The translations under genes were made by a program, and so were the position numbers. From Eunapius fragilis (Eukaryota; Porifera; Demospongiae; Spongillida; Spongillidae), in assembly GCA_963681505.1 (NCBI GenBank), contig OY811972.1, positions 15,315,610-15,379,609 on the forward strand: a DNA stretch of 64,000 nt. The letters are read 5' to 3'. Each line of letters starts with the position of its first letter. Within the stretch, counting starts at the first letter, position 1. Of this stretch, positions 1-64,000 are shown piece by piece. The notes beneath the pieces are model-generated. The model was given only the letters and a program-made list of their open reading frames with translations, was not told the DNA's origin and did no database searches.

Positions 1-430
1 GCAAGATGCAAATTTATGAAAGGTACTAAACTACATTACGATTTTACAAAGTAGAGTAGCTGTCAAGGGTGAACTCCCAGGCAGCTGCTAACATGACCTC
101 CTTCTTATTCATTACCCTTATCACATATATGCTTTGGAAGGCTTACTGACTCTACACTTCCCAACCCCTTCTGTATTTTGTACCTCTATATGTCCCAACC
201 CCCTCCTCCCCAGAAGGGTGGGGTCACAATAAGCTTCTCTAGCAAGCTGGGAGATATACCATATCCCTGTACATGTAAATAGAGACCTCACAAATCCACA
301 ATCAGATAAAGGTACATATACATATAGGCAGCTGGAACAGACAAATACACAACCACATATGTACATAGCTCCCGATACGAACAAACACTCAAAAAGTAAA
401 GGGCTCATTTTGCTAGGTCTGGCTTGACCC
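1..430. other. No gene recognised
   Basis: Short open frames occur on both strands, but none shows a domain, codon bias or splice structure. The stretch is plain AT-leaning intergenic or intronic DNA. Confidence 0.5.
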
Positions 431-439
431 TTTGCACTA

Positions 440-790
440 TTGTAATTGGAACACAGCTGACAAAAAAGAACCCTGTGGGTGTGGTGAGGAGTGTGTGAGG
501 AGTGTGTGAATTTTCGGCTATGTTCCTTAACCCCTCACACTCCTGGAAAATACACCACACCCACAGGGGTCCCTTTTTGTACACACTCCAGGAAAGTACT
601 CCACACTCAGAGGGTATTTTTAGTAGGTTATGATACTTAACCCCTCACACTTTATGGTGAACTTTCTGGTTATAGAACGGACTAAAAAGAGCCCTGTGGG
701 TGTGGTGAATTTTCCAGGATTGTGAGGGGTTACGTGTAACATAGCCGATAAAAAAGAGCCCTGTGGGTTTGGTGAACCTCTCCTACACTA
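440..790. repeat. Dispersed copies of a 25-bp module in both orientations
   Basis: A module reading AAAGAGCCCTGTGGGTGTGG or a close variant occurs near 470, 690 and 750 on the plus strand. It occurs inverted near 550. Between the copies are related stretches of the form 'cccctcacactcctgg'. The mixed direct and inverted layout suggests nested copies of a small non-autonomous element. No coding potential is seen. Confidence 0.55.
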
Positions 791-1039
791 AGCCCTTCAA
801 AGGGGAGGAGGGGATTGGGACATACACATACACTGTGCTTAAAGATGGAACTCACAACCAGAGCAACCTTGTTACTAGCCATTCACCATCCTTAAGAGAG
901 CACAGGTTCAGTATGATATTTGGGTGGTTAAAAATAAAAGTACATGTATCCACAATCAGATAAAGGCAGCTGGAACAGACAAAGACACAACCACATACGT
1001 ACATAGGCTTTGGATATGAACAAAACACCCCATAGCTGG

Positions 1040-1400
1040 GAGAGCATGTGTGTGTGAGTGTGTGTGTGTGTGTACAAACCACACCCAGGCATTACAATGA
1101 CCAGCGGCCCTTTCTGGGGTACAGGCCACACCCAGACATTAAAACGACTAGAGAATCATTCTTGCCCAGACCAATGCCTAGCATGCAGCTTGAGAGATTT
1201 AAACATTAACCCATTCTTGCCCAGGTAAAAGGCCACACCCACATGACACAACTGACTAGCAGCTAGAGATATTTAATCCATTCTTGCTCAGGGTACAGAT
1301 CAACCCAACAGGTTTCAGCTAAAAAGATTTATATACACCCTAGGAAAAAGAGCTGGGAGTGTGTGTGTGCGTGTGTGTGTGTGTGTGTGTGTATACACTG

Positions 1401-1434
<34 letters not shown>

Positions 1435-1730
1435 TCTTGCCCAGGGTACAGACCACAAGATGACACAACTGACTGGCGTCTAGAGATATTTAACTCCTTC
1501 TTGCTCAGGGCACAGACCAAATCAACCGGTTATATAAAGAGATTCTCCTAACATGCATCCAGGAAAAACAGCACACACACACACACCCCACACACACACA
1601 CACACACACATTCTTGCCCAGGGCACAGACCAACCCAACCGGTTACATAAAGAGATTCTCCTAATATACATCCCAGGAAAAAGAGCACACACACATACAC
1701 ACAAACCACACATGCACACACACACACACA

Positions 1731-1790
<60 letters not shown>

Positions 1791-2230
1791 TTCTTGCGTA
1801 GGGTACAGACCACGCCCAGATGACACAACTTTTTGTAAGTTCTCGGGTTGGGGGCGGAGGGGGGGGAGCTTATTCGTGGTACTTTACGGTAGTATTTTTT
1901 AAACTCCTTCTTGCCCAGGGCATAGTCTGCATAGACCAACCCAACCGGTTACATAAAGAGATTCTCCTAATACATCCTAGGAAAAAGTGCACACACACAT
2001 ATATACACACAAACACACACACACACACATACACACACACATACACACAAACACACACACAAACACACACACAAACACACACACACACACACACACAATA
2101 CACACATTTCTGCCCAGGCTATAGACCACACCCAGATGACATAAATGACTAGCGGCTAGAGATACAGACCAATCCAACCGGTTAATCTGCATCAGCTAAA
2201 GAAAAGAGATTCTTCCTAATATACACCCAG
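1040..2230. repeat. CA/TG microsatellites alternating with a ~60-bp module
   Basis: Long CA/TG tracts, the longest near 1680-1790 and 1990-2100, alternate with a recurring unique module. The module includes 'ttcttgcccaggg', 'accaacccaaccggtta' and 'aaagagattctcctaat', and recurs near 1210, 1270, 1440, 1510, 1610, 1910 and 2170. Apparent Cys-Val and His-Thr peptides here are translations of the dinucleotide repeat, not genes. Confidence 0.8.
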
Positions 2231-2723
2231 GAAAAAGATCTGGTCGTATGTGTGAATGTTCGTGTGCGCGCGCGTGGTGTACTTGTCATGCGCAACAGAC
2301 CGTTAACTTACGCAGTCGTAGAGAATAGGTTGATACACGCCGAGTGAATGTTCGTCGATTTAGGTACGCCGATGAAAGAAATTTTCAAACGTTTTGAACC
2401 AGACGCACATTACGAGCATTTAGAAAGCGACACGCTCCTCCCACTCACACACTCACAGCACCTATAACCAAGGATTATTAACCTGTAATTGTTAATAATC
2501 CTTGCTATAACTTGCTCCATAAGGACGCGCCCACCATTGGCATGTTATTAATCATTATTGGCTCAAAATAAGATTATTACGAAATTGGCAAAAGTAATTA
2601 ATTTTGTTGTTGATTCTTCTGCTCGCAAGATGAAAGTGAAAAATAAAAGAATGCATGATTTATATTTTGAAAAATAATCCTACTGCATTCATGTTTTAAA
2701 AAAATCAAACACTTTACATGAGT

Positions 2724-3716
2724 TTACAATGTACAGACGTCTATGGATGTCCGAAATTGCTGGACATGCAGGTTACCCAACAGATTTAGGTAGATACCGC
2801 TTAGTCTGTAGCAACACGAATCGCTCCCTATCCAAAACAAACTCCTGGTAATGTTCTGTCTTGCCAGCGCGTTTAGCAAGCCTTCGATGGTTGCTTTGTG
2901 TCCGAAATAGACCACCGCTGTAGCGTTGATGACTAATGGATCGACGAACAACGCGGCTGCGTCGTTGAAGTCCTTAAGGGTTGCATATGGAAAAGGGATT
3001 TCTATCCTCTTAGCTATGCATCGCAGCGTTGCATTTCGAATGCTCAACAATTTAATGAATTGTTCCATTCCGTCGCGACCGTACGTGTCTGGTGTATTAA
3101 TGGTGATGATGTAAGACCAGTTGAAATATTCCACCAGGTCAACCATAACTTTGGACTGGTAGTTATCCGGAGGAGGTATGCGAAGGAAGTATTCGTAGAG
3201 AGTTTTGTCGCTCAGTTCCGACGCTGTAGAGAAGGGGCCAACCTGAGGGATGCGAAACAGGCGCAAAAGGCTAGCCATGGCGATCGTTATCGTGCTCTGA
3301 GCCTCCCCGATTAACCCCGACATGCGATAAGCCGTTCGGTTATTGCCGATTGCGACGCTTCCAGTAATGAAATCGAGAGTTCTGTCGAGCGCGGTGTTGA
3401 CCAGGCGACAGGAGTCGCTAATATAGAACGCTAGCTTCACTCCTGGAGGAAGGATGCTAGGATCAGCGTTGATCTTGTTAACGGCGAACGCGATAGCCTC
3501 GGCCCGCTGTAGGTTTAGATCGTCCAAGAGCCCGCAACTTACGCCGTCGTTAGAGAAATGGATGGGCAGGACCACTCCGAGCAGGACGATGGAGTCGTTG
3601 GAGGTAGCCAGGGCTACGTCTTTGGTGTTGGTGTAGCCGTCCAAGATGCACTCAACGACCAGTACATGAGCGATCGAATGCAATAGGGCGAGGTAGTAGT
3701 AGTAATTTCGGTGCAT
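2724..3716 (-). CDS. Class C GPCR (mGluR-like) ligand-binding domain, partial
   Basis: This 330-residue frame starts at the methionine before a hydrophobic leader (residues 1-20, ending near VVECILDG); the frame is open further upstream to 3977. The product matches lobe 1 and part of lobe 2 of the Venus-flytrap domain of metabotropic-glutamate-type receptors. Diagnostic stretches are LQRAEAIAFAVNKINAD, LLRLFRIPQVGPFSTASELS, a following PPPDNYQ, an NWSYI motif and WIGSD. In mGluRs the ST/ELSD region and the Tyr after the NWSY segment contact glutamate. The similarity stops soon after WIGSD. I find no cysteine-rich or seven-helix segment in 1-2720. It is therefore either a first exon with the rest outside the window or an orphaned exon. 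A damaged inverted copy lies at 5544-6069. Function as a glutamate receptor is not shown. Confidence 0.75.
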   Translation of the reverse strand: MHRNYYYYLALLHSIAHVLVVECILDGYTNTKDVALATSNDSIVLLGVVLPIHFSNDGVSCGLLDDLNLQRAEAIAFAVNKINADPSILPPGVKLAFYISDSCRLVNTALDRTLDFITGSVAIGNNRTAYRMSGLIGEAQSTITIAMASLLRLFRIPQVGPFSTASELSDKTLYEYFLRIPPPDNYQSKVMVDLVEYFNWSYIITINTPDTYGRDGMEQFIKLLSIRNATLRCIAKRIEIPFPYATLKDFNDAAALFVDPLVINATAVVYFGHKATIEGLLNALARQNITRSLFWIGSDSCCYRLSGIYLNLLGNLHVQQFRTSIDVCTL

Positions 3717-4049
3717 TGTTATTGTAATAGTCATTTTGCAAAAATAAATATATCCTCTAACGAGGAAATTGGTGGTACCGTAGATTCTCAGTCTAAAGTA
3801 TCTATATGGTGGTACACAGGATTGATGGTGTTTATAAAATACACGGAAACAAGAGTGACACATTCTAATTGTTAGCACACTCGCATTATAAGGCCACTCC
3901 AAACAAATGTTTAGTTTCTGGTCCTCTATAATTATAGCATGCGGGCGGGCGGGTGATTGGGACTTTAAGGACTTCATTAACTGCCCACCACTGACATTGA
4001 TAGATGAGAGCTACCTTATTTTAGCAACAAATGGGTCATTCTTTGCACT

Positions 4050-4320
4050 GAAGAGCTGAAGGTTCTTCTTGAGAGTAATACAGTTTTGATGCCCCATCGT
4101 ATGCTAGTTGACTATGCCAAGGACAAGCATACGATGGGGCATCAAATATGTCTGGCCCCCACAGTGGAATAGCAGCACATTTTACTCAAGAAGAACCTGC
4201 AGCTCTTCCAGTACACTGCCTAGCACACTGCATTAATCTCTGCCTTTAGGACATAAGTTGGCAAAGCAAACAATCAATCCAATACGAGATGCTTTTGACT
4301 TGATTTTTGAACTGCATGGT
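4050..4320 (+). mobile_element. hAT-like (DUF4371-type) transposase remnant with palindrome
   Basis: A perfect 20-bp inverted repeat (TTTGATGCCCCATCGTATGC and its complement) closes a short loop at about 4085-4148. Pairing continues outward through 'aagagctgaaggttcttcttgag' and its partner near 4186-4210. Plus-strand translation across 4165-4245 gives LPVHCLAHCINLCL. After a frameshift comes IRDAFDLIFEL. Both are typical of hAT-superfamily transposases of the DUF4371/ZMYM1-like group. The frame is broken, so this is a fossil fragment folded back on itself. Confidence 0.55.
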
Positions 4321-4484
4321 GGGACTAATAAAGCTCTCACCAAAAAGCTTTTTAGGTTTTTAATATATTTGGCTGCATTCATATATCACAATATGGACCG
4401 CATTAAACTTGCTGTTAGCTAGATGCATGCATGTGATTGGCAACTTGATCATATATAATGTTGCTGGTATACTTTTAAAATACT

Positions 4485-4511
4485 CGGCCCCCCCCCCCCC
4501 CCCCCCCCCCT
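4485..4511. repeat. Poly(C) homopolymer
   Basis: An almost pure run of C about 26 nt long. It is one of many C/G homopolymers in this window. Confidence 0.9.
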
Positions 4512-5060
4512 CCCAATCTTTATTACGTTCCTACACCTCTGTAGACTAAACTAAGAACACGACAAGTTCATTTTTCCTTTTCAGTCAACAGTGGCATTGT
4601 TTTTGCTTGCATTTTTACATCATCATAGCCTTCCATTCCTATGTATATAGAGCCTACTTATACATCACCACCACCTTTTTCATAGAGAATGTTTTTATCT
4701 CTTGTACACACATGTACACCAGTGACAGTGGGGATTTATACTGCATACCTGTGTATGGAAACTCTGCTGACTTACTCTTGGATCAGTTTTCAGCTTCTGC
4801 ATGTCTTATTGATATGCATGGTGTTGGTGGTGGTGGTGCTTCTCTTGTTTACATACAGAAGAGACTATTGGAAGCTCAATCACTCATGCACAACATGCCT
4901 TGCCACACATAAGAATGCATTCAGTGCCAAAACCATGCAGCCAAATGATACTTCATCAACCTGTGATGACGAATACAAAGCAGTTGGCCATTAATAGATG
5001 ATTGAAAGTGACAATGATTGATCAAGGAAACCACACAGGCGCTAGGACTAGTGTGATCAG
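4512..5060. other. No gene recognised
   Basis: Two overlapping open frames of about 100 codons occur here but show no recognisable domain. A stretch near 4670-4700 ('ttcatagagaatgttttta') resembles the arm of the fold-back element at 5229-5507. Confidence 0.4.
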
Positions 5061-5190
5061 CAAGCTTTGTGTGTGTTTATACATGTGTGTGCGTGCGCTA
5101 GCGTGTGTGTGTGCATGTGTGTGTGCATGTGTGTGTGTTTGTGTGTGGGCATGTGTGTGTGTGTGTGTGTGTGTGCGTGCGTGCAGCGTT
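5060..5190. repeat. TG microsatellite
   Basis: An imperfect (TG)n tract interrupted by TGCG and CATG steps. It has no coding meaning. Confidence 0.9.
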
Positions 5191-5228
5191 TGATTTCAAA
5201 GCAAACCAGATTACACAAGTAGATAAAA

Positions 5229-5507
5229 ACATTCTCTATGAGGAAGTTGGTGGTCTATATAGGATTTGAAGTCATTGGTGGTGTAAACAGTAAGAAAACA
5301 ATGTCTTATCAGAAGGGAAAATGTTATAGTCCTATATATTAAGCACATTTCTATATATAGGGTATGTGTTGTTTGTGCATGTATACTATAACAGGACTAT
5401 AACATTTTCCTATCTGATAAGACCTTGTTTCCTTGCTTTTTACACCACCAATGCACGGACTTCAAATCCTAGCTAGCTATATACCACCAACTTTCTCATA
5501 GAGAATA
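5229..5507. mobile_element. Fold-back element, ~110-bp inverted arms
   Basis: The left arm (about 5229-5340) and the reverse complement of 5390-5507 align along almost their whole length. Shared blocks include 'attctctatgag', 'agttggtggt', 'aggatttgaagt', 'attggtggtgtaaa', 'tcttatcag' and 'aaaatgttatagtcct'. The loop is about 50 bp. There is no ORF inside. The arm also resembles the 5' flank of the minus-strand receptor exon (about 3740-3830). The hairpin may therefore come from duplicated receptor upstream sequence rather than a classical MITE. Confidence 0.75.
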
Positions 5508-5543
5508 TATGTTTATATATATAAAATACTTGATACATTAAAA

Positions 5544-6069
5544 ATGCAACGAAATTACCACTACCTCGCCCTATTGTATTCGATCGCTCATGTACAGGTC
5601 GTTGAGTGCATCCTGGACGGCTACACCAACACCAAAGACGTCGCCCTGGCTACCTCCAACGACTCCATCGTCCTGCTCAGAGGGTCCTACCCATCCATCC
5701 CTTTAAACGACGGCGGAAGTTGCGGGTTCTTAGTCGATCTAAACCTACAGCGGACCGAGGATATCGCGTTCGCAGTTAACAAGATCAACGCAGATCCCGA
5801 CATCCTTCCTCCAGGAGTGAAGCTAGCGTTCTATATTAGTGACCCTCTTGCCTCCTGGTCAACACCGCGCTCGACAGAACTCTCGATCTCATTACTGAAA
5901 GCGTCGCAATCGGCAATAATCGAACGGCTTACTGCGTGTCAGGGATAGTCGGGGAGGCTCAGAGCACGATATCGATCGCCATGGCTAGCCTTTTGCGCCT
6001 CTTCCGAATCCCTCAGATCAGCCCCTTCTCGACAGCGTCGGAGCTGAGCGACAAAACGCTCTACGAATA
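5544..6069 (+). pseudogene. Class C GPCR ligand-binding domain pseudogene
   Basis: This is an inverted, diverged copy of the receptor exon at 2724-3716. It opens with the same signal-peptide-like start (MQRNYHYLALLYSIAHVQVV) and the same VNKINAD and PPGVKLAFYISD blocks. Just after FYISD an indel changes frame, giving an unrelated peptide that stops at 5948. The original frame resumes as GEAQSTISIAMASLLRLF and ends at a premature TAA after DKTLYE (6067-6069), where the intact copy reads DKTLYEYFLRI. It lacks lobe 2 and everything downstream. It cannot encode a full receptor. Confidence 0.8.
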
Positions 6070-6830
6070 AATCCTCCGCATGCATTGTGTATGTCCATGC
6101 ATGCGTGTAGCCCTACCAGACTGATGCAATTCAAAACAAACCATTATAGCGGTCTGGGACGAGAGAAGAGCGGGCTCAGCTAAGGGCACGTGCTCTCGTT
6201 TATTTGTTATGTTGTCACTGAAGTTCACGTGACTACGTCAGTCGCGAAGAAAATTTAAATGGTGATCCAATCGTTGAAAAATTACTGGAACCAAAACTAA
6301 AGATTCAGTAATAACTACACAAACTCAAAATAAATACTAGATTGTTGTGAGGATAGTATCCAATCGTCACATTTTTGATATCTAGTAAAGCCTAAGAATT
6401 ACAAGATATTGAATACAAGGTTGTGAATTTGTCATTTTCTATAGAGCTCTATGGGAAAGTACAAATTGCCTCCAACTAAAATTTTCAATACAAAGGGGAC
6501 AATTTTTAAATTGCTTAATAGTTATACTCAATACGAGTAAGTATAACGAATAGCACATGTTTAGTACACCCCTTTTTTCCTTAGAAAATATTAAGTGCTC
6601 ATAGTTTCTGTACATATTCTCTGCATATTCTTAACAAATATTCTTGAATATGCCATGAAAACAAATAAATGAATATTCAAACAAAAATCATATTTTATTT
6701 TCTTCTAACTTTCTCAAGAGACTTCATCCAATGGAAGAGCAGAAAATGAAAATTCGAAACTTTTGTAACTTTGGTGACCGCTCGTTTCTGGATATGTTCA
6801 GAAGAGCATCCCAGTAATTGAAAATGTAAA
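6070..6830. other. AT-rich stretch without a gene
   Basis: No coding frame, RNA gene or long repeat was recognised. Scattered AATATTC motifs near 6600-6680 form short inverted repeats. Confidence 0.5.
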
Positions 6831-6837
6831 GCCTCTT

Positions 6838-7774
6838 TTGCCACAATATCACACACCGGTGAGCTATGTGCATATCTCTGTGGTCTATAAGTATGGCCTT
6901 GTTGCTGCCGGTGTTAAACCTGCTGTGCTGCGAACCTTCTACAAAGATCTTTCAGGAGACAGCTCAGCTGCTTCCAATTTGGACGAAGCTGAAATTGATA
7001 GAAGAGTGCAGTTGATTTTGGATATGGTGCCTGAAGATTCATATACACTCATTGATCTAAGAGCTTTGAATTCTAGTAAGAACGAGCAAATTTTGATGTT
7101 TTCTGGGAATATTGTGCTCGAGTTCCTGAAGAATCTGTTGGTATTGCAGTTGTTATGATATCGAAGACACAGTGAGGTGGTACACCTAGCTTAAGCTATA
7201 TCTGTGAGGCAATGTCCGGAGGGAACACCAATACCATCCCTTGAGTGGGTAAGGCTACAATTTTGGCCAATATCAAAGCAATCTATGACTTCAATGCATT
7301 ATACTGGTTGTTTGAATGTTAAATAAATTGTCCAAAGACGTCAGTGGCGGAAACATCATGCTGATGATGTACATTATGTTGCTGCAATATTCCGTTATCA
7401 GCATGAATTTTCATGATTGGACGAACTTTGTCTGTGTGAACGACAAACACAAGATCAAAGTGGGACAGCCTGGTAATCCTCTTGCTGCTGCTGAATGTGG
7501 TATAGGCAGGTACTTGTACACAGTGGAGCAACGTTTGAAGTATATGGTCATGAATTCAGCTTTATACCGTCAGTTACCTTGCTTGTTGACTTACCTGAAG
7601 ATATTTCTGGATCATGCATGGTATCGTGGTCAAGTCAATGTGACTTTAAAAGAAGGTGCATTTGAGCCATCATCACCCCATCACCACAGTGCAGAACTAG
7701 CTAACTTCAAGCTCTGGTCTGGTGTGATCAAGGTCTCTAATGAGACCATTACCTTTCTCCGATGTAACACTTAG
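6838..7774 (+). pseudogene. Decayed ORF, probably mobile-element-derived
   Basis: Two in-line open segments (6838-7158 and 7316-7774), separated by frameshifts and stops, appear to be one broken protein. Recognisable pieces are EAEIDRRVQLILDMVPEDS, LEWVRLQFWP, HYTGCLNVK, DKHKIKVGQPGNPLAAAECG, WYRGQVNVTLKEGAFEPSS and a downstream SAELANF. I associate this motif order with an uncharacterised high-copy family in cnidarian and other marine invertebrate genomes, which is why I call it mobile-element-derived. That assignment is from memory of the family and no catalytic motif is visible. At least two frame breaks separate the blocks. Confidence 0.5.
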
Positions 7775-7779
7775 GTGGC

Positions 7780-9140
7780 ACGACGACAGAGGTCAAAGGA
7801 GATTGTGGCATATTACAACATCTCCCCTATGCCTGCAGGTCACAGCATGATGACCAAGAGGATCAAGGGAAGTATCGGGGGCAGAATGGGCGTATGAATC
7901 GACCAGAAGTGTCCAATCCCAGCCACCACTTTACGGTCATCTGGTACTCATTGGACTCGAGGCGCAAGCCCAAAACAGGTGAAGGGACCACTGATAGCCA
8001 ATGAGGAGCTGCCACTGACAGGAGACAAGCTCTGTTGGCGTGAGAGGAAGACTTCTACAAGGTGGAGAAAAGCTGGTCCTCGATCATTGCAGACAAAACC
8101 TTCTTGGTAGGAGTAGGGGGACGTCAGAGTGGAATTGACTGAGATGACATTGGGGAGTGAGACCTGGGAGTCAAATGCCACTACTGCCTGCTGAAGATGA
8201 ATACTGTCAGCACTGCCAAAGCCTGGGGACGATAGGGATGCAATGAAGGCAGCAGCAGCATGTACCAACACATAGCGAAGGCCTAATTTTCACTCCAAGC
8301 TGTCCCTGGCACCATGCCCCATTGGGAACTTCAATGGCTGTGCATAGTGCAAAGCATCGTTGGATCCTCCTCATTGAAAGATCTCAGAGCATCTGAGGCC
8401 AGGCTGGGTGGGGTGACCCTTGCTATCGGGACCATCCTGCAGAAGTTACCCACACATGCGCAACAAGGTAACTGCTACCTGGAGATCAACTGCAGCCACA
8501 TCCACCAGCCCAGACAGCAACTTCCTGGACTCTGCACGCTTACCACCAATAGACTTAGAACAGTGCAAGTAGTCACCGATTGGTGCACCAAGGATATCCA
8601 AGTTGGGCCTGGAGTGAGCACCTCACATCAGGTGGGAACGAGGTGTTGCCCTTTCTACTGATTAACTTTGCCAAGTTTTACATGGAGGCCCAGGGCTGGG
8701 CCCATCTCCTCAATCAAACGCAAGGGGGCGGCTACCAGCCAGGGCTCCATCATCTAGGTACCAGGCTTAAAGGAGGAGGTCAAAATGATTCATCATCAGC
8801 TTCCAAGCTTGCTACCAGCTTGTGAAGCACTAAGGCAAACAGCAAAGGACCCGAAGGGGGGGGGGGGGGGGGGGAGGGGGTCACCCTGCTGCACTCCGGA
8901 CTCAGAAGTGATCTGGCCAAGTGGGTGCAAAGCGGGGGTGGGAGCGGGGGGGGGGGGGGTGGGAGGACCCATAGCACCAAGATACCCATGGTATGAGCTT
9001 TGTGAAGAATGTAGAACATTCATGTGTTGTTATTATTATTAATTGAAAACATTTACATGCTTCTAACCTCGCAGTGTGTATATGTGTGTGATTGCTTACA
9101 CAATTGATCAAAATAGAGGGGAGTAAGCAACATGTTGATG

Positions 9141-9178
<38 letters not shown>

Positions 9179-10850
9179 CATGTTTGATAACAATGTATCA
9201 ACAATAACAAGAGGTGGTTGGGTATGTGCATGGGACACCTCTAGCCAAAATTGCCCTGGCACTCTGCCTCATGTGGCTGTGGCGACTGTACATGTTGGAT
9301 GTACATGTAACCTCATTTTGAGGCTGACACATGGCTGGGTGGCTAGTTAATTGGAAAGGGGTGAGATATATTGACAGCCTTCCCTATCCCCCAAACACTT
9401 CCACCAACCAAAGGGATGCATCTTGGTCTTTGGGATGAATGCCATTTCCTTTCTCAACTTGTGGGGAAAGGCATGACTTGTGGCAGACATAGCTATGCAG
9501 TCTCTGAGCTGGTTGTGTCTGGTTATTACATTACCCCCCCCCCCACAAAAAAAAAACTCCGAGGGCATGTGATGTCCCCTGGCATCCATGTTGTGATGAC
9601 AAAGTGGGCAGGGGTGCCATCAGGTGTCAAAGGAAGGCCAAGCCGCCACTTTAGGACAACCTGTGCTTCATCAGACATCAACTCGAGTCCTAACTTTGGA
9701 TGTGAAGGCTATGCTCTGAACACGACTGGTTCATGGTGATAGAGGGTGGGAAGGGTCAAATGTCAACTACAAGTACTTGCTGTTAGAAAAGTATCATCAG
9801 TGCTGAATCCAAGTGATCCCTCTCTTGCTGTTACACTCCCTGTTCCACAATAGAAGAAGACCACTGTGCATATGGGCTTGAGGTGCAGAGATAGCCCGCA
9901 ATCTGGCCTTTGTCACTGTAGTAGTGGCACCTAAAAATAAAAACAGATAATTGAAGTCAGCGTCTTCAGTGTCAAGTGGATAGTGTGTCCTTGCTAGAGG
10001 GAACATCAACTACATTTTCCACTGAGATGGTATCTGGCTGACTGACTGTGGCATTTATATATATGAAGTCGAACGTTCATTACTATTGTTAATTACGTAT
10101 GGGATAATTCACGCGAAAATGGCCCGTTACGTTCATACAGATGGCTGGCGTTAAAATGGCTATAGCTTCAGAACGCTCTCAGCTATCAACTTCCTATTTT
10201 CCATTTATAAGGATACAATATTTCAATATTTAATGTAGATCCCCAAAATGTAGATTGCTCGTGAAAGTTTTAGTAACCATTGGACGCTGTGTATGGGGAA
10301 TCCCGTGTGGACTGATAGAGGAGAGGGTACAATGTGAAGGAGAGGGAGATGATGGAGTGAGCATCTAATGGTGGGGAGGTGGAAGAGGGGAGTGTCCTTA
10401 GCTGGGGGGCATCCACTAGGGGCAGGGGTGCCCCAATGTGAAGGTGGGGGGTGTACTGGCAGAGGAGGGAGGTCCCACTGGGGGGGGATAATGGGGTGTC
10501 CTGATGTGGGTATCCACTGGTGGCTCTGGAGGACTGGAACATCCCAACATGCAGCACACATGATGGAGCATTCACTGGTGGCAGTAGGAATATCCCCCCA
10601 CGTGCAGACACCCCACCACCACATCAGGACATTGAAATGATTGCATTAATATATAACCCCACTGTAATGGGCGGCGGTTCATTTTTAAAATAGTCATGTA
10701 CAAGCGAAGGAGAAGCGAGCATGTTTCAACAATTTTCAATTACATATTCATAGCAAAATCACTGCTCATACAAACACCTATATGCCAATGTATGTATGCA
10801 CACCTTGCTATATTAGTACATATCAGCATCACTGTTCAAGTACAGAGCAT
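7780..10850. other. Non-coding stretch with homopolymer and TG tracts
   Basis: I found no supported gene in this 3-kb stretch. It contains poly(G) runs near 8858-8880 and 8945-8960 and a (TG)n tract at 9141-9175. A G-rich simple region with variants of 'ggtggggagg' lies at 10320-10520. Short open frames here look like chance. Part of 7780-8300 could be further decay of the element at 6838-7774. Confidence 0.45.
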
Positions 10851-10851
10851 C

Positions 10852-11727
10852 TCATCGGCTCAATACCGGTTTCCATTTCCTTTTCTTTTGAAGTTTTTTC
10901 GAGTTCTCTAGGCAATCCATCACTGATAAGTGAACAATAAGAGTCACACCTGAAGACAAACTCCATAGTGAGGTGAATAGCATAGCGATGCCAAGTGCTG
11001 TTTGATTATCTGTGCTGATAACCAGATCGTTTATGAGACCAGGTACTTGGAATATAAAGAACAATATTGGGAAAGCAACCAACGGAAGTAATTCTTTAAA
11101 AGCCTTCCAAAAGCTATCACCATCTGTAATTGGTTGGTACTTTAATTTCAGGCATAACTCTTTAACGATTATTATAACCATGACAACCATCGCAAGAGAC
11201 GCTACAACGAGGATAGCCATCGCTGGAACGTCCCAGAGAACTAGCCTTTCAATTAATTCAATGTTTTGGCCATTGTTATAAATGAAGCAATAACTGTGAA
11301 AGGGACTAACATTGTAAGAACTGGTTACCAGCGGGACGGAGGCTATCGGAGCGGGTACGAGTAGTGAGGTCACAACGTACAAAACTTCAAGCTTCTTCAG
11401 GTTCTTTTGGAGTGCTGCAAAGCAGAAGAGATGGAAAGACACCCACATCGTGAAGAGTAGTTTCGTCCATCTGGTGTACATACCAAACCATGCAATAGCG
11501 ACACACAGACGGTGATAGAATCCATCATAATTTACAAAAATCATTTGGAGAGTTTGAACGGTAGCAAAGGCTAACGCTGACAACACCTGGTATAGAGCCA
11601 GTCGATAGACGACCTTTGTGTGGAGTTTTAAGACGTATACCAAGATGGCTGCCAGGAGACACACGAGCACAGAGGCACCATTGATCATGGTGCACAGGAC
11701 ATCCACTTCCCAGACGGATCGATTCAT
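10852..11727 (-). CDS. Orphan seven-transmembrane receptor A
   Basis: This single-exon frame encodes 291 residues with seven hydrophobic segments at about 9-33, 38-62, 75-100, 112-135, 157-182, 208-232 and 240-265. A Cys at the start of helix 3 (RLCVAIAWF) and one in the second extracellular loop (YCFIYNN) could form the usual GPCR disulfide. It is clearly paralogous to 12809-13762, sharing LVCLLAAILV, LKLHTKVVYRLALYQVLSALA and KNLKKLE. The architecture recalls the cAMP-receptor/GPR157-like assemblage, but I cannot assign family or ligand. It ends in a basic tail (KKLQKKRKWKPVLSR). The N terminus is short and has no cleavable signal peptide, as is usual for such receptors. Confidence 0.75.
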   Translation of the reverse strand: MNRSVWEVDVLCTMINGASVLVCLLAAILVYVLKLHTKVVYRLALYQVLSALAFATVQTLQMIFVNYDGFYHRLCVAIAWFGMYTRWTKLLFTMWVSFHLFCFAALQKNLKKLEVLYVVTSLLVPAPIASVPLVTSSYNVSPFHSYCFIYNNGQNIELIERLVLWDVPAMAILVVASLAMVVMVIIIVKELCLKLKYQPITDGDSFWKAFKELLPLVAFPILFFIFQVPGLINDLVISTDNQTALGIAMLFTSLWSLSSGVTLIVHLSVMDCLENSKKLQKKRKWKPVLSR

Positions 11728-11865
11728 CTGTTCCGTTAAAACTTAATTACCTAATTAAAACATGCACAACACGCATAATTTCACGTCATCTCCGCAATAA
11801 CGATATAGTGCACGTGTGTAAGTTCCGCGGTCACCACCTTACTCGCCTGTCATGTTATAAAATAA

Positions 11866-11922
11866 GCTGGCTGGGGGCAGGGAGTAGTGAGTTACACTAT
11901 TCCTTGAAGGTCTACGCTGGTG
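11866..11922 (-). pseudogene. Orphan C-terminal tail copy of a receptor gene
   Basis: About 50 bp here, from 'agctggctgggggcaggg' to 'ccttgaaggtct', are nearly identical to 12816-12864. There they encode the last residues (VTHYSLPPASV) and stop of receptor B. The copy has no receptor body. It is best read as the remaining 3' end of a lost paralogue or a short local duplication. Confidence 0.6.
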
Positions 11923-12800
11923 AATTTGCGTGGGAGGGCTTCAGGGATCTTTCATTCTGTTTTTATTTTAAAAAATTAAAAAAACAGACCATGGCCCGAT
12001 TCAGGCATGTGCAGATTTGATCTGTTGGCAAAACCTGTCCTGGCAATTGGTATTGACCACGCCCCCTTTCAACCGCGAGCGAAAACGAGTACAATACAAG
12101 TTCTGGCTTGTTTCAAATTAAAACAGAATTTCTCAGTATGCCCTCCCGAAAAACATGACTTACCGCATCCAAAAGTAGGCACTCGTTCCATGCACCTTAT
12201 CATGCAACGGGGAAACATTTATAAGACACCATGCATCCCAAAAAAATTGATAAATTTTTCTTTCAAAATTTTTGATTATATAAAAGTATGCATATATGAA
12301 TACTCATGCAGGATCGTGAGCCAGTCTTGGCGTTTGGACAAAAGCCAAGTTCAGTTGTGTCTCCAAAAACTAAGTAGAAGGTGCATGTGGTAATTGAATC
12401 GGAAATGGTGATGCCTGCATGGGATTTCACCATGCAATCATTGAACACGTGGTTAATAATGCAAAGGAGCTAAACACCACTGATTGACAAGGTTTGAATG
12501 GAAGATGAAAACAAGCCAGACACACTAAAGTAACGGGAGCAGATGGTGAACGCCCTTAAGAAGACATATCGGAAATTTCAGAGAAACCAGCACATAAACG
12601 TTAGCATAATCTCATTGTGTGATATGTGATAGGTGAGAACAAAAATGGATGACTACCTTCTATATAACGAGAACAGTATAAAGGATCAATTTGAACATTC
12701 TGATGGTATTTAAATGGTTTTAAAAGGAAAGAACAAGTTTGGGGGTGTTACATTTAAATGTATAATGGGTCCATAGCTCATTACTCCACACTGATTGCAC
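11923..12800. other. Intergenic spacer between receptor paralogues
   Basis: No gene or structured repeat was recognised. Short A/T runs such as 'ttaaaaaattaaaaaaac' (11967-11984) are present. A small inverted motif around ATTCATGCAT-type sequence has no clear meaning. Confidence 0.4.
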
Positions 12801-12808
12801 AATACATC

Positions 12809-13762
12809 TCATACGCTGGCTGGGGGCAGGGAGTAGTGAGTTACACTATTCCTTGAAGGTCTGCCGGGGTGACGGATTGGTGAGGCCTCTGGCTCTAATG
12901 TATTCTCAAGAAGGATGTCAGAAGCCACATCTTTTCCCTTCCTTGAAGAACATCTTACGACCAATATGTGTATCAATACGACCACACCAGAAGACATGCT
13001 CCACAGAGGAGTTATACCAACAACCAGTGTTGAGTTACTTGGTGCACGGAAGGTGTGAATGTCAAGTATCAGCTGAAATATCATGTAGACAAGGTAAAGT
13101 ATTGGAAACGCAATCAAAGGGAGGAGTTGTTTAAGTGCCTTCCAGTACTGATCACCCTCCGTAATCCGCTTGTACACTAATGCTCTCCAACGTACCCTAT
13201 GCGCCAGTTTTATCACCACGGTAACCATGGCTGCGGATGCTATTAGCAGTAGAACCATTGCTGTGACATCCCATAGAACAACCCTTTCAATGACGTCAGT
13301 AGTGTTGTGTTTTAAAAAACACCACCTTGACGAAGAATACGTGTTGGTTGTCAGAGGTATACAAGCTATTACCGCTGGTACGAGCAGTGACGTCACTACG
13401 TACAAAGCTTCAAGCTTCTTGAGGTTTTTCTGGAACACACCAAAACAGAAGATATGGACAGCCACCCACATCGTGAAGAGTAACTTCACCCATCGTGTGT
13501 AGAAGCTGAACCATCCAATAGCAACACAATCCGGACCGTAGACATTACGTGTTGTAATGGAATACGTGAGCTTAATCATTGAAATCACAGACAACGCCAG
13601 CGCTGACAACACCTGGTAGAGGGCCAGTCGATAGACGACCTTTGTGTGGAGCTTCAGAGCGAACACCAAGATGGCAGCCAGCAGACAGACGATCACAGAG
13701 ACACTGTTAACAGTGATATTTAGTTCCTTACGAAATTCGTAGTCACGAGAGGATGAATTCAT
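12809..13762 (-). CDS. Orphan seven-transmembrane receptor B
   Basis: This single-exon frame encodes 317 residues and is the paralogue of receptor A. It has seven hydrophobic helices at about 17-40, 45-70, 82-108, 118-140, 158-182, 210-235 and 243-268. The helix-3 region reads DCVAIGWFSFYTRWVKLLFTMW and the second extracellular loop contains WCFLKH; the two Cys may pair. An N-terminal NIT sequon fits an extracellular N terminus. The cytoplasmic tail is Ser-rich (SSRKGKDVASD, RPSRNSVTHYSLPPASV), with possible phosphorylation sites absent from receptor A. The start at 13762 is the first ATG in frame and sits just before helix 1. Ligand and G protein are unknown. Confidence 0.78.
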   Translation of the reverse strand: MNSSSRDYEFRKELNITVNSVSVIVCLLAAILVFALKLHTKVVYRLALYQVLSALALSVISMIKLTYSITTRNVYGPDCVAIGWFSFYTRWVKLLFTMWVAVHIFCFGVFQKNLKKLEALYVVTSLLVPAVIACIPLTTNTYSSSRWCFLKHNTTDVIERVVLWDVTAMVLLLIASAAMVTVVIKLAHRVRWRALVYKRITEGDQYWKALKQLLPLIAFPILYLVYMIFQLILDIHTFRAPSNSTLVVGITPLWSMSSGVVVLIHILVVRCSSRKGKDVASDILLENTLEPEASPIRHPGRPSRNSVTHYSLPPASV

Positions 13763-14017
13763 TCCGCAATCGAACCAAATCGTTGTGCCGTTGAATATGC
13801 AACTTGTATTTTGAAAGACGTGATCTCCGCCACTTCGCTAGCGCTGCCGGTCTCCCATAAATAAATTCACCTCGAGCTCAAGACAGGCAACTTAGTGAGC
13901 TAGCGAATTGCATACAACACCCACACAATTTAACAGTTTATTTAACTAGCTAAGTACTGTTTACATGCATCTCCACTTGCCTATAGTTTCTGCACGAATA
14001 TACATACTGACATGAAT

Positions 14018-14277
14018 GCACTGGCGGACGGAGGGGGGGGGGTTGGGGGGGTTGCAACCCCCCCTTTCCTCCTATTACATAATACGCAAAATGCGGCATA
14101 AGTAAAAAAAACTCGTAATTTTTTCATGCATTTTAGCACACCGAATTAACGTTTTCAAAAGCTTCCGCGCTTCGCGCGGGAGGGGGCACATCCCCCTCCC
14201 GCACCCTCCCCCTTTTGGTGATCCCCCTCCACTACAACCCCCCCTTTCTTTAAATCCTGCGTCCGCCACTGGAATGC
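14018..14277. mobile_element. MITE-like element with TIR ACTGGCGGACG
   Basis: The left end (CACTGGCGGACGGAGG, ~14019) and right end (CCTGCGTCCGCCACTGG, ~14272) are inverted. Next to them are complementary G-rich and C-rich runs (GGGTTGGGGGGG and CAACCCCCCC). The interior of about 200 bp has no gene. The termini resemble hAT-type ends. Similar G-rich ends occur near 14762, 47667, 51984 and 52549, so it belongs to an abundant local class. Confidence 0.6.
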
Positions 14278-14759
14278 CTTAACTTCTTCCAGCATTGCAT
14301 AAGCAAAGATGATTGCACGACCACAAAATCAATAAATTTAAATAGCCACGCACTGGCGCATAGGCACTGAATGCGATAACCTCATCGGTTTAGAATCCAC
14401 CATATGATACAATAAGACCTGTCCTGCATGATAGTGGTCTGCATGATCAATTTATAGGAGCAAGTGTGATTTTTTCCACTGTAGCGCAAATGTTACATAA
14501 TGATTCTATGACCTCTACAAATTCTTCTTACGCACTCCGGAAATTAGTCTGTCCATCATAGAATTACAGAGGCCTGAATTAATTATGCGTTATGCGTACG
14601 TTTTAATTTCACACGCCAACCTTGATCCTCCATCCTGGAAAATATTATAATATGCGCACTAGTTTCGCTCCCTCGAGTTCTCCACTCTACACATATATAT
14701 CGCGGATAATTTTTTTTTTTCAATTTACGCTAGTTAGTTTAGATTACAATATCTCTTTG

Positions 14760-14815
14760 AGCAGGGGCGGATCTGGAGCAAAGGGGGGGGGGGGGGGGGG
14801 GGGGGGGCCGGAAGT
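14760..14815. repeat. hAT-like terminus fused to poly(G)
   Basis: The sequence GCAGGGGCGGATCTGGAG is followed by a run of about 24 G. It looks like one end of an element in the same class as 14018-14277. No matching opposite end was found nearby. Confidence 0.45.
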
Positions 14816-14829
14816 GATAGTCAAGGGAC

Positions 14830-15600
14830 ACGCCTCCTCCCATCTAGGAGGTATGTGGGAGCGTTCTACAGAGATGTGGATTAATAATAAGACCACACCC
14901 GACGATATGCTCCATAGAGGGATGAACACTACTACACTGAACAGTGTCCAATGTCGGGTTGTTTGGTACAAAGGTGTAAATGTCGAATACCAGCTGCGAA
15001 GACAAAGAACAGTATTGGAAACGCAACCAGCGGGAGGAGTTGTTTAAGTGCCTTCCAAAACTGGTCGCATTCCGTAATCTGCTGGTACATCCTATATTGC
15101 TCTCCAACGTACAGTTTTATCGCCATGGCAACCATGGCTGAGGAACCTGCTAGCAGTATAACCATATAGCTAGGGCATCCCATATATTATAGATTCTGAA
15201 TAACCTTTTCACTGACAGCAGTGGTGTTTTGTTTTAAATAATACCATCATACATGTCACACTTCACGTGGCCGCTTCATCGGGTTCGTGTGGAGAGCGCC
15301 AAAGAGATCAAGGGCCACACGCATCGTGAACAGTACATTCATATATGCATCCCATCTGGCGTAGAAGCTGAACCATCCAATTGCAGCATCGTTAGACACC
15401 ACGTGGATTAGTAATATTAATAATCCAATACGTCACTTAACAGCAACATAACAGACAGCAGCAGCACCTGTTAGAGAGCCAGTCGGTAAACAAATTTTTT
15501 TGTGCACCCTTAAAATGAGCACCAATATGGCCGCCGGTAGGCACACGAGTACAGCCAGACTGTTGACAGCGATGGATGAATTTGAAGTCCTCGGATGCAT
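14830..15600 (-). pseudogene. Decayed third copy of the orphan 7TM receptor
   Basis: Reading the minus strand from an ATG at 15600, helix 1 is recognisable (AVNSLAVLVCLPAAILVLIL), then the frame breaks. The helix 5 to helix 6 part survives as MVAMAIKLYVGEQ and FWKALKQLLPLVAFPILFF, matching receptors A and B. A helix 7 remnant (PLWSISSGVVLLLIH) lies in another frame near 14860-14900. The helix 3-4 region (15260-15420) is short and scrambled. Multiple frameshifts and stops exclude a working receptor. The order A, B, pseudogene on one strand indicates tandem duplication. Confidence 0.8.
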
Positions 15601-16440
15601 TAATTCGGCGACCCTTATATATACCGTTGCATGTACCGACTCCTTAGACTTATAGGTCTTGCATTGCGGTGAATTTAGCGAAGTGACGGTGATCGCAAGC
15701 TAAATGAAATCGACCAGCTAGCTAAACAGATTATTATGGGGCCGTTGCATGCATCACCAACGGAATTTAACAGTTTATTTTAAAACTGTGACTCGATTTC
15801 ACACCTCCTCCCTAGTCCTTACAAGTAACAGCTCCATGTACTACTGCGCGTTCAAACTATGTAATGTATTACTGATTACTACAGAATAAAATAGACCAAT
15901 TATGACAGAGTTTGACAGTGAAAAAAAAAAACGCGTTGAATCAATTTTATAGATGATTGAGCACACTTGCGTGCGTGAGAAAACCATCATGAAAGTTGCA
16001 AGTATTATTAACAATTGCTCCGCTTTAGGGCTGTTGAAAAATTCAACGATTTTTTAGGCAGTTTCTAAGAGCACGAAAATTAATGCCGGTGGGAGCATTT
16101 TGATTTTCTATTTATAAACACCATAACACCTGAATCGTGGCGTCAAGTGGGTATTTGTCAATGGACGTTGAGTAGAGATGCGCAAGGGGACTCGTGTCAT
16201 TGTTTCGGTTACTAACTTGCTATACCGCTCGCGATCGTCGTGCGAAACTTGCTTCGCTTTTTAAGACTCAAACGAAGAACAATTGAAATAGTACGAAAGA
16301 ATTAAGAAAGCCGTCACATACGCGGGTGAAACTGGCATTTTTTTACGGATGGCATGATATGACGTTTCAGCCACCGCATAATTACATAATGATTACGATG
16401 ATTACGTAACTCACACCTGAACAGCGCGTGCGCACGTGTA
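15601..16440. other. Intergenic, no gene recognised
   Basis: This is the divergent spacer between the receptor pseudogene (minus) and the TspO-like gene (plus). It is AT-rich with a run of A at 15920. No RNA gene or repeat was recognised. Confidence 0.45.
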
Positions 16441-16450
16441 CACAAGAACA

Positions 16451-16460
16451 TATAAAAATA
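16451..16460 (+). promoter_or_regulatory. TATA box of the TspO-like gene
   Basis: TATAAAAATA lies 34-43 bp upstream of the ATG at 16494. This implies a very short 5' UTR of about 10-15 nt if the usual 25-30 bp spacing holds. Confidence 0.55.
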
Positions 16461-16493
16461 CCGATACACTTTCAGCAATATTAACCGTCAGAG

Positions 16494-17321
16494 ATGACAT
16501 CTCATCGGTGGGAAGTCGTGTCATTGTTTACGACGACTTGTGTTACGTTGATAACGGTGGCTTTTAATGGAATCCGGACGGACTTCAACGATGTCGAATC
16601 GGTATCGAACGAATTCAACACCCAAATCACTCCCGCCCGCTACGCTTTCGCAATCTGGGGAGTCATCTACACGTGGCAAATCCTATGGTTAGGATACGCG
16701 TGGTCTTTCGTGTTCCGGCCTAAAGCAGCGAGAACCATACCCGCGGGAGCGTACTGGACCTACGCCCTCGCTAACTGCTGTAACCCCCTCTGGATACACC
16801 TGTGGGTGAGCAAGATGTTCGAGGCAGCCTTGGTGGTGTTCGTCCTCCTCAACGCATTCCTGTACGCGACAGTCGGCTTGCTGTGGGTCCACTTCAGCGA
16901 TGCGCAGCGACGGGGATCGGGAGGGCGTGATTACTGGCTCACGTGGGCGCTGCCTGTCAACGGGCTTCTGTGCTACACGACCTGGACGACCCTAGCAACG
17001 TTTATCAACCTGGCCACCGTTTTGCAGTACTCGGTGGGATTCGATGGCACCGACAGCGCCACGGTGTCCCTCGTGTTTCTATCGGTCACGTTACTCGTCT
17101 ACATCATGCTGGAGAACACGGCCCTACGTCGCTTCGCCCTCTACGCTTTCTCTGTGTATCCGGTTATCGTTTGGGCACTAACTGGAATATTGGTGGCCCA
17201 CTGGAGCGCAGGCGCCAGAAATGCTATTTACGTCTTGGTACTGCTTTTGGCAGTCAGCGTGTACGCTGTTATCAAGACCGTATTGCAGAGAATTGTGCAG
17301 GCAAAGCCTCACGACTCGTGA
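16494..17321 (+). CDS. TspO/MBR-related multi-pass membrane protein
   Basis: This single-exon frame encodes 275 residues with about seven hydrophobic segments, at roughly 10-25, 47-73, 88-105, 110-135, 152-172, 190-212 and 222-262. The segment ITPARYAFAIWGVIYTWQIL resembles the conserved first part of the extended tryptophan-rich sensory protein (TspO/MBR-related) family found in bacteria and many invertebrates. Trp and Tyr are frequent throughout. Classical TspO has five helices and about 160 residues, so this belongs to the longer, uncharacterised branch. Binding of tetrapyrroles or steroids cannot be inferred. The coding part is more GC-rich than its surroundings. The gene converges on the separase 3' end, with only about 280 bp between stop codons. 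Confidence 0.6.
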   Translation: MTSHRWEVVSLFTTTCVTLITVAFNGIRTDFNDVESVSNEFNTQITPARYAFAIWGVIYTWQILWLGYAWSFVFRPKAARTIPAGAYWTYALANCCNPLWIHLWVSKMFEAALVVFVLLNAFLYATVGLLWVHFSDAQRRGSGGRDYWLTWALPVNGLLCYTTWTTLATFINLATVLQYSVGFDGTDSATVSLVFLSVTLLVYIMLENTALRRFALYAFSVYPVIVWALTGILVAHWSAGARNAIYVLVLLLAVSVYAVIKTVLQRIVQAKPHDS

Positions 17322-17455
17322 CTGAAGGAAACGCATGGACGTATATGCTGCTTCTATTAGTACCTTAGTTACATAGGCTCTATAGACTTTTATTTTATTT
17401 TATTTTTAAATAGGTTTTTAAAATCCTCATATACATGTGTCTTAGACGTACATGT

Positions 17456-17465
17456 AATAAATAAA
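17456..17465 (+). terminator. Polyadenylation signal(s) of the TspO-like gene
   Basis: Two overlapping AATAAA hexamers (17456-17461 and 17460-17465) lie about 135 bp after the stop codon at 17321. Confidence 0.6.
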
Positions 17466-17601
17466 CATCTGTCATTGACATGTACTGTATACAGCTCTAG
17501 TAGACAGATCCATTGACGGGAAGTAATACATTCTTACAACAAACAGATGTACAAACAGGTAAATAGTACATACACACAGAAGTACGCAATAAAGGCAGCC
17601 T

Positions 17602-20600
17602 TCATGCAGCAGCTTTGGGGGACACTCCTGATGTGCACACAGGGATGCCATACACAACAGGGGATGCCCCTATCAGATACTTCAACTTGCAGACGCTCCT
17701 TGCAGAAGATGCGTGCTTCAACAAGGGTTCCTCCGAACCAGAGAGCCAGTTGTCAAGCAGGCACTCGCAGTAGCGATCGATATCTTCATCAGTCACATCC
17801 CACAAGTTGGCGACAATAGCAGGGCTGTAAGTGGAGACACATATACAGCAATCTAAAGCTGCTTTTACAATATGACAATACATGGGGGGGGGGGGGCCGG
17901 AACAACAGAAAATACCCCCCCCCCCCCCCTCCTCCCCCAACCAACTGACACTGGTTGTGTGCTTTTAGTCTCATAATTGAATTGTTTAAGTCAGCACAGG
18001 TGAACAATATTAACACAATGCAGGGAAACTATTATAACCAAGTCAGTACCCGCAGGTGGACCTGCATTGACAATTCAATTATCACTAAGACCAAAAGAAT
18101 GCAATGAATGCCTGTTGGAACAAGGTGTTAATTCCGAGCCCTCTAGCGATAACCTTGCTACAGCATACAGGGTGTCCCACGAAAGAACACAACGCTTTTG
18201 AATGAAAATAATTTCTTATTAGGATTGTCAATTTTATGAATGTACAATAACCACGTTTAGACAAATACATTTATCATTAACAGTTCAAAAGAAAAAAATC
18301 AAATAGCTAGCAATTAACAATGATTAAGAAATAACATAATTCATAAACTGCAGAATAACCTTGATGAAAGCTTGAATTGCTGTTTTAATATTCAAAACAA
18401 CAAATCAAACTTTAAAATGCTACATGACCACTAACAATTTTAAGTAACTTTGATCTTTAAAACATAATCTAATACCAAGCCAGTACTTTTTACTTCATTT
18501 AATAAGTGGTGGTTATTAAAATTAAAATTGATTATCCCATAACAGCTTCATCTTCAAGGCGTTAAATACTTAGTAACATGACATCAGTGCTGGTCCACCA
18601 CATATTTAGATCTTGCGTAGTTTATCTCTAACTGTAATCTTGAATAACTTTGATAATAGAGGGCTTTGAATATTTCAATTTATGCAGGTTTGATACAATT
18701 ACTTAACCACGTACAATAATTGTTAGTAAGTGGCTAACTAAAGCAACTTATTCAAGCAGTTAACAGCGATATTAAAAGCGTTGCGTACTTTCGTTGGCAC
18801 CCTATATGATGCCCCCAACACAAATTATTAGTGATCTCATAGGCTAGACGTTGGAATAGAACACAAGTCTATTCCAACGTCACATATGGCCACTGGCACT
18901 GGTGCAACAGTTCAGCTAACGTCACGGTTCATGCATGCTAACATAATGTTACGGACAAAAGGTCCACCTACCAGCCAGAGATGAGGTATTGCAACACAAC
19001 TCCACTGGGGTCAGCACTTCCATGAACCTGTGCACGTGTATACGCAATCACAGCCGTTAGTCCCACCCACTCACCCCTCTCTCCATTAGCCCACCCACTC
19101 ATCCCTCTCTCTGTTAGCCCCACCCACTCATCCCTCTCTCTGTTAGCCCCACCCACTCACCCCTCTCTCCATTAGTCCCCACCCACTCATCCCTCTCTCC
19201 ATTAGTCCCCACCCACTCATCCCTCTCTCCATTAGTCCCCACCCACTCACCCCTCTCTCCATTAGTCCCCACCCACTCACCCCTCTCTCCATTAGTCCCC
19301 ACCCACTCACCCCTCTCTCCATTAGTCCCCACCCACTCATCCCTCTCTCCATTAGTCCCCACCCACTCACCCCTCTCTCCATTAGCCCCACCCACTCACC
19401 CCTCTCTCCATTAGTCCCCCCCCCCCCCCTCCCCACTCACGGCCAGTCTCCCTGAGCTGCATCCCATCAGCACAGAGGCAGCCTTGCAGTGGACCAGGTG
19501 GAGCTGCTCTGTACTGAGGTACTTACCGCCACTACCGTGCCCACAGTAACTGAAGGGAGGGGAAGAGGGGGGGAAGAAGAGGGTGGGGTCAGTATGTAAA
19601 CGAGCCACGCCCACAAGGAAGTCACACCCTATGGCAGCCTTACATGTACAGCTGGTGTTGCTCCAGGGCTTCCTTCAACAGCTGATCGCTGGGCTCCTTT
19701 CCCACAACCCCCTCCCACCCGGGCTCCTTGGTGAACCACTCGAAGCACTTTTCGGTCTTCGGAAGGTTCTTCTCGGGATTGAGGACGTAGAAGGTGCTCA
19801 GAGGGTTAACCAGACCACACCAATCATGTCCCAGCTGTGTCCAAAAAATACCACATAAATAAATGTAACCTAATGATCTGCCAGATATCTCCTTCAGTCC
19901 ACCCCTATGTATACACACATACACTCACCATGTTCCCCCTCTACCCACTCACCATGTTTCCCTCCACCCACTGGTCACCATGTTCCCCTCCACCCACTCA
20001 CCATGTTCCCCTCCACCCCACTCACCATGTCCCCCTCCACCCACTCACCATGTTCCCCTCCACCCACTCACCACGTTCCCCTCCACCCACTCACCATGTT
20101 TCCCCTCCACCCACTCACCATGTTTCCCTCCACCCACTCACCATGTTTCCCCTCCACCCACTCACCATGTTACCCCTCCACCCACTCACCATGTTCCTAT
20201 GTGCCACCACAAAGGCCAGGGAGGGCATTCTGCACACGGCACGTTCCCTCAGAACAGGGATGCTCTCCCATGGCAGGCACTGGAGGGTGTGGCCTGCCAC
20301 CAGGACCATCGGGTGGTGGGAGGGTGTGGCCTCTGATGGGAGGAGCTCTTCTATTGTAGAGTATGCCTGACGGCAAGGGAGGAGTAGGGAGAGACGTGCA
20401 TCTATGTATGTGTGGGCATGTACAGCAGTGGTGCATGCATATACATGCACACCTCCATCGTTTGCACACCTCCACCATTTGCACACCTCCACCATTTGCC
20501 CACCTCCACCATTTGCACACACCTCCACCATTTGCACACCTCCACCATTTGCACACCTCCACCATTTGCCCACCTCCACCATTTGCACACCTCCACCATT

Positions 20601-22932
20601 TGCACACCTCCACCATTTGCATACCTCCACCATTTGCCCACCTCCACCATTTGCACACCTCCACCATTTGCACACCTCCACCATTTGCACACCTTCACCA
20701 TTTGCACACCTCCACCATTTGCACACCTCCACCATTTGCACACCTCCACCATTTGCACACCTCCACCATTTGCACACCTCCACCATTTGCACACCTCCAC
20801 CATTTGCACACCCCTCCTCCATTTGCACACCTCCACCATTTGCACACCTCCACCATTTGCCCACCTCCACCATTTGCACACACCTCCACCATTTGCACAC
20901 CTCCACCATTTGCACACCTCCACCATTTGCACACCTCCACCATTTGCACACCTCCACCATTTGCACACCTCCACCATTTGCACACCTCCACCATTTGCAC
21001 ACCTCCACCATTTGCACACCTCCACCATTTGCACACCCTCCTCCATTTGCACACCTCCACCATTTGCACACCTCCACCATTTGCCCACCTCCACCATTTG
21101 CACACACCTCCACCATTTGCACACCTCCACCATTTGCACACCTCCACCATTTGCACACCTCCACCACTTGTACACCTCCACCATTTGCACACCTCCACCA
21201 TTTGCACACCCCACCATTTGCACACCTCCACCATTTGCACACCCCACCATTTGCACACCTCCACCATTTGCACACCTCCACCATTTGCACACCCCACCAT
21301 TTGCACACCTCCACCATTTGCACACCTCCACCATTTGCACACCTCCACCATTTGCACACCTCCACCATTTGCACACCCCACCATTTGCACACCTCCACCA
21401 TTTGCACACCTCCACCATTTGCACACCCCACCATTTGCACACCTCCACCATTTGCACACCCCACCATTTGCACACCTCCACCATTTGCACACCCCACCAT
21501 TTGCACACCTCCACCATTTGCACACCTCCACCATTTGCATACCTCCACCATTTGTACACCCCACCATTTGCACACCTCCACCATTTGCACACCTCCACCA
21601 TTTGCACACCCCACCATTTGCACACCTCCACCATTTGCACACCCCACCATTTGCACACCTCCACCATTTGCACACCCCACCATTTGCACACCTCCACCAT
21701 TTGCACACCTCCACCATTTGCACACCTCCACCATTTGTACCTGCTTCCTCTGTGCGGCTGTCAGTGGGTCGTCAGCCACCTCCCCTAGCACAGCCACCTC
21801 CCCTAGCAGCGAGCACACCTCCTCCTGGGACAGGCAGCCCCAGGTCTCTACCAGAAGCTCCACCCACTTCCTGTCCACACCCTGCTTGAGTTGCTCGCAC
21901 ACCCGTTCCACCACGTGTGTCCTCTCATCAGAGGACTTCCCCACCAGCAGACACTTCCAGTGACCCAGCCAGACATCCTCCAGGTCACCACAGAGTGTCT
22001 GAGTGAAAGTATAGAACAAAAACAAGTACATACTTTTTAGAACACACAAATACTACGTACACATACATACACAAACACACACTCACACACAATCACACGC
22101 ATACACACACATACTGACCCTCACACACACACACTGACCCTCACACACACACACACTGACCCTCACACACACACATACACACACACACTGACCCTCACAC
22201 ACACACACACTGACCCTCACACACACACATACTGACCCTCACACTCACACTGACCCTCACACACACACAAATACACACACACACACACACTGACCCTCAC
22301 ACACAGACACACTGACCCTCACACACACACATACACACACACACTCTCCCTCACACATACACTGACCCTCACACACACACACACACCCTCACACACACAC
22401 AGACCCTCACACATACACTGACCCTCACACACACACACACACCCTCACACACACACACAGACCCTCACACACACACACACTGACCCTCACACACACACTG
22501 ACCCTCACACACACACACTGACCCTCACACACACACACACACACACACTGACCCTCACACACACACACACTGACCCTCACACACACACATACTGACCCTC
22601 ACACTCACACTGACCCTCACACTCACACTGACCCTCACACACACACAAATACACACACACACACACACTGACCCTCACACACAGACACACTGACCCTCAC
22701 ACACACACATACACACACACACTGACCCTCACACATACACTGACCCTCACACACACACACACACCCTCACACACACACACACAGACCCTCACACACACAC
22801 ACACACTGACCCTCACACACACACTGACCCTCACACACACACACACTGACCCTCACACACACACACTGACCCTCACACACACACACATACACACACACAC
22901 TGACCCTCACACACACACACACACACACTGAC

Positions 22933-22998
<66 letters not shown>

Positions 22999-25277
22999 CC
23001 AGACTGCTGTCCAGCTCTCTGCGCACTGCCCACCACTTCTTCTTGTCCTTGATTGTCAGGCTGTCCTTGGATGACATCATGCACTGTTGGTGGTCCCCTG
23101 GAATGTTCTGTAAGGTGGGAGGAGAAGGAGGAGAGGGGGGTGAGAGACATGTGTCACCTTCAGTACAATGTGTCATAGTAGTATGCATACATCAATTGAC
23201 CACACCACACCTGTTATAATGTAACTATCAAAACATATCTTGGTTGCTACCTTCTCTGTAACTATCCTTCCCCTGGCCACACCCCTGACCCCACCTCCTA
23301 TCCTGTGTAGGTGCCATTAACACATGTACCCCACCCCCCACCCCTCGCACACGCACACACACACACCCACACACACACACACACACACTTAGCCTGACCT
23401 GCTCTGGTAGACTTATCCTCACCATCAGAGGGTCCCTCTCCCTCCCCGCCCTCATCACCATCAGATAACGCTCGCTGGGGTCCACCCCCAGGGTGCACAG
23501 GGTCCAGGTGGGGGGCAGGCTGTCCAGGGCCTGTCGGGTGTAGCCCACGGGGGGCATGGTGGCGTGCAACGGAGGGAACGACTGCCGGGCCCTCCATGTG
23601 GGCGTGGCACTGGCCTGGCCGCTGCACTGAAGAGTGGCGATGACGTCCCGCGTGTCGTTCCTGTCACGTGACCTGTGTGGGGATGGGGGTGTGGAGGGAC
23701 AAGGTATCGCCAGTAAAACTTGGTCAACTTTTTTGACATATAAAATTATAACAATCGCAGTCCGAAGGACTGCGATTGTTAGAGGAAAAAAATTAGGGCT
23801 TAGGGCAGGGTAGGGGGGGGCCGAAGGCCCGCTATGCCCTCCAACTTTTCACCCGCTCTCCGAATCTGCCCTCAAATTGCACCCGTCCCTCCCTCCCGAC
23901 ACTCTTCATTGACACTCACTAACCTCCGTCCCCTTAATAAACGCCATCTTGGCTGTACCCAGGCGCCTTCGGCCCCACATTGTAGCCTCTATGAGGCAGA
24001 GCATGTGCATCATGTGCCAGGCCTTCATGACGATGTGGACTTTGTGGGAGGGGTTCCCCTTACCTCAGCTTATGTCCAATGCTATACACCCACACACCCA
24101 CCCCCTCCCCTCACCTCAACTTATGTCCAATGCTATACACCCACACACCCACCCCCTCCCCTCACCTCAGCTTATGTCCAATGCTATACACCCACACACC
24201 CACCCCCTCCCCTCCCCTCAGCTTATGTCCAATGCTATACACCCACACACCCACCCCCTCCCCTCCCCTCAGCTTATGTCCAATGCTATACACCCACACA
24301 CCCACCCCCTCCCCTTACCTCAGCTTATGTCCAATGCTATACATGGCCTGACAGGTGAGGGTGAGCTGCATGCCCAGAGACAGGAAGTGCCCGGCCAAGA
24401 GGGGCGAGGCCTCGGGCACGGAGGACCCCAGCGAGAGGCACGTCTCCCTGAGGAGGAGGACCGAGGAGCAAGGGAAGCAGAGCTGGAAGGCCATCAGAAA
24501 GTACTCCACCGCGTCGTCCTGCTTTGTTAGCTTCACCTTGGCCTTTGTCTCCCTCACAAACTCCACACACGTCCCGGCGGCGACGTAGAGGCGCGCCGCA
24601 TGCTCCCGGTAAGCGGGGGCCACGCACCGACCTGCCTGCTTCTTTACGTGCGCAAGGCACTGCCTGCAAAGGGTGAGACACTTGGCCACCTCCCCCGCCC
24701 TGCGGTGGGCCCGTGCCTGGAGGAGGGAGCCCTCCAGTTCGGCGCACAGGTGGGCCTGGGTACTGGAGAACCAGGGTAGGCCCTGACGGGTAGCGTCGCC
24801 ATCGCCGCCGGAACAGAGCCGAGAGAGGGCGGGGTCGAGCGCAGAGGCACAACCGGCGAGGAGGCGGGGCACATCTTGAGGGAGGGGGACGGGAGGAGGA
24901 GGAGGAGGGGGAGGTGGAGCTGACCCTCCCACCTCTGACTCCGCCTCTCCCAGTCGCAACGTGGCCATGAGCAGGTCGATGCACAGTTGGAAGTGGGTGG
25001 GGCAGGACTGGATCACCTTGAGGTAGGCGTCGATGGAGGAGTTTGGAGAGATGGCTGGGTCAAAGAGCTGCCCCGCCTGACAGATGAGCCTCCTGGCCAC
25101 GGGAAGGTTCCCCTTGACAACCGAGACCTCTGCCAGGATGAGATAGAAGGTGACTGCCCTGATGAGGGAGGAGAACGAGACCATCATGGTGCGTACACAC
25201 ACACACACACACATACACACACACACACACACAGGTGTACACCATACACCCGCACACACGCATAAGTGTATGTACAT

Positions 25278-25315
<38 letters not shown>

Positions 25316-28300
25316 TACACCATACACCTGCACACACCCACACAAGTACATACAATGTAACATACATATGTATGCATTCATAGATCTACATGCATGTACA
25401 CATGACAAAAAGAAAAGAAAACCAGTTATAACACACAGAATAATTGCATGCACACACACACATGCACACATACCCACTCACACACACATACATGTACTTG
25501 TGTACACACACATGCACACCCACATACATGTACTTGTGTACACACACATGCACACCCACACACCCACACCCACACACATACATGTACTTGTGTACACACA
25601 CATGCACACCCACACACCCACACACATACATGTACTTGTGTACACACACATGCACACCCACACACCCACACACACACACACACACACCCACACACACACA
25701 CCCACACACACACACACACACCAGTATCTCAGTGCCTTGCTCTTGGCCAACTTCAGCCCTTCCCTGCCGTAGTGGTAAGCCTCCCTCACCATCCCGCACG
25801 AACAGTGCAGCTCAGCGGCCATCTTGAGTCCCTCCAGCAGTCCCTCAAACACCTCCCACCCCCTCACTTCCACCGACGCTCTCTTCTGCGACTCCTCCCC
25901 CTTCCTGTGGGCGTCACCACTGACCACCCCTCGAAACAGCCGCAGTGCATCCATGGCAACCTCGAGAGGTGTGAGGGTGAAGTGAGGGTGGAGGAGGGTG
26001 GTGGGCGTGGCCTCGAGGTGGTCCAACACCTTCCCCGGGGTGAGGAGGGGGGTGGGGGCCCTGCGCTGGAGGAGGGAAGAGGCCAGCATCTTGGCCCTGG
26101 CCTGGACCATGTAGGAGGAGGGGTAGGTGGAGGTGAGGTGAGGGTGGGAAAGCACCTCCACCAAGAGTCCTCGACATCCGTCCAACTGATAGAGGGAGGG
26201 AGGGAGGGGTTAAATGGGGTGGGTGGCGGGCACAAGAGGTGTATGTACAGGGGTAGAGGCGTCATGATCAACTGAACCATTAGGATGACAAGGAAAGCTT
26301 CCAGTGAGCATCAATGACAACCAAGCAAACCTCGACATGGGAAGAAAGGGCTAACAGGTCAGGGTGTAGGGCAAGGCACAAAGGGTAATGAAAGTAACAA
26401 GGAACTGTGACAATTGAACGATAAGAATACAGCCACCTATTACTTAAGCAACTGAACATAAATACATACATGCAAGAGAGACTGGGCACCCAGATCACTG
26501 ATACCTCATCAGCACTAATACCCCAGGATACCAAAATAACTAGCATTAATAACCAAGGATACCTCCTCAGCATTAATAACCAGGGATAACTCCTCAGCAC
26601 TAATAACCAGGATGCCTTATCAGAACGAATAACCAGGGATAACTAATCAACTTTAATAACTAGCACCAATAACCAGTCAACAGTATTAATAACCGGGGAT
26701 AATACCTTGGACCCAATAACGAGCATTAATAACTGGGTAACCTCATCAGAAATAATAAGTGGCACATATAACTAGTGAACTCTCACCATCACTAATAACT
26801 AGCCCTAATAACCAGGAATACCTCGCCACCACTAATAACAAGCACCAATAATGGGATACATGCACAGCTCATTATACGTGTATCCAAATAAGGTCACAAA
26901 GTAGAACTGTTACCAGCAGTATCAGTTTAAGCTACATCTCAGAAGTATGCAACATTACATCTGCCATGATATAATCACCCAGTCTCACACCCCATTGCAT
27001 CATCAACACAAATAACTAGCCCTAATAACCAGCCACCACTAATAACTAGCACTAATAATGGGATACATGTACATGTATATCGCCACTACTAATAACTAGC
27101 ACTAATAAGCAAGGATACCTCGCCACCACTAATAACTAGCACTAATAAGCAGGGATACCTCACCACCACTAATAACTAGCACTAATAAGCAGAGATACCT
27201 CGCCACCACCAATAACTAGCACTAATAAGCAGGGATACCTCATCGTTGGTCAGTTTGATGGCAGCTAGGGACAGCTTGGTGTGCAGCATGGAAGCAGTGA
27301 GGGAGCGGAGTGCCTTTCCACAAGGGGGGGGAGAAGAGGAAGTGGGAGGAGCTTCAGAGGAGGTCTCCAGAGAGTCCAACAGCACTTCAGCAGGGACACC
27401 ACACCCACTAAGGAGGCGCGCCTTCATGGCCAGGGCGTTGTGGTAGTGTGCTTGCAGGTAGGCTCTGGGGAGTGCCTCGTACATCCGTACCAGTGCAGCG
27501 AGGGCCCTGATCGCTAAAAGGGGCTGTGCACACAGCTCAATACAGCACTGCTCCGCTGCATACACTCAGCAACAAATATTATCTTCCTCTCAAATATGTT
27601 TTAGCATAGATCATGACAGAAGCTTCCCCTCCCCTCCTCCTCCTCCATCCCCTGGGTTCCCGGCCACACCCCCCTCCCCGTGTGCCCCACTTACCCTATG
27701 GTGGACCACACACATGTAAGATGCCACCATCACCAGTTCAAATGTGGTCCTGTCCTGAGACAAGTCGCCATTCTTAAGGCTCTGAAATGGACACACAAAC
27801 ATAAACACACGTGTACATACATATGCACACACATATGCACACACATACACACACCCACACATGCACACACAACACACACACACACACAACACACACCAAT
27901 ATCATCACCCTTGCTCTGTGAAGACCAAATGCCACACCCCTTACCTGCATGGGTATTTGGGACAGGGTGTCCCAGTGGTTCACAGCCACTTCCAGACACC
28001 TCACCAGGGAGTCGGTGGAGACGAGTGCCTTCGCTTCCTCGGAGGTGAGACGCAGCTGGTCCTCCTCCCCCTCAGCTGTGCCGCCATCTTCGGAGGATGA
28101 TGGGAGTGAGGCAGGGGGTGGGTCACTTTGCCCACACCTAGAATACAGACCACAACACGTGTATGTACATGAATATGCACAACTCATCTGATACATGTAC
28201 AGGTCAGAATGTGGCAACTTGTCGTGTAGAGTAAACTAGCCCTCCCTCCATTTCCTCCTCCCCCTCCCCTTCCCTTCCCTCCCTCCTCCCCTTCCCTTCC

Positions 28301-29358
28301 TCCCCCTCCCTTCCTCCCCTCCCATCCCCTCCCTTCCACAGGTCTCTTCTCTTGCCGTTCTTACCTCTCCATCAACTGGTCATAGATGCACACTGACTTC
28401 CAAAAGTTCACAGTAGCCAGCTGGCCCACAAGGGCGTATCTATTTGATTTCTCTGACTTCTCCAAAGACTGCAGGATGCCTGCAATGTCTGTAAAGAAGT
28501 CTAACGAGTGCCTGGGCAACGAAAGAAGGAGGAGCACCATGGAGCGGGGAGGAGGAGCACCATGGAGCGGGGAGGAGGAGCACCATGGAGTGGGGAGGAG
28601 GAGCACCATGGGATGGGGAGGAGCACCATGGGGTGGGGAGGAGGAGCACCATGGGGTGGGGAGGAGGGGGTGGGGAGGAGGGGGTGGGGAGGAGGAGCAC
28701 CATGGGGTGGGGAGGAGGAGCACCATGGGGTGGGGGGGAGGAGCACCATGGGGTGGGGAGGAGGAGCACCATGGGGTGGGGAGGAGGAGCACCATGGGGT
28801 GGGGAGGAGGAGCACCATGGGGTGGGGAGGAGGAACACCATGGGGTGGGGGGGAGGAGCACCATGGGGTGGGGAGGAGGAGCACCAAGGGGTGGGGAGGA
28901 GGAGCACCATGGAGTGGGGAGAAGGAGCACCATGGGGTGGGGAGGAGGAGCACCATGGGGTGGGGAGGGGAGCACCAAGGGGTGGGGAGGAAGAACACCA
29001 TGGGGTGGGGAGGAGGAGCACCATGGGGTGGGGAGGAGGAGCACCATGGGGTGGGGAGGAGGAGCACCATGGGGTGGGGAGGAGGAGCACCATGGAGTGG
29101 GGAGGAGGAGCACCATGGAGTGGGGAGGAGGAGCACCATGGGGTGGGGAGGAGGAGCACCATGGGGTGGGGAGGAGGAGCACCATGGGGTGGGGAGGAGG
29201 AGCACCATGGGGTGGGGAGGAGGAGCACAATGGAGCAGGGAGGAGGTAGGAAGGTGGGGAATGAGGGAGGGTACACAAGTACACACAGGCGTGCTAACCT
29301 AACATACACACTTTTGCAACTCACACAATCATACACACACACACACACACAAACACAA

Positions 29359-29441
<83 letters not shown>

Positions 29442-32322
29442 GTCACCCGTCTTCCTGTTCAGGATAGCCTGCTCAGTAAGGATCCTTGTGCGGTCCAGCA
29501 CCCTCCCCTCACACCTGTACACCTCCAAGAGCTCCTCCACCACAAGCACCACTGCATCATCACACTCCACCTCCTTGTACTCCGCAAGCTCCACCTCCAG
29601 ACAAGATGACACGGTGGATAGGGGAACTCCCTTCAGAGGCTTCAGGGCTGACATGAAAGTCCTACAGTCGTATACAGAAATATGAACACTACACACACAC
29701 AACAACACATGCACACAACACACAACACTCACACACACACTCACACACAACACACACTCACACAACACACACACACACACAATGACACACACACACACTC
29801 ACACACACACACACACACTCACACAACACACACACAACACACACAATGACATACACACACACTCACACACACACTCACACACAACGCACAGACCACACAC
29901 ACACATTCACACACACAACACACACACACACACACACACTCACACACACTCACACACGCAACCTTACCTTCCCTCCACGTCCTTAACACCATCATCCAGG
30001 GCAGCAGCCCTCACCCTGGCCCACTGCGCCACCAGACCACACCTCCTCCGGGGGTCCTCCAGGACCCCTGCGGTGACAGCAAGCACCAGAGTGTCAAGAG
30101 CTTTGGCATAGAGAGAGACCTCTCTCAGGTAGCTAGCCAGCAGGCACTGCTTCTCTAGGAGGTTCACCTATGAGCATGCAGTGGGGGAGTTTGTGTTTGA
30201 ACGTTGACTGCACACAATATCAGCTTCATCACACCCCTACCACCTCCACCTCCCCCTCCCTCCTGCCATCTATCCCCTCCCTACCTCCATCATCTCCTCC
30301 TATCTCCACCATCCCTCCCTCCCACTCCCTACCTCCACCATCCGCTCCATCCCCCTCCCTACCTCCATCATCTCTCCTCCCCTGCCTACCTCCACCATCC
30401 CTCCCTCCCCCTCCTACCTCCATCATCTCCTACCTCCACCATCCCTCCCTCCCCCTCCTACCTCCACTATCCCCTCCCTCCCCCTCCCTACCTCCACCAT
30501 TCTTTCTTCCTTGCCACCACACCATATCCCCATCTCATCGCAGGCGAGGTCCAGCACGTGGATGGCTTCTCCACACACCCCACACCTGTGCAGCATCACT
30601 CCAAGGTTGTACGCACTGCACCCCAGCCAGCGGTGCTCCTCCTCCGGTATGCCACGCCCACATTGCCCCGCCTCCTCTAGAACCCTCCGAGACTCCTCGA
30701 GCAGCGGAAGACACAGGGAAGCCACATCAGCCAGGGGGTCGACGGGGGGGCGTGCGGAAGCACTACGTGGCAACTCTATCTCCTCGACATCTTCCCCCTC
30801 TTCATCCTCCCCCACCTCTTCCCCCTCCCCCTCTCCCTCTATCTTCTCCACGATGCGGCTGTCATTGGTAACTTGGAGCAGGTCGACTAACATCTCCTGG
30901 AGGATGTTGAGCAAGTAGAGCTTCCTACACTTGAGGGCCACCTCTGCCCCCTCCGCTGAACCACACCCTCCACCACCACTTTTGGCCTGGGCACCCGTCA
31001 GGAGCCTGGACCTGAGTTGCATGTGGGACTCAAAGAGAGCTCTCAGGAGGTCAAAGGTCGTCCTGGTGAGGGGTAGTGTCCCCGTCATCCCTCTCCTCCA
31101 ACCCCCGGCCTCCTGCCTCCTCTGCTCCAGGACAGAGACGAGCAGTTCTACGGCATCAGTGAGCCGTCCGACCGCATCGAGGTCGGCCATCTTGTCCCCG
31201 CTACTTACGGAGGACGCGACCCCCCGCACGGCCGAGCACAGGTCTTGGAGGGAGACAAGGTTAGGGCGTCCGAAAGACGAGGCACCACCATCTTGAGGGG
31301 TTCGGTGGTGGTGGTGGTGGAGGAGGGACAGGACGATCTCTGTAGTGTGCACAATGGCCGCAGCTGAGAGGCAAGGAGTGCAACAGAGGGGTTCCTGGCA
31401 TGGCCCCCCGCCGCCAACGGTGTGGGGATTTTGGAGGGACTTTGCAGTTTTCATGAGTCGCTCAGAGTCTTTGACACTCCCGACCATCCCCGAGACCAAG
31501 GAGAACCGAGCCAGGATCTCGACGTGCAGGCCGCGCGTCTTGCAGGGCAAGGGACTGCGGAGGGATCCGGAGGAGGCCAAGCGGGCCGCTAGGAGGGAGT
31601 GGAACCTGTGGCGGGCGCTGAGAGAGGTGGCCGTTCCCGCGGTGGCCTTGTGGAACCTGGTGTCGGCCTTGAGAAGCCTCGGGAGGATAAAGTCCGGCTG
31701 GAAGTCGGCCCGCGCGCCCGCCAAAAGCGCCACCCGCTTCATGTCGAGGCACAGCTCGGGGTCGGGCGACGCTCCCTCTTCGGCCTTCAGCGCAGCGTTC
31801 CAGAGGAGGTTGAACAACTGCTTGAGGAATTCGACTGTATCGGCTTCGACCGTCACCGAAGGGGAGTCCAGTCTCTCGAAACACAAGAGGCTGGCGTTCC
31901 TGCCTCGTTCGTACTGACCCACAGAGAAGCATTCCCTGGCGAAGTTGAAGAGCAGCTTTTCGAAAATGCGGTCGCCGCCGGACGTGGCCGGGGACACTTT
32001 CTTGAGGCAGTCGATGGCAATGGAGGCCGCGTCCAGCAGGTGAGAAGAGACGTGGTTGTCAGCTCCCCTGTGCTGGTCGATGCACTCCTTCAGGAGTTTG
32101 CGGGAAAACTTTGCGTACTTTCCTTCTTTTGTGTCTCGACCCCCGCCACATAGTACTGGTCCTAGGTATGCCTGTTAAGGCAAGGGGGATCGCAGTCAGA
32201 TGATGTAGCTGCTCATATTGAGAACGTACTAGAGATAGTCCACATACCTGGATGCTCGTGATTAGGTCCGCTGCGTCTCTGTTGACCGATTTGACGCATC
32301 TCAGAATACGGTCACCTTCCAT
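17602..32322 (-). CDS. ESPL1: Separase (cohesin-cleaving cysteine protease), ~19 exons
   Basis: Separase cuts the kleisin subunit of cohesin at anaphase onset. Exons, 5' to 3' on the minus strand: 32248-32322, 30492-32171, 29968-30167, 29440-29661, 28365-28511, 27945-28137, 27695-27781, 27239-27564, 25722-26185, 24319-25158, about 23924-24050 (uncertain), 23399-23672, 22997-23107, 21741-21998, 20190-20366, 19644-19834, 19441-19549, 18972-19027, 17602-17824. Apart from the exon 7/8 join and exon 11, all phases agree. The protein is about 1.9 k residues, close to animal separases. The N-terminal part is helical repeat-like, with an acidic patch ([11 protein letters not shown]). The C-terminal part carries [39 protein letters not shown] (catalytic His), [10 protein letters not shown] (catalytic Cys), [14 protein letters not shown] and [16 protein letters not shown]. 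The start is the first ATG and opens a clean exon. Introns hold large minisatellites (listed separately). A possible separase self-cleavage site was not identified. Confidence 0.93.
17880..17940. repeat. Facing poly(G) and poly(C) runs in the last separase intron
   Basis: About 13 G at 17883-17896 and about 15 C at 17917-17931 flank a short spacer, giving a potential G:C-rich hairpin. The stretch lies in the final separase intron (17825-18971). Confidence 0.7.
17941..18960. other. AT-rich part of the last separase intron
   Basis: This is intronic sequence with no coding signal. The only structured feature seen is a perfect 13-bp-arm hairpin at 18848-18880 (ACGTTGGAATAGA, 7-nt loop, complement). 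Confidence 0.6.
19062..19432. repeat. 30-bp minisatellite carrying donor-like sequence (separase intron 17)
   Basis: There are about twelve units of 30 bp; on the minus strand each contains GTGAGTGGG or ATGAGTGGG followed by ACTAATGGAGAGAGGGG. The true 5' splice site of exon 17 reads GGCC|GTGAGTGGGG, so the unit includes a donor-like core. Because 30 is a multiple of three, the array stays open in several frames and mimics a protein repeat. It is not coding. Confidence 0.85.
19441..19834 (-). other. ESPL1: Separase catalytic exons (His and Cys dyad)
   Basis: Exon 16 (19644-19834) ends in LY plus two bases of a split codon. Exon 17 (19441-19549) completes it and continues [11 protein letters not shown], so the conserved LYIYCGHGSG strand-turn of clan CD proteases spans the junction. 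The His of GHG is the general base. The Cys of MGCSSG, 31 residues later, is the nucleophile. Both are intact, so the enzyme should be active. The intron between them is about 94 bp. Confidence 0.9.
19926..20189. repeat. ~23-bp minisatellite replicating the exon 15 splice donor
   Basis: On the minus strand exon 15 ends AACATG|GTGAGTGGGTGGAG. The following intron is made of about eleven near-copies of exactly this junction (AACATGGTGAGTGGGTGGAGG, with one- or two-base length variation). Every copy contains the last six exonic bases and a strong GTGAGT donor. Confidence 0.9.
20452..21740. repeat. 17-bp minisatellite (separase intron 14), ~1.3 kb
   Basis: About 76 units of CACACCTCCACCATTTG, with 16-bp variants (CACACCCCACCATTTG) mainly in the distal half. 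On the minus strand the intron begins GTACAAATGGTGGAGG, which is itself a diverged unit (GTGCAAATGGTGGAGG). The array therefore starts at the splice donor. It reads open in all frames on both strands because 17 is not a multiple of three and the unit lacks stops. The resulting 340-640-residue open frames are artefacts. Confidence 0.92.
22058..22996. repeat. CA microsatellite/minisatellite filling separase intron 13
   Basis: This array of about 940 bp has the form (CA)n TGACCCT, with variable CA number, and a pure CA run at 22934-22996. On the minus strand exon 13 ends CTGGAG|GTGTGTGT, so the splice donor is the first GT of the repeat. Long internal segments are duplicated (about 22200-22480 resembles 22560-22840). 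Confidence 0.9.
23750..23830. other. Two consecutive perfect hairpins with GAA loops (intron)
   Basis: AACAATCGCAGTCC (23750-23763), loop GAA, and its exact complement (23767-23780) form a 14-bp stem. About 37 bp later GGGCC, loop GAA, GGCCC (23818-23830) forms a second. Both lie in the separase intron between the exon at 23399-23672 and exon 11. Confidence 0.7.
24061..24318. repeat. ~57-bp tandem copies of an exon end plus splice donor
   Basis: Exon 10 of separase ends (minus strand) ATAGCATTGGACATAAGCTGAG|GTAAGGGG. The next 250 bp contain five further copies of about 24 exonic bases plus the start of the intron, separated by GGGGTGGGTGTGTGGGTGT. The donor reads GTAAGG in the outermost copies, GTGAGG in two and GGGAGG (dead) in two. 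Confidence 0.88.
25195..25721. repeat. CA/TG microsatellite in separase intron 9
   Basis: The CA-rich arrays include a ~50-bp repeated module ('acatacatgtacttgtgtacac', four copies at 25485-25650). On the minus strand exon 9 ends TACTG|GTGTGTG, so the donor again is the first GT of the repeat. Confidence 0.88.
26480..27238. repeat. ~40-bp degenerate tandem repeat with donor copies (separase intron 8)
   Basis: On the minus strand exon 8 ends GATGAG|GTATCCCTGC. The intron then repeats GCGAGGTATCCCTGCTTATT followed by AGTGCTAGTTATTAGTGGTG at 27199, 27159 and 27119, and in progressively diverged form back to about 26500. Each fresh copy keeps GAG|GTATCC. The plus strand appears as repeated 'actaataactagc' and 'aataaccagggata' motifs. 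Confidence 0.85.
28537..29235. repeat. 23-bp minisatellite (separase intron 4)
   Basis: About 30 units of GAGGAGCACCATGGGGTGGG plus three bases, with variants ACCATGGAG, ACCAAGGGG and short deletions. It fills the acceptor side of the intron between 28511 and 29440. It is open in all frames on both strands, producing false 260-450-residue open frames. Confidence 0.92.
29325..29439. repeat. CA/TG microsatellite abutting a splice donor
   Basis: (CA)n tract. On the minus strand exon 4 ends GGTGACAG|GTGTGTGTG, so the donor lies in the repeat. Confidence 0.88.
29685..29962. repeat. CA-rich microsatellite (separase intron 3)
   Basis: Interrupted CA repeat with 'acacaacacacac' and 'ctcacacacac' variants, occupying almost all of the intron between exons 3 and 4. 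Confidence 0.88.
30229..30491. repeat. Purine-rich tandem array of splice donor copies (separase intron 2)
   Basis: Exon 2 ends (minus strand) ATGGTGGAG|GTAGGGAGGGGG. The intron then repeats ATGGTGGAGGTAGGAGGGGG and shorter variants (ATGATGGAGGTAGGG) about eight to ten times. Most copies contain the intact exon-end/donor string GGAG|GTAGG. Confidence 0.87.
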
Positions 32323-33465
32323 GGGTACCTCTAAGCCACCTCACCAGGTGCTTTGATTTTCGAACAACCCGCGTCGCGTTATTAGCAATTCCGGTCACGT
32401 GATCATTTATTTATGTATTGTGGACCCAAATTGGGCACTTATGCCCCCCCCCATTAATTATTCGATTTACGATTTACGGTATCATGAATACGTTAACCTA
32501 CACTGATAAATTGCCCTACAAAGTCATGAAAAAAATCTTTGTCTCCACATAAATTCCGCGTTACGTGTGTAATGTGTCCCGTATCGCTGCTTATGTTTCT
32601 GCTTAGCTTTTTGCCATCATTGTTGCTAGTAGACCGTCGTGATGCCGCTACGTTGCGTTTACGTAATAATAAATATAGTACACTAATTTGACTATGAAAT
32701 AAAAAGGGGAGGGTGAGGGGAGGGAACCCCTACCTCCTTTAAAGAACACTAATTGGAGGCTGAGGACAGGGCGAGAGGGCGGCAACAGGGTTTTGCCCCC
32801 CCCCCCCAAGTTAGAAATTAAATTTCATAGCGACAGGGGCTGTGTCTTACGTTGATATAAAAACAAAGAAAACGCGCCGAAGTAACATGATAACAGTATA
32901 AAGCGGATAGGGCTTCGCCCCAGACCCCGGATACATCCTCCCCTTTTACGCTCTTGGTAGCCACGCCCAACCCATGATAATTAGACGCCCCTTCCCTTTG
33001 CCCCCCTCGCAAATAAATTCTGGATCGGCCTACGCGCATCGGTAAGAAACTGGGATCCAGAAACTGCTCTATGTTAGCCACCTGCAAAACATCTGCCATG
33101 TCAGAAACATGTGGAGCTACCTATGCAGACGGAGGTGTGTCGGTCCTATGTAAACTCTTAAGACTACATAGGAATACTGGGGCACTATACAGCAAGGAGC
33201 AAGAGAATGGGGCCTCACCAGGTTGAAGGATCAGTTAGAAACGCTATACAAGCCTATAGAGCGGTCCCAGGAATCCAGTGAATTGATTCATCCATTATTC
33301 CTTTGAATCTTAATAGATTTCAGCATGATGAATGCTACGCTGCAATTTTTGTATGAACCTCTTCAGTTGATCTGAACTGCCTTAGATCGTCATATCTTAC
33401 AAAACCTGATGCCGGTAGAATTACATGCAGCCCCATTTTATGGAATAGTCTCATTCGTAGGCCCA
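32323..33465. other. Separase upstream region, no gene recognised
   Basis: Upstream of the separase ATG are GGTCACGTGATC (an E-box CACGTG at about 32394) and AT-rich sequence. 32700-33100 contains G/C-rich 'gcttcgccccagaccccgg'-type sequence. That resembles the inner part of hAT-like elements elsewhere in the window. No RNA gene was found. Confidence 0.4.
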
Positions 33466-33470
33466 TGTGC

Positions 33471-33675
33471 CACTCGCGTCTTACGTAATTGTTTATTGCT
33501 AGTCACGTACTTGCGTCATGTATATGTTGCTATTTATGTATACAGTTGCTATAATAAGTACGCGTGATGTTCCCTCCGTCGTTCGTTCCCGTCCGGTTAT
33601 TGTTTATCTCGTACCACGCGGGGTAGCAAACATACATATGACGACTAGCAATAAACAATTACGTAGGACGCGAGT
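33471..33675. mobile_element. MITE, ~33-bp terminal inverted repeats
   Basis: ACTCGCGTCTTACGTAATTG continued by TTTATTGCTAGTC (from 33472) is matched almost perfectly in inverted orientation at 33640-33673 (one mismatch, T/C). The element is about 205 bp and has no ORF related to a transposase. No clear target-site duplication could be fixed. Confidence 0.7.
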
Positions 33676-34185
33676 TGCAGAAGGTCTATACATACATTTA
33701 ACTGCCTCAGTATTACTTTATTATTACACAGCACCGCAGTAAATAGCAGTAAACAATATAGTCAACGGGTGAAAGTGGTTGAGCATGGGATCTTTACACC
33801 ACTGGTTTTTAGTACAACAGGAGGAATTACAGGCGTTTGGCAGACATGATTTCCATCATACAGGACAAACCCTATTCTCTTGTAGTTAGCTGGCTACGCA
33901 CTTGACTCTCTTATGCTTCCCTTCATGCTGCTGTTCTGTGCATTCGTGGAAGCAGGTCATCACATCGCCACCCTATTAAAAACATGACTTACCCTTGCCA
34001 CTGTTGGGGGTAAGATACCTTCCTCAGTCTAAAAATCTATCAGTAACACTTTTGTTTTTTATGCATTGTTTTGTATAGAATGTGGATTATTTTATTTGGA
34101 GAATAATTTTAAAAAAGAGGGGAAAAAAGTAAATAATAAAGTGACAATTAATACAATAACAATCAATATACACAAACATATGGGA

Positions 34186-34737
34186 TCAACAGAAAAAACT
34201 GCCTATAATTATGTTGTCTCTTTTAATGGTTTCCTCCATTAAGGAGGAAAATAGCTCTTGAACAGCACCCTGGCAATGGGAATAGGGGGAGCGGCTCAAC
34301 CGAGTAAAATTACCCGGGGCAATGGAGGGCCCGTGGTCTCCTACCGATTGTAGTTTTTTCACCTTCTTGGGTGTTTGGCCTGGAGTAGGGGAGAGGCTTC
34401 TTGCCAGTTCCCTTTCTACTTCTCTCGCTAGAACCATGTCATCTATGGATATAGAGATGGAATAATCAGTTATCTGATGGGATTTTGTAGTTGTCTTACC
34501 GATTTTTCTCTTTTTTAAGGGCTTATTGCTCTCATCTTCAGAGCTTGATAGCTCTTTACTTTCTTCTTTATCTGACATGGCGTCAGCCCAGCTTTTTGGA
34601 TACTCCATCAACTTTAATGGATGTGGACAAACGCAAATTTGTAAATGCTCTGACTTGATAGCCATTACATTGAACCCTACGCGTTTCGTGGGGCTATGCG
34701 CCTCGCTACTCATCAGGGGTTTTGCATTCGTTTGCAT
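34186..34737 (-). CDS. Uncharacterised acidic/basic ORF in a Penelope-like terminal region
   Basis: This 183-residue frame overlaps the hammerhead-like motif at 34671-34722: its first residues (PLMSSEAHSPTKRVGFNVMA) are the translation of that motif. If real it starts further in, for example at MAIKSEHLQIC. The rest is low in hydrophobics, with an acidic/Ser patch (SDKEESKELSSSEDESNKP), a basic patch (LKKRKIGK) and a Ser/Pro segment (SLSPTPGQTPKKVKKL). There is no enzymatic domain. Penelope-like elements carry such motifs in their terminal repeats just before the coding region, so this may be the truncated start of an element ORF. Confidence 0.4.
   Translation of the reverse strand: MQTNAKPLMSSEAHSPTKRVGFNVMAIKSEHLQICVCPHPLKLMEYPKSWADAMSDKEESKELSSSEDESNKPLKKRKIGKTTTKSHQITDYSISISIDDMVLAREVERELARSLSPTPGQTPKKVKKLQSVGDHGPSIAPGNFTRLSRSPYSHCQGAVQELFSSLMEETIKRDNIIIGSFFC
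34671..34722 (-). ncRNA. Hammerhead ribozyme-like motif (Penelope-type)
   Basis: On the minus strand AACCC is followed by the core CTGATGA, an imperfect stem II region of about 22 nt (GTAGC...CCCAC), GAAA, a very short stem III (CGCG), TA (cleavage position) and GGGTT. GGGTT pairs with the initial AACCC as stem I. The order CTGATGA / GAAA / short stem III / UH is that of type I hammerheads reported in Penelope-like retroelements, and ACGAAACGCGTA is a familiar part of them. Stem II has bulges, so activity is uncertain. Confidence 0.6.
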
Positions 34738-35659
34738 ATTATTATGCGTTTTGACAGCACCCGCCTATACAGGCCAAGCGCTCGTTATCGAGTATACGCT
34801 GGTAAGCTTAATAGCTTAATTTCAACCTCTATTTATTACCACAATGAATGGGTAATTATTTGAGGATATATACTACTATGGTATATATTACGGTCCTTAT
34901 GGATCGATCATTTTCTGCTCGGGTAGGGTCAGGGGTTGTGACTTACTTGCACTTCTCTTCGGATCCAAAATGACAACTGTACTATTGTAGCTCGGTCTAT
35001 ATATATATGACCTGCTTGTCAATGTTGTTACGCATGCGCACAACTTATTATTGCGATCTCGCATGCGTGTCAGATTGGCGCTCCTTTTACTCCCCTTCTC
35101 ATTGGTCTAATTTATTAAAAGAAGCTAATGCTCCTCATGTGTTCTAGAAATTCATATCCGAGCGTGCGATGGTAATCAAGTAGACATGGGACCAATCATC
35201 GTGTATAGATGGGGCGGTCCTTCCATGCATAATCGTGTAGATGGGGCGGTCCTTCCCATCGGTCATTCTGCCCACAATAGACTTATGTCTGCAGATAGCA
35301 ACCTTTGCTGAGCTCCAAATCGGGCTACCCTTGTAGTAACTGATGTTTACACACCTTGTCTTTTTTGACTTTGTATAACGGCTTGTTTGTACAAAATTGG
35401 ACTCAGACTTTTGATTACATGCTAGTCACTGATATAATTTATGCAGTCAGACTAGCTTCAAGACAGTATACTGAGCAGAGTCTTAAAACTCTTATATGAG
35501 TATTATGCAGAAAGTCTGGGGTCAGTGGTAGTCGAATCTCTACCTTTAAACCCTTCTGAGCTATTTTCCGCACGTCTCTTTCATCACCCGTATAATATGA
35601 TTATTATAGGTGGTGTGGATAGTGTCGGATCATTATGTATAAGTCCCTCCATCACCTGT

Positions 35660-36600
35660 ATAGGTTATTGGTAGTTCAAACGTTGGCTTTGCACCCCATC
35701 TGAGTACGTATATCCGCATGTCTCTCTCACACATCATAATATGATTAATATCGATCGGTGGACAGAGTATATGCCTTTTCGCTGCCTTTAGAGGTCAGTG
35801 GTAGTTCAATCGCTACCTATGCTTTTGCTTTACCCCCATTTGAGTGTGTTTCCGCACGTCCTTCTCACACATCATTAAATGATTATTATCGAGTGGAGGA
35901 CGCAGTTTCGGATTCTTTGTATATGCCTCTTCGCTGCCTTTATAGGTCAGTGGTAGTTCAATCGCTACCCTTTTTTTTGGTTTTGCACCCATTTGAGTGT
36001 GTTTCCGCACGTCCCTCTCACACATCATAATATGATTATTATCGAGTGGAGGACGCAGGTTCGGATTCTTTGTATAGGCCTCTACGCTGCCTTTATAGGT
36101 CAGTGGTAGTTCAATCGCTACCCTTTTTTTAGTTTTGCACCCATTTGAGTGTGTTTCCGCACGTCCCTCTCACACATCATAATATGATTATTATCGAGTG
36201 GAGGACGCAGGTTCGGATTCTTTGTATATGCCTCTTCGCTGCCTTTATGGGTCAGTGGTAGTTCAATCGCTACCTTTGTTTTTTGTTTTGCACTCATCTG
36301 AGTATGTTTCCGCACTTCTCGCTCGCACATTATAATTTGATTAATATCGAGTGGTGGAGACGGTGTTGGTATAGGCTTCTCGCTGCCTTTATAGGTCAGT
36401 GGTAAGTGGTAGTGCAATCACTACTTTATTTACTTTGAGTATGTACCGGCATGTCCTTCTCACATTCGGATATAATATGATTATTATCGAATGGTTAATA
36501 TGGTGGGTAGATTCTTTGTTTGCTGCCTGTATAGGTCAGTGGTATATTCGAAACGCTATCATTCGTTTCTGCTTTGTACTTATTAGTGGATGGGTAGTAA
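35660..36600. repeat. ~153-bp tandem repeat, six or more copies
   Basis: A unit recurs at about 35789, 35943, 36096, 36248, 36398 and 36533, with more diverged copies near 35527 and 35665. It contains GGTCAGTGGTAGTTCAATCG, CCGCACGTCCCTCTCACACA, ATAATATGATTATTATCGAG and GCAGGTTCGGATTC. It lies directly downstream of the Penelope-like reverse transcriptase fragment. Open frames through the array (KKRVAIELPLTYKGSEEAY on the minus strand) follow from the repeat. Confidence 0.85.
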
Positions 36601-36846
36601 GTAGCTCGATCATAACCTTAAACATGGCCCTTGTAGGCTATGAGTAGCTCTACTCCAGTAAGGAGTAGCTTTGTTGTGATGTATCTTTACTCTGCTGAGT
36701 CTACCCTCTGCATAGTGCTCTTCATATGAAGTAGTTTTTCCATCATTTATTATGATCGAAGGGATTGGCAGTAGTATTCCATCTCGAAATTATAGGTCAT
36801 TTTACTATACTTATGTATAGGATACAGTGTTTCAGATTATACCTGT

Positions 36847-37612
36847 TTATATGAAGTTGTCTTTGGTATAATCATCCCCCAAGGCAATGTGCTTTCGAAG
36901 GTCAAAATTAGGACTTTCCATAAGTCTGGGTTCATATTGGACCACAGCTTTGGATACATATTCAGCTATGTTCTCATTTCTTTTTACTGCTACAAGTGGT
37001 ATATTGGGGTATAACATATGTAACAATGGGTCATTATTGACCACTTCTCCCCATATCTGCCTTAGGGCTCCATTGATATGAGCCATATTATCATTATATG
37101 TGATGACAAGGGCTGGTGTAACTCCACCTATTGGTGGTCTTGTTGTACTGACACCGTATGTGGTTAAAGCGGTCAGATCATTTTGCTTTCTAGCTATCTT
37201 TGTTAAAGTTTCTCTGACATGATATTTGATTTCCACCATATGGTAGCCTCTTCGGACAAGTGCCTGAACATGTGCTCTGACTTGGTTCCAGAAGTGTATA
37301 TTACTGGAATTAGTTTTATGATACCTGTGTATCTCTCCAACTATAATTCCTTTTCTTGTACCCCTTGCATGATACGAGTTGGAGTGCACATATGACCTAA
37401 TGTTGGTGACTTTAATATGTGTTCTATAGTCTAGAGTACCATTTCTTATGAAATTTGGCCCTTTATAGAGTGTAACATCTAGGAAGCTTATACTTTCCAT
37501 CGATGTGACACATGTCACTTTGATTGTTTGCCTTGCATTATTACAAGTATGGATAAACTCCTCAAGGTCTTGTTCGGATCCTTTCCATAGAACGAATGTT
37601 CTATGATGTTGT
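36847..37612 (-). mobile_element. Penelope-like retroelement RT, 5'-truncated
   Basis: The minus-strand frame reads through WKGSEQDLEEFIHTCNNARQ, ISFLDVTLYKGPNF, YRTHIKVTNIRSYVHSNSYH, RGTRKGIIVGEIHRY and LYPNIPLVAVKRNENIAEYV. This is the C-terminal part of a Penelope-like reverse transcriptase (SISFLD-type motif onward, then the thumb-like region ending KRN-NI). The catalytic YADD motif and everything upstream are missing. The frame ends at 36847 without the GIY-YIG endonuclease that complete Penelope elements carry. It is a truncated, inactive copy. At its 5' edge (about 37612) the sequence passes abruptly into a different retroelement fragment. Confidence 0.75.
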
Positions 37613-38035
37613 GCAGAGTAGCTTGTCAGTTTAGTACATTAAAGGCATTGGTGGCATCAACTAATAAAATATCTTCAGTGGAAGTGTGTCTCTACAATGT
37701 ATGCATGTATTGCAGCCTCACAACCACCCACAAGGCCAGCGCACAACTGCAGGGTACAAGTTGCATCAGCAATGTCCTGGTCAATAACGCTCAATACTGT
37801 CTTAGAAATGATTTGACGTGGTAGTTCACCTATTGCTATTGGCCTCACACCTGGGTTTTTATCCAGTTGACATGCCACAAAGGCACTGAGACACTCTGAG
37901 GGAGTGTCAGCTGTGCATAAACGTTTTCCAACAGAGGCAGGTGCTGAACAAAGGTCTTGTGAAGCAGAGGAGTGTAATGAGCAAAGACGTCTCCATGCAT
38001 ATGCGTCTAAGGAAGCTCTTTGGAGTTCACGGAAA
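37613..38035 (-). mobile_element. Second reverse transcriptase fragment (unassigned family)
   Basis: Minus-strand translation gives SLDAYAWRRLCSLHSSASQD, SVGKRLCTADTPSECLSAFV, LDKNPGVRPIAIGELPRQII, LQLCAGLVGGCEAAIHA and, after a frameshift, VDATNAFNVLN. The motifs (LDKNPGVRPIGIGE, LQLCAG-GCEAAIHA, DA-NAFN) define a reverse-transcriptase family widespread in marine invertebrates and chytrids. I have not placed it firmly among DIRS-like or LINE elements. The fragment stops after QATLHNI, where the Penelope-like sequence begins. It contains at least one frameshift and one stop. Confidence 0.65.
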
Positions 38036-39060
38036 ATTGAAATTTTGATAAACTATCCAGAAGGGTGATTTTGCTGGACATTGTCCCATACAATCGGTTA
38101 TATATATAGTTAAGCTGGGATGTCAGAGCTGATGCCACATACGCTCTAGAGTGCTCACAAGAATCAAGTTGAGCCCACAACGCAGTGCTGAGGTGCATGG
38201 CGCCTGCATGAGGTTTGTGCAAGCTTAGTGTTTTTTTAGTTCTATTTATTTAAGTGGTATTCTCATTGGCAGCCGGGCGTAGGCTGAGGCGGCGCGTGAT
38301 AGGAGTGTTGCTTAATCGACCCTGGTTACTTGCGCTGGTATTCGCATCAACTGCAACTGTTGGCGGTGGCAATCGAGTAAGGTCAGAATCGTTTTACATA
38401 TATTTTATTGATGGAGGCGAGTGGATGAAACGAATGACTCGAGGTGGCATGATGCGTGTGTATACCACCATAGAGGACATTACAAATTTATATGTACGTT
38501 GTAGCTTAGTCACGAAAGGGCCAAGACATAATGGCGTAGATAACTATTAAGTTTGACGGAAGCCCAAACACTTCACTGCATGACGATCACGATTGCAATT
38601 GGCGGATTCAAACTCTGTTATGTGGCGATTTATTATAATTGGCGGAAAATTGTTGTGCATGCATGTACGAACTTCGATTCAGCGCGATACCAGAAGAAGG
38701 CAGTACGGCGTGAACACATGCACACACAGCGGGGAGGGGGAGGGGGGGGGGATGCGGACGGAGAATTAGGTTTTGCTCCTACCCCCCGGAGCTGTGACTT
38801 ATGCCGTGCTGTTGATAAAAACGTGCCACAGGGTATTAAGCGGCTGGCCCCTGGTTATATAGCCATAGATATTAGGAAATGTTGATCAATCAATTAGTGA
38901 TATCAAACATTTGCTGAAGATAACAGTACCATCGTTGAACCAAAAAACCATTATCCAATGCGAAAACTCTTCACGGATTGTTTAGTTCTAATATCCATGC
39001 ATATACGCACAAATATTTTTGGCCACGACCTGCCTTTTTCCCTAGTAATTAAATTTCTTG
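38036..39060. other. No gene recognised
   Basis: Intergenic sequence. A G-run with GGGGGGGGG lies near 38740-38755. The string 'aaccattatccaatgcgaaaactcttca' at 38948-38975 closely matches coding sequence of the beta-helix gene (41252-41281, encoding TIIQCENSS). This suggests a short stray copy of that family. Confidence 0.5.
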
Positions 39061-39075
39061 ATCAACCTCCCCCCC

Positions 39076-39076
<1 letters not shown>

Positions 39077-39111
<35 letters not shown>
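39077..39111. repeat. CA microsatellite
   Basis: (CA)n of about 17 units, preceded by a short C run. Confidence 0.9.
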
Positions 39112-39115
<4 letters not shown>

Positions 39116-39394
39116 GCCATAGATAAAGACTCTGCAGGCCCGTCGGAGGCTTAAAAGAAATGTAACTTATAGTATTCATATGCAAAGGAAAGGAAGTGTG
39201 TATCTCGACTGAATTTATCGAAACGCCGAACGACGTTTTAAATGATAAGGCATTAGGGTCCATGCAGCCATGCAGTTGTGCGAGGCTGGACTGGTCCGGT
39301 AGTCAGTCGGGTTGCAAGCCTATACAATATACATGTACAAAGAGCGTTTTTTCTGAATGCTGCAACCGAGCGTGATTGCAGTCGTTCAAGTGCC

Positions 39395-39665
39395 ACCCAC
39401 GTATAGAGCTCTTTCATCGCGTGACTTAATAGCATTCATCTTCTAATCAGTCCGCCATATTGGTGCTCGGAGAAGTATGGGGTGTCGTTTAAATATATAT
39501 TATTGTGGTCTAACACATGACTAACATTTTAAAAAATACTTGTGCCCTCGGAGCGCGAGTTATACGTATCAAAAGTACCAAAACTATATTTCCGAGCACC
39601 AATATGGCGGACAATAAAGCAATTAAAGGCCACGCGTCATGTGACCATGAAAGACCTCTATAGCA
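39395..39665. mobile_element. Inverted-repeat element with GTCCGCCATATTGGTGCTCG cores
   Basis: GTCCGCCATATTGGTGCTCG (from 39449) has an exact inverted counterpart ending at 39613, about 115 bp apart. Outside these, 'tatagagctctttcatcgcgtgac' (39401) pairs imperfectly with 39633-39661. The whole is a fold-back of about 270 bp. The arms contain CCGCCATATTGG, which resembles a YY1 site. No ORF is present. Confidence 0.65.
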
Positions 39666-40860
39666 GCCGATGCCAGATAACGATAGCAGCTGTCACACAC
39701 TCAATTTTACCAACTGTGTTTCAGTGCTTTTCGTTTGGTTTTAAAAAGAGGTCCGGCGGATGCTGGACTTGCCCGACATGCCAGTCCTATTCTTACGGCC
39801 CTGCCCTGTGAATTGCAGGTGACGTCACGCGCGTCTACATGATTGCCAAAATCTCCTTGGCTCACAGTGGAGGGAAGCCGTTGTGATACATATAATGTTA
39901 CGCGGCGTACATTAATAACATAATCTAGGACCTAGGATAGATGGCAGAACTTTCCGCCACCATTTACATGTTATCCACCAATTGTAGTTATTCGCGTATA
40001 CAGATCGAATTCCACCATCCCCCCCCCCCCCCTCCCCCCCCCCCCCCCCCCCGCACGTTGAGTTGTATTGACGTCATGCATGCACATCTTATTTTGGTGG
40101 TTTTAACGACACGTCATTGATTATCTACTATAAATAGCCTTAAGTTATTTTGAGTGTCTTGTCGTGGAGGGCATGGGGCAAGGAGGCTCAACCGTGCTTT
40201 TCTATATACTGAGATTCCTTACACCAGGAGACTAAGTTTATAATGTGGGTGGATTTCGATAGCGTATATGGGACAGTTCACGACAAACTGCATATTTTAA
40301 AAGTGATCTACACTATTATCCGTATATCTTCTGAATACTTTGGGAAATTGACTTCCTACATCAAGCTACACCATGCACTATTTTTAAGTCTAATTTTTTC
40401 ATCCCTCATATCTTTTCTCAGTACGAACATACAAAGGCCATTGCACCTAGGGGTTCAAAACTTAAATATATCTGCAGCAGTGTCCAGACGCTTCAAAATT
40501 CCTGTTGTCGATCTCTTTATTTCCACCCATTTTAATATTTTACCTCATCGGATACGAATGCAAAGTGCGCATGCATGCACATTTTTTTTGCTCTCAATGC
40601 AGCACGCCAATTTAGGCAAACCACATGTCCCATAATGTATGGGAGGTGAGTGCCTAAATCATGGAATCTCTCTTCTACATACAGACATCACGTTATACCT
40701 GTACATCCTGATATCAGAATTATATCGGCTGAGAGTTTTTTTTTTTTAAAGCTCTGTAGAATTAATTCGTACAAAGAATAAACACGCATGACGTTTGTGT
40801 GTTGTGCTTATGCATAGAGCGTTATAATATTATCGCTCAGTGTTACTAACCATTGTGACT
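39666..40860. other. Upstream region of the beta-helix gene
   Basis: No gene is supported. An open frame of 130 codons at 40243-40635 has no recognisable domain and a composition like non-coding DNA. A C-rich run occupies 40019-40052. Confidence 0.4.
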
Positions 40861-40868
40861 ATCCTTGC

Positions 40869-43800
40869 ATGTATCAAACATTCAGGATGCTACTGCTTCA
40901 ATTGGCCATATGCTACTACCTTACATCTTCCGTACATGGGGATGTGCTAACCAATTGTACACACATCGTTGCTCCCAGTGGTACATGTCCAAATTCTTTG
41001 AGCATACCTTGTTACACTCTGGATGCCTACGTCGAAAGCCCGTCATTGTACTTTCAATCCAACACCACCTTTTGTTTTACAACTGGTACACACATACTGA
41101 ATGTAAAAGGTGTTTTTGAAATAGAACACATCTCGAACATACTTTTAATTGGCTTAGGAAACTGTCATCAAAAATCAATTATGGATAAAGTGATTGAATT
41201 TAACTTCAATCAAACATTTCCTGAAGATGAAAGCATCACTTTTCTTGAACCAACAACCATTATCCAATGTGAAAACTCTTCAGGGCTTGTCTTTAATAAT
41301 ATCACTAACCTATCCTTCATCAATCTCACAATAGTGAACTGTGGAGCAAATGTGACTGATATCTTATCATTCATACAGAGAACCAGCACAATCGATGGCT
41401 TCAGTCTAGTTCAGTATGTGGCTGTTCTGATGATCAATGTCTCCAACCTCCATATTGAAACTACCTCCATACAGAACAGCGCAGGGTATGGCCTCATGGG
41501 GATAAACATACTTGGACAGTCACAGGTCACTGGATCGTCATTTGTTGGAAACAATCAGTTCGTGAAAAACAACCTTCAGCTCTATAATCAAACTTATATC
41601 TACTGTACTGATGGAACATACTACACTACACCAAAATTTTATCGCAATAATGCAACTGAAACATATGCAGGTGGCAATGTAGTATTCATTTATGACGAAC
41701 AAGCGCTTTATGTTATGGAACCGGTCATCAACATATCTTATTGTTTGTTCACACTTGGTGTTGATGGCTCACTTGGATTATCCAAGCCTTTGGAACAGAA
41801 TTTTCCTAATATTCGGTTCAGAAGTTTGGGAACGGGAATTAGTATCCTGTTGCTGCAGAACTCACGCCTGGTTCACATCACCATCGCCAACACAACGTTG
41901 TACAGAAATCAAGCTTCTTATGGCGGCAATCTAAACTTCCAGGTCAACTCTACAAGCTTGGATATTACCATAACGAATGTAAACAGCAGCAGAGGGATAA
42001 GCGAGATTGGAGGTGTGTTGTATTTCCTTATCAACCCTCTACCATATCCTGCCCTTGGTAATTTTAAGGTAATGGATTCTACATTTATAGCTGATTATAA
42101 ATTAGCTAACGGCATTTACATAGTACCAAACGGGAGCATTTCCATACAGTTTGAGAATTGTTTATTAAAGATTAATGTGGGATTGTTGTCATCTCTACTA
42201 TCAGAAACAAGCAATCCTGTTATGTTTCGCAACTCAGCTTTTAATGGACTTGGTTGTGGTGGTGGCATAGGAGCATACTACACAGATATCATTGTTTCAA
42301 ACTGCAGCTTCATTCATGCTAATATTTATGCATCAGACAGTGATGTCTATGTGGCTGACAGTACCATTTCTAATAACATATTCAATGCCATGGAACTAGA
42401 GAATAGCCATCTATCACTATCAGGTAATATTAACTTTATCAATAATAATGTTGAAGGCAACGGTGGAGGTCTCTATCTCTCTTATTCTGACATAACTTTT
42501 AAAGCACCAGTTAATGTGACATTTATTAACAACAGTGCGTCCTTCCAAGGAGGTGCCGTCTTTATCCGTAAACAGATTGGTGATGGCAAATGCAACATTT
42601 TCTTCGGTGACCCCAATGGTACCCTGGAGAATCCTGGAGTCCATCTATACTTTGAAGGCAACTATGCACATGAAGCAGGTAATGTCCTTTATGGAGGGGA
42701 TATTGACATATGTGCATATGATTGCTCATTTACACCAAAATATTCTCATTGCTCACAATATGGATATTTAATAACTATTTTTCAGGCCACTAACAAATAT
42801 TTAAACAATGGCAACACTTCTGAAATGATATCTTCAGACCCTAGAAGTATCTGCAGTTGTACAAATACCACAACGGATTGTTATTCTGAAACTGGTGGCA
42901 CAATAGTAGTATACCCTGGACAAAGTATTTCCATCCCTATCATTATAGTTGGTCAGTTAAATGGAATATCACCAGATACCATCTTGACTTATACCTGTGA
43001 TCTAATTGACAGCCAAAAATCTCAATTCAACTGTACTTCCTCGACATCATCAATGCAACCTCAACAACAAACACATCAATATTGTACCAACTATCAGTAC
43101 CAAGTGAAAGGAAGAGAAAATCGACTTCATTCATCAATAATATATTTTCTATCAAAAACAGCTTACGTTGATGGCTATGGTACTTCAACTTATTCCATGC
43201 AAATCACTGTTACTCCATGTCCAATTGGTTATATTTGGAGCCCACCATCACAGGAGTGCATATGCAGTCCTGTGTTAAAGGATCATGGCATACAGTGTGA
43301 CATAAACACATTAAAAGTATCCAAATCAGCAACCCAGTGGATAGGAAACAGCTCAAGTGCGGTACTAGCAGTCCACCCACACTGTCCATATGATTACTGC
43401 AGCACAGAAGTCACAACCTTCAGCCTTGAACACCAAGATGATCAGTGCAACCATAACCACAGTGGCGTCTTGTGTGGAGGCTGTCAGCCAGGACTGAGTG
43501 CGGTGTTTGGTAGCACTCAGTGCATGCTGTGCACGGACCTATACCTTGGGCTGCTGATCCCCATCTCCATCATGGGTGTGGCCTTGGTGGCTTTTGTGTT
43601 CCTTCTCAACTGCACCGTGTCTGTTGGCACCCTGAATGGTCTCATCCTGTATGCTAACATCATCAGGCCAGGGATACTTGACTTGTCGCTAACCAACAAT
43701 CAACATTACTTTAAAAAGTTTCTCTTTGTGTTCATTGATTGGTTGAACCTAGACCTGGGTATTGCGATATGTTTCTATGATGGCATGGACACATATGCCA

Positions 43801-44706
43801 AGACCTGGCTGGAGCTGTTGTTTCCTCTGTACATCCTAGCCCTGGTGGGGGCCATCATCGTTGGAAGTAACTGGTCATCCAAACTAGCATGGCTCTGCAA
43901 GCACAATGCAGTACCTGTTTTGGTAACACTTACCCTACTTTCATACACCAATTTTCTTAAAACTATAGTCACAATATTTTCCCCTGCCTCTTTAGATATT
44001 GGTAACTCAACAGTGTATAATCCACCAGTGTGGCTGGCTGATGGCAATGTTTTATATGTCCAAGGAAAACACGGCTACCTCTTTGCAGCTGGATTGGTAG
44101 TAACCATTGCATTCATTATTCCGTATACTTTTCTTCTGTTTTTATCACCATGGTTACAAGCTAAGTCCCATTTGAAGTTGTTACGATGGGTAAACAGACT
44201 GAAGCCATTTATCGATGCATACCAGGCTCCATTCAAGGATCAGTACCGTTACTGGCCCGGGGTGCATCTTATGGTACGTGCTGGGCTTTACCTCGTTAAA
44301 TCCAGCCAATGACATCAATGTTAACCTCTTGGCTACTGCTGTAGTTCTCACCTTTTACTCTGTTTTGGCCAACCTACTTTCTGTCTACAAGAATTGGCCA
44401 TTAAATGTTCTGGAGACATTTTTTGTGATCAATATGTTGGTGTTATCAACTTCAATGTTGTACGTTCATGACCTCACTGAAGGCATTAATGATACTCTTA
44501 TAATTGTCAGCACAGGAAGTATATTCGTTGTCACTGTTGCTATAGGAACCTACCATTTGTTCATATTGTTCAAGAACATGTGCAAGTCAGATGAGTATGC
44601 AACAGTTCAAACTTCAGCTGCACCAAATGTAGTGTCCGAGGCATCTCCACTCTTGAGTAACAGTGTGAGGTACCGAGAGTCACTTATAGCTTCCCGTCGT
44701 TTGTGA
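40869..44706 (+). CDS. Beta-helix, multi-pass membrane protein (frameshift near 44290)
   Basis: A single long exon. The first ATG is at 40869, but the Met at residue 7 gives a cleaner signal peptide (MLLLQLAICYYLTSSVHG). Residues ~80-620 are Asn/Ser-rich with recurring beta-helix rungs (for example NISYCLFT, NNVEGNGGGLYLSYSDITF, NNSASFQGGAVFIR), typical of a right-handed parallel beta-helix. The sequon density suggests heavy N-glycosylation. A Cys-rich link follows (HSGVLCGGCQPGL, STQCMLC). At least six hydrophobic segments come next, starting LYLGLLIPISIMGVALVAF. The frame opened at 40869 stops at 44312. The adjacent frame from about 44290 supplies LNPANDINVNLLATAVVLTF and two more helices plus the tail, ending at 44706. 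The two are clearly one protein. The family is numerous in sponges and cnidarians; its function is unknown. Confidence 0.75.
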
Positions 44707-44724
44707 CTTTAATTGAACATGATA

Positions 44725-44730
44725 AATAAA
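44725..44730 (+). terminator. Polyadenylation signal of the beta-helix gene
   Basis: AATAAA lies 19 bp after the stop codon at 44704-44706 of the second frame segment. This supports that stop as the natural end of the gene. Confidence 0.55.
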
Positions 44731-44929
44731 TAGCAGTTGTGAAAGGTTAGTATAGTTATTTAGAAGACTCCAAGTTGTTAACGATTGTGTGTTTGATTAA
44801 CTCAATGTCAAATATGATATGCTGTAGCCTTTTTATTTTTTATTTCATGTCATATAATGACAGTTCAATGTGTTATAAAATTAAACTTTGCTTTCTTTGG
44901 GGATGTAATGCACCTGTCAATTGCAACTG

Positions 44930-45139
44930 CCCCCCCCCCCCCCCCCCCCCTCCCGTCAGATTATTGCGGTACGTATTTGGCCGTACACGGGGGTGCACGG
45001 TGATTTGACCTCGACCGCGGATAAAGAATATTAACGTAAACCAAACGTGTTTGTGACCTCCCCGTATCGGCGTGTTTTGCAGCTCAAAACTTGTGACAAC
45101 CTTGGTAGAACATATAGATTGGTTTCACGGTCTCTCTTC

Positions 45140-45178
<39 letters not shown>

Positions 45179-45210
45179 TTCTTCTCTCTTCTCCCTCCCT
45201 CCCTCCCTCC
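44930..45210. repeat. Poly(C) runs
   Basis: About 20 C at 44931-44951 and about 35 C at 45141-45176, followed by a CTT/CCCT pyrimidine tract. There is no coding meaning. Confidence 0.9.
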
Positions 45211-46270
45211 CCCTCGTTAATCCGATTGTCTGAATAGAGTTGAAGTTCAACAATATACTGCATAAGCCTAATGATGCAAAGAGAGCTTAATTTATGCATG
45301 TTATATTGTGGGCAGATGCAAATCGCCAGTATTACAGAAAGGTAATTTTCAGGCTATTTTTAGACTACTATAAATGATTATAGATGGGCTCCAATGAGGA
45401 TGATTTTGGAAGATGAAGAGGTAAGGTGTGGAAACAGTTTTAGAAAATAGAACCTTGGTTTACATGTACATGGGAGGGGGGGGGCACGTGTCTAAAATGA
45501 AGTTGCGCCATATAGATTCTCCTCCGTCCCCCGGTTAAGCTGTTTTATCGCCCGGATAAAATATTTCCCTCCCTCGGAATAAACCACCCCTCCCCCCACC
45601 CCCTTCGCGCCCCTCCAAATAAACCAAGCGAGCTTATAATCTGTAACTACGTGTGTGTCTGTGTGCACAGAGACGTACATGTAGGAAGCAGTAGGAAGCA
45701 ACTCTTGTATTAATTTTAAAAAAAATTAAAAAATAAAGGGGGGGGGGGGGGGGGGGTGACTCAGGCGTATCCCTCTTTCCCAGGTAGATTCGGGGCTGTA
45801 GTAGCTTCGAAATATGTGATGATGATAATAGCTCGAACAACTAAACACGTTCGTGATGATAATAAAAACAGGCTTCTCTAGGTCAGTAGTCCAAATCAAA
45901 GATTCTCCGTGCAATAGACCTCCCGATTACGAGCCACCCGAAGCCAAACGAATAGCACACCACCACCACCACCACCACCAACAAAAGAGTTGGTAAGGGG
46001 GTGGGTGGCATTCCTACGCCTTTGTAGCTGGTGCATGCGTGTCTGCGAGCGTGTGTGTGTCATGGCCCATGTGTGTATTATTAAAACGCTTTCAGAGAGG
46101 GGGATAAACAATTTCAAGGGATTCCGGAATAATCTAACCCACGGGGGATTAAATAGATTATCCGGGGCGATGAAATTATTGGGGATGATGAATTCCGTGA
46201 TGAGGCTGTCTCAAGGAAACGCAAACATACCTTGCGCTCACATATTATTATATCTATGTGGCATCGTAGC
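45211..46270. other. No gene recognised
   Basis: Intergenic DNA with G runs at 45475-45483 and 45738-45756 and a CAC trinucleotide tract at 45958-45978. The 45490-45650 stretch is rich in CCCTCC-type sequence. No open frame has support. Confidence 0.45.
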
Positions 46271-46284
46271 ACTGATGAAGTAAG

Positions 46285-46930
46285 AGCTGCTTTTCAATCG
46301 CATACTAAACCCGGACTGATGTTTATGGGGATGAAAAGACACTAAATTGATCAAGAGGTAACATCACTGCTATATGTCTCATCCATACTATATTTTATTC
46401 TGCACAGATGCTTAATTAAACATTTATGGTAAGATAGTCAAATTTTCCCATAGAGATGTACGGGAGGGAACCATCTTTTCAATCGCACCCTAAACCCGTA
46501 CTTACGTATGTGTAGATGAGGAGGCACTAATTAGAGAAAGAGGATGCATCACTGCTATGTCTCATCCATACTATATTTTATTCTGCGCAGATGCTTCATT
46601 AACACCTTGATGGTAAGATAGTCAAATTTTCCTATAGAGATGTATGGGAGGGAACCATCTTTTCAATTACATCCTAAACCCGTACTGATGTTTGTGGGGA
46701 TGAAAAGACACTAAATTGATAAAGACGATACATCACTGCTCTCTCTGAGCGATACTATATACTATTCTGCGCAAATGCTTCGTTAACACCTTGATGGTAA
46801 GATAGTCAAATTTTCCTACAGAGATGATAGGAGGGAACCATCTTTTCAATCTCACCCTATAAACCCGTACTGATGTATGTGTAGATGAGGAGGCACTATT
46901 TAGAGAAAGAGGATGCATCACTGCTATATT
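46285..46930. repeat. ~190-bp tandem repeat, ~3.4 copies
   Basis: The unit contains 'cttttcaatcgcaccctaaacccgtactga', 'catcactgct', 'catccatactatattttattctgc' and 'ggtaagatagtcaaattttcc'. It recurs at about 46286, 46476, 46658 and 46838. Copies differ by substitutions and small indels, so the array is old. No coding frame is conserved. Confidence 0.85.
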
Positions 46931-48080
46931 TGTAGTTGTGTTTATAATTAGGGGCTGCGTGCATCTCCAACTGCACCATACCTTTGTATATACACAACAC
47001 AATATCCTAAACAGCTTAGCACAATCTTGCCCGCATGCATGCAAGCATATATATATAGCCATACTCTTATGTATACACCACCTTTTGGGAATTGTGATAC
47101 ACAATGCAAAAATATCAAAGCAAAGCTGCATGTTTCAGCGTCCGATAAAATCCCTGCATGCATGCGACACTGCGGAGCTATATATGAGCCACTCACACGA
47201 ATTATTTGAGAGCAACTAACAATACAAATACTAGCAATATAAATACATGCAGCGGCATAGCGATTGGACGTCAGCTAGTTGCACAATGTATGCGGAGGTC
47301 TGCATGCATGAGACTAATCTATGGTGGTCTAGTTTCATGCTCACGCCGCGCTTCCTAAATCGGCTACATGCACCGAACTGCATGCAAGTTATGTAATTTG
47401 TAATTACGTTGTATGCATAGTACAAGAGAAAGTGGTAAATAATTATATAACACACCATGTGCAACTTCCAGACCTTCCCACATTTTATATATGACCACTC
47501 TGTAACTGATCTGACAAACGTCAGCGTCATTTAAAAAAAAAAAAGAGATTGAATACACATAACAGGATTTTTAAATATCTTTTTTACTGCTCAGTTGTGT
47601 AATTTATCTGCATGCAGCACGAGTATGGAGTTGCATGCCGCGCGGTTGCCCGCGTTATTCCTGCAGGGGCGGACGTACGAAGGGGGCGTGGCAGATAAGG
47701 GGGGGGGGGGGGGGGGGGGGGGTAATGATTTATTCTCAACTATCAATGCAGATTGCCTAATAATTTCCTGCTATTATCGAAGGGCAGAGGTAGGGGGGGG
47801 GGGGGGGGGGGTTTAAACCCCCAAAACCCCGCTACTGTCCTGCATGCCGTGATGTCATTGCCGCGCATGCGCATGTTGATCCACTGAGCCCTATTGTGCA
47901 TCCCTGGGTACATTATGCCATTACTACTGTTAGTATACAACTATTTGGAAACTCTTTATCGGGTGATCATAGTTTTCGTGTTTCCATTTTAACGAGGGTT
48001 TGCATTAATGCACGCGGGCGTAGTTTTTGTAACGAGGTAAGCGAAGGGACTGGGACGACTGATAAGACGCTTGCGGTGTA
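46931..48080. other. Upstream region with G-run element remnants
   Basis: No gene is recognised. Long G runs at 47700-47722 and 47795-47810 sit inside a stretch bounded by CTGCAGGGGCGGACG (47661) and GCTACTGTCCTGCA (47830-47843). This may be a damaged TIR element of the G-rich class seen at 14018 and 51984. Confidence 0.4.
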
Positions 48081-48086
48081 AGTGAC

Positions 48087-48093
48087 TATAAAG
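48087..48093 (+). promoter_or_regulatory. TATA box of the exon-repeat gene
   Basis: TATAAAG lies 57-63 bp upstream of the ATG at 48150. That position gives a 5' UTR of about 30 nt. Confidence 0.5.
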
Positions 48094-48149
48094 GGTCGGC
48101 TCTGTGCTTCCCTTTCCCGGAAATATTATATGGCATTTCCCTCCCCAAC

Positions 48150-51100
48150 ATGACATACTCCCGAGTGACCACTGCTGTTTTACACTATTTGAAAGGCATT
48201 GTGGCTTCTCTTCTAATAGGGATGGCCTGTTCCGCCACCTCTACCACATGCCTCCGCACGTCTGGTGAGTCGCGTGATCATTATACGTGCGTATACGTGT
48301 GGGCGTTCTATTAAATAGGAATATTATGTAGGACCGAGTTCCTTGTACTACATAGAAGCCATATGCGGGAGCGGTACCATATCTGCTCGCTGGAACTCAA
48401 CTGGGAAGGTAACCCAGGTCCTCAGGCTGGCTATAGTCTACAAATGCTCCCTTCCCACCGAGGTGAGCGTTTATCCATGCGGGGCGTGGCCAGGCATGTT
48501 AACGAATTCACGCTCCATGGTTACATGTAATTGCCTCTGCAATTTTCCTGGCAGCAAGGCATGGTGAGCGTCTTAGAGCCTTGGACTTCAAAGGTCACCT
48601 CCGGATACGCCAGTTTTGTGATGCCGTCAGTCAGTTCAAACTGGACCGGTAACGTGAACTGTACTGTGTGGGGATGCTACGAGAGAAACGTGCCTGGCTA
48701 CCCGACGTATGCAATCAACGCCACTAGCTGCTACATCCCTTCAGGTCAGACTGAATCTGAAGCATTGTCATTTCAACCTCATTTCATACGAAGTGCACGA
48801 TTAAAAAGGAAAGCGATAGGGTGGGTGTCTGCATGGCATGCACCAATCGGCTGATAGTTTTAACGCCCGAATGTATAGAGATTATAGTCTGTGGTTCGTC
48901 AAACAAACTCCATGTAATATATACATACTCGTATCAAGTGTCTGGAATCGAAACACTAATGGTTTCGTTGCCGCAAACTGAAAGGCGAAAACGTCCAGTG
49001 AGAAGCGGCATATACATCAACGTCATGCATGCATGCATAGCTGACGCGTGCAATTGAAAATGCAAAATTAAAAATTCAGGCCAACTGTATACAACTCCCA
49101 TGTACAGGGAGTAATTACAGAAGGAATTTTAAACACACAAAGGTTGAAATTAATAATTCAAATATCTATATTTATACTACAGACCTCCTATAGACACTAA
49201 AAGTCATTATAAAAATGAAGGCAACCTAGCCAATAAAGCACTAACATTGGCCCTAGCCAGAGCAATGCTTAATCTTCAAATGGTTCAGACTGCTTCAATG
49301 CCGGCACGTATGAATTTACCATCGCGTAAAAAAAAAGTTGTATAGAGAACTCTAATGTGCATGAAAACGTTGCCGGCTGCAACGATACCATTTCTATAAT
49401 GCAGCAGCACGTATAATTCCTGAAAACCATACATGGCCAGACAAACATTATAGGAACTATTTATATATACTGTCTTTAGCGTTTATCCTTATACATTAAT
49501 TCCCAGCCCTAGTTGCGGAAACCGTTTCGCCGGCTGCAATGACTGTGCTCTGTAACCAAACATCTCTTCCCAAGTACACCGCACTAAGTACAGCTAATCC
49601 GCTTATTGACTCACGTGAGATCAGATGCTAAATATATTATTCCTTCACCCCTAGCTCCTCTCTCTCCTCTCCCCCTCTCCTTACCGCCTTCGTCCTCTGT
49701 GCCATCTCGCACTAATTAATTGTATCTGAATACTGATTGCAGCTTCATCATCTCGTTCGACACTCGTCCGACTAGAAGCAAGTTTGCCGGCATACATTCA
49801 AGTTTCCAAAAGTACGCGACCTGTTCTTGTGTATAGGATATATTAGCTGTCAGTGCGGTATATGTACGCAACCAGACATCCGCGCACGTATATATGCTAA
49901 TTATACTCCCCTCCCCCCCCCCCCCCCCCCCCATCTTTCTTCTCCCCTCCTTCGTCCTCTCTCATACTAATTTATTATACACAGCCTCATCATCTCTCTC
50001 GACATTTGTCAGACCGCAAGCAAGCTCATCGTACATTCAAGTTTCCAAAAGTACGCCATCCAACATTTTCTTCGGTCATTAGTCAGTATATTTATTTGTA
50101 TATATGAAACCGGATATATCGCGCGCGTACATATGCATTGTCCCGCATTTTAATGGACGTGCGTGGCATGTCCTTATTATTTTCCCACCACCCTATAGTT
50201 GAGACCATTTCGCCGGCTGCGACGACTGTGCTCTGTAACTACACATCTCTTCCCAAGTACACCACTTTGAGCACAGCTAATCCATTTATTGGCTCATGTG
50301 AGATTAGTATAACCGTCCGTCCATGTGTGCATGCATGCAGATACCTTCACCGAACCCCTAGCCTCCTCTCTCTATTCTCGTACCCAGACCCTGATTCCCA
50401 CAGCGGCGCAGCTGTGGATTACATCACCGCTACGTAACGGTCATGTAATCCACCTGCAGCTGTGGGAGTCAGGATCTGGGTACGAAACTATCCTCTCTCC
50501 TCTCCCTTCTCCCTACCGCCTTCGTCCTCTGTGCCGTCTATAGTGTCTCAATATCACACAGCTTTATCATCTCGTGCGGCACCGTACACTCAAATTTCCA
50601 AAAGTACGCGACTCATTCTCCATGCAGATATAACACTTTGTATTTGTGATAACCACATGCACGGTATACGCAGCAGTCTTATTGTCCCGCATATCGACCA
50701 GTCATGATAGTGGGCGTCCTTATAATTTTTTTCGCCCACCTAGTTGAGACCATTTCTCCGGCTGCGACAAATGTGCTCTATGCCACTCCGAGTACAGTTA
50801 ACCCGCTTATTGGCTCACGTGAGATTAGAATATATGTGCATACAGATATGGTTTCAGTGGAAATTTCACCCTCTCTCCTCTTCCCCCCCCCCCCCCCCCC
50901 TTTCCTTAATTCTCTGCGCCATCTCACACTAATTGATTGTATCTCAATATTACACATACAGCTTCATCACCTCGCTCGACACTCGCGATCGTCCGACCAC
51001 AAGCAAGTTTGCCGTACATTCGAGCTTCCAAAGGTACGCGACTCCTTCTATGTTATATAGCATCCGTTTAGATTTATGTCTATATATACAAATAGCCGCT

Positions 51101-51444
51101 CTGGCGTGCAGTTTTATGTCCCGCGCATCGACCAGTCATGACATGCGTGTCCTTATATTCCACCCCCCCCCCCCCCCCCCCCCCCCCACGCCTATAGTTG
51201 AGACCATCTCACCGACTGCGCTCTCTAACCACACATCTCTTCCCCAGTACACCCGCCCTACTCCGCATATTGACTCACGTGAGATTACCAATTTGCGTAT
51301 ATATGCAGAAAAATTTCAGCTGCAGTCTTCTTCTTCACTATGTTAGGCCCTACAGCCAACGGTGCACCGCCTCCAACGGCATCCCTTGGATTCATACGGT
51401 GGTCCTTTGCCTTCTTCGTCGTTTGTGTGACGAACAGATTATGA
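48150..51444 (+). CDS. Secreted or surface protein with tandemly duplicated stalk exons
   Basis: Twelve exons were assembled by hand: 48150-48264 (signal peptide, ...GIVASLLIGMACSA), 48332-48462, 48555-48744, then eight short exons and a last exon 51347-51444. Exons 2-3 encode a Cys- and sequon-containing ectodomain (SSLYYIEAICGSGTISARWN, SNWTGNVNCTVWGCYERN). The short exons are of two kinds. Type A (49513-49614, 50199-50297, 50744-50818, 51198-51278) encodes V-E-T-(I/V)-S-P-A-A. Type B (49743-49811, 49985-50050, 50562-50603, 50962-51033) encodes SSSR... ending Y-I/T-Q-V/I-S-K. All eight are multiples of three and enter and leave in phase 1. The final exon gives GPTANGAPPP-like linker and a hydrophobic C terminus (WSFAFFVVCV) then NRL-stop, suggesting a GPI signal or short membrane anchor. 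The protein is about 380 residues with a Ser/Thr/Pro stalk. No family was recognised. Confidence 0.6.
50379..50484. mobile_element. 106-bp palindromic MITE in an intron
   Basis: Arms of about 43 bp start CGTACCCAGACCCTGATTCC and return inverted, ending GGATCTGGGTACG. The loop is about 16 bp. The element lies in the intron between exons A2 and B3 of the exon-repeat gene. A related element is at 57111-57212. Confidence 0.7.
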
Positions 51445-51748
51445 ACGCGTGCTGCACGGGCCGCACATCTAACATCGAGAACTCAAAGTCAATACAATGA
51501 CTTCCTGATTACCGCGCGGCGTACCGGCATACGGTGCATCAGCTAGCTAGTGTTTCCTGAATACAGGCCCAAAATTTGACTAGGCTGTAATGGCACTGAA
51601 CTACTATATTATGTGCACTGCAAGTTCAGTATTATATTGCTAACCATATACAAAACTGACAGCCTCCGGGGCCGGCGTTGCACTGACTTGTACTGTACAC
51701 GTAATTATATATAACTATTATGGGCCTGTGGTATATTACTAGAGGCCC

Positions 51749-51932
51749 ATATAATAGGGCCGTATACTACAGGCCCATATAATAGGGCCGTATACTACAG
51801 GCCCATATAATAGGGCCGTATACTACAGGCCCATATAATAGGGCCGTATACTACAGGCCCATATAATAGGGCCGTATACTACAGGCCCATATAATAGGGC
51901 CGTATACTACAGGCCCATATATTATAATAGGG
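51749..51932. repeat. 28-bp tandem repeat with internal GGCCC/GGGCC palindrome
   Basis: About 6.5 copies of GGCCCATATAATAGGGCCGT plus ATACTACA, nearly identical. GGCCC and GGGCC within each unit can pair, so the transcript or single strand would form a series of small hairpins. Confidence 0.92.
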
Positions 51933-51983
51933 CCGTTAGTTATGCGGGCCTGCTCTACAGGTTAAATTCATAACTGCTCAGAG

Positions 51984-52301
51984 GCGGCGGAAGGTATATT
52001 TGATTGGGGGGGCTTCCAAAAGCGAGGATAATTAAATTCATGAATTTCAATGGGGGCATTTGTTCACCCTATACCTTTCGTCCGCCGGGGTGGGGGGGGG
52101 GAGGTCGAGCGGTCTTCTATGGCGATAGATCTAAACTTTTCTGGATGTCATTATATAAATTGATAACGATATATACGCGAGCGATCTCGCAGGCGTAGAA
52201 TAACAATTATACTGTTGTTTGGTTAGGAGGGGCTGAGCCCCCCCTATGTCATTATTGGGGGGGCTCGAGACCCCCCCCCCCCCCCCCCCCCCTTCCGCCG
52301 C
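51984..52301. mobile_element. MITE-like element, TIR CAG(A/T)GGCGGCGGAAGG
   Basis: CAGAGGCGGCGGAAGG (51979-51994) and CCTTCCGCCGCCACTG (52290-52306) are inverted and close a ~320-bp element. A GGGGGGG tract sits near each end. The ends resemble the hAT-like class found elsewhere in the window. The flanks share CTGCT, a possible short target duplication. No transposase is present. Confidence 0.6.
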
Positions 52302-52356
52302 CACTGCTGCTCCCATGCTAGGTTATATATACATAGGTATGTGCTGCGGTGACCGA

Positions 52357-52471
<115 letters not shown>

Positions 52472-52548
52472 CGCGCTCATCAACACCGAGGCTAGGCCAA
52501 GGGTATATGGAGAGCTAGGCTATGAGCTAGGCTAGGGGTATGTGCAGT

Positions 52549-53831
52549 GGCGTAGGAAGGGATTAAAAAGTGCAGCGGCCAAAGTTAAATGGCGGAGTCC
52601 CCCGGGGAGGGTGCGGGAAGGGGGCGCCCCTCCCGCCCAGCCAGGGGGTATGGGGGAACGCTGTAAGCTCCCCCATGGGGGTCTGGGGCGGAGCCCCAGA
52701 AGCCAACGCTTTTTGCGTTGAAAAACACCCCCCAAAACGCAAAAACTGCACTTGTTTTTATGTGAAAACGTTATTCCGAAAAAAAATCGTGTCCAATGAA
52801 CAATAGCACCGATGCACCATCGCACATACATCGGAACACAGTTGCAATACTTTCCTCAGCAGAAGAAGGGAAGAAACGGAAGTACAACAGTGCAGCTGAA
52901 GCACGTCGAGCATCTTTTACCCCTTTTGTTGTATCTACTGATGGAATGCTGGGTAGAGAGGCGAATTTCTTACTAAAAAGGTTAGCCCAAAGCATTAGCA
53001 TTAAATGGGAGAAACCACTGGGGCAAACTACAGGATGGCTGCGTGCAAAGCTGAGTTTTGCAATACTTCGAGCAACAAATCTTTGCTTGCGTGGTTCTCG
53101 CATCAAGTGGAGAAGTGATGTTGGAATGGATGATGGTGCTGGGCTACCGGCAGAATTGCCAAAATTGGATTAAAACTTTTATTTCATTCTTTTGTTCTGT
53201 TTGTTTTGTTGTTTATGTTCATGTAATAAATGTGCATAGTTCTACATGTATTGATCATTGTATTATTAATATCATTCAGGATAGCAAGCATGCATGGAAC
53301 AGAGCAATGTACCAGTAATTAACACGCTAAATGTCTGTTGGCAAAAAGTTTCCAAAAAAGGCTTCACGATGGCTACAACCTTTTGAAAATTCATTGCCGA
53401 TTTCAATATAATAATAACGCTAAATCCATATTAAGTGACCAGTTTAGTTTGTTGTGAGATCTTGCCTGCGCGCATGTAATCAGTACAACAAAACAGCATC
53501 GCTACTTTCCAGATAGTACAGCCAAGGCCACTTGTCGAACCATGATGGTTGAAAACTACGTTGCGCGGGTACCTTATTACCGAAGCTTCTTTTCGGAAAG
53601 AGATACAATCTTGGTTGGTGCGCTTGTTCAGGAAAGCTAGCTGAAGTCGCCATAATGACACTTGCAACAGCATGTAATTCCCTAGCAGCAGCTGCTCAGC
53701 TGATTTGAATTACATCAATACAGCCCGTATCATGAAAATTATAAGTTAACCTATATTTAAATTTATTTTTCTCATATGAAAAAGTGCAGCGGCCATGGCC
53801 GCTGCTGCCGCTGCAGCTCCTACGCCACTGA
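52549..53831. mobile_element. TIR element carrying a reverse-transcriptase 3' fragment
   Basis: CAGTGGCGTAGGA at 52546-52558 and TCCTACGCCACTG at 53819-53831 form perfect 13-bp terminal inverted repeats. 'aaaagtgcagcggcc' occurs just inside both ends. The element sits within a 23-bp satellite that continues on both sides; the flanks share TGTG. Inside, 52796-53173 encodes ARRASFTPFVVSTDGMLGRE, FLLKRLAQSISIKW and LRATNLCLRGSRIKWRSDVG. That is the C-terminal region of the same reverse-transcriptase family as 37613-38035. No transposase is seen, so this is a non-autonomous composite. Confidence 0.65.
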
Positions 53832-53837
53832 ATTGTG

Positions 53838-54625
53838 ATGAGCTAGGCTAGGGGTATGTGATGAGCTAGGCTATGGGTATGTGGAGAGCTAGGCTAGGGG
53901 TATGTGATGAGCTAGGCTAGGGGTATGTGATGAGCTAGGCTAGGGGTATGTGATGAGCTAGGCTAGGGGTATGTGGAGAGCTAGGCTAGGGGTATGTGAT
54001 GAGCTAGGCTAGGGGTATGTGATGAGCTAGGCTAGGGGTATGTGATGAGCTAGGCTAGGGGTATGTGATGAGCTAGGCTAGGGGTATGTGATGAGCTAGG
54101 CTAGGGGTATGTGATGAGCTAGGCTAGGGGTATGTGATGAGCTAGGCTAGGGGTATGTGATGAGCTAGGCTAGGGGTATGTGATGAGCTAGGCTAGGGGT
54201 ATGTGATGAGCTAGGCTAGGGGTATGTGATGAGCTAGGCTAGGGGTATGTGATGAGCTAGGCTATGGGTATGTGGAGAGCTAGGCTAGGGGTATGTGATG
54301 AGCTAGGCTAGGGGTATGTGATGAGCTAGGCTAGGGGTATGTGATGAGCTAGGCTAGGGGTATGTGGAGAGCTAGGCTAGGGGTATGTGATGAGCTAGGC
54401 TAGGGGTATGTGATGAGCTAGGCTAGGGGTATGTGATGAGCTAGGCTAGGGGTATGTGATGAGCTAGGCTAGGGGTATGTGATGAGCTAGACTAGGGGTA
54501 TGTGGAGAGCTAGGCTAGGGGTATGTGATGAGCTAGGCTAGGGGTATGTGGAGAGCTAGGCTAGGGGTATGTGATGAGCTAGGCTAGGGGTATGTGGAGA
54601 GCTAGGCTAGGGGTATGTGGAGAGC
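53838..54625. repeat. 23-bp satellite GATGAGCTAGGCTAGGGGTA(TGT)
   Basis: About 34 units, with two main variants: GATGAGCTAGG and GGAGAGCTAGG. Copies also lie at 52496-52545, on the other side of the TIR element. The array is very homogeneous and lies just beyond the 3' end of the Ig/FN3 receptor gene. Confidence 0.95.
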
Positions 54626-55060
54626 TGTGAAGAACTGTTTACAATCACAGTACCAATACAATCCTGGCTGAAGGCACTACCTTATCAATTAAAGGTATCG
54701 TATCACTCAGCATATATGAAGACTTTGACCTTATTTTCCCACACTTCCCTGAGCTTCTCCAACTCCCTCCTCCCTACCATCCCTCCTCTCCTCCCACCAT
54801 CCCTCCTCTCCTCCTCCCACCATCCCTCCTCTCCTCCTCCCCACCATCCCTCCTCTTCTCCCCCCCATCATCCCTCCTCTCCAACCCTCACATCCCCACC
54901 CCCTCTCAGAGGCCATCCATCACACTCGCATTATAAGGTCACATGTGGTCCCTCGGTTGCTCTAATTCATAACAAAGCACGCGAGTTGGCAAGTTTAGAA
55001 AATACACACACACACACATTCTTAGGGTGATGGAGTGGACAGTGATCTGTTTAATAACTA
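54626..55060. other. 3' flank of the Ig/FN3 gene with CCT tract
   Basis: A pyrimidine array (CCACCATCCCTCCTCTCCTC, four to six units) occupies 54760-54900. No gene is recognised. Confidence 0.6.
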
Positions 55061-55063
55061 ACT

Positions 55064-58000
55064 TCACCTCACACGGTCATACACATGCGACTCTCTGTTC
55101 GGTGGTGACTGGACTGGGCACTCGTACATGGTGGGCGTGTCCTTGGGTTGCAGGGTATTTGCGTACGCAGCACACGCCCCCATGGGGATGTCATCGCGTA
55201 CTGAGGACAGTCTGTTTTTCATGGTACACAAAGATACCCTTGTTTAATATCACGTCTCAAAATGTTTATTTACCCTTCCATACCTGTTAGATAGAGGAGA
55301 AAGGACCAGCCTATAGGGATACACGCATTAGACTTTTGAACGTGAATACCCTTATACTCAGGGGATCTTACCGGCCAGAGGACTTTGAGATTAGTTGAAG
55401 CCGTATGCACAAAACGCCAATCAAGAGGAAGAGAGAGAGAATGACCACTCCCACTGCCACGCCTGTGATAATGGCAGTATTCCTGGAGATCATAGACTGA
55501 AATGATGAAATGACTGTTTGTGTGTGTGTGTGTGTGTGTTGTGTGTGCATGTATGTGTTAGGTGAGTAAGTGTTGTGTGCGTGTATGTATGTGTGGGAAG
55601 AAGCAGAATATGTTCCAACACACAATTGTGAAGCACACACACATTACATCATAGTCTAGCTGTCAGATGGGTGGTACCAAACTTCATGTCTAATCCTTGC
55701 ATTGCACATACCCCCCCCCACCCCACACCCCACACCCACACACCACCCTGTGCTCATTGCATGAATACAAATGTACCTTCACTTGACGTATCAACTGTAA
55801 AACCTTTGCTGACCAGAGGTGCTAATTGGAGCCCCCCAAGAGTTTCAAACTGTGCAAACACCAGTACTGAATACTTGGTGTTGAGCTTGACCTCGAGCAA
55901 GGCAGACATAGCGGTGCTTGTGAAGGTTGTATAGTTCAGGGCAGAAGAGCCATTTCCACTGAGCTGAGCGTAACTGATTACAAACGACTCAACAAAGGGC
56001 ACGGCGCTTGCTGGTAGGAGGCCCTCCCATGAGACCAGGAGCAAGGTCTGTCCCGTGAGGTTCTGGAGGACGTAGTGTGCTGGCGACCTTTGACCTTTGG
56101 GAGGAGGGAGGGTGAGTAGGGAGGGAGGGAGGGAGGGAGGAGAGGAGAGGGCAAGTATGGTGGAAGGTTATTTCTAAACAAGAGAGAACGACATGGCTAC
56201 TTAAGAATGGCGCAGTAGCTTAACACGGTGACTTGGTGTACTGGGTAGCTAGTGGTCCCGTGTCAAACATTGCCAGCAGGCTATGCCAAACGTGGTGGCA
56301 CAATACCCCACAACCACGTACAACCACACGTATTGGGGCTAGCTAATGGAGGAATGACGTCAATGACTGCAGCTAACATACAAGCTGCCCCCTCGTGATA
56401 TTAAGTAGTAGTTATTATTACTATTAATAAACTTACCGACTGAAGAGAGTGCTGTTACCTTGATGATGGCCGGTACACTGGTGATGGAGGGAGCAACGTA
56501 CTGGGCTGTGAGACTGACATTGTAAGTCCGGTCAGGGAGAAAACCAGACAGCACGTAACTAAAGGCACCCCTCCTGCCATAGAGGTCCATGCTGTGCCGG
56601 AGGGTGGAGCATGTGGGGGTTGAGGGTGGGGAGGAGGGGGAAGAGGAGGAGGGGGAAGGGGTGGAGGAGGAGGAGGGAGAGGAGGGGGAGGAGGAGGAGG
56701 GGGATGAGGTGGAGGAGGAGGGAGAGGAGGGGGAGGAGAAGGGGGAGGAGGTGGAGGAGGAGGGAGAGGAGGGGGAGGAGGAGGTGGGGGAAGAGGAGGG
56801 AGAGGAGGGGGAGGAGGGGAAAGAGGTGGAGGAGGAGGAAGGAGAGGAGGGGGAGGAGGAGGAGGAGGGGGAAGAGGTGGAGGAGGAGGAGGGGGAGGAG
56901 GAGGGTGCACTGATGCAGAGGATGTGGTTCCCGACAGTGACCGATGGTTGAAGAGATGGGTCGCCTAGGTAAGGGAGCTTCCAAGAGACAAGATGGCCAC
57001 CGTCAAAGGAGAACACCGCTGCAAAGTTGATGGGCGTGGCCAGCTCTGTGAGGTAGGGCAATTATTATGAGTGCTTTGCACAGGTGTGCTGTGAGCATGG
57101 GCTTAATTCAGTCCCCAGACCCAGATTTTTGCAGCTGCGGATGATGATGCATTGCATTCCTCCGTGTTGTGTAGCAGATATGTAATCAATATGCAAGTTT
57201 AGGTCTGGGGACATGACTAGCAAAGGCCTATCACATGTGTGGATGTGTGTTTTAAAAATGCTGTGCGTGATCATATGTGAGTGGTAGCAATTATGTGCCA
57301 ACACAATATGCCCATATAAGGTAACCCACAATGCAATGTAGGTGTAGAGGGGGTGCCCAAATTGTATTCACAAGTATGACATCCGCCTATGTACTTAGAC
57401 CCCCCCCCCCCCCACCCTCCTAAATATTTAACCCTTTGTGCACACCATTACCTGGCCCAGGTGATCTGAAGTAGTACACATTGGTATCACTACCCCCCAC
57501 GCCATTGAATGCCCTGATGGAGATGGAGTAGGTTTGGTTGGGGCCGCGGGAAGCCACTCTTGCTGAAAGCGTCGCCAAGTCCACACCTACGGAGGAGCAG
57601 GACCCGCCGTTTGGTGCGGGGAGGAGGCAGACGACTGTGGTGTAGTTTGTGATGATGTCATTGTTATCCGTGGGTTTTCCCCACACCACCAAGATGGTGG
57701 ACAAGCTGAGGAACTGATGTGTGATGGTGGTAATGTCCACAGGCTGAGGTCTGTCTGAGGAAGCAACCAACGTATCATTACCAACCAATCAGGCATAACC
57801 AGTTACTGTAACATCACAAACCATTTTATGACGCCATAAAATTAATTGATTTAATGCTCAGAAACAAACGCCTAATCTAATTAATGCCATCCACCCACGC
57901 TACAGTAACCATCTATATAACGCGTCATCTTAATCACCCTAAAACGCTGGTGGCCATGGCAACAGGTTTACCTTTGACCACTACAGAGAAGTCCCAGGAA

Positions 58001-60493
58001 TCGCTGCCCGCGACATTCTGAACGCCACACCTGTACACCCCACTGTCGTTCACTAGGGAAGACGCAACGCTCACGGTGACCCTGTAACTTGAGGATGTTA
58101 CCATGTGAACTGGTACCACGGTGCCCTTCCACGTGCGGGTGATGGTGAAATTGGTGGGGAGGGACGAGAGTGAGGCGATGTCGCACTGCAGGGTGAATGG
58201 GGAGGAGGCAGTGACCACAGTGGAGTTGGAGAGAGAACCGAATGACGTGATCTTCGGAGGATCTGGAACAAAATCAAGAGCACAGTGTGTTTGATGATAA
58301 GGGGCGCCATAACTTGTAATTATAACTTACACAGTACTGTAACTGAAGTAGAGCTGTTGATAGTGTTTTTTAACCCTGTGTTGATAAAACTGCACGTGTA
58401 CAATCCACTGTCGCTGCTGCTGACGTTGGTGACATTCAGTGTCGTCTTTAGAGTGCCACTGCTCAAGGTGTTGGATATTGTCACCCTTCTGTCATTGAGG
58501 AGTTGTGGGTAGGTCCAAGAGGCAATGAGCTGGGGGGACCCGAGGGGATTACTGACACTACACACCAGGGTTAGGTGTCCAGAGGCCACGACTGATACAG
58601 ATGTACTGGGCCTAGCTACGAAGGAGGGACCTGCACAGGGATGAGGGTGCAGTTTGGGAGGAAGTGGGAGTGAGAGGTAGAGGATTGGGTGAGGATAGAG
58701 TGTGGGCAATGCGACACAAAGTGCAGCATGGAAAACAGGTTGTTCCATTAAGTTATTAAGTTATTAATTTATTAAGTTATTTATGAAAGTGCACCATGCA
58801 CTTCTTTGATCTGCACCCTCCCAATTCATTACCATGCCAACCAAACCCCTCCCACATCACATACCAGCTGAAACCCTCCCCCCCCCCCCCACGATGTAGC
58901 CATGCCAACAAAACTCCTCCCATTTCATTTACCAGTGACGTTGAGGAGCACTGGCACAGAGACACCTGTCACGCCGTCAACGTTAGTTGCCGCACACCTG
59001 TACGACACACCGTCCTCTACAACGACGGACGTGATTCTCAGGATGGCCTGGGCACTCCCAGACACCCTGCCTCCGTCTTGCAGGGGCACGTTTCCCTTGC
59101 TCCATTGGAAGGACTGGACGGTGGCCCCAGCCACACCATTACAGGAGAGAGCTGCACTTGTTCCTACAGATATCAGACCCGTTGGGGAGATGGCCACACT
59201 GGGACTGGGAGGTGGCACTAATTAGAAGAATGTTAACGAATGGGAAGAGACAGATGGGAGGACGAATGAGTACATTGAGTTGTTTATTAACCTTCTGCTA
59301 CGCAATGATCTTACCAGTCACATTTACGGTGATGTTAGACAGAGCCGTTCCTGTGGTGTCAGTGACATTGCAGGTGTACACACCTCTGTGAGTTGTATTT
59401 ACTGATGTCAGGACCAGGGTATCAGTTATCACGACGTTGGATTGCTGGATGACAACCTGGGTGATGGAGACGTTGGCGCTGGTGGACCATGCGAGGGTGA
59501 GGGGGAGGGTCTCCACGCTCCCCACCGCTGAGCAGTTCAGACTGGCCGTCTGGCCGAAGGGGATGGTCATGGAGGAGGCGGGAGTGGTGGTGACGTTGAG
59601 GGAGGAACCTTTAGTGCAGAAAGACGAAACACAAGTTCATGTTCATGCCCTTTCTTAACAGTGGGAGGATTGGAGGAGGTGGCTGCATCGTACAGCAATA
59701 CTGAAGGCTTGCTACCTTGATTTAGGTTTACCTAATGGACCTTTTCTTTTCATCCCAGCAAAAAATTCTTATAAGAATTTAGTAAGATTTTACAAGATTA
59801 TGGAACCCGTTTCTTAAATACTTATTACCTTTCCCTGTGTTATATACTGACCGAAATTTTGCCTTGCATACCAAAGTACAATCATTCCTCTGTCACACAA
59901 AGTTGAAAATCCTTTGGGCAGCTCCATGATTATGGAAGCCACAACGTGCCACGCCCACCATGGTCCAAGTGATGAACAATAGGAGGCGTGGTGCAATGTT
60001 ATAGTAGACAACGAGCAATCAGAAATGTTTACACTTAGTATGATAGAGGAATTTGATAAATGGCACGATGAAAAAGGTCGTGATACTAGCATTTAATCTG
60101 TATTGCATTTTGAACATAAGAGCCATTCAACGATATTGTCACCGAAAGGGGGCTTAGATTAAAGGGGGAGAGGGGAAGGCTATTAATAAAGTGTGACCAT
60201 TGTTGACCATTGTTAATGCTTAGATTAAACGCGTTCCGAAAGGTCTTTAATTAAAAAGCTAACAAGATACCGCGTTATTTTTGCATCACGAAAAGGACGT
60301 CGCGGAAAGACACCCACAACGTCATAACGGACCCCAGTTTTACTTTTCTGCAGACGCCCCCACTTACGCGCATCCGCACCATTAATTTAAGCATGCGCGC
60401 GTACGTACACGTCCAGCTAGGGTGTACCGCGCGAAGCTTACCTGTCAGCAGAAGAGATGCAAGAGCAGCTGCTATACAGTAGCACGATCTCAT
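55064..60493 (-). CDS. Single-pass receptor: four Ig, three FN3, TM, short tail
   Basis: Exons on the minus strand: 60442-60493 (signal peptide MRSCYCIAAALASLLLT), 59315-59608 (Ig1), 58933-59217 (Ig2), 58331-58630 (Ig3), 57972-58262 (Ig4), 57452-57754 (FN3-1), 56437-57045 (FN3-2), 55777-56094 (FN3-3), 55372-55496 (transmembrane, GVAVGVVILSLFLLIGVLC), 55064-55211 (tail and stop). One domain per exon, with every domain exon in phase 1-1. Each Ig has the Cys pair and the Y-x-C motif (GVYTCNV, VSYRCAA, GLYTCSF, GVYRCGV). The tail of about 50 residues has two tyrosines (PTMYECPV, HVYDRV) that could be phosphorylated. It lacks a kinase or phosphatase domain. Phase does not match between FN3-3 and the transmembrane exon, so a small exon in 55500-55770 may be missing. 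It is an adhesion-type receptor; ligand unknown. Confidence 0.85.
56605..56912 (-). repeat. In-frame Ser/Pro-coding purine array within an FN3 exon
   Basis: A ~300-bp GGAGGAGGGGGA-type array. In the receptor frame it encodes about 100 residues of Ser/Pro/Thr (units [16 protein letters not shown]) between ICIS and TCSTLRH. The 609-nt exon remains a multiple of three and in phase 1-1, so the insertion is tolerated. Other frames give poly-Pro or Arg/Glu-rich peptides that are artefacts. Confidence 0.88.
57111..57212. mobile_element. 102-bp MITE with TIR GTCCCCAGACC
   Basis: GTCCCCAGACCCAGATTTTTGCA at the left and GGTCTGGGGAC at the right are inverted. The size and end sequence resemble the element at 50379-50484 (GTACCCAGACC). 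It lies in the intron between FN3-1 and FN3-2 of the Ig/FN3 gene. Confidence 0.6.
59616..60440. other. First intron of the Ig/FN3 gene
   Basis: An intron of 833 bp between the signal-peptide exon and Ig1. It has AT-rich stretches and no repeat array or embedded gene that I can support. Confidence 0.6.
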
Positions 60494-60865
60494 GGCGACA
60501 CTATTCCGCTGCCGCGTGACGTTTGGCACCTCTTATAGCCAACGGAAGCCAACGCAAACGTGACGGAAGACATGCAAGATCCGTTACAGTGCAACAGGCA
60601 GGGAGGCATATTACCTGCTGATTTTATCACCTAGAAATTCACAACATGAATACGAGCAAAAGACCCGTAAAACCTTTGTTTAAAGAACGTTTGCCCGCAG
60701 TTGTATTCAGCAAGTCGACTTGTCTTTTATTACACTGCGCACGTCCATTCACCAGGCTCAACGTGTCATAAGGTATATACGAAATATGAGTTGGCAAACA
60801 TGTACAACACCGCGAGCATGCCATTAGGTGATACAGTCCCTCAAAGACAGCTAGGCAACGCCCTC

Positions 60866-62368
60866 TCACGGGAAGTCTTCATCGTCGTCGTCAGCCATCT
60901 CCTGGGCTAGCTCCAGGTCCTGCTGCTCCCTCTCACGGCGTTTCTAAGGCAACAACAGCAACAAAATGGCAGCAATTATATAGATATGCATGTACATATG
61001 AAACAGTTCAAAACATGCACCCCCAAGGTTAGTTGAAACAAGCACCCCCCAAGGTCAGTTGAAACATGCACCCCCCAAGGTCAGTTGAAACATGCACCCC
61101 CCCAAGGACAGTTGCTGCTGCAAAATACCTACCTCAGCCGTTTCCAAATCTTTCTTGTATGCCTTTGGAGGATATCTCATCGCCTGAGGAAGGGGACATG
61201 TATACTGATAGCCACACCTGGCAATCACATCCTCCCCTCAGTTGACAACACCCTCATACTTTCTTCTCAAGATGAGGTGCGCCCTCCCCTAAAGCATGCT
61301 TGCATGATGATTGCGGTCTAATCACACAACCAATTGTGGTTTGGTGAAACCAACCAACGTACAGGAACAAGAATATACATGTACATGTACTCACCAGTAC
61401 TACCATGGCAACAACCTTTAGCACCCTGAGTGAGTGACAGCCCCCCCCCCCCCCCCCCCACCCACCCATGAAAGGTATTACCATAAAGTAACCCCCTCCC
61501 GTCTATAGCCTGCATGGGGAGGAGGACCCTCTATGGCCTACATGGGGAGGAGGACCCTCTATGGCCTGCATGGGGAGGAGGAACCTCTATGGCCTGCATG
61601 GGGAGGAGGACCCTCTATGGCCTGCATGGGGAGGAGGAACCTCTATGGCCTACATGGGGAGGAGGACCCTCTATGGCCTGCATGGGGAGGAGGACCCTCT
61701 ATGGCCTGCATGGGGAGGAGGACCCTCTATGGCCTGCATGGGGAGGAGGGCCCTCTATGGCCTGCATGGGGAGGAGGGCCCTCATGGGGATGGGGGAGGT
61801 GGAGGGAGTGGGGGAGGAGAACCTTCGATGCCATGTGTTGTCAAACAACAATCCCAGCTACCAAGCATTGAAGGTCTTCTCTCTCAAGGGGGTAGGGTGG
61901 GATGAGGTATGACCACTCATCCTGATCAATTACACCAAACTACTGCTACTCACCCACTCTGTCTTGCCCAACCCCTAACCCCACCCCTACATCCTCAAGC
62001 CCCACCCCCTACATCTCCTAGCCCCACCCCTACCTCCTCAGCCCCACCCATACCTCCTCAGCCCCCTGCCCTACATCCTCAAGCCCCACCCCTACATCCT
62101 CAAGCCACACCCCCTACATCTCCTAGCCCCACCCTTACCTCCTCAGCCCCCTGCCCTACATCCTCAAGCCACACCCCCTTACCTTCCTTTAGTCCCGCCC
62201 CTCTAAGCTCACCTTGACGGACTGCCCGTAGAGGTCCAGACAGAACATGATCCTCTGATGGAAGGCATCGTGGGGTTCCTTGGTGCTGTACACGTCCACG
62301 TTCTCCCTGGACTGCATGAAGCTCATCTCGTGATCAAGCCCCGCCTCTATCACACCATCCCGTATGGC
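60866..62368 (-). CDS. PSMD3: 26S proteasome regulatory subunit Rpn3/PSMD3, 3' exons
   Basis: Three exons in frame on the minus strand: 62213-62368 (52 codons, [10 protein letters not shown]...DLYGQSVK), 61133-61183 (17 codons, [17 protein letters not shown]) and 60866-60943 (25 codons plus stop, [20 protein letters not shown]...). This is the C terminus of PSMD3, after the PCI domain. It includes the AIRDGVIEA, STxEPxxAFHQRI and CLD segments and the acidic [10 protein letters not shown]-like end. All introns are phase 0. PSMD3 is a lid subunit of the 19S particle and helps dock ubiquitinated substrates. The remaining upstream exons lie beyond 64000; nothing else in 62369-64000 looks exonic. 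The three exons have no defects. Confidence 0.95.
61015..61105. repeat. ~27-bp tandem repeat in a PSMD3 intron
   Basis: About 3.5 copies of CACCCCCCAAGGTCAGTTGA plus AACATG. It lies in the penultimate intron. Confidence 0.85.
61440..61460. repeat. Poly(C) homopolymer
   Basis: A run of about 19 C in a PSMD3 intron. Confidence 0.9.
61505..61790. repeat. 28-bp minisatellite in a PSMD3 intron
   Basis: About ten copies of GGCCTGCATGGGGAGGAGGA plus CCCTCTAT. The unit is stop-free and not a multiple of three, so it reads open in three frames. These open frames are not genes. Confidence 0.93.
61965..62190. repeat. C-rich degenerate tandem repeat
   Basis: About ten variants of CCTACATCCTCAAGCCCCAC or CCTACCTCCTCAGCCCCACC, forming the distal part of the same PSMD3 intron. 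Confidence 0.85.
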
Positions 62369-62829
62369 CTGTGCAGACAACAAGAATGGAGCACACACCC
62401 ACACACACCCACACACAGGTGATACATGATAGATGGGTGTATAGCCCATATATGGCCTGTATACGTTCTCTTTTTAATTGAATATCAATTACCGTTATAG
62501 AACGATGCTGCAAAATTAATGATGTCACTGATTATCCAGACTAGTAGTACTTGTAAATTTTTTTTTTTAAAACGACATAGTTTAGGCTACTATTTTGTTA
62601 ATCAGCGTGAGGGTCAGCATATACCCCACACAATACGCAGCCAGTAAGTTAGTGTTGCAACGGAAGGAAGCATTAACCAACGTCTGCAGTTGACACGCCC
62701 CAAAATAAGATGGTTGAAGAAGTGTTGGACAGTTTTGAGGCCTGCAATACGTAAGGGTGTGCAAGAGTGTGCAAGAGTGTGCAAGATTGTTGGCTGATGT
62801 TCTGATTGGGTGCAAGCAGAGTTGTTGCA
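62369..62829. other. PSMD3 intron, unique part
   Basis: Unique sequence directly upstream of the 62213-62368 exon. A triple GTGCAAGAGTGTGCAAGAGT repeat lies near 62757-62785. No exon is recognised. Confidence 0.5.
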
Positions 62830-63640
62830 ATGATGTATGTGGCCCCTGTCTAGATAGCTGATAACATGATGTATGTGGCCCAGTCTAGATAGCTGATAAC
62901 ATGATGTATGTGGCCCCTGTCTAGATAGCTGATAACATGATGTATGTGGCCCAGTCTAGATAGCTGATAACATGATGTATGTGGCCCAGTCTAGATAGCT
63001 GATAACATGATGTATGTGGCCCAGTCTAGATAGCTGATAACATGATGTATGTGGCCCCTGTCTAGATAGCTGATAACATGATGTATGTGGCCCAGTCTAG
63101 ATAGCTGATAACATGATGTATGTGGCCCCGTCTAGATAGCTGATAACATGATGTATGTGGCCCAGTCTAGATAGCTGATAACATGATGTATGTGGCCCCG
63201 TCTAGATAGCTGATAACATGATGTATGTGGCCCAGTCTAGATAGCTGATAACATGATGTATGTGGCCCCGTCTAGATAGCTGATAACATGATGTATGTGG
63301 CCCAGTCTAGATAGCTGATAACATGATGTATGTGGCCCAGTCTAGATAGCTGATAACATGATGTATGTGGCCCAGTCTAGATAGCTGATAACATGATGTA
63401 TGTGGCCCCGTCTAGATAGCTGATAACATGATGTATGTGGCCCAGTCTAGATAGCTGATAACATGATGTATGTGGCCCCGTCTAGATAGCTGATAACATG
63501 ATGTATGTGGCCCAGTCTAGATAGCTGATAACATGATGTATGTGGCCCAGTCTAGATAGCTGATAACATGATGTATGTGGCCCCGTCTAGATAGCTGATA
63601 ACATGATGTATGTGGCCCAGTCTAGATAGCTGATAATACT
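62830..63640. repeat. 35-bp satellite in PSMD3 intron
   Basis: About 23 copies of GATAGCTGATAACATGATGT plus ATGTGGCCCAGTCTA. The variable step reads GCCCAGTC, GCCCCGTC or GCCCCTGTC. The two commonest variants alternate in long stretches, which indicates expansion of 70-bp dimers. Confidence 0.95.
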
Positions 63641-63885
63641 GCCTTGACCAAAACATATCCAAATGGAAAGAACTTCTGGTCGCTGGATACAAGTCAAACA
63701 GGCAGTGTTGTGGGAAAAGAAAGCAATGCAGTTTGCAGATTTGCAACTTCTCATGTTCTGAAGGTGGGGGTGAAGGTGAGGCAGAGGGGAATAGCATGCA
63801 ACTGGGAAAATATTGTTTAACTGATTAATTGGATTGCCCCCAACAATCTTATGCAGTTCCTACACCTATGTTCAGTTAACATGAC
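63641..63885. other. Unique intronic sequence
   Basis: Between two arrays. No exon or element is recognised. Confidence 0.4.
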
Positions 63886-64000
63886 TGCATCACCACCTTG
63901 TACAGAGATGACACATGACCATCACCTTGTACAGAGATGATAAGTGACCGTCACCCTGTACAGAGATGATACGTGACTGTCACCCTGTACAGAGATGATA
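63886..64000. repeat. ~31-bp tandem repeat at the window edge
   Basis: Copies of CACCTTGTACAGAGATGATA plus a variable GTGACCGT/ATGACCAT step, continuing past the end of the window. Confidence 0.9.

Follow-up and report, generated by a model that had tools for sequence, protein, structure and literature searches.

The tandem arrays that crowd the 5' splice sites of the separase gene in the sponge Eunapius fragilis are, at a probability that we put at about 70%, ordinary mini- and microsatellites of a tandem-repeat-rich genome, born at random in once-short introns and grown to make up most of the intron sequence. Repeats would arise at random places in introns that were then short and would, presumably in this order, grow until most of the intron was array, stopping where function forbids further growth. 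The acceptor side of an intron, with its branch point, pyrimidine tract and AG, requires some 20-40 nt. Those 20-40 nt would protect the acceptor side, whereas at the donor about six bases of the intron would suffice; a duplication that crosses the donor can be harmless where the first copy stays in place and the reading frame is right. As the donor forbids little and the acceptor much, growing arrays would reach the donor and occasionally take in the end of the exon but would seldom extend over the acceptor, such that selection rather than mutation would set the asymmetry between the two sides; and because an array that overlaps a donor copies that very place, it must show donor-like copies. 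If this reading is right, the gene illustrates clearly how the short introns of a sponge may gain length, with repeats filling the room not claimed by the acceptor and meeting the donor, and it carries a warning that donor-like repeats beside exons require no special process.

The window, meaning the whole stretch of 64,000 nt that was analysed, lies on contig 2 of a genome searched here as 218,937,333 bases in 24 contigs. The gene at its centre of interest is separase:

17602..32322, minus strand, separase gene, 18 exons, 1872 aa, from hand-joined exons and a match to PF03568

Joined by hand, the exons form one minus-strand open frame of 1872 aa (32322 to 17602), and residues 1504-1814 of the translation match the Peptidase_C50 profile (PF03568, E=6.4e-76, profile positions 53-395 of 395), placing the protein among those with a C50 catalytic domain. 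The translation also contains CGHGSG and MGCSS stretches, which we take to be the separase motif. A profile search of the whole genome with C50 returned three exon matches, all within this gene, and found no second separase copy. The exon borders were called from the sequence, and the hand model was built with the nine exon ends named by the first-pass annotation already known; all nine are exon ends in it. A gene finder, itself trained partly on separase, reproduced all nine in one run and eight of the nine (not 21741) in another. The borders of intron 7 are uncertain, as the hand model has 27695/27550 and the gene finder 27714/27506, and TRF found no array in that intron.

TRF arrays are present in 13 of the 17 separase introns and cover 60% of the intron bases. 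In 7 of the 17 introns they touch the donor, and 10 introns have an array no more than 10 nt from it, as compared with none of 17 for the acceptor at that distance. The arrays and tracts nearest the splice sites are as follows:

24055..24343, minus strand, intron 10 array, 51-bp unit, spanning the donor at 24319/24318 and 25 exonic bases
19922..20197, minus strand, intron 14 array, 23-24-bp unit, spanning the donor at 20190/20189 and 8 exonic bases
30273..30500, minus strand, intron 2 array, irregular unit, spanning the donor at 30492/30491 and 9 exonic bases
27080..27241, minus strand, intron 8 array, 40-bp unit, spanning the donor at 27239/27238 and only 3 exonic bases (GAG)
20446..21737, minus strand, intron 13 array, 17-bp unit in 76 copies, beginning 3 nt past the exon end at 21741 and stopping 79 nt short of the acceptor
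19057..19423, minus strand, intron 16 array, 30-bp unit with GTGAGTGGG, beginning 17 nt into the intron (exon end 19441) and stopping 29 nt short of the acceptor
22059..22996, minus strand, intron 12 GT-rich array, the donor being its first GT (exon end 22997)
25447..25721, minus strand, intron 9 GT-rich array, the donor being its first GT (exon end 25722)
29322..29439, minus strand, intron 4 (GT)n tract, the donor being its first GT (exon end 29440)
28527..29246, minus strand, intron 4 second array, 23-bp unit, stopping 15 nt short of the acceptor (next exon from 28511)
29686..29957, minus strand, intron 3 GT-rich tract, beginning 10 nt into the intron
23348..23388, minus strand, intron 11 GT tract, beginning 10 nt into the intron

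The first-pass annotation had grouped nine of these introns under arrays built from their own 5' splice sites, a description that is solid for introns 10, 14 and 2 and slight or absent in the other six. In intron 10 the 25-nt exon end occurs, in aligned copies, six times at a 51-nt step including the true one; four of the five further copies are exact and one has a single base changed, and both the true donor and the last copy read GTAAGG, with two of the four copies between them lacking the GT. Intron 14 holds 11 ACATG/GTGA sites and intron 2 holds 8 TGGAG/GTA sites, the true donor included in each case. Copies of the last 8 exon bases at no more than one mismatch number 9, 5 and 11 in introns 2, 10 and 14, and introns 5 and 11 have one chance-like copy each; for the opening 8 bases of the exon that follows, no such copy is present in any of the 17 introns. 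Intron 8 had been counted as a fourth case of an exon end plus GT within the repeat unit. The exonic part of the array is 25 nt long in intron 10, 9 nt in intron 2 and 8 nt in intron 14, and comes down to 3 nt in intron 8, where the 20-nt border word has no further copy at up to 4 mismatches. The unit of intron 16 does hold the donor-like core GTGAGTGGG attributed to it, in an array that begins 17 nt into the intron, and the intron 13 array, said to begin at the donor, begins 3 nt past the exon end and not exactly there. TRF reports tandem repeats with units of 51, 40, 30, 23 and 17 bp in introns 10, 8, 16, 14 and 13, respectively, which are minisatellites in the sense of unit copies arranged head-to-tail with a unit length of about 10-100 bp. 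Introns 12, 9 and 4 have microsatellite-like GT-rich tracts at the donor and no minisatellite there: the donor is the first GT of the tract, as had been noted, and no border is copied. Intron 17 (17825-18971, 1147 nt) has no TRF array; the short inverted repeat that it contains, ACGTTGGAATAGA ... TCTATTCCAACGT, may be what is left of a mobile element.

The units appear to be local, in agreement with the earlier proposal that no single satellite had spread through the gene. In whole-genome searches, which may miss copies, the intron 10 unit gave 5 matches, all in its own array, and the intron 14 unit gave 5 matches in its own array and 5 more, with 80-82% identity, at two loci elsewhere. Doubling the donor-like core into an exact 18-nt query gave 0 matches in the genome, an uninformative result.

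Separase was compared with a sample of other introns of the same genome, composed of twenty-five 10-kb stretches (20 taken at the 2.0-Mb position in contigs 1-20, and 5 others), five stretches with myosin heads and the rest of the window. The myosin stretches, which represent 5 of about twelve such genes, were found by Pfam and their exons were guided by Pfam matches. Exons elsewhere were called by a small custom gene finder trained on the sample, which recovers most separase exons and was partly trained on them; a version that trained itself without a filter drifted to tiny exons and was replaced. A looser set was obtained by removing one-exon genes, genes with a summed coding score below 40 (myosin excepted) and introns shorter than 40 nt. 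Introns passing this filter came from 12 of the 25 stretches, none of them among the five later ones, and at least two of the 12 (L007 and L021) resemble retroelement reading frames by eye. The set comprises 161 introns (17 separase, 54 myosin and 90 other), with all borders outside separase being predicted.

Arrays occupy 52% of intron bases in the five myosin stretches and 19% in the other sampled introns. They lie within 10 nt of the donor and acceptor, respectively, in 10 and 0 separase introns, 11 and 8 myosin introns and 4 and 5 of the others, and in myosin introns, which carry a similar array load, proximity to the donor is significantly rarer than in separase (11 of 54 against 10 of 17, P=0.005). 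Outside separase the two ends are alike within 10 nt (15 of 144 donors and 13 of 144 acceptors, P=0.84) and within 20 nt (25 and 24 of 144), and differ at exact contact, with 9 of 144 donors against 1 of 144 acceptors. Under a strict exon filter the counts outside separase point in the same direction (within 10 nt, 4 of 59 donors as compared with 7 of 56 acceptors; at exact contact, 2 of 59 and 1 of 56). The scan of donors against acceptors, in a sample that is small at 144 introns and has predicted borders, thus leans towards refuting the process aimed at donors that had been proposed from the separase introns, the 9-to-1 ratio at exact contact being the part that leans the other way. In three of the myosin stretches (L031, L032 and L033) arrays, some of them CA-rich or C-rich, reach acceptors too.

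Blind placement of arrays strictly inside introns makes donor contact look far above chance in every set: 10 of 17 separase donors within 10 nt against 1.9 expected, with acceptors at 0 of 17, and outside separase 25 donors and 24 acceptors within 20 nt against 13.1 expected, an enrichment at both ends. This first null is not relied on, as it forbids arrays that straddle a border. In a seeding model we instead let each array start as one repeat unit anywhere in the collapsed intron, with no preference for the donor; seeds may straddle the donor and are barred from the last 20 or 30 nt, both rules being assumed. Pooled over the 103 array-bearing introns, the model predicts that the array touches the donor in 13.2-14.7 introns, as compared with 16 seen. 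For arrays no more than 10 nt from the donor the prediction is 20.7-22.9 (25 seen), and for arrays that extend into the exon it is 12.4-13.7 (9 seen). The pooled donor contact therefore requires no donor-seeking process, and a mechanism directed at donors is not supported.

Separase itself lies above the model: 7 arrays touch the donor where 2.2-2.7 are predicted (P 0.0005-0.005), 10 lie within 10 nt where 4.4-5.3 are predicted (P about 0.002), and 4 reach the exon where 2.0-2.3 are predicted (P 0.11-0.18). The gene is an outlier in arrays reaching the donor and less so in arrays taking in exon. Since separase was picked out as striking in the first place, its P value is not a fair one, and the excess over the model is explained only by this selection of a striking case. 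The seeding model also overpredicts exon overlap, with 9.9-10.9 introns expected to have at least 6 exonic bases in the array as compared with 5 seen, and with 7.4-8.2 myosin introns expected to include any exonic base as compared with 1 seen; selection against exon-including arrays would be needed to bring the two together. Once arrays are subtracted, array-bearing separase introns have a median of 87 nt, close to the short array-free introns of the gene (119 nt, n=4). This likeness is confined to separase and is lost in myosin (176 nt against 72 nt, n=11 array-free introns) and in the other introns (759 nt against 209 nt, n=43). The separase excess, the lead of donors at exact contact elsewhere, the overpredicted exon overlap and the residual lengths outside separase all count against ordinary repeat growth.

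The contrast between donors and acceptors is also apparent in the copying of the borders themselves. For each intron we took the border word, 20 nt made of 10 exonic and 10 intronic bases, and sought a further copy in the same intron at up to 4 mismatches. Border words recur for 9 of 161 donors (separase 4, myosin 1, other 4) and for 0 of 161 acceptors (P=0.003), and without separase for 5 of 144 donors and 0 of 144 acceptors (P=0.06); exon-internal control words recur in 0-2%. Four of the nine donor hits are weak, namely intron 12 (a self-match of the GT tract), L008 (one poor copy), L020 (purine-rich, with a doubtful border) and L030 (a doubtful exon). The five that we trust are introns 2, 10 and 14 of separase and one intron each in an actin-like and a dynein heavy chain-like gene, again against no acceptor (P=0.06). 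In the actin-like gene (L010:6190-6362) the array spans the donor and includes 9 exonic bases, with three copies 58-61 nt apart, and in the dynein-like gene (L013:1789-2438) it takes in CAG and the donor, giving 17 CAG/GTGACA sites including the true one. Donor-spanning tandem duplication is therefore recurrent, as had been suggested, being found in at least two genes other than separase.

It is very improbable that these overlaps are an artefact of wrong exon borders or of assembly error. Borders called from sequence may shift, tandem repeats are hard to assemble, and the published assembly odEunFrag1.1 is reported to have 802 gaps, according to PMC12616128, which also gives a QV of 60.4, the latter arguing against such an error. 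The separase exons nevertheless join into a single open frame whose C50 domain is matched over most of its length, and the actin-like and dynein-like proteins have strong Pfam matches.

A mutational explanation, of the kind proposed in the first-pass annotation, would make donors hot spots, where G-rich sense RNA immediately past the donor of a transcribed gene would favour R-loops or quadruplexes and repair slippage would amplify the exon-intron border. The G-over-C skew that such an R-loop model would need is real: in the first 100 nt of introns of at least 200 nt the sense strand has a mean skew of 0.77 in separase and 0.21 in each of the other two sets, and in all three sets it is higher where an array lies within 10 nt of the donor (0.80 against 0.65, 0.45 against 0.12 and 0.62 against 0.18). 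The position of separase above the seeding model and the excess of donors at exact contact elsewhere point the same way. The skew may, however, result from the arrays themselves, and in the 144 other introns donors have no lead over acceptors at either 10 or 20 nt. Across the genome AGGTRAG forms 18458 pairs with a spacing of 8-38 nt, as compared with 5866 for the reversed word, a ratio above that of single occurrences (85124 and 63244). We do not take these counts as proof, as they were made per pair, need not represent many arrays, and most of the 100 places listed come from one array (C1:2065627-2066682). Arrays are generally not composed of donor words. Of 200 arrays sampled, 10 hold AGGTRAG at least twice, which places this word at rank 13 among 420 permutations, but more complete donor words fare poorly: 2 arrays hold GGTRAGT at least twice (rank 324 among 420), and for AGGTRAGT the count is 0. 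Taken together, we judge a hot-spot mechanism unlikely. We are similarly doubtful of a version in which minisatellites of this sponge would arise preferentially at the donors of G-skewed genes, so that exon ends would be copied into introns again and again, with separase as a hot case and the 9-to-1 contact outside it as the genome-wide trace. Were donors indeed birth places of repeats, the structure of transcription would be tied to repeat birth, and a measurable source of new alternative donors would be at hand.

Several features of base composition and of donor-like words were seen alongside these counts. In myosin and other sampled introns of at least 200 nt the sense strand starts out G-rich, with a skew of 0.21 over the first 100 nt in both sets, and is C-rich or neutral ahead of the acceptor (-0.23 in myosin, -0.04 in the other introns). 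The array at C1:2065627-2066682 is long, has a 12-bp step and is full of AGGTGAG donor-like words among the matches listed, and is tied to no gene here; also among the matches listed, AGGTGAG recurs at regular steps, 78 and 234 nt among them, along more than 30 kb at about C1:168761-201025, in the manner of a large satellite.

Under ordinary repeat growth the first donor of each array is presumably the one used. An alternative is that the copies are used, the arrays forming a reservoir of alternative donors that makes splicing robust or adds short peptides. Scored with our own small matrix, sites that outscore the true donor or fall no more than 1 unit below it number 7, 13, 10, 3, 88, 10 and 19 in introns 2, 8, 9, 10, 13, 14 and 16, respectively, and the best array copy outscores the true donor in introns 8, 13 and 16 as well as in the actin-like and dynein-like genes, such that use of the first donor is not plain in those three introns. 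Copies of that strength that are in frame and free of stops number 1 in intron 2, 4 in intron 9, 2 in intron 14 (+24 and +48) and 2 in the dynein-like gene (+33 and +66), and at least 8 in intron 13, where read-through meets no in-frame stop. Introns 8 and 16, by contrast, have no in-frame, stop-free copy of that strength, and in intron 10 a stop stands at +1 once the first donor is passed, and every downstream copy takes it in, so that these copies cannot serve the frame. We regard a functional reservoir as improbable.

The human IFI6 gene (6-16, G1P3) bears on this point. Its minisatellite is reportedly the source of several splice donors (Turri, Cuin and Porter 1995, NAR 23:1854). According to a citing paper (PMC4526556), two downstream repeat units of IFI6 serve as donors, which favours the use of such copies and is a precedent for a pattern of which the first-pass annotation had known no description. 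As in the separase arrays, the IFI6 minisatellite lies at an exon-intron border and its units carry donors; arrays in separase likewise cross the border with donor-carrying copies, clearly in introns 10, 14 and 2 and slightly in intron 8. The two differ in that the IFI6 copies are reported as used donors, whereas the sponge copies are candidate donors predicted from the DNA, and in that IFI6 is one gene, whereas here several introns of separase and two other genes are involved. The kind of array is thus already known, and what is new is the occurrence of several cases in one sponge gene as further members of it.

Intronic minisatellites are linked with alternative splicing in the case of C. 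elegans CeRep25B, according to PMC4039745. CeRep25B resembles the present arrays in lying within introns beside splice choices, and differs in being one dispersed satellite, whereas the units here are local and some hold exon ends. Tandem duplication of border words is, in turn, the classic model of intron gain, with Hellsten 2011, the potato RdRp gene and fission-yeast 24-bp repeats as examples described in PMC4974935. By this model an AGGT-bearing exon piece would have been tandemly duplicated and the arrays would have made the introns. Copies of exon ends, most of them with GT, do lie inside introns 2, 10 and 14, the duplicated piece holds the exon-intron border word as the model has it, and the published fission-yeast case has repeated 24-bp exonic copies. 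In the model, however, the duplicated piece supplies both GT and acceptor AG of the new intron. The separase acceptors are not part of the arrays, none of the 17 having an array within 10 nt, and we consider such an origin highly unlikely. Among the titles and abstract openings that the literature search covered, no study of donor-spanning repeat units across a genome was found; one title, on human gene structure as modified by tandem repeats (PMC2812944), may be relevant.

Two arrays of the sampled stretches stand apart from the donor-side cases. At L011:5346-6152, in the middle of a predicted intron, there are about 38 copies of a 21-bp acceptor-like unit (CCCCTCCCCCTACAG/CCAT), and in L012 TRF array accounts for 82% of the 10-kb stretch, the palindrome GACTCCTGCAGGAGTC being part of its 32-bp unit.
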